From a virus, in IMG/VR virus record IMGVR_UViG_3300044986_000226, positions 1-36,483 of that record: a DNA stretch of 36,483 nt, one strand, 5' to 3'. The position numbers and the translations under genes were made by a program. This document shows, in pieces, positions 1 through 36,483 of the stretch (within the stretch, counting starts at the first letter, position 1; each line of letters begins with the position of its first letter). The notes under the pieces were generated by a model. It was not told the origin of the DNA. It searched no databases and saw nothing but the letters and a program-made list of their open reading frames with translations.

Positions 1-223
1 CATTAAATAGCCATCTATCAACTGTATATGCACCAGCCGTTCCGCTCGCGCCAGCATTACGCTGATCTATCCGCATATCGCCATTGATGATGCGGTTCCG
101 CAGGAAGCTAGAACCCATCGCCAGCGTATTGCCGACAGTCGCGTTTCCAGCCGTGTCGAGTGTGATGTTCGCTGTAGAACTGGAAGCGTTCTGGAGCGTA
201 TCGACTTTAAGTGTAGCGGCCAT
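1..223 (-). CDS. Tail fibre / receptor-binding protein (N-terminal part, cut by window edge)
   Basis: Reading leftwards from the ATG at 221-223, 74 codons stay open to the window edge. The start resembles fibre N-termini (MAATLKVDTLQNASSS, then an ITLDTAGNATVGNT segment). It is followed by RNRIINGDMRIDQRNAG and a TVDRW motif, a combination I know from phage tail-fibre modules that lead into a carbohydrate-binding domain. The ATG overlaps the TAA of the preceding 23-codon ORF (TAATG), which suggests translational coupling at the end of the fibre cluster. The C-terminal part, which would define receptor specificity, is missing. Confidence 0.75.
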   Translation of the reverse strand, partial: MAATLKVDTLQNASSSTANITLDTAGNATVGNTLAMGSSFLRNRIINGDMRIDQRNAGASGTAGAYTVDRWLFN

Positions 224-294
224 TAGCTTATACCTGTTCCGGTGATTGTCTTAGGCCCGGTAAGTGTCGTCGGACCGTTTACACGGGTTGGCAT
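223..294 (-). CDS. Very small ORF (23 aa) coupled between two fibre-cluster genes
   Basis: The ORF encodes MPTRVNGPTTLTGPKTITGTGIS. It has a good Shine-Dalgarno sequence (GGAG about nine bases before the ATG) and is joined by TAATG overlaps to the gene before it and the fibre gene after it. The Thr/Gly-rich, strand-prone sequence resembles the first residues of fibre proteins. It could be a real micro-peptide, a leader that couples translation, or a remnant of a lost fibre N-terminus. No function is claimed. Confidence 0.45.
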   Translation of the reverse strand: MPTRVNGPTTLTGPKTITGTGIS

Positions 295-464
295 TATTCA
301 ATCTCCGCGAGTTGTTCGTCTGTCGGGCGCGGGTAGTCAGGATGTTCCCACTTGGCGATGTAGTCGCCGCGTCCATCGCTGTCGTTTTGGAGTGTGATGA
401 CGGTGATGAAATCATTCGGCGTAAGTGCAGGGTGTAGCTGCATGATTTTTTCGTAGAGTGTCAT
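294..464 (-). CDS. XkdW-like small tail-associated protein (56 aa)
   Basis: The protein starts MTLYEKIMQLHPALTPNDF and ends in YIAKWEHPDYPRPTDEQL. The YIAKW...PRPTDEQL ending is typical of the XkdW family of small phage proteins encoded beside tail fibres, probably fibre assembly or chaperone factors. Start and stop both sit in TAATG overlaps with neighbours, so it is translated as part of the fibre cassette. Family assignment is by motif recall. The exact role is not established. Confidence 0.65.
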   Translation of the reverse strand: MTLYEKIMQLHPALTPNDFITVITLQNDSDGRGDYIAKWEHPDYPRPTDEQLAEIE

Positions 465-1060
465 TATGCAGCCCTCACTAAAGAACCAGTCATATAAGTA
501 TATGTTGCCGCTCCGCCTGCCGATGATACCTTAGCAGTTGTAGCAACAATATAAGCATACATCTCAATGTAATCAGTTGATCCATTAAGATAGACTAATG
601 TAGCGCCTGTAGATGTCGCAGTGCCGCCTGTCACCGGAACGTCAGTTCCATAGCCATATTGTGAGCCATTTTTATATATTGTCGCAAAGCAGCGTGTTGG
701 TGAGGTTGAATTAAACCCAGACATACAAGCATTTATTTGGTAGTAACCAGCCACTGTTGGTGTAAATCTATAATTTGACGCGCTATCAAAGTTATTATTT
801 GTATCAAATAACTCTTGTGTTAATTGAACCTTTGTAAATGTTGAAGATGTAATTGTTTGATCTGCGTTTAAGTAAGCGTAAAACGCAGGCCCATTACCCG
901 CAACACCACTACCCAACATTGCCTGCGTAACAGTCCCGCTATCAGCAGACGTGATGATGTTGCCGGTTTTGGCCGGAAACGTCAGCGTGTTCGTGCCAGC
1001 AGCAGCCGGAACGTCTAGCGTTATGTCGCCAGATGTAGCGCCTTTAAGTTTAAGAGGCAT
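464..1060 (-). CDS. C1q-like-domain tail fibre / receptor-binding protein (198 aa)
   Basis: Residues 1-50 are a fibre-like lead (ITLDVPAAAGTNTLTFPAKTG). From about residue 57 the sequence follows a C1q/TNF-type jelly-roll pattern: GPAFYAYLNADQTI, FDTNNNFD, NYRFTPTVAGYYQINA, then alternating strands to a C-terminal MTGSLVRAA. Such trimeric heads occur at the tips of phage fibres and bind surface ligands. The start has GAGGG five bases upstream. It lies between a longer fibre and the XkdW-like gene, overlapping the latter by TAATG. The domain call is from strand pattern and conserved aromatics only. Confidence 0.7.
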   Translation of the reverse strand: MPLKLKGATSGDITLDVPAAAGTNTLTFPAKTGNIITSADSGTVTQAMLGSGVAGNGPAFYAYLNADQTITSSTFTKVQLTQELFDTNNNFDSASNYRFTPTVAGYYQINACMSGFNSTSPTRCFATIYKNGSQYGYGTDVPVTGGTATSTGATLVYLNGSTDYIEMYAYIVATTAKVSSAGGAATYTYMTGSLVRAA

Positions 1061-1072
1061 GTTTTCCCTCGA

Positions 1073-2239
1073 TTAAACGATTGTCCAGACACTGCCTGAT
1101 GGCACTGTTACTGTGACACTTGAATTGATTTGAACTGGTCCGAACGTGCCAGCATTCTTGCCGCTTGTGATGGTGTAGTCCGAGGTTATTTCTATGTCGT
1201 TTTCGTAGAAGGCTTTATTGCTTCCGCCACCAGACGCACCGCCACCAATAGAACCCCAAGCGGTCCCATTGTGACCTTCGAAGGAGTTCAGTGTCGTGTT
1301 GTAGCGAATGTAACCCGTAGCACCCGTAGGTCTCTGGGCAGTCGTGCCAACTGGCAGCAACACAGCGTCATTCGTCGCAACAGCAACAGAGACTGCGGGT
1401 GACGCTGTGTTTACGCCGAGTCTGTAGTTCGTGTTGTCCCAGAAGAGCTTAGAGTTATTCTGGTTATACACACCGGAACTACCAGCGAACACAACGGAGC
1501 CGGAGGTAAACGCAGTGTTAGACCCCGTGCCACCATTGGTAACCGGAAGCGTCCCTGAGACACCAGTCGCCAAAGCAATAGCTGGCAGTCGGGATGCACT
1601 GAGCGTCCCTGAGCTAATGTTAGCTGCATTGGTGGTATCAGTTGTAGCTGAGGCAGCAAAGGCTGTTCCGCTGGTCTTGGTGACTGTAAGCGCACCAGTG
1701 GAAGCATTGAGCGTGGCGTCTCCACCAATCGTCAAGCCACCAACGACACCCGAATTGTTATACTGAAGTTGGCCGTTAGTTCCCGCCGGGGGAAACACTG
1801 CGGTAACATTGGTCAGCGCAGAGCCATCCACAGCCGGGAGCTTCGCAGAGCCATCTAGCTGGACGATATTATTCGCTGAGGTGCCAACATTCAGTGTAGC
1901 TGCTGTGCCGAGACCAAGGTTACTGCGGGCGCTTGAAGCTGACGCGAGGTCACTGAGGTTGCTGGCTTTCTGAGCGGCACCAACAATGCGGCTATCGTTA
2001 CCAGCGGTTACAGTGCCAGAGGTTGTCCCTACGTTCTTAGTAGCAGAGTCACCGAGGTCAGTGATGTCTGCTGCAACATGCGTATGACCTTCCTTGGATA
2101 GCGGAAAGCCACCAGCAGTCGATCCATCATGAACAACGACTGTATTCTTAGTTGTGTCAACTGTTAGTTCGCCTTGAAGGCCAGTGAAACTAGCGTGCTG
2201 CGTAGTTGTACCACGACGACGCTTGATTGCTGTGGTCAT
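1073..2239 (-). CDS. Tail fibre protein with Mtd-like N-terminal domain (388 aa)
   Basis: The N-terminus (IKRRRGTTTQHASFTGLQGE, then VVVHDGSTAGGFPL) matches the phage fibre N-terminal domain also found in Bordetella phage major tropism determinant. It is followed by GHTHVAADITDL, low-complexity Thr/Ser/Ala/Gly strands (60-280), an ATGYIRYNTTLNSFEGHNG box near residue 310 and a terminal module ending TVTVPSGSVWTIV. This is a modular fibre shaft. It starts three bases after the stop of the Ala-rich gene, so the two may be co-translated and form successive parts of one fibre. No reverse transcriptase or template repeat is visible nearby. Confidence 0.8.
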   Translation of the reverse strand: MTTAIKRRRGTTTQHASFTGLQGELTVDTTKNTVVVHDGSTAGGFPLSKEGHTHVAADITDLGDSATKNVGTTSGTVTAGNDSRIVGAAQKASNLSDLASASSARSNLGLGTAATLNVGTSANNIVQLDGSAKLPAVDGSALTNVTAVFPPAGTNGQLQYNNSGVVGGLTIGGDATLNASTGALTVTKTSGTAFAASATTDTTNAANISSGTLSASRLPAIALATGVSGTLPVTNGGTGSNTAFTSGSVVFAGSSGVYNQNNSKLFWDNTNYRLGVNTASPAVSVAVATNDAVLLPVGTTAQRPTGATGYIRYNTTLNSFEGHNGTAWGSIGGGASGGGSNKAFYENDIEITSDYTITSGKNAGTFGPVQINSSVTVTVPSGSVWTIV

Positions 2240-2242
2240 TTC

Positions 2243-2740
2243 TTACAGCACTCCATAATCTGTTTGTAGTGTAGCTGAGTTGACGATGAGTCCCCAGTCA
2301 GCCAAGTATTCAAGGTTCAGAAACTGCTCTAGCGTATTGTTGACTGAAGCAGCGGAGCCAGCAGCAGCCGTGGCGCTTGAAGCAGCCGAGGTTGCACTAG
2401 CAGCCGCAGCATTCTTAGAGGCCAGCGCAGAGGCAGCATCAGCAGCTACAGTTGTCTCGCTGGCAGCAGCGGCTAACTCAGAGGCAAGAGCAGTACTCGC
2501 TGATGCAGCGGCTGCTGTGGCGCTTGATGATGCTGAGGTTGCGCTAGAAGTAGCTGAAGTAGCACTCGTAGTCGCTGAAGCAGCCGAAGCTGTAGCGGAC
2601 GTAGCGGCAGCCTGAGCCTGCGCTGTGCTTGTGGTAACTGTCTGAGCCGCAGCCGTCGCTTGGTCTACTAGCTGTTTGGCTGTAGTTAGCTCTGAGGGCG
2701 CAGGGTTCTCTACGCTATAAAATGATGAACTAGTGGCCAT
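2243..2740 (-). CDS. Ala/Ser/Thr-rich coiled-coil tail fibre component (165 aa)
   Basis: About 100 residues (35-135) are almost entirely Ala, Ser and Thr in seven-residue-like periods, typical of trimeric coiled-coil stalks in phage fibres. The N-terminus (MATSSSFYSVENPAPSEL) is a probable attachment segment. The C-terminus (LEYLADWGLIVNSATLQTDYGVL-like, residues 143-165) recalls a segment seen in marine-phage fibres. GGGAG precedes the ATG by eight bases. It lies between adaptor and main fibre, so it could join fibre to tail. Confidence 0.65.
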   Translation of the reverse strand: MATSSSFYSVENPAPSELTTAKQLVDQATAAAQTVTTSTAQAQAAATSATASAASATTSATSATSSATSASSSATAAAASASTALASELAAAASETTVAADAASALASKNAAAASATSAASSATAAAGSAASVNNTLEQFLNLEYLADWGLIVNSATLQTDYGVL

Positions 2741-2751
2741 TATGTTCTCCC

Positions 2752-3387
2752 TTAGCGACCGTAGTATGGCCCAACGTAATTGGGGCCGGTGTCATAGGCA
2801 GGAGAAATGGAAGCATTCTCTACTTCGTCAGCCATGGCCTGAGACATTAGCTGCTCTGCAATCTGGATGTATGAAGCTTCAAACATCTGCTTGCGGTCAT
2901 CGAGGAAGTAATCAGCGGCGTAGGATAGCGATGCGTAGATCAAGAGAGCCGGGGCGACTTCAGTTAGCCAATTGCTATCTGTGTCCGCCACAAGACTACT
3001 AATGTCCGCATAGTAGTGAACGTAGACCGTAGTTCCAGAAGGTGGATAGGGACCAACGTAAATGTAGCCCTCTTCACGATGGTAGAACTGAGGAGCGCCA
3101 GCCATGACTGAAGCGTCTAGAATTGTTTGTAGGTCAGTTCTGATGAGCTTCTTGTGAGTAGAGGTATCGTTTGTGTGGACACTGATTACCTGAAGTAAAT
3201 CACCGGGGACAGGAAACCGAGAGGTTCCATCCATGGTAATTTCTGCAAGCTTTTCCATAGCGGGAACACGAAGCTCACGCTGGATACGCTGGACACCAAA
3301 GGCTAGAAATGTATTCACTAAGGAAGGCGTAATGTCACGCCTGTTGAGTAACCCAAGGAATTGGGTCTTTACGTCCAAATATGCCAA
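2752..3387 (-). CDS. Head-tail adaptor protein, SU10/P22 gp4-like (211 aa)
   Basis: Features such as LLNRRDITPSLVNTFLAFGVQRIQREL at the N-terminus, FPVPGDLLQ near residue 57, GYIYVGPYPP and YADISSL mid-protein, and a C-terminal helix of Ala/Met are those of the adaptor family that docks below the portal in short-tailed phages. It follows the capsid and terminator in transcription order, as connector genes often do. The start is TTG (3385-3387) with GGGAG seven bases upstream. No better in-frame start includes the conserved N-terminus. Confidence 0.65.
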   Translation of the reverse strand: MAYLDVKTQFLGLLNRRDITPSLVNTFLAFGVQRIQRELRVPAMEKLAEITMDGTSRFPVPGDLLQVISVHTNDTSTHKKLIRTDLQTILDASVMAGAPQFYHREEGYIYVGPYPPSGTTVYVHYYADISSLVADTDSNWLTEVAPALLIYASLSYAADYFLDDRKQMFEASYIQIAEQLMSQAMADEVENASISPAYDTGPNYVGPYYGR

Positions 3388-3405
3388 GGGTTTCTCCCTG
3401 AATTA

Positions 3406-3711
3406 TCAAATGCTTTTCGTGGTCGTTAAGAAAGCGTCAAGCGACTCTAGCTTTAAGCGAGCCACTATCTCTTTCGCTGTGACGTTTTTGTCCCAGATGT
3501 TGAAGCCTTCACGCATCCACTTCTCGACCACTACAGTGGGAATTGAAGCGACTCGGTGGTAGTCACCCATGCGGTTGTTGGCGCTTTCGTCTCTGGATTC
3601 TTTCAGTCGATCTAAGAATGACTGAGGTATTGCTTGTTCCTTCTTGACGACGAGTGCGTTATCGGTGTCGTCCTCAAAGGTGATGTCGGGGTTAATGAGT
3701 TCGGTAGTCAA
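3406..3711 (-). CDS. Hypothetical protein after the capsid terminator (101 aa)
   Basis: I do not recognise the family. The N-terminal third is acidic (INPDITFEDDTDN), the middle is charged and helical with ESRDESANNRMGDYHRV, then VVEKWMREGFNIWDKNVTAKEIVARLK, then a short tail. It is the first gene transcribed after the terminator, and lies next to the adaptor, so a minor head or connector role is possible. The start is TTG at 3709-3711, directly after a GGAAC-ATC-GTTCC hairpin (plus-strand reading) that may affect initiation. Confidence 0.6.
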   Translation of the reverse strand: MTTELINPDITFEDDTDNALVVKKEQAIPQSFLDRLKESRDESANNRMGDYHRVASIPTVVVEKWMREGFNIWDKNVTAKEIVARLKLESLDAFLTTTKSI

Positions 3712-3712
3712 A

Positions 3713-3725
3713 GGAACATCGTTCC
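3713..3725. promoter_or_regulatory. Palindrome GGAAC-N3-GTTCC before a TTG start
   Basis: The sequence ggaacatcgttcc lies one base upstream of the TTG start of the 101-aa gene. The same GGAAC-N3-GTTCC arrangement occurs at 20191-20203, in the leader of the first late gene, which also begins with TTG. A shorter GAAC-N3-GTTC core is at 21450-21460. It could be an RNA hairpin over the initiation site or a protein-binding operator. The role is inferred. Confidence 0.4.
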
Positions 3726-3745
3726 GATCTTCTAAGTCCTAGCTA

Positions 3746-3778
3746 ACAAAAAGAGGCCCAGATGTTACTCTGAGCCTC
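3746..3778 (-). terminator. Intrinsic terminator after the major capsid gene
   Basis: On the minus strand the sequence reads GAGGCTCAGA, loop GTAACA, then TCTGGGCCTC, a ten-pair stem with one G-U pair, followed by TTTTTGTT. That is a textbook Rho-independent terminator. It lies about 50 bases after the capsid stop codon, the same position as T-phi after T7 gene 10. As in T7, partial read-through would set the ratio of capsid to downstream connector and fibre products. Confidence 0.9.
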
Positions 3779-3828
3779 CCAAGTAATACTTATGTAACTA
3801 AAAGTTACGTGTGGCGAAGCCTAGCGGC

Positions 3829-4791
3829 TTACGCAGCCTTACGGATAATGCCAGAGGCACCGTAATGCTTGTGCTTGAGGCCATATTCGCCAACAAGCAG
3901 ATGACGCTCCGAGTCACCAATCTTAGCGAGCGGCTCACGGGTCCACGGACGGAGAACCGCCAGCGACCACATGGACGGATCGAAGACCAGATGGTCATCA
4001 GCAGCCTGAAAGCGATTCAGGATGACCTTAATTTCACCGAACGGCGAAACGTAGAGGTCAATGACGTTGACAACGCGACGAGCCGCATCAGCATCAGCGT
4101 TATCGGCAAAGCGATAGCGACCAGACGCCTGAGCATACGAAGCGATGTTAAGAGCTTCACCCGGAGGAATCATTAGATACTTCGGGTCAGCACCGTTGTT
4201 GAACAGCGTCTGGAGAACCGTGTTGAGGTTAGCTTCCGACATGGCAGTCGAGGTGCCACCCGTCTTCGTCAGCAGAGCCGAGTAAGTCGAGGAGTCAACC
4301 TGAGCCTGAAAGGACTTCATGGTGCGAGCAGCGTCAGAGGCGACGTTCGCAGAATTACCAAGCGACGTAAGCGTGACGTTGTTGAGCGTACCAGCACCAC
4401 CAGCCTGCTTGTTGAGGAGAACATACTCTAGGTCTCTCTTCAATTCAGCCGAACGCTTACTAAGCTGGTAGGCAGTTTCCTTCGCTCGACCATACGTCGA
4501 GATTTTGTCCGTGGTCGTCGCAACCTTAATGGCCTTCGCCAGAATCTGGGTAAATCCAGTACGGACAACAGTCGGCACAGCAGCAACTTCGGTGGCATCA
4601 AAGCCATCGTACTGAGCATTAGCAGCCGCAGAGGCAAGCGTGTCCTCTTGATACTGGAAGAGGACGTTGTTGACGCTCTCCTTGCCAATCATGGACTGGA
4701 AGGGCGTCGTGGTCGGAGAGATGTTGGTGATGATGTCCGAGACATCTTCCTTCTTACCAATCACCTCATAAACGGTATACGTATTAGCCAT
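3829..4791 (-). CDS. Major capsid protein, SU10 major-head-protein type (320 aa)
   Basis: The N-terminus (DIITNISPTTTPFQSMIG), the central TDKISTYGRAKETAYQLSKR and LKRDLEYVLLNKQAG, FDPSMWSLAVLRPW near residue 275, and the C-terminal LLVGEYGLKHKH are hallmarks of the SU10_MHP/DUF5309 capsid family with the HK97 fold. It does not resemble T7 gp10. It follows an acidic scaffold gene and precedes a strong terminator, as expected for the most abundant virion protein. AAGGA lies upstream of the ATG, behind a small hairpin in the leader. Confidence 0.88.
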   Translation of the reverse strand: MANTYTVYEVIGKKEDVSDIITNISPTTTPFQSMIGKESVNNVLFQYQEDTLASAAANAQYDGFDATEVAAVPTVVRTGFTQILAKAIKVATTTDKISTYGRAKETAYQLSKRSAELKRDLEYVLLNKQAGGAGTLNNVTLTSLGNSANVASDAARTMKSFQAQVDSSTYSALLTKTGGTSTAMSEANLNTVLQTLFNNGADPKYLMIPPGEALNIASYAQASGRYRFADNADADAARRVVNVIDLYVSPFGEIKVILNRFQAADDHLVFDPSMWSLAVLRPWTREPLAKIGDSERHLLVGEYGLKHKHYGASGIIRKAA

Positions 4792-4809
4792 TTGAAATTG
4801 TATTCCTTA

Positions 4810-4824
4810 GAAGTCGGAGACTTC
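4810..4824 (-). promoter_or_regulatory. Small hairpin in the capsid gene leader
   Basis: The 50-base gap between scaffold and capsid genes holds a perfect inverted repeat GAAGTC-TCC-GACTTC (minus strand), just upstream of AAGGA and the capsid ATG. It could protect the capsid message after processing or restrict initiation. No clear promoter is seen, although the preceding minus-strand ACTATTTTACGGGGAC is loosely reminiscent of single-subunit polymerase promoters. Confidence 0.35.
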
Positions 4825-4841
4825 GTCCCCGTAAAATAGTT

Positions 4842-5918
4842 TTAGTTTTCCCATTGAGCCAGAAACGCATCTGCTGCGTCATCAACAGAACCACTCTGCT
4901 GAAGCTTCTTCATCATGGCGCGCTTAGGGTCAGCCTTAGCACTCTTGACGACTTCATCCGGCGTTCCCTTAATGATACGCTTCGGAGTCTTGTCGATTTT
5001 CTTCGTCTTAGTGACGGCTGTCTTACCCTTTTGATACTGCATGGCCATGTGTAAAATCTTGAAAGCCACAGGATCAACCATCTCGTTGACGACCTGTGCA
5101 TCCATTCCTGAACTAACTGCAAACGAACGGATGTCATTATACATCTGTTCATTCCACCCAGGAATCCCATTCTTCGGGTCCGTAAGTGTCTTGATAGCTT
5201 CGCGGGCCATCTGCATCATCTGCTGCTGGCGTTGATCCTGAGCAGCCTTGATTACTCCATCAAGCTCCGTCTCCAGATAGCGGACATTATCGAAGGCACG
5301 ATTAGCCGCGTCTGACAGTGCTGAGAGTTCCTCAGAGCTAACATTAGGGTCTTTGGTCAACGCCAAGAAGTTGATGTTTGCGTAAGGTGCCGCCTGCTCC
5401 TTGGCTCTCGCTAGGAGTGCTTCAAGTCCAGTTACGTGGCGTGTTGCTACGTCTTCAGCACGTTTCTTTAGTTCGGCTGCTTCTTGGGATTTGCGAGTGA
5501 GTGAGGCTTCCTGTCCATACAGTCGCTTCAGGTCTTTGACTGTGGCGGTTACTTCCTGCCCATCAATCTTGATCTTTACGACTGCATCTTCCGAAGCTTC
5601 CACAACCTTCTTAGGTTTCTCAGTGAGTTCTTCGGTGTCTTCAGGTTCCTCGGTGTCGTCTTCTTCACCTTCGGTATCTTCAGGTTCCTCTTCGTCCTCT
5701 GGACTTTCGTCGGAGTCTTCAGTAGCGGAGCTACGTCCGCCTTCAGGTTCCTCAGTGTCGTCGGTTTCTGACGGCTCTTCTTCCTCTTCGTCTGGTTCTT
5801 CAGATGGCTGTGATGCGTCCTGAACCATACGCTTGAAAAATTCGTCGGCTCCAGTATCGGTGCCGTCTAGTTCTTTTGCAGCGTCCAGCGGTAATTCGCC
5901 TTGGATAGCTGATTGCAT
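4842..5918 (-). CDS. Scaffolding / head assembly protein (358 aa)
   Basis: Residues about 35-105 are a very acidic, Pro/Ser/Thr-containing stretch (repeated EEPED, DTEEPE). It is followed by VKIKIDGQEVTATVKDLKRLYGQEASLTRKSQE, a helical charged middle, and a basic C-terminal third rich in Lys that could contact capsid protein. This composition and the position directly before the capsid gene fit a scaffold. The ATG overlaps the stop of the 84-aa gene (TAATG). The scaffold call is by context and composition, and no catalytic residues are seen. Confidence 0.75.
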   Translation of the reverse strand: MQSAIQGELPLDAAKELDGTDTGADEFFKRMVQDASQPSEEPDEEEEEPSETDDTEEPEGGRSSATEDSDESPEDEEEPEDTEGEEDDTEEPEDTEELTEKPKKVVEASEDAVVKIKIDGQEVTATVKDLKRLYGQEASLTRKSQEAAELKKRAEDVATRHVTGLEALLARAKEQAAPYANINFLALTKDPNVSSEELSALSDAANRAFDNVRYLETELDGVIKAAQDQRQQQMMQMAREAIKTLTDPKNGIPGWNEQMYNDIRSFAVSSGMDAQVVNEMVDPVAFKILHMAMQYQKGKTAVTKTKKIDKTPKRIIKGTPDEVVKSAKADPKRAMMKKLQQSGSVDDAADAFLAQWEN

Positions 5919-6172
5919 TAGTCGCTTTCTCTTTCATTCTTTTCGTGGATGGCTTTAGCAGCGTCCACGTAAGACATCATGATACCGAGGACTTCATCCA
6001 CGGCTCTGTGTTGGTAGAATAGGTTCTCACGCTGGTCGTATTGCTCAGGCTTTGTCTGACCAATGGATTCCAGCGTAAGTTCTTTGTAGTGGTTGAAGAA
6101 CCACATAATGTCGGGGTTATCGAAGAGAGAGGCCGCAATGGCCCCCCTCCTCACAATGTCATCTTCAGTCAT
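5918..6172 (-). CDS. Small hypothetical head-module protein (84 aa)
   Basis: A small helical protein with aromatic residues in the middle (NPDIMWFFNHYKELTLESIG, then YDQRENLFYQHRAVDEVLG) and a charged end. Not assigned to a family. It lies between two other small ORFs and the scaffold, and overlaps the scaffold start by TAATG. The head-module location suggests a minor assembly role, but nothing in the sequence shows it. Confidence 0.65.
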   Translation of the reverse strand: MTEDDIVRRGAIAASLFDNPDIMWFFNHYKELTLESIGQTKPEQYDQRENLFYQHRAVDEVLGIMMSYVDAAKAIHEKNERESD

Positions 6173-6178
6173 TCAGCG

Positions 6179-6370
6179 TTAGCAGCGACCGAAAGTCTTC
6201 CCAGTTCCCATGCCGACCTTGGCATCCTTGTTAGGAGCCTTGCCGCCTTTGGCAGAACCACGAGCACCTACGCCCTGCTTCGAGCCAGCCGGAACCTTCG
6301 AGGGAGCCTTGCGGCTGCGGCCACCGGGGATACCAGCCGTGGGCTTTTTGTCCTTAGAACCAATAGCCAT
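6179..6370 (-). CDS. Basic Gly/Lys-rich small protein (63 aa)
   Basis: The protein starts MAIGSKDKKPTAGIPGGRSR and is full of Lys, Arg, Gly, Ala and Pro, with almost no hydrophobic core, so it is probably disordered and may bind nucleic acid. An upstream in-frame ATG at 6389-6391 exists, but AGGAG lies about eight bases before the start chosen here. That start also overlaps the preceding stop as TAATG. Conserved small basic proteins of this kind occur between portal and scaffold in several podoviruses. The role is unknown. Confidence 0.6.
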   Translation of the reverse strand: MAIGSKDKKPTAGIPGGRSRKAPSKVPAGSKQGVGARGSAKGGKAPNKDAKVGMGTGKTFGRC

Positions 6371-6495
6371 TATTTTTTCTCCTGCGTCCACGGGTCCGCC
6401 TTCGGCGGTTCATAGTTCTTTTCGCCGGTATAAATGTAAGCTTCCTTAGACACTGTTTCGGGATTAGGTAGCGTAGGTTTTACAATTTTATCCAT
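6370..6495 (-). CDS. Small hypothetical protein after the portal gene (41 aa)
   Basis: MDKIVKPTLPNPETVSKEAY continues to PPKADPWTQEKK. The start lies inside the last codons of the portal gene (8-base overlap, ATGGATAA), and the stop overlaps the next start by TAATG. The tight overlap on both sides is the main reason to accept such a short ORF. Pro/Lys-rich, no recognised domain. Confidence 0.55.
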   Translation of the reverse strand: MDKIVKPTLPNPETVSKEAYIYTGEKNYEPPKADPWTQEKK

Positions 6496-8530
6496 TAGGA
6501 CTCACAATGTTGGTCTGTTTAATTTCTGTGGCTGCTGTGCGTTCCGCGAGGTCCATCTCACGTTGCGCCACATCAACCTTATTGTTGACATCAAGGTCTT
6601 TGCGCTCTGCGTCACGCTGTTTAATCATAGCGTCCACAGCAGCCTTATTCTGCTCAAGGCCAACCTTAGCTTGGTCGATCTGAGCATTGGCCTGAACCTT
6701 GCCCTGAGTAGACTGAGCGGTAATCAGAGCAGCCTGAGCCTTCATGGTCTCATTCTGCATCTGCTGGAGAGCCAACGGATCAGGTTGCGGAGGTGGCACT
6801 TGGTTCGGAGGCGTCAAGTAGTCATTGATTGCAGGCATACCACGCAACTTCATGACATCCGATGCAAGCTTGTAAGCATTCGGCATCTGGAACATAGGAG
6901 CGAACGCAGGGTTCTGCGTAATGAACGCTGCAAGCTCCAAACGCTTCTGAGCCTCTGTGTCATGCTCACGGTAACCTAGATGCAAGCTTACGCTCACAGT
7001 CTTACGGTCACGCCATGAGCTAGGCTTCACTTTCACCCAGTTACCGGCCAACTCAACAATCTTCTCTTTGTCCTCTTTAGCCACCACAAGGCTGTAGACC
7101 TTCAGGTAGAGAGGAATCAGGAAGTTGTTCGCAAAGTTACGCGCGATGACTTTCTGCCGCGTTTGCGAGAGAGAAACCAAACGCTCCACCATTGCGTCAG
7201 AGTTTTGCGACGAGATGGCATCCTTGTTGAGACCCTGTGATAGCGAAGAGATACCAGTCGTCTCTTCAGTCTGACTCTTGATTAGTTCCAGCGTCTGATA
7301 CACAAATGGATTAAGAGGTGCCTGCTCCAGAGGGCTAATAGCATCAGGGCGCGTGACGTTAACCAAGCCACCAAGACGATTATCCAGAAGCTCTCTTGGA
7401 TTCGTAAGGCCACCCTTGAGGACGGTGTATCTAGGATTGACCGTAATCGTAGCATGGTCAACGATAGCTCTCGTGAGAACTGTTCTGACATTCTGACTGG
7501 GGATAACGCGGGCAGCAAAGTTGTTACCGTAGAATGAATGTGGAATCGGAAGCGGCGCAAAGACCACGAAGGGCAGATCGTCTACTTCCTGAATCTCTAG
7601 GGTCACATTGCCTGCTCTAACAATCTTGTAGAGCTTGGCGTGCTTGTCGCCCTGACGTTTGAACTTCCAGTAACACTCGTGGACAAGGATGGTCTTGAGT
7701 TCATCCTGCTGTTCAGAGGAGTCAATCTTGAAGCCAGCGTCGAGTTGCTGAAAGCGCGCCCATGTTTCTGGAAGGGCCTGCAAGGTCAGCTTGTCTTCGA
7801 CACGGGAGATGCTCTCGACCTTCTTCTGGTCAAAACCCATCTTGATGAGTTCATCTTTGGTCTTAAGAGAGCGATGGTCACAGAAGTATTCGGGGCCGAG
7901 ATGCTTAGCCTGCGGTTCAACACAGAACTCTTCAGGGTTCAGAACCTCAATGCGAACCTGCGAGGAGTCACGCTTGCGAGTAAGCTTACCACTATACAGC
8001 CCCGGCTGATCTTCGTCAGCTTCAGCCTGTAGGTCGCTAATGTCTTCCTCAGCAGCCAACGCCATGACTTCATCTTCAGTCAGGTCGTCGAACTCTTCCT
8101 CAATGTTCTCTTCGTTCTCTTCCCAGTAGACCTTCGCAACACCTACGCGAGCAATCAACCCATCATGGATGACATCAGAGAAGATGTGGTATCCATCATT
8201 CTGCCTGAAGACCACGTAGTCACAATAGGCAGTGGCGATGCGGGCTTCTTCAGCATCTTCGGGTGAATTGGGGTCAAACTTGGCAATCTCTCTTCCAGCA
8301 GAGAAGGTCTCAAGAAGCTGAGCCTTCATCGATTCTACCGCGTCATATACTTCCGTGGAGATATAGCTTGACGAACCAGACGACTGCCGAAGGGGCAATT
8401 CGCCATTGTAGTATTGCATCGTCTTCTCGCGTTCACGAGAGAGCTTTGCGTTATACCAGATGAGACTTTCGTTAATCTTTCTATCAATGAGGACACCAAT
8501 CGCCTCATCAGTCAACTGCTTGTCCTTCAT
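6488..8530 (-). CDS. Portal protein (680 aa)
   Basis: Large portal of the short-tailed-phage type. An N-terminal REREKTMQYYNGELP segment is followed by SYISTEVYDAVESMKAQLLETF and by HDGLIARVGVAKVYWEEN. An acidic insert follows at about residues 140-185, then FCVEPQAKHLGPEYFCDHR and LPFVVFAPLPIPHSFYGNNFA. DAISSQNSDAMVERLVSLSQ lies in the central part, and the last 120 residues form a Gln/Ala-rich coiled coil (barrel-like). These features and the position right after the large terminase fit well. It would form the dodecameric vertex for packaging and ejection. Confidence 0.88.
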   Translation of the reverse strand: MKDKQLTDEAIGVLIDRKINESLIWYNAKLSREREKTMQYYNGELPLRQSSGSSSYISTEVYDAVESMKAQLLETFSAGREIAKFDPNSPEDAEEARIATAYCDYVVFRQNDGYHIFSDVIHDGLIARVGVAKVYWEENEENIEEEFDDLTEDEVMALAAEEDISDLQAEADEDQPGLYSGKLTRKRDSSQVRIEVLNPEEFCVEPQAKHLGPEYFCDHRSLKTKDELIKMGFDQKKVESISRVEDKLTLQALPETWARFQQLDAGFKIDSSEQQDELKTILVHECYWKFKRQGDKHAKLYKIVRAGNVTLEIQEVDDLPFVVFAPLPIPHSFYGNNFAARVIPSQNVRTVLTRAIVDHATITVNPRYTVLKGGLTNPRELLDNRLGGLVNVTRPDAISPLEQAPLNPFVYQTLELIKSQTEETTGISSLSQGLNKDAISSQNSDAMVERLVSLSQTRQKVIARNFANNFLIPLYLKVYSLVVAKEDKEKIVELAGNWVKVKPSSWRDRKTVSVSLHLGYREHDTEAQKRLELAAFITQNPAFAPMFQMPNAYKLASDVMKLRGMPAINDYLTPPNQVPPPQPDPLALQQMQNETMKAQAALITAQSTQGKVQANAQIDQAKVGLEQNKAAVDAMIKQRDAERKDLDVNNKVDVAQREMDLAERTAATEIKQTNIVSPNG

Positions 8531-8533
8531 CGA

Positions 8534-10102
8534 CTAAATAGCCTTTATGTAAAAGTCGGACGTTACATCTATTGGTGTAAACTTTCCGGTATGAATATGA
8601 TTTGCTAATGCCAAGGCCATAACACAGTCATCGAAACACCCCTGCTCTGCTTCCATAGCGCCGCTATCGGTCACAATGTATGTAAGCATCTCTTGAAGTG
8701 TCGTTCGGTCACGAATGTTCATCTCGTCGTCCCGCAGAGCAGCACGAAGCCTGTCAATGATTAGAGGCTTGGTCTTGCTTGTGGTTCTGAAGCCAATAGT
8801 GAACGAGTCTCTATCGTTGAGATTACCTTCAGCAACATCAGTGTATGTGTATGGATACGCTAGGTCTCTACCAAGCCTTACAGCAGTGAGTAGGCCGTGG
8901 TTATTGTTTTCGACAATGATTTGCGCTTCGTTGTAATAGTTACCGAGAGCAAATAGCACATCAGCAAATTTATCTGGGTGGATGTGTCCACGCCAGCAAG
9001 CAACTAGGTTCTTTTGACTGTCGAGTATTTGAGCGACACTGTAGTCGCCTTTCTGAATGCCAATAGCGACATCAGCGCCAATGTAATATTCATCACCAAG
9101 TTCACGTTCTTTCCAAACTTTTAGTTCGCCTCTAATATTCTTTTCAAACGTCTGTCCTTCGAGAGACATTTGGTAGAGCGGAGGCTCGACCTCTTGCATC
9201 ATTCGGTGCAGTTGGTCTGGGTTAAACACAGGGCGACCTGAAGCAATGAATGCTTCGTCGGCGTTTGAAGGATACTCTTGCTTGAACTTGTCGATACCGT
9301 TCTGAGCAACCTTGCGGCGTCTGAACATAAGCTGACCGTCAGTGAGACCGTAAGCCTTCACTAGGTCTTCTTCTTCGTATGTGCGCTCAAAGTTCTCAGG
9401 AACCTCCTCAGTATACTCAGGCGTATCGAACCATGCACTGAAGAATGCTATGAAACCATTGGTCCCATCTACAGCACCTTTCCAAAGATCATAGAACACA
9501 CCAGACATACCGTTGGCTGTGCTTTCGACGTAGATGCTGGTATCTTCTGTGTTTGGTATAGCCTGAAGCAAGGCGTTCAAATTGTCAGCAGCAGTCGCTG
9601 GAGGCCAGAAGGCGACCTCGGACAAATGAGTGTCGGTGAAAGTTTCACCACGAGCAATTCCTTCGCCGCCTGCGGTAGACACCATGATACCGGAGTCTAG
9701 GCCACTGAAAGCAAGCTCCTTACGAGAGGAGTAGCTTGTAGATGGCTTCAGTAACTCAGGCATCTCAGCGTGAGTTCGCCTATACATGTCGAAGATGGTG
9801 CGTGAACTATCAGCCTGATGGGCCACCACGAGACCCTTGCGAGCCTTACGTTGACTCAGGGTCCAATACATGCGGCCAGAGGTATACGTGGAGAAACCCT
9901 GCTGTCGGGCCTTCAGAATGATGATGCGGACTTTGCCGGTAGCTTTTCTCTGAGCTTCAATAGCAGCATGTAGCTTCTTCTGTGGCTCATTGAGAACTAG
10001 CGGTCTAACGTCCGCATCTTTAGTTCTGATCTTGATGGCGTTCTTGGCGTAGAACTCAAAGTCATCGAAAAGTCGCTTACGGATGACTTTAGGATCAATC
10101 AT
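8534..10102 (-). CDS. terL: Terminase large subunit (522 aa)
   Basis: The ATPase half shows the Walker A-type ILKARQQGFST (about 62-72), the motif GGEGIARGETF, a Walker B-like FTDTHLSEVAFW, and ESTANG (motif III). The nuclease half begins with YYIGADVAIGIQKGDYS and includes IIVENNNHG and a late GCFDDCVMALALA, the acidic residues typical of RNase H-fold terminases. It packages DNA through the portal. It overlaps the putative small subunit by eight bases (ATGATTGA) and ends three bases before the portal start. The length is in the usual range. Confidence 0.92.
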   Translation of the reverse strand: MIDPKVIRKRLFDDFEFYAKNAIKIRTKDADVRPLVLNEPQKKLHAAIEAQRKATGKVRIIILKARQQGFSTYTSGRMYWTLSQRKARKGLVVAHQADSSRTIFDMYRRTHAEMPELLKPSTSYSSRKELAFSGLDSGIMVSTAGGEGIARGETFTDTHLSEVAFWPPATAADNLNALLQAIPNTEDTSIYVESTANGMSGVFYDLWKGAVDGTNGFIAFFSAWFDTPEYTEEVPENFERTYEEEDLVKAYGLTDGQLMFRRRKVAQNGIDKFKQEYPSNADEAFIASGRPVFNPDQLHRMMQEVEPPLYQMSLEGQTFEKNIRGELKVWKERELGDEYYIGADVAIGIQKGDYSVAQILDSQKNLVACWRGHIHPDKFADVLFALGNYYNEAQIIVENNNHGLLTAVRLGRDLAYPYTYTDVAEGNLNDRDSFTIGFRTTSKTKPLIIDRLRAALRDDEMNIRDRTTLQEMLTYIVTDSGAMEAEQGCFDDCVMALALANHIHTGKFTPIDVTSDFYIKAI

Positions 10103-10646
10103 CAGCAGCCAGAGACGCCAGCCACTCTTCGGCCTTGTTCACAGAGACTTCAGATTTGGCGACGGGTTTCGATTTGGTGAACTCTAGGACAAGCTTTGCA
10201 GCCGCCAGTTTTACCTGCTGTGACGCAGGCTGACGAAGGACTGTGATGGCACCCTCAAGGGCTTCCTCAGCAGCCTCAGTCATATCAATGTTTTTCTTAA
10301 TCTGTTCCATGTCTTTCTTTGCCTGTTCACGAGCGGCGTCATGAGCAATCTTTAGCTCGTGTTTGTTCAAGCCGCGCGTATGGCCAAAAGGACGCCCACG
10401 AGCAATGAACTTCATGTAGCGACCTTGGCGAAACTCGACTAACTCGCGGTAGCCCACCAAGCCATCATAGAGCTTCGACCAGTCCTTATTGGGACGTTTG
10501 TGGCTGTGAGTAATCAGAGGGGTCGCATGGCGACTAGGGTCGAACTTGGGTCGAACCCATTTCTTTTTGATGACTGGAGGACGCAAAGCTGCGCCCTCCG
10601 TGTAGTTGATGTAACGACCGTCACCTATGTGGATGATGTCAGTCAT
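10095..10646 (-). CDS. Putative terminase small subunit (183 aa)
   Basis: Lies directly before TerL and overlaps it. The N-terminal half is basic (PVIKKKWVRPKFDPSRH). The middle has REQAKKDMEQIKKNID. The C-terminal part (EEALEGAITVLRQPASQQVKLAAAKLVLEF, residues about 125-155) resembles the oligomerising helices of small terminases. I chose the ATG at 10644-10646, which overlaps the upstream stop as ATGACTGA. Starts nine or 36 bases further upstream are also open. The function rests on position and helix pattern. Confidence 0.65.
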   Translation of the reverse strand: MTDIIHIGDGRYINYTEGAALRPPVIKKKWVRPKFDPSRHATPLITHSHKRPNKDWSKLYDGLVGYRELVEFRQGRYMKFIARGRPFGHTRGLNKHELKIAHDAAREQAKKDMEQIKKNIDMTEAAEEALEGAITVLRQPASQQVKLAAAKLVLEFTKSKPVAKSEVSVNKAEEWLASLAADD

Positions 10647-13428
10647 CTTCAGCATATCCCTTAGCGGTATTCCACGTTCCACGAACCTTATACCAATTGT
10701 CCATTAGATATTCGCCAACATCTTTCGGAAGCTTCTCGTCATTCACAATGTCTTCCATGTGACTATATGCAATATCTTGGTCGTTCTTGGTGTGGTTATG
10801 CCAGTTCTTAGCAAGCTGATCCAAAAGGTTACGAGCATGTTTATCTTTTGTCATGCTCTTAGCTTTTTCAATGACATCCATGCGGTCATTAATTTTATCT
10901 ATGGTTGAACGCTTCCAACCACTGACATTTGTAACCTTACTCTTATTTTGTTCAACAACCTGACCACGGTGCCTTACGACGACCATGTTTTCATCAGCGT
11001 CTTGTGTGGCTTCTTTGGCCTTAGTCTCGGCTTTCTTGGTTGTGTCAGCGGCCTTGGCTAATGCTGTATCAGTTTTAGCTTTTTCAGCCTTCTTCGTTGC
11101 AGCAGCATTCTGCTTATCGACTTTGGCGTTGTGTCGAGCTAGTGCTCTAGCAGCCGTCATAGCCCTAGAAGTAGGAGTTCCAGCAAGTGAACTGGATGGA
11201 CCCCATTCTGTAGCGTTAGGATTGTAAGTAGGTTCTGGGGCAGTTTCTGGAACAGCGCCTTCTTCCTGAGATGCAAGCCTTGCTTTGAGACGAGCAACCG
11301 CTAAAGGCAAAGCCGCGCTGGTTGCCGTGGGTGTGTCTCGCATTTTTTGAACAGCAAGAGCGGTCTTGATGTTAGGCGCTGCATTCGAGGACACAATTTC
11401 AGGAAGTGGAACATTCTGACTGTCGCCAAGGTTTCTACCGAGAGCTTCAGATACTGGAATGTCACTACGGCTTCTAATTGCCAACCCGTTACGTTGGTTT
11501 GCCCAGAAGCCCTTGTCTGCTTTCATAGCAGCAATTGCTTCAGCAGCAAGTCTACGGTCTTCAACAGCCTGACTGTTACGCATTAGATCAGCTTGACGAC
11601 GAAGTGCCTGATCTTCAGCCTTTTGCTTGTCAACAACTGCCTTTGCCTCTGACTTCTCAAGCTCGTCCAGTTTACTGAATGTTTCACTGGCTTTAGACTG
11701 GAAGTTACCAATCTGCTCTTGGTTATACTTCTCGCGCATGGCGTCTGAGTTACGACGAGCATCTAATGTTTGCTTTGCCGTTCTCATCGCTAAGGCGTCA
11801 GCTTTAGCTTTTGCTTTAGCATCAGCTTCGGCTTGTTTGGCTTTGATCTTTTCGTCGGTAGTTTGCTGCTTCAATTCCTTCTCAGCAGCTTTAGCCTTCT
11901 CAAGCTCACCCTTCGCCGCTTCAGCCTTTGCTTGTCTATCAGCTAAGTCCTTAGCAAATACAGCAGCCCTAGCCTGAGCAATACTAGGCGTAGGTTCAGC
12001 AGTTCCACCAAACTTGTCGGTGATTACACGAGCCGGATTAGCGGCACCTGTAAGAGCATCGACGCCCTTAAGCGCCATAGTGCCACCAAGCTGTGTTCCA
12101 AGAACAGCAGCAGCCGTAGTGGGGTCATGAGCCCAGAAAGCGTGACCAATAGAAGCGCCTTCAGCAAAGCGACCAAGTGTCGTCGGAACGTCGCCGTGAG
12201 CACCACGTTGGAAGGGATTCAGAAGGCGACCAAAGGCAGAGCCTGAGAGACCACCGTTATCCATACCCTTCATGACGCTGAAGGTGTCTAGGTTCTGAAG
12301 GATTCTTCCTGCATCTGGATCAGCTTTGGACACAGCCTGTATCTCTTCAGGCTCCAACCGCTGACCATTCTTAAGCTTAATCTTAGCTTCTGTAATGGAC
12401 GCTTTGGTTACGTCATCCAAACCCTTGGAAGCATAATCTAGCTCTTTGCCGAGGTGTTCTTTCGCAGCATCAAAGCTACCGTCATACTTTTTCAGGATGT
12501 CAGCGACTTCACCACGAGACTGTGGGTCAATCTTGCCTAGCTCACGGAAGCGGGTAGCAACCGCAGCTTCTCTGGCTGCACCGGGAGCACGAAAGGCTGT
12601 GCCGACAGTTGCGCCTGCAACAGCAGATAATCCCATGTCTTCCAATGAAGGTATCTTCTGCTCAATAAGCGCCTTATCGTAGCCTTGACCTGTTGCAGCA
12701 ACGTAGGCATCCATACCAGCAGCTTTACCCACATTGGCAGCAGCCTGCTTAACGCCCTCCATGCCCACAGCTTTAACTGGGGCAGTAGCTCCAAGCGTAG
12801 CCCTACTACCAAGCTCATTGAGGAAAGATTGCGCTATGATATTTCCACCAACACGAAGCTTCTGGCCAGTCGTTAGTTCAGCATTTGGATCACTCTTATC
12901 GGCTTCACGGACACGATTGACTGAAGAACCACCTTCGGCAACAGCCGTGGACCCGAGCATACCAATCGGTCCTGCAAGAGTTGATGCAGCGATGTGCTGC
13001 GCCATCTCTGGAACACCCTCAAGCAACGTGCGAGGCAAATAGCCAATGCGTTCTGTCCAAGGTTTACTTGAGTCAGCAAAGTGCGCTGAAGCTGGATCAT
13101 AGTTCTGAAGACCAGCTTGTTGCTTCATCCAGTCTGTGGTTCTGTCCAGATCGTCTAGATCAAAGCCCAGAGCACCGGATTTACGCAGTGTGTCAACGTC
13201 TTTGCTTCGTGTTTGTGTTGCACCAAATGCTAGAGCTTTCAGCGCTTTGGTTGCTAGAGGTAAATCCTCTGTTTGCTTTTGGTTGTCTTGCGGTGGAGGA
13301 GCAGGCGCATCAGACTTAGGGGCCGTTTCCGTCTGTGTCCCGTATAGCGCAGCGTGAGCCGCCTCCGGGGTATCAGCGGTGATGGCGTATGTTCCACCAT
13401 CTGGACCCCTAAGTTTGAATTTAGCCAT
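10639..13428 (-). CDS. Large internal virion / DNA-ejection protein (929 aa)
   Basis: Starts with KFKLRGPDGGTYAITADTPEAAHAAL, an N-terminal motif common in large podovirus internal proteins. Two Gly/Ala-rich hydrophobic stretches (around residues 145-170 and 435-460) could insert in membrane. Residues about 480-620 are a long Lys/Glu/Ala coiled coil. The C-terminal 90 residues are charged and helical. Size and place beside a lytic-transglycosylase virion protein correspond to the T7 gp15/gp16 ejection proteins, though no sequence match is claimed. TAATG joins it to the gene before. Confidence 0.65.
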   Translation of the reverse strand: MAKFKLRGPDGGTYAITADTPEAAHAALYGTQTETAPKSDAPAPPPQDNQKQTEDLPLATKALKALAFGATQTRSKDVDTLRKSGALGFDLDDLDRTTDWMKQQAGLQNYDPASAHFADSSKPWTERIGYLPRTLLEGVPEMAQHIAASTLAGPIGMLGSTAVAEGGSSVNRVREADKSDPNAELTTGQKLRVGGNIIAQSFLNELGSRATLGATAPVKAVGMEGVKQAAANVGKAAGMDAYVAATGQGYDKALIEQKIPSLEDMGLSAVAGATVGTAFRAPGAAREAAVATRFRELGKIDPQSRGEVADILKKYDGSFDAAKEHLGKELDYASKGLDDVTKASITEAKIKLKNGQRLEPEEIQAVSKADPDAGRILQNLDTFSVMKGMDNGGLSGSAFGRLLNPFQRGAHGDVPTTLGRFAEGASIGHAFWAHDPTTAAAVLGTQLGGTMALKGVDALTGAANPARVITDKFGGTAEPTPSIAQARAAVFAKDLADRQAKAEAAKGELEKAKAAEKELKQQTTDEKIKAKQAEADAKAKAKADALAMRTAKQTLDARRNSDAMREKYNQEQIGNFQSKASETFSKLDELEKSEAKAVVDKQKAEDQALRRQADLMRNSQAVEDRRLAAEAIAAMKADKGFWANQRNGLAIRSRSDIPVSEALGRNLGDSQNVPLPEIVSSNAAPNIKTALAVQKMRDTPTATSAALPLAVARLKARLASQEEGAVPETAPEPTYNPNATEWGPSSSLAGTPTSRAMTAARALARHNAKVDKQNAAATKKAEKAKTDTALAKAADTTKKAETKAKEATQDADENMVVVRHRGQVVEQNKSKVTNVSGWKRSTIDKINDRMDVIEKAKSMTKDKHARNLLDQLAKNWHNHTKNDQDIAYSHMEDIVNDEKLPKDVGEYLMDNWYKVRGTWNTAKGYAEDD

Positions 13429-15029
13429 TAATCAAGTCTCTCTATCTCAACACCGTTAATGGTTGTCTTTTGTCCAACACCCGGAAGGCTTGATGAACCG
13501 CCAGATGTCTTGTTGTTTTGCGGATTGTTGACACCAAGAATACGGTCAAGCACAGCATTCTCATCTTCAAGCTCTGGATGAGGCAGAGGCTTTCCAGCGT
13601 TACGCGCTCTTGCGTTGTCACGAGCGAAGCGAGCAGACTCGTCGTAGTTCTTAACGTCACGAACGAGAACACCAATTCCACCCTTGACCATGTTTAGTGG
13701 CATGGCGGGATCAAAGAGTTTTGTCATGCGTTCTTCGGCATGTGCGTTACCAACCGCACTACCAGACATCGCTCGGACAAAGCCTTTTGTCAGTCCTTCC
13801 TGTGCAATCTTCATATTGTTGATTGCAATGGCTTCCTCAGAGTTTGGATCAAGCTTCGTGATGGCTGTGTTATAAAGTTGATCCATTGGCATGTTGCCAA
13901 ACTTCTGTTGAATCTTCTCAGCGGACTTAACGAAGTTCGTAGCAGCAGACTCAAACTCAGGACGAGCAGAACCAACTTGGGCAATAATCTGGGACCGCTT
14001 ACGGTCTTCCACGATGTTACCCTTGATGTCGTTAGCGCGTTCAACCCAATCCTTAGGCGTAAACCCGGCTTCAGTAGCCGCAGCCACAGCATCCTTCATA
14101 ATCTGAGGTCTGTGTGCCTGAGGAACCTGACGAATTGCATCGGGGTTTTCGATTATGGTCTGTGACCAATACTTTGACGTAGCGTCATCTAATGGTTCCT
14201 TACCAGAGGTATTGTGCATCTTCTGGTAGGTCTCAAGACGCTGAGGATCAGCAGCAAGTGCATCAAGCACTCGAAGCGACTCAGGCTCCTTCTGACCACT
14301 GAAACCCGGAGCCAAAGGCTCAACACGAATCTCACCACGGCTATTCTGGAACATCAGTCCCTGACCGTTCTGAGTCTGACCGGCATACTTCCAGCCACCC
14401 TGAGCTTCACGAGCCTGTTCTTGGGCCGCAAGGTTACTAGCCACACGGGAAGCGTTGAGACTGGCAATACCAGTGCCACCACGGTCCAGAGACGCAATAG
14501 ATGCGCCCATGTTAGCCAAAGTAGACCCAATGTTATTCAGAGGCTGCTGTGTCTCTTGGCCACCCAGAGAGATACTCTGAGCGCCCTGTGGAGCTTGAGG
14601 CTGGTCTTCAGGAGCCAAAGCCATCATTGCGTTCGGGTCTTGCTTCTGGGCAGCATTAAGAACGTCATTCACATACTGAGGGACATTCTTGAAGCCATCA
14701 CTGGCGTTACCTGCGCGAGCCAGTGGTTGACCTGAGAACCACGCCGAAGCTACGTCAGCAGGGTTGCCATACTTGTTATAAAGCTCACCAAGTTTACCTT
14801 TGGTGACAGCAATCTGAGCTTCCTTGTTGTTAAGGAATTGCTCTGGTGTTAGCCTCTGTCCAAAATATTGTTGAGACCACGGACCAACATTGAAATCCAT
14901 GACCTGACTAATACCGTAGGCATGGTTACCTTTTTTAGTAGCAGGACCAATGACGTTATATCGACCCGAGCTTTCCGTCTGATTGATACCGTTCATCAAC
15001 TGGTCGAGGGTAATGTTCTTATAAGCCAT
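13428..15029 (-). CDS. Internal virion protein with lytic transglycosylase domain (533 aa)
   Basis: Residues about 8-125 form an SLT-like domain. The catalytic Glu would be Glu19 in INQTESSGRYNVIG, followed by GNHAYGISQVM and DVASAWFSGQPLA, the usual SLT block order. It would cut murein locally during DNA entry. The rest is helical (Gln/Asn/Ala-rich), and ends in a disordered Ser/Gly tail (NKTSGGSSSLPG). GGAGGGG precedes the ATG. Neighbours are two other probable internal proteins, so the three may form the ejection assembly. Confidence 0.8.
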   Translation of the reverse strand: MAYKNITLDQLMNGINQTESSGRYNVIGPATKKGNHAYGISQVMDFNVGPWSQQYFGQRLTPEQFLNNKEAQIAVTKGKLGELYNKYGNPADVASAWFSGQPLARAGNASDGFKNVPQYVNDVLNAAQKQDPNAMMALAPEDQPQAPQGAQSISLGGQETQQPLNNIGSTLANMGASIASLDRGGTGIASLNASRVASNLAAQEQAREAQGGWKYAGQTQNGQGLMFQNSRGEIRVEPLAPGFSGQKEPESLRVLDALAADPQRLETYQKMHNTSGKEPLDDATSKYWSQTIIENPDAIRQVPQAHRPQIMKDAVAAATEAGFTPKDWVERANDIKGNIVEDRKRSQIIAQVGSARPEFESAATNFVKSAEKIQQKFGNMPMDQLYNTAITKLDPNSEEAIAINNMKIAQEGLTKGFVRAMSGSAVGNAHAEERMTKLFDPAMPLNMVKGGIGVLVRDVKNYDESARFARDNARARNAGKPLPHPELEDENAVLDRILGVNNPQNNKTSGGSSSLPGVGQKTTINGVEIERLD

Positions 15030-15038
15030 TTCCCCTCC

Positions 15039-16145
15039 TTAAACCGTCGGGACTACGTTAGGACCAGCGCCACCTACGACACCCTGAAACGGTTTGAAGC
15101 TCGGGAACAAAGCGCCAGCGGCCATGCCACCAAGCGTTGCCCCACCGCCCATACCGAGGCCAGCAACAGAACCAGCCATACCGAGGCCAGCACCGAGGTA
15201 GCTCAAGGCACCCGGACGCTGTTGGTTCGCTACAGGCTGAATGCCTACCGAAGTGCCGCTCGTATTCGTCGTGGAACCCCAGTTATTCGCACCAGCAATG
15301 TTGTAAAGGTTCTGCACAGGTGACCATGCGTCAGCATTCTGTCCCTGATACTTCGCCAAGTTGTTGCTAAGGATGGCCTGCTGAAGTGCATTGAGACCGG
15401 AGCCAGCCGTCGAATACAGATTGCTGAGGTTCGTCTGGTCGTTGATGCCCTGAGAGAGCATTCCGCTACCCTGCCCACCGAGAGTGGTGCTAAGGTTACC
15501 AGCGTTGCTAAGAGCACCCAAGGACTGAGTGTTCTGATTGAGGGCTGTGTTTAGACCTGTGTTCCACATGTCACCACGGACTTTAGCTGACATTCCAGCG
15601 GCCATCTCACCGAGGTCGCGTTTAACAACACCCTCAGCCAATGCCGTGCGGTCTGAGTTCAGATTACCACTAGCAGCAGCGCCACGATATAGGCTCGGCA
15701 GTGTCTTTTCAGCAGCTACTCGCTGGCCATCATCCATAGCAGCGTCAACGAGGCCACTAATGTATGGGTTCTGCGCGTAAGCATTGGCCGTGTTGATGTT
15801 GTTCTGCGTCTGGTCGGTGTTACCGAAGTTATACAGAGAGCCCGCAGCGTTACCCGCAGTGTTGTAGTTGTTCAGTAAGCCCTGACCAGTGTTGATCTGC
15901 TGTTGACCCACGCCACCATTAGCAGCACCAAAGTCAGCAGCCTGACCATAGGCGTCATACTGCGTCTGGTTCGGAGCGGCCACGTAGTCGCCAGTGTAGG
16001 GACCACGAGCCATCTGGTCGTTGTAAGCACGAGTTGCGCCACCAAACGCTGTGGTCAGCGCACCTACTTGGGGTTGCCATGAGGGGGCTGTGGTTTGCGT
16101 TTGGTTCGTGGAGCTAATAGTCGGTAAGAAATTATAGGATGCCAA
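15039..16145 (-). CDS. Internal virion protein, Gln/Asn/Ala-rich (368 aa)
   Basis: Low-complexity helical protein with many Asn, Gln, Ala and Gly. It starts SYNFLPTISSTNQTQT, has NAYAQNPYISGLVDAAMDDGQ and RGAAASGNLNSDRTALAEG in the middle, and ends in a Gly/Ala/Met hydrophobic segment (YLGAGLGMAGSVAGLGMGGG). The last resembles a membrane-inserting segment of ejection proteins. The start is TTG (16143-16145) with GGGGAG seven bases upstream. It is the first of three consecutive probable internal-core genes. Confidence 0.6.
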   Translation of the reverse strand: MASYNFLPTISSTNQTQTTAPSWQPQVGALTTAFGGATRAYNDQMARGPYTGDYVAAPNQTQYDAYGQAADFGAANGGVGQQQINTGQGLLNNYNTAGNAAGSLYNFGNTDQTQNNINTANAYAQNPYISGLVDAAMDDGQRVAAEKTLPSLYRGAAASGNLNSDRTALAEGVVKRDLGEMAAGMSAKVRGDMWNTGLNTALNQNTQSLGALSNAGNLSTTLGGQGSGMLSQGINDQTNLSNLYSTAGSGLNALQQAILSNNLAKYQGQNADAWSPVQNLYNIAGANNWGSTTNTSGTSVGIQPVANQQRPGALSYLGAGLGMAGSVAGLGMGGGATLGGMAAGALFPSFKPFQGVVGGAGPNVVPTV

Positions 16146-16159
16146 GGGTATCTCCCCTT

Positions 16160-16363
16160 CTAAATGGGGCTAGACCCCGCAATGTTTTCTTTTGGTTCAA
16201 GCTGTTTGGTTTCGAGATTCACTCGCCAAGCGCTGATGTCCATAATGTTTTCTGCAAATAACGTAGGTAGACCTGAATCAATTTCAGTCTGAACATGAAT
16301 ATCATCCATGTATCCAGAGCTTGTAAGGTCACCTGTTTCTGGATTGTAGCGTATGAAATTCAT
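16160..16363 (-). CDS. Small hypothetical tail-module protein (67 aa)
   Basis: MNFIRYNPETGDLTSSGYMD begins like phage proteins that wrap tails or assemble fibres (a short strand, then a TG turn). The rest includes LETKQLEPKE. It overlaps the preceding tail gene by ATGA. I do not know its family. A role in assembling the preceding tail protein is possible by position only. Confidence 0.6.
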   Translation of the reverse strand: MNFIRYNPETGDLTSSGYMDDIHVQTEIDSGLPTLFAENIMDISAWRVNLETKQLEPKENIAGSSPI

Positions 16364-17724
16364 CTAGCCATTTCTATTACGTAAAGCGATACAGTAGTAT
16401 TAACACCAGAGGCTGAAACACTAAAATTATATGAAATATCACTACCAGAACCGTTGTAGTAACTGGTAATTGTCGTGGTCGCATATGCCATGATTGTATA
16501 GTTTCTGTAGTAACCATACTCCCAGTTACCATTTACATAATATGATCCACCTCGAGCAGAATCACTAGAACTACCATTATATGCACCAAGAATATCTGAG
16601 CTTTCGCTACCACCCGGCGTGTTAATTGTGAGACTGCCTAGCGAAGAAACTGCGGTTGATGGGGCTGGAGGGTAACCGGATGCCCACGCGCTGCCGTTCC
16701 AATACTGGGGGCTACTGCCGTTACCGCCAGTAGAATACCACTCTTTGGATTGAGTTGTCGAAGAGGCTTTTGCAACCGCAATTATTTGAACCCTAGCACC
16801 TGATCTAACAGTTACAGTTGTAGAGCAGCTTGCAGTTCCCGAGCCATAACCACTATATGTAACAGAATTGCTAGATATTTTCGAGGTATTTACAGCGCTA
16901 TTAGCAATCTTTGCGTTAGACACTGCGCCATCAGCAAGCCTCGTCGTCTCAATGGAGCCTGCAACAATTCTGTCAGCGGTGATGGTGCCAGCAGAGATTC
17001 GGTCAGCATTTATGGAACCAGCAGCAATGTTGGTGCCTGTGATAGTTCCGGCAGCTATCCTATCGCCGGTAATCGTTCCAGCAGCAATCTTACCAGTCGT
17101 AATAGCGCCATCCGCTATCTGAGTGCTACCAAGACTACCAGCAACTATAAGCCCACCATTAATCGTGACGTTACTGTTAATCTCAAGATTATAAGTTGCT
17201 CCAGTGCCATCAGCTTTCTGGATACCAGTGAACGTAAGGCCACCCGTAGAACCATTGATGTTGGCTTTAACAGCCCACTGAACACCAAGAGTGTTGTCAA
17301 CCTTGTCCTTAGTGGAACCCAATGTCGTCGATATGGTGGCTATCTGCCCCACATACTGCGTGTAGTTACCAGTGCTGTTGTCTTGCCACGCTGACGCATA
17401 CCACACATAAGGCTTGAAGCTGTCATCCGTGTCATACCAAACGTCACCCTGTAGTCTGCCTGTAGCAACTGGAGGTGAACTCTGGGTATACACACGAGAT
17501 GCGCCAACAGAAGCAGTAGTTACGAATTGCGCCAAAGCCTTATCGGCATCATTGCGGACTAAGCGTTCCTCAGTGATGCTTGAAGTATTGTCTTCAATTC
17601 GGACTACTTGCTTCTTGTTGACTATCTCAAGTTTCTGTAGCTGATCTTCCAGATACGAATAGTGAGACACAGGGTCTTGGGGAGGCGGACTTTTGATGTA
17701 TGTATCAAGAGGATTGTCAGCCAT
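16360..17724 (-). CDS. Tail protein with repeated beta-helix motifs (454 aa)
   Basis: The N-terminus has a coiled coil (EDQLQKLEIVNKKQVVRIED). GDVWYDTDDSFKPYVWYASAWQ lies near residue 95. Residues about 180-285 hold at least six ten-residue repeats of the type AGTITGDRIA / AGSINADRIS / DGAITTGKIA, a pattern seen at the ends of lambda J-like host-specificity proteins and in trimeric beta-helical fibres. The C-terminal 170 residues are Ser/Gly/Tyr-rich strands. Likely a tail tip or spike component. It overlaps the next gene by ATGA. Confidence 0.65.
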   Translation of the reverse strand: MADNPLDTYIKSPPPQDPVSHYSYLEDQLQKLEIVNKKQVVRIEDNTSSITEERLVRNDADKALAQFVTTASVGASRVYTQSSPPVATGRLQGDVWYDTDDSFKPYVWYASAWQDNSTGNYTQYVGQIATISTTLGSTKDKVDNTLGVQWAVKANINGSTGGLTFTGIQKADGTGATYNLEINSNVTINGGLIVAGSLGSTQIADGAITTGKIAAGTITGDRIAAGTITGTNIAAGSINADRISAGTITADRIVAGSIETTRLADGAVSNAKIANSAVNTSKISSNSVTYSGYGSGTASCSTTVTVRSGARVQIIAVAKASSTTQSKEWYSTGGNGSSPQYWNGSAWASGYPPAPSTAVSSLGSLTINTPGGSESSDILGAYNGSSSDSARGGSYYVNGNWEYGYYRNYTIMAYATTTITSYYNGSGSDISYNFSVSASGVNTTVSLYVIEMAR

Positions 17725-17729
17725 TAATG

Positions 17730-19379
17730 TTACCTGTGTCCAAAGATTTGGTAATCAATGTCCCATCCAGAGAGACTGAAGTCACGAATGCCATCATAGG
17801 TAATCCGTAAGCTCAGGTATCTACCGGGACTGTTGAAATCGAGTTTGCTGTAAGTAGAGCCATCGAAGGTCATGCTGTGGTCATAGATAGCCAGTGTATT
17901 TGGCGTATCTGAAGAACCCCAAGTAAACGTCAGTGGCTGTGCGCCAACATCAAAGACACCTTCAGGCCACATCTGGTTCACAACCTTGTAGCCACGAAGC
18001 TCCTTAGAGACCTCATCCATGTCCATGAGTTTATTCTCAACCAGACATGGGGCCGTAGCAGTGGCGTCTAGCACACCAGCGCCCTGAGAGATGTTATAGG
18101 CTTCGTAGAGTCTTACAGCAGGCGTGAGTGTGCCGAAGGAACCTGTAGCTCCTCTACCAACCGTGATGTTGTAGAGACGAGTGCCATCGAAGTATGAGGT
18201 ATAGGCGCCACCAACTGAGTCATAACTAAGGTCTGACATATCGCCAAACACAGAGCCAGAATAGGCCACACCAAGACATGAGCCATTGATGTAGGGCAGA
18301 TCATAGAAATACCATGTGTCATACAGATAGTTGTAGACCGCAGCCCTATTGCAACCGGGGTAGCCGATAGCTCCACCTACAGGGAAGTGACAGTATTCAT
18401 CAGCCGACACATAGCAGAACATTACTTCGCCCTGCTTGGCGTTATTCATCACTAAGAACTGGTGTCTCTCGGCTCGAATAAGGTTGTTGTAGATGAAGTC
18501 TCTAACACGACCAATGGCGATACTCTTGTTACCGTAGCCATCGTGTTGCCAGATGTCATCATTGCCAAACACATAGTGGCTATTGTTATACTCAGCCACA
18601 CAGTTCTGATTGATGACGCCACGGTTACTGAAGAGACGCCGATAGTTGAACACCAAGCTGTCGCCTCGATACTCCATTGCCCAAGTTTCATTGTTGGCAT
18701 AGAGGATGAAGCGGTCTCTTAGCGTAAAGCCGTCTATCAAGGGGTCATTAAGGTCACCCAAGACGTTCTCAGTGGCGCTGTTGGTGGTAGAGCCAACCCA
18801 AGCACCCGGCGTAGAGTCAAAGGTCGTGAAGTCACTCGTCTTGACCATAGTCGGATATTGAATGCCATTCTTCGTGACATTGATGGCCACCAAAGCTCCC
18901 TGAAAGGAACGAAGGGATGCACAGCGCCACGTAGAGTTCCACACAGGTAACTCAGCGAACCTTACGCCACTGGTAGTCTTATACCACGGGACTCTGTCAG
19001 ACCGATTGACATACACAACATCATTTAGAAGTGTAGCTGTCCAAGGTAGCTCATTGGTGGACGTAGAGTATCCACTAGGGGACACATCAGTCTCAGTGGG
19101 GCTAGTGCTTGGTGAGGACGCTTGGAATTTGGTAATGGTTCCATCATTGTTGAACACAAGTGTCTGTGAGGAATCATTAAGAAGCTTGTAGCTAATGCAG
19201 TAGCGAGGATAGGAGTTACTCAGAGCACCAACAGTATTAAATACGGGACCACGCTGAATACGGTTATTCGTAAACCGGACATTGGTTCCCATAGTGAACG
19301 CTGTGATAGGAAGGTCCACAGGGTTCCAGTCGGTGTTACAGCCTAACTTACCGATGTCTCTCACGGGAACAATAGTCAT
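17730..19379 (-). CDS. Putative tail nozzle / packaged-DNA stabilisation protein (549 aa)
   Basis: Begins TIVPVRDIGKLGCNTDWNPV, then TNVRFTNNRIQRGP. This 'wells of facts' opening is followed by a long run of beta strands with repeated W, Y, N and D residues, as in nozzle propellers of short-tailed phages (T7 gp12, P22 gp10 functional class). No specific catalytic site is expected. It follows the collar fibre gene and precedes the beta-helix tail protein. The assignment rests on size, strand pattern and gene context. Confidence 0.6.
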   Translation of the reverse strand: MTIVPVRDIGKLGCNTDWNPVDLPITAFTMGTNVRFTNNRIQRGPVFNTVGALSNSYPRYCISYKLLNDSSQTLVFNNDGTITKFQASSPSTSPTETDVSPSGYSTSTNELPWTATLLNDVVYVNRSDRVPWYKTTSGVRFAELPVWNSTWRCASLRSFQGALVAINVTKNGIQYPTMVKTSDFTTFDSTPGAWVGSTTNSATENVLGDLNDPLIDGFTLRDRFILYANNETWAMEYRGDSLVFNYRRLFSNRGVINQNCVAEYNNSHYVFGNDDIWQHDGYGNKSIAIGRVRDFIYNNLIRAERHQFLVMNNAKQGEVMFCYVSADEYCHFPVGGAIGYPGCNRAAVYNYLYDTWYFYDLPYINGSCLGVAYSGSVFGDMSDLSYDSVGGAYTSYFDGTRLYNITVGRGATGSFGTLTPAVRLYEAYNISQGAGVLDATATAPCLVENKLMDMDEVSKELRGYKVVNQMWPEGVFDVGAQPLTFTWGSSDTPNTLAIYDHSMTFDGSTYSKLDFNSPGRYLSLRITYDGIRDFSLSGWDIDYQIFGHR

Positions 19380-19393
19380 GCGAATAGTCCCCG

Positions 19394-20152
19394 TTAGAGC
19401 TTGTAGATATACGCTAAGGCCAAGTAAGGCGGTAAGGTGGACACAGCGCTACTGACAGCAGTGTTGTTGTGAACGTGAGTAGCCCCAGAGCCAGTGTTGT
19501 TAGCCGTAGCAGAGATACCAGTGCTATTGGACGCTACAGTGATACCCGTAGTCGCTGAGGCCGTAGCGTTGAGCGAGGGGATACCACCAGCAAAACCGGG
19601 AGCCCATGAGTTCCACGAGCCACTTCCCCCAGTGCTCAGGATGTTCTGAGTATGTGTATGGCCGGGGTCGCTAATGCTGTGACTATGGCCGGGGTCGCTA
19701 ATGGACACTGAGTGACCATGGGCCGGTAGCTGATTAGTGGATAGCGCTACAGCCTCATTGGTGACCGTAATCGTCGGTGTGTTGCTCGTAGCTCCGCCTG
19801 TAGAACTCACGGCATACGTCGAGCCTGCTCCAACCACAAAACGATTACGGAGGTCAGGAACAGTTACTGAACCGGAGCCATCAGACTTGGAGTAGGTTCC
19901 ACCGTCACACAAAGCCCACCCAGTAGGGACACTTGTCGTGGCCCCAGACCACATAAGGATGCAGCCGGTGGGAACCAGAGCGCCGTTGAGTTGACTCTGG
20001 GTAGAGGTAACGGCTCCAGTGAGATTAGGGAACGTAGACTTGAGGACAGACTTCAGTAACCGGATGTGGTCGTCAGCTTGACCTACGGGGTCACTGCCGG
20101 GAGGGTTACTTGAGTTTAGATCAGAGATGAATGAAGCGGATTCTATGGCCAA
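19394..20152 (-). CDS. Tail fibre with phage tail-collar domain (252 aa)
   Basis: Residues about 60-125 carry the collar-domain pattern: GCILMWSGATTSVPTGWALCDG, then VPDLRNRFVVGAG. A His-rich stretch follows (QLPAHGH, then DPGHSHSISDPGHTHT) that in related fibres binds metal and holds the trimer together. The C-terminus PPYLALAYIYKL is the usual end of this family. The start is TTG (20150-20152), with AGGAG seven bases upstream partly inside a hairpin. It is the first late gene. Confidence 0.85.
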   Translation of the reverse strand: MAIESASFISDLNSSNPPGSDPVGQADDHIRLLKSVLKSTFPNLTGAVTSTQSQLNGALVPTGCILMWSGATTSVPTGWALCDGGTYSKSDGSGSVTVPDLRNRFVVGAGSTYAVSSTGGATSNTPTITVTNEAVALSTNQLPAHGHSVSISDPGHSHSISDPGHTHTQNILSTGGSGSWNSWAPGFAGGIPSLNATASATTGITVASNSTGISATANNTGSGATHVHNNTAVSSAVSTLPPYLALAYIYKL

Positions 20153-20161
20153 CTTGAGGCT

Positions 20162-20188
20162 CCTAGGGAAACTGGGTGTAGCCCTAGG
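20162..20188 (-). promoter_or_regulatory. Hairpin overlapping the first late gene's ribosome-binding site
   Basis: Perfect seven-base inverted repeat, CCTAGGG and CCCTAGG, separated by 13 bases. On the minus-strand RNA the second arm runs into the AGGAG that serves the TTG start at 20152, so folding would hide part of the Shine-Dalgarno sequence. A second hairpin (20190-20204) follows upstream. Translation control of the first late gene is inferred. Confidence 0.5.
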
Positions 20189-20189
20189 A

Positions 20190-20204
20190 AGGAACAGAGT
20201 TCCT
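20190..20204. promoter_or_regulatory. Palindrome AGGAAC-AGA-GTTCCT in the late leader
   Basis: Six-base perfect arms with a three-base centre. It shares the GGAAC-N3-GTTCC pattern with 3713-3725. Both lie shortly before a TTG-started late gene. Either an operator or a second leader hairpin. Confidence 0.4.
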
Positions 20205-20234
20205 AGTCGGGCCTGAAATTACACAATGAAAAAG

Positions 20235-20390
20235 ATACTTAGGGTAACTAAGGGTTACTCTTAGTAATAAACACAATAATTATTATGATAGTTACTAAGG
20301 GTACTTATAGTTACTATTAGTTATTATCATATATGTATTACTATTATAATTATTCTTATGGTTGCTATTAGTTACTATTAGTACTTATAG
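20235..20390. repeat. A+T-rich array of ten-base repeats
   Basis: From 20291 the sequence falls into decamers close to GTTACTATTA: gttactaagg, gtacttatag, ttactattag, ttattatcat, and after a degenerate stretch gttgctatta, gttactatta, gtacttatag. An earlier group at 20241-20270 has agggtaacta and agggttactc. The ten-base period keeps each unit on the same face of the helix, which suits a bent DNA, an iteron-like binding array or an unwinding element. Function is unproven. Confidence 0.6.
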
Positions 20391-20459
20391 CTGGTCAGGA
20401 ATGGTGGCAGTAGTTACGAGGGGTATCCAGACCCCATGCCTCTGGCTCCTGTCGGCCAG
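20391..20459. ncRNA. Candidate structured element with nested stems
   Basis: Going inwards: CTGG pairs with CCAG, CAGGA with TCCTG, GGCA with TGCC, and GGGGT with ACCCC around a six-base loop. The four paired blocks are in nested order over 69 bases, right after the repeat array. There is no T-run on either side, so it is not a plain terminator, and it lacks the T-arm consensus of a tRNA. It may be an RNA structure or a cruciform. The transcribed strand is unknown. Confidence 0.4.
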
Positions 20460-20697
20460 AAAAACTACGCATTGTTAGCGTGCTCTCTTCTATAAGAGGA
20501 GATATGAAGCACTTTTTGAGCTAACTTATTGTAACTAAAGGCTCTCAGCGAAACTACGTGTTTTTCAGGAAACTGGGGGTTCTTGCGGCTACTTTTGGTT
20601 CCATCTGCCCCTGAGTTCTGGTTCCATAAGTTGGCGAAAAGTTACTGTGAGACGAACAACAACCTAGCCGCTTCAGGCATTTTTTTGAAAAGCAATT

Positions 20698-20711
20698 CCA
20701 AAAGGTTTTGG
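20698..20711. repeat. Inverted repeat CCAAAA-GG-TTTTGG
   Basis: Six-base perfect arms with a two-base centre in the control region. Possible operator or short cruciform. Nothing further can be said. Confidence 0.3.
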
Positions 20712-20887
20712 AGGGGCACAAAGCCGGGAGAGACTCTATTTTTTCTGTGGTCGCTGCATGTTCATGTGGTTGCACAGTGTTCGCCGTGGGTTGCGGACTA
20801 GATATCCGTTGCTCATGCTTAGTGTGATGTGATGAGTGTGTGAGTATACCAAGCGCAAACCATGTGAGAACCAATAGACATTTGCGC

Positions 20888-20920
20888 GACATTCGGCGGA
20901 CATTTGGCAGGCATTGGGCA
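20888..20920. repeat. Three tandem 11-base repeats
   Basis: Units GACATTCGGCG, GACATTTGGCA and GGCATTGGGCA follow without gaps and run into a GTAACACATGGC motif at 20923-20934. The first unit also touches the right arm of GCGCAAA...TTTGCGC (20853-20859 and 20881-20887). It looks like a small protein-binding array. Confidence 0.45.
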
Positions 20921-20923
20921 TTG

Positions 20924-20934
20924 TAACACATGGC
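20924..20934 (+). promoter_or_regulatory. Recurring motif, copy A (TAACACATGGC)
   Basis: First of six plus-strand copies of a motif close to TAATAGTGACACATGGC. This one lies in the control region after the 11-base tandem repeat. See the finding on the dispersed motif for alignment and interpretation. Confidence 0.45.
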
Positions 20935-20954
20935 TTACTATATCTAGTGTGTTT

Positions 20955-20964
20955 CATCTAGATG
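20955..20964. promoter_or_regulatory. Perfect palindrome CATCTAGATG
   Basis: Ten-base perfect palindrome, preceded 14 bases upstream by another ATCTAG (20942-20947) and followed by a TATAAAAT sequence at about 20969. It could be an operator beside an early promoter, although no matching -35 box is evident. Confidence 0.3.
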
Positions 20965-21028
20965 ATGTATAAAATACGAATTTGTATAGGTTTTCATAAG
21001 TTGTTGAAAACAAACGGACTTCTCGACA

Positions 21029-21153
21029 CTGCGTAGTTTGCCATAAGTCACTGATAATAAAGCAAATACTCTGCGCGATTTGCCCTAATAGCAACCCTGC
21101 GTAATCTGTCATAACCCATTGATTTTACACACTGCAAAAATAATGGTTTGCCA
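21029..21153. repeat. Four CTGCGTARTTTGCCATAA-like elements before the first early gene
   Basis: Copies at 21029-21046 (ctgcgtagtttgccataa), 21071-21088 (ctgcgcgatttgccctaa), 21097-21114 (ctgcgtaatctgtcataa) and a looser one at 21132-21153 (ctgc...ggtttgccat). The first and last continue with AGTCACTGAT and GCGTCATATT. Thus they resemble the reverse complement of the GTGACACATGGC motif found downstream. They stand 60-185 bases before the first early gene, so they are likely operators or promoters. Confidence 0.5.
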
Positions 21154-21213
21154 TGCGTCATATTGTGCTAATGTCACATCATTGAAACACACAAATCACC
21201 CGGAGATAACATC

Positions 21214-21435
21214 ATGAACACCAAAAGCCTCAACCGTGCAATCGGTCTCGCAATGTCAGCCCTGCAGCAAGCCCGCCACAATGGCTACAGCCAGCGCGCT
21301 ATTGATTACATCAAGGAAGCAATTGCGTGGCTGAATAGAGCACGTGCATCGCTTCGCCTTGGTTATACGTTCGATGCAGAATGTGATGCTCGCTTTGCTC
21401 ACTCTGCCATAAAAGCCGCTCTTATTTTGCGCTAA
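21214..21435 (+). CDS. Small early protein (73 aa)
   Basis: First rightward gene after the control region. It starts after CCGGAGATAACATC, a strong ribosome-binding site almost identical to that of the next small gene. The protein is helical and Ala/Arg-rich (AIGLAMSALQQARHNGYSQ, then YIKEAIAWLNRARASLRLGY, ending FAHSAIKAALILR), with a net positive charge. No family is recognised. The position corresponds to host-takeover genes in T7-like phages. Confidence 0.7.
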   Translation: MNTKSLNRAIGLAMSALQQARHNGYSQRAIDYIKEAIAWLNRARASLRLGYTFDAECDARFAHSAIKAALILR

Positions 21436-21449
21436 TAGTAACACATGGC
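21433..21449 (+). promoter_or_regulatory. Recurring motif, copy B (TAATAGTAACACATGGC)
   Basis: Begins at the stop codon of the 73-aa gene and continues into a perfect palindrome GCGAAC-AAT-GTTCGC (21448-21462). After this the ATGGC part is repeated, followed by AACCCATA and CTAGGAGATAA. The neighbouring copy C has the same order without the palindrome. Confidence 0.5.
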
Positions 21450-21462
21450 GAACAATGTTCGC
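21448..21462. promoter_or_regulatory. Palindrome GCGAAC-AAT-GTTCGC
   Basis: Six-base arms and a three-base centre within the intergenic cassette after the first early gene. It resembles an inserted operator within copy B of the recurring motif. The spacing differs from the usual CGAAC-N4-GTTCG LexA box, so LexA is not claimed. Confidence 0.4.
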
Positions 21463-21492
21463 ATGGCAACCCATACCCTAGGAGATAACATC

Positions 21493-21594
21493 ATGACACA
21501 TTCAGACTTCGCTTATGGCGCTTTCTTCGCTCTCACCATTGTCTGCGCCGGGTTGACGATTGGTTTCTCAACCTTTGCGTTTTTCCTTGGCTAA
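21493..21594 (+). CDS. Single-span membrane micro-protein (33 aa)
   Basis: MTHSDFAYGAFFALTIVCAG continues LTIGFSTFAFFLG, so nearly all of residues 7-33 are one hydrophobic helix with no cytoplasmic domain. It has an excellent ribosome-binding site (CTAGGAGATAACATC before ATG), the same as that of the first early gene. Small early membrane peptides in phages may affect host membrane or exclude superinfection. Which applies here cannot be told. Confidence 0.6.
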   Translation: MTHSDFAYGAFFALTIVCAGLTIGFSTFAFFLG

Positions 21595-21609
21595 TAGATG
21601 ACACATGGC
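21592..21609 (+). promoter_or_regulatory. Recurring motif, copy C (TAATAGATGACACATGGC)
   Basis: Begins at the stop codon of the membrane micro-protein and is followed by AACCCATAGCAGCTAGGAGATAA, the same order as after copy B. The shared cassette suggests duplication or one regulatory element used twice. Confidence 0.5.
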
Positions 21610-21637
21610 AACCCATAGCAGCTAGGAGATAATCACA

Positions 21638-22027
21638 ATGACAACTCAAATCACCAATAGTGACGACATCATAGACAGCCGCGACATCATTGAGCGCATT
21701 GAGCAGCTAGATGGTCGTCAATTCGACCACAATGATTTAACCAAGGTTGAACTTGAAGAACTGGCAGCACTCAAAGCTCTCGCAGCCGAGTGTGAACAAT
21801 ACGCATCCGACTGGCAATATGGCGAACCCCTAATCCGCCGTAGTTACTTCGAGACATACATTGGTGAGCTTATCGACGATTGCTACTCAATACCAAAAGA
21901 CATCGATACAAACTCTTGGCCCTATCGTCACCTTTCGTTCGATCTTGATGCGGCAGCCGAAGAAGCTGAGCAAGATTACACCGAGGTAAATTTTGGTGGC
22001 GTCGAATATCTCATTCGCAGCGTGTGA
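21638..22027 (+). CDS. Highly acidic early protein, candidate DNA mimic (129 aa)
   Basis: By count it has 30 Asp/Glu against 10 Lys/Arg in 129 residues, net about -20, spread along the chain. Notable segments are YASDWQYGEPLIRRSYFETY in the middle, WPYRHLSFDLDAAAEEAEQDY, and a C-terminal GGVEYLIRSV. I have seen similar DWQYGE...LIR...SYF proteins in phages and plasmids, but without a secure function. Strong acidity and very early position recall antirestriction DNA mimics (T7 Ocr, ArdA). This is an inference. The start has AGGAG nine bases upstream. Confidence 0.75.
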   Translation: MTTQITNSDDIIDSRDIIERIEQLDGRQFDHNDLTKVELEELAALKALAAECEQYASDWQYGEPLIRRSYFETYIGELIDDCYSIPKDIDTNSWPYRHLSFDLDAAAEEAEQDYTEVNFGGVEYLIRSV

Positions 22028-22042
22028 CCGGGAGTAAACGCC

Positions 22043-22231
22043 ATGCATCATTGGCTAGTCGAAAAGAACAACCACAACGCGCTCCATGCAATTTTTGATT
22101 GCTATGAGCGCGCAGAACGTCACCTCAAACAAGTCATACCGGACTACGTCTCCCGTGGTTACTTCATGGACAAGACGCTTACGCCTGACAGCTTTGAGAT
22201 TATCCCTGCCCCGACTAATCGCAAAAAGTAA
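22043..22231 (+). CDS. Small early protein (62 aa)
   Basis: MHHWLVEKNNHNALHAIFDC is followed by ERAERHLKQVIPDYVSRGYF and a polar tail. A compact helix-plus-strand protein, not recognised. It starts after GGGAG with an eight-base spacer and lies 15 bases after the acidic gene, so it is co-transcribed with it. Confidence 0.65.
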   Translation: MHHWLVEKNNHNALHAIFDCYERAERHLKQVIPDYVSRGYFMDKTLTPDSFEIIPAPTNRKK

Positions 22232-22243
22232 GGATCAATCATC

Positions 22244-22753
22244 ATGACCAAGATAAACCTACTAGACCAAGCGTCAATCATCTTTCCCGATGATCCATAT
22301 GACCTACCACATGGCCTCTCATGGCATCCTGCGGGAAAACCTTGTTACATCTTTACACCTGATAAACCCAAAGCAACCAAAAGCCGCAAGCGCTACAAGA
22401 TCGTCAATTTCCCAAGCGCTGGCAAAATGGAGCGAGGCTATACTGACTGGCGCGTTGTGGATGACCAAAGGTCCGAAGCTTACGCCCGATGGCTTGCAGC
22501 CCGTGACGGGATAGAACTACCAGACAACGCGCAGGCATCGGTCAACTATGAGCAACTCATTATTGATGGCCGTAAGGTCAAGCGAACTAAAGATGTGACC
22601 TTTGGTCAAAAGAATAAACACTTCAATAAATATGGCCTTGTTTCCTATCATCTAGACGTAACAAAACCCATGGTGACCATAAATATTCCTCACTGGGATT
22701 TTGTGGAGAAGCTTGTAGTCGAAATTATCGAAAGCATGGAGTTAGCAGCATGA
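22244..22753 (+). CDS. Early hypothetical protein (169 aa)
   Basis: Mixed alpha/beta composition with many Lys, Pro and aromatic residues: LPHGLSWHPAGKPCYIFTPD, TKSRKRYKIVNFPSAGK, YARWLAARDGIELPD, then YGLVSYHLDVTKPMVTINIP and a C-terminal helix. No motif that I recognise. It has AAGGA 10 bases upstream and overlaps the next small membrane gene by ATGA. Confidence 0.65.
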   Translation: MTKINLLDQASIIFPDDPYDLPHGLSWHPAGKPCYIFTPDKPKATKSRKRYKIVNFPSAGKMERGYTDWRVVDDQRSEAYARWLAARDGIELPDNAQASVNYEQLIIDGRKVKRTKDVTFGQKNKHFNKYGLVSYHLDVTKPMVTINIPHWDFVEKLVVEIIESMELAA

Positions 22754-22890
22754 CCTACCAAACAAACCACACACCGAAAGCCTATCTCTATTTCTACACG
22801 CTACTAGACGCCCTCGCGTTTATCCTTGGCGTTGTGTTTGGAGCGTTCGCGCTAGGCTATTGCATGTCTCTTTATTTCTTCGGAATGTAG
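22750..22890 (+). CDS. Small membrane protein (46 aa)
   Basis: MTYQTNHTPKAYLYFYTLLD is followed by ALAFILGVVFGAFALGYCMS and LYFFGM, one clear membrane helix (about 18-42). The ATG overlaps the preceding stop as ATGA, which argues for real translation. It is the second single-span micro-protein in the early block. Function unknown. Confidence 0.6.
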   Translation: MTYQTNHTPKAYLYFYTLLDALAFILGVVFGAFALGYCMSLYFFGM

Positions 22891-22915
22891 TCTCTGGACT
22901 ATAGGAGTAACTGTC

Positions 22916-23182
22916 ATGCTTATCCACCATTTAATGCCAAACAAGGAACATCGAGAAATCATCAGGCTGGCTGAACTAGATGCAAAGGAGCGCATCGCGC
23001 GACTAACGCCTTCTGAACGTCTCGTGATGATGGCCATTCTTGATGGCAAGATTAACAAAAATATTGCGTGGGACTTAGGGAACTCTCAGCGAACCATAGA
23101 AAACCACAGGCTACGCATCATGGAGAAAACAGAAGTCGATTCTGTTGTTGACCTACTGCGCCTTGTCCTACTCGCGGAGTAA
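22916..23182 (+). CDS. Stand-alone LuxR/FixJ-type HTH DNA-binding protein (88 aa)
   Basis: Residues 30-84 match the GerE/LuxR HTH pattern: LTPSERLVMMAILDGKINKN, IAWDLGNSQRTIENHRLRIM, EKTEVDSVVDLLRL. The conserved leading LTP.E, the DG.. turn, the IA.. helix, the RTIENHR recognition helix and the EK motif are all there. No receiver or autoinducer domain precedes it. The 29-residue N-terminal extension is helical. It would bind DNA constitutively or be controlled by abundance, perhaps through the repeated control-region motifs. FixJ-like sequences are common in alphaproteobacteria, so capture from a host is plausible. RBS AGGAG. Confidence 0.85.
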   Translation: MLIHHLMPNKEHREIIRLAELDAKERIARLTPSERLVMMAILDGKINKNIAWDLGNSQRTIENHRLRIMEKTEVDSVVDLLRLVLLAE

Positions 23183-23187
23183 TTACC

Positions 23188-23430
23188 ATGAACTCAAAAG
23201 AAGCTTACGCCATCCTAGGCGAGCCCCTCGCGCACTACGAGCTTGTGGGCCTCATAAAGTCCCTACTCCACCCCTCGCGCGTGTCGTCCCCTCGCGACCA
23301 TGAGCGCGTGGCGGCAGCTATGTGGGCATTACGCAACCGGGACGCATGGTCGCGCGAATGTCTCTGGGTCTCGCGCAACGCCCCTCGCACCCTTTGGACC
23401 CCTGAGCAACTTAAGGCTTTCGCGATATGA
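23188..23430 (+). CDS. Small early protein (80 aa) in a CGCG-rich stretch
   Basis: EAYAILGEPLAHYELVGLIK and a C-terminal RTLWTPEQLKAFAI, with many Arg between. Not recognised. The coding DNA has a high density of CCCTCGCG and CTCGCG words that its neighbours outside the early block lack. It is followed by an ATGA overlap with the next gene. Confidence 0.6.
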   Translation: MNSKEAYAILGEPLAHYELVGLIKSLLHPSRVSSPRDHERVAAAMWALRNRDAWSRECLWVSRNAPRTLWTPEQLKAFAI

Positions 23431-23690
23431 CTACCCTCACCCATGCCATCGCCCCCGCGCGATACAAACGCTACCTAGAAACTGGCGACACCTATGGTCT
23501 TGGTCCAGACGACCTAGAGACCTGTGACAGGTGCTTTGCCTATGAGACCGTTGGCGACCTCTTCCTTGTGGAGCCTGCGCCTCGCGCGATGCACACACGT
23601 AATGATCCACCCCTCGCGTTCTATACGTTTGTAAAGGGCGAAACTCACATTTCCGGGGAGGACCACCAGCTATTAACAGCCGCAGCGTAA
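23427..23690 (+). CDS. Small early protein (87 aa)
   Basis: PARYKRYLETGDTYGLGPDD, then LETCDRCFAYETVGDLFLVE and AFYTFVKGETHISGEDHQLL. The CDRC pair might belong to a small metal or redox site, but no second Cys pair is present. Start overlaps the previous stop by ATGA. Function unknown. The DNA is again rich in CTCGCG. Confidence 0.6.
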   Translation: MTTLTHAIAPARYKRYLETGDTYGLGPDDLETCDRCFAYETVGDLFLVEPAPRAMHTRNDPPLAFYTFVKGETHISGEDHQLLTAAA

Positions 23691-23777
23691 AAACTGGTTG
23701 ACAAGGCTTGGCGACGCAGCCACCCTATTATTGTTACGCGATGACATAATCCTTTCTTCAATGAAGAGGTGTGTCCA

Positions 23778-24314
23778 ATGAAACGCGTAGCAATCCCAGA
23801 CAACCAGACGGCCCTAGAAAGCCCAGAGAAGCCCGCAGAGCAGCTTGCTGCCCCCGCGCGCTATATGGGTAGCCATGGGCAGCCAAATGAACCACAGGGC
23901 CGTTCTACGGCGTCTGGAACCAAGGAGGATAGCGCCACAAAAAATGTATTTGTTCCTGGTGTGTTCTCAGGTTACAGTCAGCGTTTCGTCCCTCGCGTAT
24001 CCAGTGGACGCAGTCCCTGCTTTGAGGGGAATGAAAATAACGGTATTAATTCCGTCTATAGGTGTGAAATGGATAAGCTCAGGGATATCAAGGGTTTGGA
24101 TCAAATGCCCGATGCTCAGATTGTGGGCGGAAAGGTATACAACGGCGAGAAGGTCGCGCATCTGATTGCGTATGGCGCTCTCGCGGAACGGTTAATGACC
24201 ACGGACAGCAGCAATGAGTATTTTCTGATAGTGGTCAAGTTGTTGCCCATGGACTACATTGACGAAGTGGAAACAATCCTTGACGCGGAGGGCTATTCAG
24301 TCTCCCGCGCGTAA
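23778..24314 (+). CDS. Early hypothetical protein (178 aa), with a possible internal start
   Basis: The ATG at 23778 has GAGGT seven bases upstream, better than the GTG nine bases earlier. Residues 1-97 are polar and low in structure. Residues 98-178 form a compact domain with MDKLRDIKGLDQMPDAQIVG, HLIAYGALAERLM and FLIVVKLLPMDYIDEVETIL. That domain begins at an internal ATG (24069) with AGGTG five bases upstream, so a shorter second product is possible. Not recognised. A TTGACA at 23698 without a well-spaced -10 lies upstream. Confidence 0.6.
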   Translation: MKRVAIPDNQTALESPEKPAEQLAAPARYMGSHGQPNEPQGRSTASGTKEDSATKNVFVPGVFSGYSQRFVPRVSSGRSPCFEGNENNGINSVYRCEMDKLRDIKGLDQMPDAQIVGGKVYNGEKVAHLIAYGALAERLMTTDSSNEYFLIVVKLLPMDYIDEVETILDAEGYSVSRA

Positions 24315-24328
24315 CAAGGGAATTCAAC

Positions 24329-24685
24329 GTGAAAAATAAGTTCGAGTTTTCCCCCGAAGAGGTGGCTGGCCTGAAGAAATTCATGCGAACCATCGCACAC
24401 TTCAAAAAATTGGATCAGGCGTTTCCGCAGTCATATATGGAAGCCCTGCTCCATATCGCCTTGAAGCCGGGGCTTGGCACTTCAGATTACGCGGAGCGTA
24501 TAGAGACATCTAAATCCAACGCCTCGCGTATCTTAGGCATTCTTGGTGAGCGCCCGCGTAGATCAGATGAACACCATGGTCTGATTGAGCAGGAGGATGA
24601 TCCGACTGATGCTCGCAAGACGCACTATTTTTTGACAGCCAAAGGCTACAGCATCCTTAAGAAGGTTCTGGAAGAACAGGCATGA
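24329..24685 (+). CDS. MarR-like winged-helix DNA-binding protein (118 aa)
   Basis: The HTH-wing part spans about 42-115: MEALLHIALKPGLGTSDYAE, RIETSKSNASRILGILGERP, GLIEQEDDPTDARKTHYFLT, AKGYSILKKVLEE. The order recognition helix, then D-R/K-K wing, then A.G helix is that of MarR proteins. It starts with GTG (AAGGG nine bases upstream) and overlaps the integrase by ATGA, so both are made from one message. The context suggests a regulator of the integration decision or of the RNA polymerase gene after it. Confidence 0.75.
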   Translation: MKNKFEFSPEEVAGLKKFMRTIAHFKKLDQAFPQSYMEALLHIALKPGLGTSDYAERIETSKSNASRILGILGERPRRSDEHHGLIEQEDDPTDARKTHYFLTAKGYSILKKVLEEQA

Positions 24686-25860
24686 GCATCTATCTGGAGC
24701 AACGCAACGGCAGACCAACAGGCTTCTGGAAGGTCGAGGTAACTGTTTGTGGTAAGCGTTATGTCGAACGCACAAACAATTACCAGACCGCTGTGCGGAT
24801 TGAGCAGGAACTCAAAACCACGGGTCAACCACCAAACATCAAACGCGACAATATCTATAAGATTGGACACCTTGACGACGACATTCGTCATAGGCTTTGG
24901 GCTGGCCAGAAGGACGAAGAGTATTCCAAGAAACGCTGGAGGCGATGCGCCGCTATCCTTGGTATTGATACGCCAGTGGCAGAAGTCCGCTACGCGCGTA
25001 TGGAGAAGCTCGGAGAACGCCTAAAGCGCGAGGGTCTGAGTAACAAGTCAGTCAATAGATATATGGCTACGGTATCCAAGGCTCTTAGGTGGGCTTGGAA
25101 AAACGAATACATCCTATCAATGCCACCTGTCCCTCGCTTGCACGAGGAGGAAGGCCGCATCGCGTTCTTAAGACACTCAGAGATACCTGAGTTCATGGCC
25201 TATCTATACGAGAACGAGAGGCCGACTACTGCGGTATGCCTTGAGGTGCTGTTGGTCACCGGGATGCGGGCCGGTGAACTCATGTCGCTCAAGAAGCGTA
25301 ACATCGAGATTGATGAACACGACGCCCTGATAGTCCTAACCGACTCAAAGTCTGGCCATGGACGCACTATACCTATCCCACGCGAACTCGGGGTTAAGCT
25401 GGCCAAGCTCGTGGTTGAAGGTCTGCCTGATTACGACCTCTTACTTCGCGCCTGCCATAGGGCATCCGAAGAGGTTGGCACCAAGGACACCATAACGCCG
25501 CACATCCTTAGGCACACAACAGCCACCATTTTGACGGCTCAAGGCACACCCACTTTGGTTGTGGCTGACCTCTTGGGTCACAGGAATTTAGAGACGACTA
25601 GAAAGTATGCTCATCCCACGCGAGAGGCGCTTAGAGATGCGACTCGGTCCATGATGTTGCGTGGTAATGCGCGTGGTAATTCCGAAGAAATGCTTCTGGA
25701 AAACCCAATAAAATCAGTAGAAACAAGCGGCTACGCAAATTTACAGTCCGCCCCCTTTGCCGCTCGGGACATTCCCCCACATGGGGCTGAACCCGTAGAG
25801 AAGCCAAAGACTTCTGTCAAGCGGGCCAAGAGCAACAAACCCAGAACAAACGGCAGATAG
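24682..25860 (+). CDS. int: Tyrosine recombinase / integrase (392 aa)
   Basis: A core-binding domain (about 60-145, with LSNKSVNRYMATVSKALRWA) is followed by the catalytic domain. The active-site set is complete: Arg196 in LLVTGMRAGEL, a Lys in the SKSGHGRTIPIP beta turn, His274 and Arg277 in HILRH, His300 in LLGHRNLETT and the nucleophile Tyr309 in TRKYAHPT. It should catalyse site-specific integration into the host chromosome. After the catalytic domain comes an 80-residue disordered basic tail, unusual in length. It lies between the MarR-like gene and the RNA polymerase gene. Confidence 0.92.
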   Translation: MSIYLEQRNGRPTGFWKVEVTVCGKRYVERTNNYQTAVRIEQELKTTGQPPNIKRDNIYKIGHLDDDIRHRLWAGQKDEEYSKKRWRRCAAILGIDTPVAEVRYARMEKLGERLKREGLSNKSVNRYMATVSKALRWAWKNEYILSMPPVPRLHEEEGRIAFLRHSEIPEFMAYLYENERPTTAVCLEVLLVTGMRAGELMSLKKRNIEIDEHDALIVLTDSKSGHGRTIPIPRELGVKLAKLVVEGLPDYDLLLRACHRASEEVGTKDTITPHILRHTTATILTAQGTPTLVVADLLGHRNLETTRKYAHPTREALRDATRSMMLRGNARGNSEEMLLENPIKSVETSGYANLQSAPFAARDIPPHGAEPVEKPKTSVKRAKSNKPRTNGR

Positions 25861-25890
25861 TGACACATGGCGGTTGCATTGCGTGGTAAT
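25659..25890. repeat. Three GCGTGGTAAT repeats near the integrase end (candidate arm or att sites)
   Basis: Copies lie at 25659-25668, 25671-25680 (both coding, in the integrase tail) and 25881-25890 (in the gap before the RNA polymerase). Flanks extend the match to TTGCGTGGTAAT for copies 1 and 3, and to GCGTGGTAATT for copies 2 and 3. Repeats of this size next to an integrase gene are candidates for arm-type binding sites or for the attP region. No tRNA-like core is seen. Confidence 0.4.
25856..25871 (+). promoter_or_regulatory. Recurring motif, copy D (GATAGTGACACATGGC)
   Basis: Begins at the integrase stop and reads into the 133-base gap before the RNA polymerase. It is close to copy C. 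A single-subunit polymerase promoter, or an operator that acts on the polymerase gene, are the two main possibilities. Confidence 0.5.
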
Positions 25891-25905
25891 TGGTGGCGCA
25901 CTTGA

Positions 25906-25921
25906 TAATAGTGACACAAGC
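25906..25921 (+). promoter_or_regulatory. Recurring motif, copy E (TAATAGTGACACAAGC)
   Basis: Second motif copy in the same gap, 50 bases after copy D, followed by GACTATATTT. It matches at TAATAGTGACACA and deviates at the end. The two copies bracket the third GCGTGGTAAT repeat. Confidence 0.45.
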
Positions 25922-25993
25922 GACTATATTTCAGTGGCTTGGAGAAAAAATACCTTCATATCTCCTCCTATAGCATATACGCCGAGGACACAG

Positions 25994-28453
25994 ATGGACG
26001 CTCTGGAAACAACCCTTAGAAACACTGAACATAAAAGATTGAAAACAATCAGTCGGTTGGGATTTGGAGACACCGAAGAAGGCTTAAAGTTAACTGAAGT
26101 ATTCTATGATGAATATCTAGGAATATTCTCATCTATGCTTGAGCTAAACAAAAGGAAAAACGCCCACAAAAAGACCACTAAGCTGATGCTTGACTTACCA
26201 CTTAGGACTTTAGTCTGCGTGGGACTCAACGCTGCTAATACCTGTTTGTTCAACGAAAACAGCACTCTAGGCAACACACTGCGAACCATAGGCACAGCCA
26301 TATACATGGAGTGTTACGGTCGTGCTCTCGCTTTGTGGAATGAAGAGGAGGCGAAGCGTTTAGAAGCTTTGGTCAAATATAAACACGGCTCCCTGAAGCA
26401 TCGGAGAATCGCTCTGCGTGGCTACGCAAAGAAGCTCCAGTCTTTCTCATTTGAACCGTGGACGGACCAAGAGCGCATCTGCGCCGGTAAGCTGGTGCTT
26501 GAGGCCATCCTAGAGGGGCGGGCGTTCTGCCTGACCAAGGATCAACACCTCGACCTCACCCCAGAGGCCATGGCGCACCTTGAGGACATTAGCTCCGACT
26601 TGGTGCTCCGGCGTCTTGTGGGCGTCCCCATGACGGGAGAACCTCTGGTCTGGGATGAAGGCACCCTGCACATTCCTACCCCTGAAGGCGTCCCTCTGCC
26701 CTACCCTCTGGTGCGTTCGTTCCAGAAGCCGGTCAGGGCGCACGTAGACAGGGCTATCCGCAACGGGCAGGCGTCAAAGGTGCTTGAGGCGCTTAACGCT
26801 ATCCAAGGCGTCAAATGGACCATCAACAGGCCAATCCTCGCCTTGGTGAAGCACTGCTACACCCACAACATCCCTGTCCCCGGCCTACCGCAGCAAAGAG
26901 ACCTTCCAGTCCCTGAGAAGCCTGTGGCTTGGGACGATATGACCAAGGACCAGCGTGTCGCATGGCGCCGTAAGGCCAGTGAGATTGCCACCGTAAACCG
27001 TGGCTACATTGGTGAACGTATAATCTTAGCGCGTGACTTTGCGACTGCTGAACATCTGGCTGATGCTGGTGAGTTCTGGATACCCCACAACATTGACTAT
27101 CGTGGTCGTGTGTATGGCGTCCCGCACTTTCAGTTCCAGCGGCAACCACACATCCGTGCGATGTTTCAGTTCGCTGAAGGTCAGCTTGTAGATGCTGAAG
27201 GTCTCTATTGGCTCAAGGTCCATCTGGCCAATGTCGGAGACTTCAACAAAATCTCCAAGGCTCCCTTTGACGAGCGTGTGTGGTGGGTTGATGATAACTG
27301 TGAGCGTCTTCTAGCGACTGCTGCTGATCCTCTCGCTGACCTTTGGTGGCTTGAGGCTGACAAGACGTTCATGTTTGTGGCCGCCTGTATGGCGTTGCGT
27401 GATGCGTATGACGGTAAGCCTGTGCATCTGCCGGTCTCTTTTGACGGCTCTTGCTCTGGCCTACAGCACCTTGCCGCAATGAGTCGCTGTGAGGACACAG
27501 GCGCTCTCGTCAACCTGAAGAACTCTAAGCAACCGGCAGACATCTACCAGACTGTGGCTGACTTGGTGAAAACCAAAGTCACGGCTGATTTATCGTCTGA
27601 GCGCATTTTAGAGTTCCGCAACAAGGATGGCGAGGTCATCAACACAGCGCGCGTGGCTGATCTGGCGCGTAAGCTTTTGGACTATGGCGTCAACCGTTCG
27701 CTGGTGAAGCGTAACGTGATGACATATTCATACTCAAGCAAGCGCGCAGGAATGCAAGACCAAATCCTTGAAGACACTATGCGTCCTTTGCAGCTTCAGT
27801 TTCTCTCAGGAGAAATTGAAAAGCATCCGTTTGGTGATGATGGGGGTTTTGCTGCTGCCCGCTATTTGTCTGAAGTTACCTATCAGTCCATTGTGGAAAC
27901 GGTGAAACGTCCCGCTGTGGTGATGCGTTATCTTCAAGACATTGCGCGTGTCATGAGCCATGAGGAGCGTCCAGTAACGTGGACGACGCCTATTGGGCTT
28001 CCTGTCATGCTGCGGTGTCCTGTGATGGAGACAGATCAGGTCAATCTTTTCCTACACGACAAAGGCGCAAAGATACGCATCAAGCCGCGCACAGCATCTG
28101 AAGCTGGAGGCATGGACAAGCATAGAGCGACACTCGCTGTGGCTCCGAGTTTCGTTCATGCCTACGACGCCGCGCATTTAATGATGGTGGTGTTAGAGGC
28201 CAAGAAACAAGGCATCCATCAGGTTGCTTTGGTTCACGATAGCTTTGGGTGTTTGCCAAATGATGCTGCGCGCTTTCGACAACTGATCAAGGAGACGTTT
28301 GTTCAACTTTACGCAGAGAATGATCCACTAGAACAAATCAAACAGGAAAACTGCGCCTATTTGGTGACACATGGATACAAGCTTCCTGATGTTCCCACCA
28401 AAGGCTCTCTTCAAATCGAGGAAGTGAACCATGCCGAATACGCCTTCGCCTGA
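25994..28453 (+). CDS. T7-type single-subunit DNA-dependent RNA polymerase (819 aa)
   Basis: All active-site motifs are present. IPHNIDYRGRVYGVPHF precedes them. Motif A is VSFDGSCSGLQHLAAM with Asp484, motif B is RSLVKRNVMTYSYSSKRAG with Lys572 and Tyr580, and motif C is LVHDSFG with Asp749. The C-terminus EYAFA resembles the FAFA foot of T7 polymerase. It transcribes phage genes from its own promoters, independent of the host enzyme. I chose the ATG at 25994 with GAGG nine bases upstream. The frame is open further upstream from 25874 (TTG), but that part covers the regulatory motifs and is unlike polymerase. Confidence 0.95.
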   Translation: MDALETTLRNTEHKRLKTISRLGFGDTEEGLKLTEVFYDEYLGIFSSMLELNKRKNAHKKTTKLMLDLPLRTLVCVGLNAANTCLFNENSTLGNTLRTIGTAIYMECYGRALALWNEEEAKRLEALVKYKHGSLKHRRIALRGYAKKLQSFSFEPWTDQERICAGKLVLEAILEGRAFCLTKDQHLDLTPEAMAHLEDISSDLVLRRLVGVPMTGEPLVWDEGTLHIPTPEGVPLPYPLVRSFQKPVRAHVDRAIRNGQASKVLEALNAIQGVKWTINRPILALVKHCYTHNIPVPGLPQQRDLPVPEKPVAWDDMTKDQRVAWRRKASEIATVNRGYIGERIILARDFATAEHLADAGEFWIPHNIDYRGRVYGVPHFQFQRQPHIRAMFQFAEGQLVDAEGLYWLKVHLANVGDFNKISKAPFDERVWWVDDNCERLLATAADPLADLWWLEADKTFMFVAACMALRDAYDGKPVHLPVSFDGSCSGLQHLAAMSRCEDTGALVNLKNSKQPADIYQTVADLVKTKVTADLSSERILEFRNKDGEVINTARVADLARKLLDYGVNRSLVKRNVMTYSYSSKRAGMQDQILEDTMRPLQLQFLSGEIEKHPFGDDGGFAAARYLSEVTYQSIVETVKRPAVVMRYLQDIARVMSHEERPVTWTTPIGLPVMLRCPVMETDQVNLFLHDKGAKIRIKPRTASEAGGMDKHRATLAVAPSFVHAYDAAHLMMVVLEAKKQGIHQVALVHDSFGCLPNDAARFRQLIKETFVQLYAENDPLEQIKQENCAYLVTHGYKLPDVPTKGSLQIEEVNHAEYAFA
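28364..28374 (+). promoter_or_regulatory. Recurring motif, copy F (GTGACACATGG, inside RNA polymerase gene)
   Basis: An 11-base exact match to the motif core near the 3' end of the polymerase gene. It lies in coding sequence, so it may be chance, but class II promoters of T7 also begin right after the polymerase gene. Confidence 0.3.
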
Positions 28454-28640
28454 CGACGATGACTTTGAGCCGCTTACCCAAGAGGAGATGGAGGCGATTT
28501 ACGATCAGTTGCCTCCTTTCAATGAAATGACGCCACAGGACGCCTGCATCGCAGCAGGCTTTCTGTTGGACATGGACATGCCTGTGCCTGTTGACCTTGT
28601 GACCAAGGCACACAGCGCTGGACTTTATATTGCACGCTAA
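28431..28640 (+). CDS. Small acidic protein overlapping the RNA polymerase end (69 aa)
   Basis: MPNTPSPDDDDFEPLTQEEM is followed by YDQLPPFNEMTPQDACIAAG and FLLDMDMPVPVDLVTKAH. It is acidic and overlaps the polymerase gene by 23 bases, with GAGGAAG before the ATG. I do not recognise it. Small genes at this position in T7-like phages include host-enzyme inhibitors, which fits the acidity but is not shown. Confidence 0.6.
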   Translation: MPNTPSPDDDDFEPLTQEEMEAIYDQLPPFNEMTPQDACIAAGFLLDMDMPVPVDLVTKAHSAGLYIAR

Positions 28641-28652
28641 CAAAGGAAAATT

Positions 28653-29171
28653 ATGAGCAAGCATTACATCACTACGCCCATCGGAACCGCTGTTCTTCCC
28701 TTCTTGTTTGAAGAGGACAAAGAGTATGGCGGTTTCAAAATTGCTATCCGTGTGGACAAGAAGACCGCTGAGACGTTCAAGGCGAAGCTTCTCGACACGC
28801 TGAAGAACGAAGAGTTCAAATCCAAGACGCCGCACATTCCGATTGTCGCTGACGAAAAGAATGAAGGCATGTATCTGATCCGCACAAGCTCGAAGTATCA
28901 GCCTGCAGTGTTCGACAGCAAGAATAAGGCGCTGTCAGCGAACACGAAGGTTGGTGGCGGCTCTGAAGTCCGTGCCATCGCTGAAGCTTACAAGTATGAG
29001 GTCCAGAAGAAGGAAGGCATCAAGCTTCGCCTCAAGCAAGTTCAGGTCATTAAGCTTGCTGAAGGTGGTGGCGGCGCTTCCAACTTCGACATGATTGAGG
29101 ATGGCTACGAAGCGGACGACAGCGCTCCGAGTTTTGCTTCGGAGGAAACGGTGAGTGCGCTCGACCTCTAA
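28653..29171 (+). CDS. ssDNA-binding protein, T7 gp2.5 functional analogue (172 aa)
   Basis: An OB-fold-like body begins ITTPIGTAVLPFLFEEDKEY and GGFKIAIRVDKKTAETFKAK. It continues with KVGGGSEVRAIAEAYKYE and a GIKLRLKQVQVIKL strand near residue 125. The last 30 residues are acidic (MIEDGYEADDSAPSFASEET). This layout is that of the DUF2815/gp2.5 type, in which the acidic tail recruits polymerase and helicase. It directly precedes endonuclease I, as in T7. RBS AAAGGA. Confidence 0.8.
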   Translation: MSKHYITTPIGTAVLPFLFEEDKEYGGFKIAIRVDKKTAETFKAKLLDTLKNEEFKSKTPHIPIVADEKNEGMYLIRTSSKYQPAVFDSKNKALSANTKVGGGSEVRAIAEAYKYEVQKKEGIKLRLKQVQVIKLAEGGGGASNFDMIEDGYEADDSAPSFASEETVSALDL

Positions 29172-29583
29172 CGTCAACCCAGTGTTACTTAGAGCAAAGT
29201 ATCGCTCTAAGCTTGAAGAACGAGTAGCGAAACAACTGACCGACAACGGTCTTGAGTTCTCTTATGAGAGCGTCAAGATTAGCTACACGGTCCCTCAAAG
29301 AACTGCCCGCTATACTCCAGATTTTTTGGTTGCTGGCAGTAACATTTTGATTGAGGCCAAAGGAAGATTCCGGTCGGCCTCAGACAGACAGAAGCTGCTT
29401 CTCGTGAAGGAGCAGTATCCAGAGTTAGATCTTCGTCTTCTCTTTCAGAACGCAAATCTACCAATCTACAAGGGAAGCAAAACGACTTACGCCCAGTGGG
29501 CTGAGTCGAATGGTTTCCTTTACGCAGACAAAGGAACAATCCCACAATCATGGCTAACGGAACTAAAGGCACCAACGAAATGA
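29155..29583 (+). CDS. Endonuclease I, Holliday-junction resolvase of T7 gp3 type (142 aa)
   Basis: Residues 13-28 (RAKYRSKLEERVAKQL) carry the first catalytic Glu (21 or 22). Asp56 sits in ARYTPDFLV, and Glu67 and Lys69 sit in ILIEAKGRF, the PD-(D/E)XK signature of T7 endonuclease I. The length is close to the 149 residues of T7 gp3. It resolves branched DNA before packaging and degrades host DNA. The start is GTG, nine bases after GGAGG. It overlaps the SSB gene by 17 bases and the next gene by ATGA. Confidence 0.92.
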   Translation: MRSTSNVNPVLLRAKYRSKLEERVAKQLTDNGLEFSYESVKISYTVPQRTARYTPDFLVAGSNILIEAKGRFRSASDRQKLLLVKEQYPELDLRLLFQNANLPIYKGSKTTYAQWAESNGFLYADKGTIPQSWLTELKAPTK

Positions 29584-29804
29584 ATATCATGAAGCTTCTG
29601 AAACTGAAGCCTCAAGCTCGCAAGGTCTTGAACCATCTGACCAAGCGTAAATCCATCAGCCCTCTAGAAGCTCTCCATGTCTACGGCATCTATCGGTTAG
29701 CCGCCTGCATCCACGAGCTTCGTAAGACTGGCATCCAGATCAACACCGTGATGAAGGCCGATGCTTCTGGTCATCACTACGCTCGCTATGAGGTGGCTGC
29801 GTGA
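29580..29804 (+). CDS. HTH_39-like DNA-binding protein (74 aa)
   Basis: QARKVLNHLTKRKSISPLEA is followed by LHVYGIYRLAACIHELRKTG and IQINTVMKADASGHHYARYE. This pattern, a helix, ISPLEALHVYGI..LAACIHELR and a short strand, is that of the HTH_39 family often seen in phages. I chose the ATG at 29580 because it overlaps the endonuclease stop (ATGA) and has AAAGG 10 bases upstream. The ATG at 29550 lacks a site. It could regulate the replication genes. Confidence 0.7.
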   Translation: MNIMKLLKLKPQARKVLNHLTKRKSISPLEALHVYGIYRLAACIHELRKTGIQINTVMKADASGHHYARYEVAA

Positions 29805-30439
29805 GCAACTTTAACGACAAGCCCGAAGCAAACTTTATTTACTCGGGATATGGACGACACATCAACTACAGCCTCGAAGATTTTGATGCAGACTACTTGC
29901 CGCGAATGCTGTCAGTGTTCGCAGAGTATCTTCGGGCCTGTGGCTTTGTGTATGTGGACGTAAGACCTGTCGAGGGCGGCTGGTTGTTCACCAAAGACTA
30001 CGACTCGATCAACGATGACGACACTTGGTCCCGCCCTGAGTTTAACTCTGAACTCTATGGCCTTGATGATGATGATGAGGACCAGTCTGAAATCAATCAG
30101 GCTGCTGAAGACTACTGGGACAAGGCTGTCGATGATGCAGTAGCCGCCGAAGAGGTCGAAGCCGGTGACACCGTGTTCTACCACGGTCGTGGTGAAGGCG
30201 AGACGACGCTTAATGACCATGAGCAGCCGCAGGGTCACGGTGGGCGCACTGGCATTTCTCTTATCAACATGAAGGGAAAGGTCGTGATGGTTACAAGCAG
30301 TCCTGTTGGCCCTCGTGTCCTCGTCAAGTGGAACAACTGGTATGACGGTCACAACGGTATGGGTGATGACCCGAATGCTGTGATGAGCGCCAAGAACTAC
30401 TGGTGGTCGAACGTCAATAACGTGAGCAAGAGCAACTGA
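29801..30439 (+). CDS. Hypothetical replication-module protein (212 aa)
   Basis: Three parts are visible. The N-terminal part has aromatic-rich strands (ANFIYSGYGRHINYSLEDFD), the middle is a very acidic segment (YGLDDDDEDQSEINQAAEDY), and the C-terminal part has a possible small beta barrel (INMKGKVVMVTSSPVGPRVL, then VKWNNWYDGHNGMGDD). A GHGGR motif lies near residue 148. Not recognised. The GTG start overlaps the previous stop by four bases. Confidence 0.6.
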   Translation: MSNFNDKPEANFIYSGYGRHINYSLEDFDADYLPRMLSVFAEYLRACGFVYVDVRPVEGGWLFTKDYDSINDDDTWSRPEFNSELYGLDDDDEDQSEINQAAEDYWDKAVDDAVAAEEVEAGDTVFYHGRGEGETTLNDHEQPQGHGGRTGISLINMKGKVVMVTSSPVGPRVLVKWNNWYDGHNGMGDDPNAVMSAKNYWWSNVNNVSKSN

Positions 30440-30440
30440 T

Positions 30441-30662
30441 ATGGGCTTACACCATTCAGCCTTTCAGTATCTGATGCCAACCACAGATCAGTTGGAGCAG
30501 ATGCAGCTTGTGCGTGGTGACTTTGAAATCTTCGTAAAGCTCTTGGATTACAAGTTACCTGAAGGGCCAGACAAAGAGCATGTATTTCGTCTAATTCGTG
30601 ATGCTGCAATGTGGTCAAACGTGTGTATCACACGACATGCTGATGGCTCGCCGCGAGACTAA
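30441..30662 (+). CDS. Acb2/Tad1-like helical-hairpin protein, possible anti-CBASS/anti-Thoeris (73 aa)
   Basis: Two helices (about 13-36 and 43-66) joined by a LPEGPDKEH turn. The second helix, HVFRLIRDAAMWSNVCITRH, has the pattern 'L..l.eA..WaN..I.R'. This matches widespread short phage proteins now grouped as the Acb2/Tad1 hairpin family, whose studied members sequester cyclic nucleotide or gcADPR signals. Not all family members have shown anti-defence activity. Identification is by motif recall. It sits between two replication genes, so defence evasion would be early. Confidence 0.6.
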   Translation: MGLHHSAFQYLMPTTDQLEQMQLVRGDFEIFVKLLDYKLPEGPDKEHVFRLIRDAAMWSNVCITRHADGSPRD

Positions 30663-30680
30663 CAAAAAGAGAAACTGAAA

Positions 30681-32255
30681 TTGGGAATCTTCGTAAAGCA
30701 TATCGCCTGTGACAACTGTGGGTCATCTGACGGCAACTCTCTGTATGAAGATGGCACGACTTATTGTTTCGTGTGTAATGCTTACGGAGGTTCCTCAGCC
30801 AACGAGGATAAAGTGGACAATGGGAAATTACTGGAGCGAGATTCAAGACTACTACAAGGCTTTTTCACCGACTTACCTAAACGAGGTATACGAGAAAGCA
30901 CTTGCCGAAAGTTCGGATACAAAACAGGCACAGATGCAAGTGGTGAATCCTGTCACATTGCTAACTATTACGACTCTCGAGGCAGCGTTGTTGCTCAGAA
31001 ACTACGCAAACCCAACAAGCACTTTGCGTGGGTGGGAGAAAGAGGCTCATGCCTTCCTCTCTGGGGTCAGCATTTATGGACCTCCGGTAAATCTGTCGTC
31101 ATCACCGAAGGAGAAATAGACTGTCTCAGTGTCGCTGCTGCATTCGACGATAAGAACTACGCTGTCGTCAGTCTGCCTGATGGTGCTCAGAGCGCAGTCA
31201 AAGCGATAACCAAAGCTTACGAGTGGCTCTGTGGCTTCGAGAAGATTGTCCTCTGCTTCGATCAGGACGAACCGGGACAGAAGGCGATGCAACAGGTGGC
31301 TGAGATGCTGCCTGTTGGCAAAGTCTACACAATGCGTCTTCAGCGTAAGGACGCCAATGAAGTCTTAGTCAATGATGGTAAGGCTCCTATCACCCGAGCC
31401 TTCTGGGATGCTGCTGAGTGGCGTCCAGATGGCATTGTGGATGGTAAGGAGCTTTGGGAGACTATTCTCTCCACTAAGGAAGCTGAGAGCGTTGGGTATC
31501 CGTGGCCTGTGGTAAACATTAAGACCCATGGCCTACGAAGAGGTGAGTTGGTTACGGTCACCGCTGGATCAGGTATCGGCAAGTCAGCCTTTGTTCGTGA
31601 GATTTCCTACAACCTCCTGAGCATTGGTGAGACTGTCGGCATGATTATGTTGGAGGAGAGCACCACGAGAACCGCTATGGGTATCATGGGGCTTCACATC
31701 AACCGTCCGCTGCACTTGGGTCGTGAAGGTGTGTCTACTGATGACCTACGCAAAGCCTTCACAGCTACTGTCGGCTCAGGTCGTCTCTATCTCTACGACC
31801 ACTTTGGCTCCACTGAAATCGACAACCTTCTGAACCGTGTGCGCTACATGGCGAAAGCTATTGGCTGTAAATGGATCATACTTGACCACTTGTCGATTGT
31901 GGTCTCGGCGCTGGAAGGAAACGACGAGCGTAAGCTGATTGATAGAGCCATGACACTGTTGCGAACCTTAGTCCAAGAGACAGGTATTGGCTTGGTGTTG
32001 GTGTCTCACCTTCGGCGTCCTGATGGCAAAGGCGATGAAGAAGGCGCGGCGACTTCGTTGAACCGCCTCCGTGGTTCGCACAGCATCGCCCAATTGTCGG
32101 ATTTGGTGATTGGCCTAGAGCGCAATCAGCAAGGTGATGATCCAGACAAGACAATCATTCGTGTCCTGAAGAACAGATACTCAGGTGAAACAGGAGAAGC
32201 AGGATGCCTACACTACGACAAGCTTACAGGGAGAATGAATGAGTCAACCATCTGA
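30681..32255 (+). CDS. Bifunctional primase-helicase, T7 gp4 type (524 aa)
   Basis: A zinc-binding motif CDNC...CFVC (Cys10, Cys13, Cys29, Cys32) is followed by a TOPRIM domain (VVITEGEIDCLSV, then IVLCFDQDEPGQKA). The RecA-type helicase follows, with Walker A TAGSGIGKSAFVRE, MLEESTTRTAMGIMGLH, Walker B WIILDHLSIV, and VSHLRRP. It makes primers and unwinds DNA at the fork. The start is TTG at 30681, because the frame has a stop only 21 bases earlier and the zinc motif begins nine residues later. The acidic C-terminal tail known in T7 gp4 is not evident. Confidence 0.93.
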   Translation: MGIFVKHIACDNCGSSDGNSLYEDGTTYCFVCNAYGGSSANEDKVDNGKLLERDSRLLQGFFTDLPKRGIRESTCRKFGYKTGTDASGESCHIANYYDSRGSVVAQKLRKPNKHFAWVGERGSCLPLWGQHLWTSGKSVVITEGEIDCLSVAAAFDDKNYAVVSLPDGAQSAVKAITKAYEWLCGFEKIVLCFDQDEPGQKAMQQVAEMLPVGKVYTMRLQRKDANEVLVNDGKAPITRAFWDAAEWRPDGIVDGKELWETILSTKEAESVGYPWPVVNIKTHGLRRGELVTVTAGSGIGKSAFVREISYNLLSIGETVGMIMLEESTTRTAMGIMGLHINRPLHLGREGVSTDDLRKAFTATVGSGRLYLYDHFGSTEIDNLLNRVRYMAKAIGCKWIILDHLSIVVSALEGNDERKLIDRAMTLLRTLVQETGIGLVLVSHLRRPDGKGDEEGAATSLNRLRGSHSIAQLSDLVIGLERNQQGDDPDKTIIRVLKNRYSGETGEAGCLHYDKLTGRMNESTI

Positions 32256-34029
32256 ACCTAGAACACTCGTATTCGACTTAGAAGCAAACGGACTACTCAA
32301 ACAGGCTACCAAGGTTCATTGTATTGCAATCTGTGATGCTACGTCAGGTGACGTATGGTCCTATGGACCTGAAGACATTGAGCGAGGACTTGAAGAACTC
32401 TACGACGCAGATGTCCTCGTCGCCCACAACGGTTCCACCTACGACATTCCGCTACTCAGGAAACTCTACGGGTGGAACCCTCGACCCGGTTCTCGGCTTA
32501 TTGATACTCTTGTGGTGGCTCGTCTTCTTCATCCTAACGTTAAGGAAGATGACTTCAAACGTATCGACTGGGACAAAAAGCTTATCGGAAGCCATAGCCT
32601 TCGAGCATGGGGACTTCGACTCGGAGAACCCAAAGACGACTACAGCGGAGGATGGGACGCTTGGTCAGAAGAAATGGAAAGCTACTGTCGGCAGGACGTT
32701 AAGACCACCTACCGACTCCTGACATTCCTGAGACCGTGGGATTACCCCACAGTCCCTTTAGACTTAGAGCATCAGATAGCACACATCTGTCATCTGATGC
32801 ACGAGGAGGGCTGGACGTTCGACAAGAAGGCCGCTCAGGAACTCTATGTGAAACTGGTGGAACGGAAGGATCAACTGGAAAAACAGTTGGTCGAGAAGTT
32901 TGGTCAGTGGGAAGAGGTGGACAAGGTTCTGATACCGAAGAGGGACAACAAGAAACTCGGGTATTTGAAGGATGTTCCAGTAACCAAATACAAGACGGTG
33001 GTGTTCAACCCCGGATCGAGAGTTCACATTGAGAAAAAGCTCAAAGAAGCAGGATGGGAGCCAACAGAATACACTGACTCAGGACGCGCAAAGCTGGATG
33101 AAAGTGTCCTTGGACGCATCCGGCAACCTGAAGCAGAACTCCTTGTCGAGTATCTCCTTATCCAGAAGCGCCTTGGCCAAATTAGTGACGGAAGTAACGG
33201 ATGGCTTAGGCTGGTTGAAGCAGACGGGCGTATCCACGGAACCGTCAATCCGGGTGGAACAGTCACCGGACGAGCAACGCATCACTCTCCAAATGTTAGC
33301 CAAGTTCCTGCCAACAGGGCAGTCTACGGTAAAGAGTGTCGTGCTTGTTTCAGAGTTCCAGAAGGTTGGAAGCTCGTGGGTGCTGACATGGCGGGATTGG
33401 AGCTACGAACGTTTGCTCATTACCTAGCTGCGTTCGACAATGGTGAATACGCCAAGATTGTTACTGAAGGCGATGTGCATACACACAATCAGCTTACAGC
33501 AGGCTTAGAGACCAGAGACCAAGCGAAGACCTTTATCTACGCTCTGCTTTACGGAGCAGGCGCACAGAAGATTGGTCAGATCGTTGGTGGAACTGAAAAG
33601 GAAGGTAACCGACTGAAACATAAGTTCATGTCCGGCATGCCAGCCTACAGTAAACTCAAAGCAGCCGTGGACGCATCTTGCACCAAAGGTTGGATCAAAG
33701 GTCTCGACGGTCGCCGTCTGCACATAAGGTCAACACACGCTGCTCTGAACACGTTGTTACAGGGCGCTGGTGCTATCTTGTGTAAGCAGTGGCTCATTAG
33801 CTTTTACAATTACATGCTCAACAGTGGATTCACTCACGGTTACGGCGGTGACTTTGTGATTGTGGGATTCATACACGATGAGGTGCAGGTTGCTTGTAAA
33901 GCTGAGTATGCAGAGGCTGTAGGTGATGCACTTGTTCACTGTGCAAAGAAAGCAGGAGAACCTTTCGATTTTAAGGTTCCCTTAGACAGCAACTACTCAA
34001 TCGGAAACAACTGGAGTGAAACTCATTGA
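32239..34029 (+). CDS. DNA polymerase, family A, T7 gp5 type (596 aa)
   Basis: The 3'-5' exonuclease domain shows TLVFDLEANGL (Asp13, Glu15), AHNGSTYDIPLL and SYCRQDVKTTYRL. The polymerase domain has GRATHHSPNVSQVPA, GADMAGLELRTFAHY with Asp383, AKTFIYALLYGAGAQKIG, and FIHDEVQVAC with Asp547. Thus both active sites are intact. It is about 108 residues shorter than T7 gp5. Part of this is in the segment that holds the thioredoxin-binding loop of T7 (residues 225-254 here). It overlaps the helicase end by 17 bases. RBS AGGGAGA. Confidence 0.95.
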   Translation: MSQPSEPRTLVFDLEANGLLKQATKVHCIAICDATSGDVWSYGPEDIERGLEELYDADVLVAHNGSTYDIPLLRKLYGWNPRPGSRLIDTLVVARLLHPNVKEDDFKRIDWDKKLIGSHSLRAWGLRLGEPKDDYSGGWDAWSEEMESYCRQDVKTTYRLLTFLRPWDYPTVPLDLEHQIAHICHLMHEEGWTFDKKAAQELYVKLVERKDQLEKQLVEKFGQWEEVDKVLIPKRDNKKLGYLKDVPVTKYKTVVFNPGSRVHIEKKLKEAGWEPTEYTDSGRAKLDESVLGRIRQPEAELLVEYLLIQKRLGQISDGSNGWLRLVEADGRIHGTVNPGGTVTGRATHHSPNVSQVPANRAVYGKECRACFRVPEGWKLVGADMAGLELRTFAHYLAAFDNGEYAKIVTEGDVHTHNQLTAGLETRDQAKTFIYALLYGAGAQKIGQIVGGTEKEGNRLKHKFMSGMPAYSKLKAAVDASCTKGWIKGLDGRRLHIRSTHAALNTLLQGAGAILCKQWLISFYNYMLNSGFTHGYGGDFVIVGFIHDEVQVACKAEYAEAVGDALVHCAKKAGEPFDFKVPLDSNYSIGNNWSETH

Positions 34030-34049
34030 AGATAGGAGAAGCCATTGAA

Positions 34050-34139
34050 TTGGCAATCTACTTGTTCTTGATGATGGCTCTAGCAGCCGTCATTAACCTC
34101 ATCATACTCGAAGGACACCATGCGCTCTTCGACCATTGA
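34050..34139 (+). CDS. Possible membrane micro-protein after DNA polymerase (29 aa)
   Basis: Read from a TTG with AGGAGA 10 bases upstream, the ORF gives one membrane helix (IYLFLMMALAAVINLIIL) and a short polar tail. It could start at the earlier TTG at 34026. The end overlaps the next gene by 20 bases. The hydrophobic span and ribosome-binding site support it. The rare start and small size are the doubt. Confidence 0.4.
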   Translation: MAIYLFLMMALAAVINLIILEGHHALFDH

Positions 34140-34404
34140 CAAGCACCTACTCGAAACAGTCCTCGAAGCCTACAAGCGTTCCTTCAGTGTCCAAAGCGAC
34201 TTCGCCAGAGCCAACGCCGAATACATCGCTATGGCAGCGTCTATTGGCTACATTTCTACCAAAGTCTACGGAAATGTTTTCTCTCGTGACTGGAGACCTA
34301 CAGTCAAGGGATTAACGTGGCTCGAAAAGATTGGTGAGTCCATTAGCGACGATACGTGGACTGATGCACCCTTAGAACACGAGGCAGATATTGAAGACTC
34401 GTAA
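34120..34404 (+). CDS. Hypothetical protein, possible winged helix (94 aa)
   Basis: LETVLEAYKRSFSVQSDFAR, then AEYIAMAASIGYISTKVYGN, and VFSRDWRPTVKGLTWLEKIG. The helix followed by a short beta wing and T.KGL helix is suggestive of a winged HTH, but I cannot name the family. The C-terminus is acidic. GAAGGA precedes the ATG. It lies between polymerase and thyX. Confidence 0.6.
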   Translation: MRSSTIDKHLLETVLEAYKRSFSVQSDFARANAEYIAMAASIGYISTKVYGNVFSRDWRPTVKGLTWLEKIGESISDDTWTDAPLEHEADIEDS

Positions 34405-34591
34405 AGCCTTTGTGGTGCGTGTTGGCGAACAGTTCATAGGACCACGCCATGCACATAGGGCGCTAGTGTCATTCGAGAAAGCAGAGCTATTCCGATACAG
34501 GGCAGCAGCCAAACGAATAGCTTACGCACAGAAAGCAGATGAAATCATGGAAGTCAGGATAACACTGGATGAACAGGATACCAATGATTAG
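34391..34591 (+). CDS. Small basic hypothetical protein (66 aa)
   Basis: MKTRKAFVVRVGEQFIGPRH is followed by a basic helix (KAELFRYRAAAKRIAYAQKA) and an acidic end. Starts with TTG (34391), GAGG six bases upstream, 14 bases before the end of the preceding gene. Function unknown. Basic charge suggests nucleic-acid contact. Confidence 0.5.
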   Translation: MKTRKAFVVRVGEQFIGPRHAHRALVSFEKAELFRYRAAAKRIAYAQKADEIMEVRITLDEQDTND

Positions 34592-34802
34592 AGACAAACT
34601 AGGTAACGAATTAATGGTTGGTCAGACAGTTCTTAAGGTTCGTGAGAACGGCGTAAATGCAGTCATCGACTTCAGGAAGGTTCTGAAAATATCTGATGGC
34701 CGCGTATATCTTAATGGCCTTGATGGTAGCGATAGAGAAGTTGCTGTTCGCTTTCCAAGCCGATTAATTGTTTGGCCAGAAGGAGCAGCACTTGAAAGTT
34801 GA
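34584..34802 (+). CDS. Small beta-barrel-like hypothetical protein (72 aa)
   Basis: MIRDKLGNELMVGQTVLKVR, a middle IDFRKVLKISDGRVYLNGLD and an end VRFPSRLIVWPE. The alternating strands with D.LG.. and VGQTVL are typical of small SH3/KOW-like folds. I chose the ATG at 34584 with AGGA five bases upstream, over that at 34569. It overlaps thyX by 11 bases. Confidence 0.55.
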   Translation: MIRDKLGNELMVGQTVLKVRENGVNAVIDFRKVLKISDGRVYLNGLDGSDREVAVRFPSRLIVWPEGAALES

Positions 34803-35448
34803 ACTAATAGACTACATGGGTTCTGACACTTCAGTAGTCGATGCAGCACGAGTATCTTTCAGTAAACACCACGACAAATACAGCGACGAAGATAACGCCA
34901 GACTAATCTCATACCTGGCCTATAATAACCATTGGTCACCGTTCGCTCACACTTCGATCAGCCTCCGCATCAAAGCGCCAATCTTCATCGCTCGGCAACT
35001 TGTGAAACATCAGGTTGGCTTTGCGTGGAATGAGGTCTCTCGCCGCTACGTTGATGGTGAACCTGAGTTCTTCATTCCCGACTACTGGAGGAAGCGCGCA
35101 GAGAACATTAAGCAGGGGTCCACGAACGACCAAGTGTATCTCTCTCCTATGCTCGACATGGAGACAGATAATGGCTGTGTGCATACTCCCGTCGAACTGT
35201 ATATGGCGGCGAAGGATTGCTACGAGGCGTTGCTGAAGATTGGTGTTTGCCCTGAGCAGGCCCGAATGGTTCTGCCGCAGGCCATGTATACCGAGTGGAT
35301 ATGGACCGGCTCTCTGTTCGCTTGGAGCCGTATGTATAACCTGAGAACCGACAGCCACACACAACTCGAAACGCAGCAGATAGCTTTCCTTATTGGTGAA
35401 GCTATTGAGCCATTGTTTCCGAAGTCATGGAAAGCCTTAACGAAATGA
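34792..35448 (+). CDS. thyX: Flavin-dependent thymidylate synthase ThyX, variant motif (218 aa)
   Basis: Makes dTMP from dUMP with FAD and methylenetetrahydrofolate. Family signs are DTSVVDAARVSF near the N-terminus, NNHWSPFAHTSISLRIKAPI, RQLVKHQVGFAWNEVSRRY and a C-terminal ARMVLPQAMYTEWIWTGSLF. The signature RHR-x7-S is changed here to Lys72-His73-Gln74, with eight residues before Ser83. The start is TTG at 34792 with AAGGAG seven bases upstream. The frame is open upstream to 34768, but that start has no site. It overlaps the next gene by ATGA. Confidence 0.9.
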   Translation: MKVELIDYMGSDTSVVDAARVSFSKHHDKYSDEDNARLISYLAYNNHWSPFAHTSISLRIKAPIFIARQLVKHQVGFAWNEVSRRYVDGEPEFFIPDYWRKRAENIKQGSTNDQVYLSPMLDMETDNGCVHTPVELYMAAKDCYEALLKIGVCPEQARMVLPQAMYTEWIWTGSLFAWSRMYNLRTDSHTQLETQQIAFLIGEAIEPLFPKSWKALTK

Positions 35449-35660
35449 CACGCAGCGACTTCATGCTGTTCTTGGTGTTCTTCAGTATCATGATGCTGAT
35501 TACTGGCTGTAGCACCGCCTATGACGCTATTGGGCAGATCGACACCAACGGCACTTACTATAAGTCAAACAAGAAAGAACCAGCATACTGTCAGGTAACC
35601 AAAGGCAACATCACTTACTTCGTCCCTTGCTCCACCCTCAAACACGATGAGCAAATATAA
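35445..35660 (+). CDS. Small lipoprotein (71 aa)
   Basis: A positively charged start (MTRSD) is followed by a hydrophobic stretch (FMLFLVFFSIMMLI) and the lipobox ITGC with Cys22, then a short polar domain with two Cys residues (residues near 50-65). The ATG at 35445 overlaps the thyX stop (ATGA). The lipoprotein could be an outer-membrane spanin or a superinfection factor, but no inner-membrane partner is visible beside it. Confidence 0.65.
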   Translation: MTRSDFMLFLVFFSIMMLITGCSTAYDAIGQIDTNGTYYKSNKKEPAYCQVTKGNITYFVPCSTLKHDEQI

Positions 35661-35677
35661 GAAGGAACTTCGCCCCT

Positions 35678-35932
35678 ATGATTAAACTTGAGTCAGGATG
35701 GGCCATCATTGGTCATTCAGCCAATGAGACCACTGAACATCTCTACAACAAGCTCCGCAAGCATGACATCAAGCCCAAAGAGTTCATGCTCTATGGCGAC
35801 ATCAGAACCTTTGTGCGAGCCAATGAACTACCTGAAGACGAAGCTATCGCCTTCCATCACGGTCTGTATGTCGGAACTATCGACTACATCGACCCCTACA
35901 TCAACGAGTTCAAAAGGACTGACGGCGCATGA
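35678..35932 (+). CDS. Hypothetical protein (84 aa)
   Basis: MIKLESGWAIIGHSANETTE, then LYNKLRKHDIKPKEFMLYGD and IAFHHGLYVGTIDYIDPYIN. Compact alpha/beta protein. Not recognised. AAGGA lies upstream, and the end overlaps the next gene by ATGA. Confidence 0.6.
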   Translation: MIKLESGWAIIGHSANETTEHLYNKLRKHDIKPKEFMLYGDIRTFVRANELPEDEAIAFHHGLYVGTIDYIDPYINEFKRTDGA

Positions 35933-36201
35933 AGCCAACCCTAGTAGATAACTGTGAGCACTACTCCTACCAGACGCACAACTGCACCAAGTGTGGCCGT
36001 GGGTTACCTGATGTCTGTGCTGAATTTGAAGAAATGAGAAACGCAGCGAAAGCCTTTCATGAGCAGAATGAAGTTCTACGAAATAAAGATAGCAGTAGGA
36101 CTGTTGGCTCTGGTGATGATGTTACTGACGATACTGTGGCCAGTGTGGATACCCCTGCTGTTCCCAAGCCCCGTGGTAGACAGAAGCGAGTGGCACAGTG
36201 A
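35929..36201 (+). CDS. Small Cys/His zinc-ribbon-like protein (90 aa)
   Basis: The N-terminus (VDNCEHYSYQTHNCTKCGRG, then LPDVC) has four Cys plus two His in 22 residues, a likely zinc-binding site. A coiled segment follows (EMRNAAKAFHEQNEVLRNK), then an acidic/Thr stretch and a basic end (PKPRGRQKRVAQ). Function unknown. GTGA joins it to the exonuclease gene. Confidence 0.6.
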   Translation: MKPTLVDNCEHYSYQTHNCTKCGRGLPDVCAEFEEMRNAAKAFHEQNEVLRNKDSSRTVGSGDDVTDDTVASVDTPAVPKPRGRQKRVAQ

Positions 36202-36483
36202 AGAGGACTTTACTGATTGATGGCGACGAGTTCTGCCATGTGTCCAGTGCTGCTGTTGAATACGAGGCGCACTGGGATGACCAAAACATCATTCTTGCAT
36301 CAAACATAGAGGAGGCATGGGATGCCTTTCATGGACGCCTTCAAGGTGTTCTGGATGCTATTGAGGGCGAAAAGACTTTACGGTTCGCTTTCACTGGATC
36401 GGAAAACTTCCGCAGAACACTATACCCTGATTACAAAAAGAAACGTGGTGGACGTAAGCCGCTTTGCTTCTCCGCACTCAAGC
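36198..36483 (+). CDS. T7 gp6-type 5'-3' exonuclease (N-terminal part, cut by window edge)
   Basis: From a GTG overlapping the previous stop (GTGA), the frame is open to the window end (95 codons). The acidic metal-binding KRTLLIDGDEFCH begins the FEN/RNase H-type fold. AFTGSENFRRTLYPDYKKKR follows, then GGRKPLCFSALK, which is the conserved helical-arch lead of gp6-type exonucleases. It would remove primers and supply nucleotides, and is placed after the polymerase as in T7. Confidence 0.88.
   Translation, partial: MKRTLLIDGDEFCHVSSAAVEYEAHWDDQNIILASNIEEAWDAFHGRLQGVLDAIEGEKTLRFAFTGSENFRRTLYPDYKKKRGGRKPLCFSALK

Follow-up and report, generated by a model that had tools for sequence, protein, structure and literature searches.

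A 73-residue protein encoded in the replication module of an uncultured, T7-like, integrase-bearing phage is a new member of the known Acb2 family, in an uncultured branch of that family, and we consider it probable that its gene encodes an Acb2-family nucleotide sponge. The evidence comes from the window, by which we mean the whole virus record of 36,483 bases that was analysed, and from relatives of the protein found in other phage and bacterial contigs.

A conserved gene in the replication module of a T7-like phage

An earlier note, made from the letters of this DNA alone, had claimed a 73-residue open reading frame at 30441-30662 and had singled out a WsN..I.R motif within it. The frame matches exactly on the plus strand, from ATG to TAA, and the motif is present as W58-S-N60-V-C-I63-T-R65. 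An overlapping minus-strand frame, also of 73 amino acids (30397-30618), was rejected as a real gene, as conservation across many contigs favours the plus frame. The plus-strand frame is a real, conserved gene, and it and its immediate neighbours are as follows.

29801..30439, plus strand: 212-aa orphan gene, directly upstream of the acb2-like gene
30441..30662, plus strand: acb2-like gene, 73 aa, ATG start and TAA stop; PF24729, phrog_1454, AlphaFold2 model and PDB match
30681..32255, plus strand: primase-helicase (T7 gp4-like; phrog_239, E 3.9e-180), which lies next downstream and identifies the replication slot

The claim that the gene lies within a replication module agrees with its surroundings, which run in the order phage RNA polymerase, gp2.5-like single-stranded DNA-binding protein (SSB), endonuclease I, winged-helix HTH protein, 212-aa orphan, acb2-like gene, primase-helicase, family A DNA polymerase and ThyX. 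The packing is tight: the acb2-like gene starts 1 base past the stop codon of the orphan gene, and 18 bases separate its end from the TTG start of the primase-helicase. For the orphan, no Pfam match above cut-off, no PHROG and no match among phages was found. The window's DNA polymerase has its closest relatives, none more than 47% identical, in phages of Roseobacter and in other Autographiviridae.

Other features of this region were recorded. An integrase gene lies at 24682-25860, directly upstream of the T7-like RNA polymerase gene, and this arrangement suggests a temperate member of the T7-like phages, in the manner of LUZ100 or the integrase-bearing pelagiphages. The winged-helix protein (84 aa, HTH_39; 29550-29804) occupies the slot that holds the gp3.5 lysozyme in related T7-like phages, and no lysozyme gene was seen in the window between endonuclease I and the primase-helicase. 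A scan of 28300-31000 found no sigma-70-type promoter.

Sequence profiles place the protein in the Acb2/Tad1-hairpin family

The earlier note had associated the protein with the Acb2/Tad1 hairpin family, and this placement is upheld by Pfam, PHROGs, an independent HMM, profile-profile comparison and structure comparison. The only Pfam match of the window protein is PF24729, Acb2_Tad1_hairpin (E 1.8e-4), and at 22 bits the protein alone falls below the gathering cut-off of 27 bits. Two of its siblings, scanned singly, exceed that cut-off, and PF24729 is matched by every sequence of our 22-sequence branch alignment (22/22 at E<0.1, best E 1.5e-9) as well as by T4 Vs.4, Pseudomonas Acb2 and 9ptq (Acb2 homolog 43). 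A PHROGs search with the window protein returned phrog_1454 at E 2.7e-10; NCBIfam returned no match. The independent HMM was built from eight sequences, seven Acb2-type proteins of cultured phages and 9ptq, with none from the window branch; it gave the window protein 44.6 bits, against a best score of 11.6 among 5,000 shuffled versions of that protein. Comparison of the branch profile with that of the broad family (hhalign) gave E 2.9e-15.

The route from the branch to the proteins of solved structure is less direct. A nine-sequence family profile searched against the PDB reached 9ptq at 1e-9, and Tad1 and T4 Vs.4 more weakly. A phmmer search of PDB sequences with the single window protein gave matches at chance level only, and a profile made from the branch alone reached no Acb2 sequence in the PDB, probably through loss from the branch of the GREK-T motif. 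Because the branch-only profile misses these sequences, the link to known Acb2 proteins runs through the wider family and through structure.

The best matches from cultured phages belong to cluster E mycobacteriophages, at about 32% identity, and one of them is annotated 'cyclic nucleotide inhibitor'; the product of the cluster E gene has been reported to be of Acb2 type, its role being unknown (PMC11953737). These proteins (for example, Balomoji gp102) are of similar size to the window protein and are likewise encoded in a DNA-metabolism region, near SSB and endonuclease VII genes, but they retain GREK-T and lack the C-terminal TRxxDGxPR tail.

The predicted fold is that of an Acb2 hairpin

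The two-helix pattern read from the sequence in the earlier note is seen in an AlphaFold2 monomer model made with the 22-sequence alignment (pLDDT 95.8). The model has a short N-terminal segment and two long antiparallel helices, with no other domain, and its C-terminal tail, which carries an isolated bridge (65/71), is predicted to fold back onto the helix end. The parts of the protein map to the DNA as follows.

30462..30482, plus strand: N-terminal segment F8-x-Y10-L-x-P13-T14, placed by the profile alignment register and the T4 residue roles
30483..30554, plus strand: helix 1, residues 15-38 (AlphaFold2), with M21 and R25 invariant in 22/22
30567..30632, plus strand: helix 2, residues 43-64 (AlphaFold2), with invariant D44, R50, R53, M57, W58 and N60
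30633..30659, plus strand: C-terminal tail R65-xx-D-G-x-P-R-D, branch-specific, with R65, G69, P71 and R72 invariant in 22/22

When this model was compared with known structures using VIA-align, the first-ranked entry was 9ptq, in complex with 3'cADPR (Z 7.6, 1.5 A over 63 residues); 7uq2 (T4 Vs.4, Z 6.6) and 8h2x (Z 6.2) completed the top three and 8h2j stood at row 6 (Z 5.8), although for helical hairpins Z below about 13 is indecisive, all values here are below 8, and unrelated helical proteins are interleaved from Z 6.2 downwards. Foldseek against the PDB also put 9ptq first, with a probability of 0.92 and 0.9 A over 50 columns, at E-values above 1, and the eleven best matches in BFVD are all named 'Acb2/Tad1 hairpin domain-containing'. 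An earlier model made from four sequences (pLDDT 80) had no clear Foldseek match, yet T4 Vs.4 was its top VIA-align row. Both the profile similarity and the structural similarity on which the earlier note had staked its assignment were therefore found. Two-helix scores alone are insufficient; fold scores and profiles together make kinship with Acb2 very likely.

Comparison with individual members shows what is shared and what is altered. Acb2 homolog 43 has the length, the two-helix hairpin and the N-terminal F of the window protein, together with a basic residue at position 25 (K20), a P-E-G-x-[DE]-K turn and the A-M motif of helix 2; it differs in its overall sequence (18% identity), in having T5 instead of Y10, in retaining GREK and K-T where the window branch has GPDK and R50, and in lacking an aligned W-x-N. 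T4 Vs.4 shares the Pfam family and the M75-W76 pair (M57-W58 in the window protein), but its inter-helix region is longer and identity in the structural alignment is 9%. Pseudomonas phage Acb2 (8h2j/8h2x, p26) shares the Pfam family, a Tyr and a Lys at 15-residue spacing and the fold at Z 5.8-6.2, but has about 20 more residues between the helices and a different C-terminus. Tad1 (7uav, 8kbf) has a helical hairpin domain that gives weak profile and fold matches. Identity with Tad1 itself is ruled out: the window protein has only 73 residues, modelled as two helices and an isolated bridge, and the N-terminal beta-sheet domain of Tad1 is missing. The analysis therefore supports placement in the Acb2/Tad1-hairpin family, of Acb2 type and not Tad1.

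A candidate ligand site that is kept in part

T4 Vs.4 binds cGAMP through Y8, which stacks on the ligand, and through F82, H11, K23 and R79, and its hexamerisation requires L29, A66, A73 and A77 (PMC10097602). In an ungapped profile alignment, T4 Y8 corresponds to Y10 of the window protein and T4 K23 to R25, with equal 15-residue spacing, and the helix-cap residue T12 of T4 aligns with T14. Position 10 is Y or F in all 22 relatives, and R25 is present in all 22. The earlier note had left the signal-binding residues to structural comparison. Alignment with T4 Vs.4 gives a divided answer: the Tyr/basic pair is kept as Y10/R25, whereas H11, R79 and F82 are not kept and align with P13, V61 and T64. 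Pseudomonas Acb2, too, is without F82, and the H11/R79/F82 set is therefore not family-defining; 9ptq in turn has Thr at the Tyr position, and from these two cases it follows that the Acb2 family tolerates such changes at the site.

The C-terminal register to T4 Vs.4 was set by hand, with an anchor that is supported by the alignment of T4 to the broad family. In this register, the hexamer-interface residues A66/A73/A77 of T4 correspond to V48/A55/S59, and T4 T68, K71 and W76 correspond to R50, R53 and W58. In a T4-like phage protein, the mutation T68M lowers binding affinity (PMC12657230). The branch has GPDK...R where the wider family has GREK...T, so one pocket may be remodelled. Judged from the residues, we infer that the pocket of the branch may have been retuned, with R50, R53, R65 and R72 as possible phosphate contacts.

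The ligand candidates would be CBASS oligonucleotides or Thoeris cADPR isomers, and the clues to the choice conflict, as the closest solved relative binds 3'cADPR without the Tyr and T4 Vs.4 binds cGAMP by means of it. A sponge specific to Thoeris, binding a cyclic ADP-ribose isomer and not the cyclic oligonucleotides of CBASS, is a possible narrower reading that we entertain only tentatively. In its favour, both profile and fold comparison lead to Acb2 homolog 43 with 3'cADPR as the nearest solved structure, and the invariant R50 and R53 stand at the positions of a Thr and a Lys in T4 Vs.4. However, the T5 of 9ptq stands at Y10 of the window protein, which retains the very Tyr/basic pair that T4 uses for cGAMP, and closeness alone does not reveal the ligand within the Acb2 family.

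The branch and its relatives

The branch has the consensus LHxSTFEYLKPTxxQxxxMxxxR...LPDGPDKTYxLRxLRxxAMWANVCITRxxDGxPR, and to the invariant residues listed above for the helices and the tail are added P13 and G42, so that P13, M21, R25, G42, D44, R50, R53, M57, W58, N60, R65, G69, P71 and R72 are identical in 22/22 sequences. Scans of IMG/VR found about 30 loci that encode a branch protein, at 39-88% identity. Three of these are on related contigs, where an 88% identical protein is encoded in the same place; their genes differ from the window gene by 13-14 synonymous and 11 non-synonymous substitutions, counts that point to purifying selection. Two genome contigs, one of a Rhizobiales isolate and the other of a Verrucomicrobia MAG, also carry a branch member. 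A tblastn search of 50,697 phage records with one branch member found no member of the branch and only mycobacteriophage matches at 32-35% identity, so the branch appears uncultured.

Two of the relatives deserve separate mention. The relative on a 40-kb contig of the Rhizobiales isolate genome (5998-6216) is 46% identical and lies a little upstream of genes for the terminase small and large subunits, in what looks like a prophage; of the defence families tried there, SMODS cyclase, ThsB_TIR and TIR_2, none had a match in that genome, an uninformative negative that ties the gene to no host or defence system. In another contig (L048, 5001-5180), the reading frame leaves the family pattern past residue 50, by a frameshift or a sequencing error, and this relative is possibly a broken copy.

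The gene looks like an exchanged accessory cassette

DNA comparison of contigs that carry the branch gene shows higher identity in the gene than in its flanks. L018 and L019 are 99.5% identical over the acb2-like gene, but in the preceding gene identity drops to 55-78% across its first half, and just downstream it is 73-87%; L019 and L001 are 100% identical over the gene and 60-72% further upstream. A gene at 99.5-100% identity within flanks that are mostly 55-87% identical looks like a recently exchanged cassette. Sliding identity of the 212-aa orphan against L001 and L019 shows that its N-terminal part (about 50-67% DNA identity) has been swapped between relatives, whereas its C-terminal third, the last 75 or so residues, is 92-97% identical and travels with the acb2-like gene. 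A 19-nt near-repeat (89%) occurs at 30522-30540, inside the acb2-like gene, and at 30681-30699, at the start of the primase-helicase; it is a possible recombination site at the cassette edge.

Elsewhere, the neighbours of the branch gene include terminase large subunit, terminase small subunit, portal, Sak4-like annealing protein and DNA polymerase genes, and the gene moves between replication and packaging loci. It is absent from the stretch examined in Roseobacter phages CRP-804 and CRP-125 and in Pseudomonas phage LUZ100, where the slot holds other genes. Exchange and varied neighbours are the behaviour of an accessory anti-defence gene.

This setting bears on another explanation, in which the Acb2 hairpin has been repurposed to serve in replication or packaging, perhaps as a small accessory factor that binds nucleotides or proteins, and takes no part in immune evasion. 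On several contigs the gene does adjoin those for DNA polymerase, Sak4-like annealing protein, primase-helicase or terminase, and the T4 contact set is kept in part only. We nevertheless regard a replication or packaging role as improbable, given that the neighbours vary from contig to contig, that the gene is missing from this region of three cultured relatives among the T7-like phages, that it passes between phages as an accessory cassette, and that its invariant Arg residues suit the binding of an anion such as phosphate. That an unrelated two-helix protein resembles Acb2 by chance is hardly credible: hairpins of two helices occur in many proteins, the Foldseek E-values for PDB matches exceed 1 and the window protein lies under the Pfam cut-off, but against this stand the shuffle control, the branch-wide Pfam matches, phrog_1454, the profile-profile E-value, the fold ranking and a conserved pattern of F-x-Y, R25, P-x-G-x-[DE]-K, A-M-W-x-N and R65.

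A proposed nucleotide sponge

We return to the sponge as the preferred reading. By analogy with the family, six copies of the window protein would form a hexamer of helical hairpins, with pockets at the protomer interfaces lined by Y10, which would stack on a base, and R25, which would contact a phosphate. These pockets would take up the cyclic nucleotide that a CBASS or Thoeris enzyme of the host produces as an alarm signal, sequestering it and not degrading it, so that the suicide effector would stay off and the phage would replicate. The hexamer, the ligand binding and the anti-defence effect are all inferred for this protein from its relatives. Single sponge proteins can act against several systems (PMC12043709), and Panoptes makes sponges into triggers (PMC12657218).

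The branch might also be an Acb2 subfamily whose rebuilt pocket (R50/R53 and the R-xx-DG-x-PR tail) binds a signal outside the known Acb2 range. We think this unlikely; if true, it would point to a host nucleotide-signalling defence that has not yet been matched to a sponge. Acb2-type sponges reveal which alarm molecules phage hosts use. The branch described here comes from some 30 phage contigs of environmental origin and from two bacterial genome assemblies, and it has only distant cultured relatives (32-35% in phage records), so the signalling defences of its hosts are largely unsampled. Its distinct invariant residues and the small size of the protein, 73 residues, make its ligand specificity directly testable.
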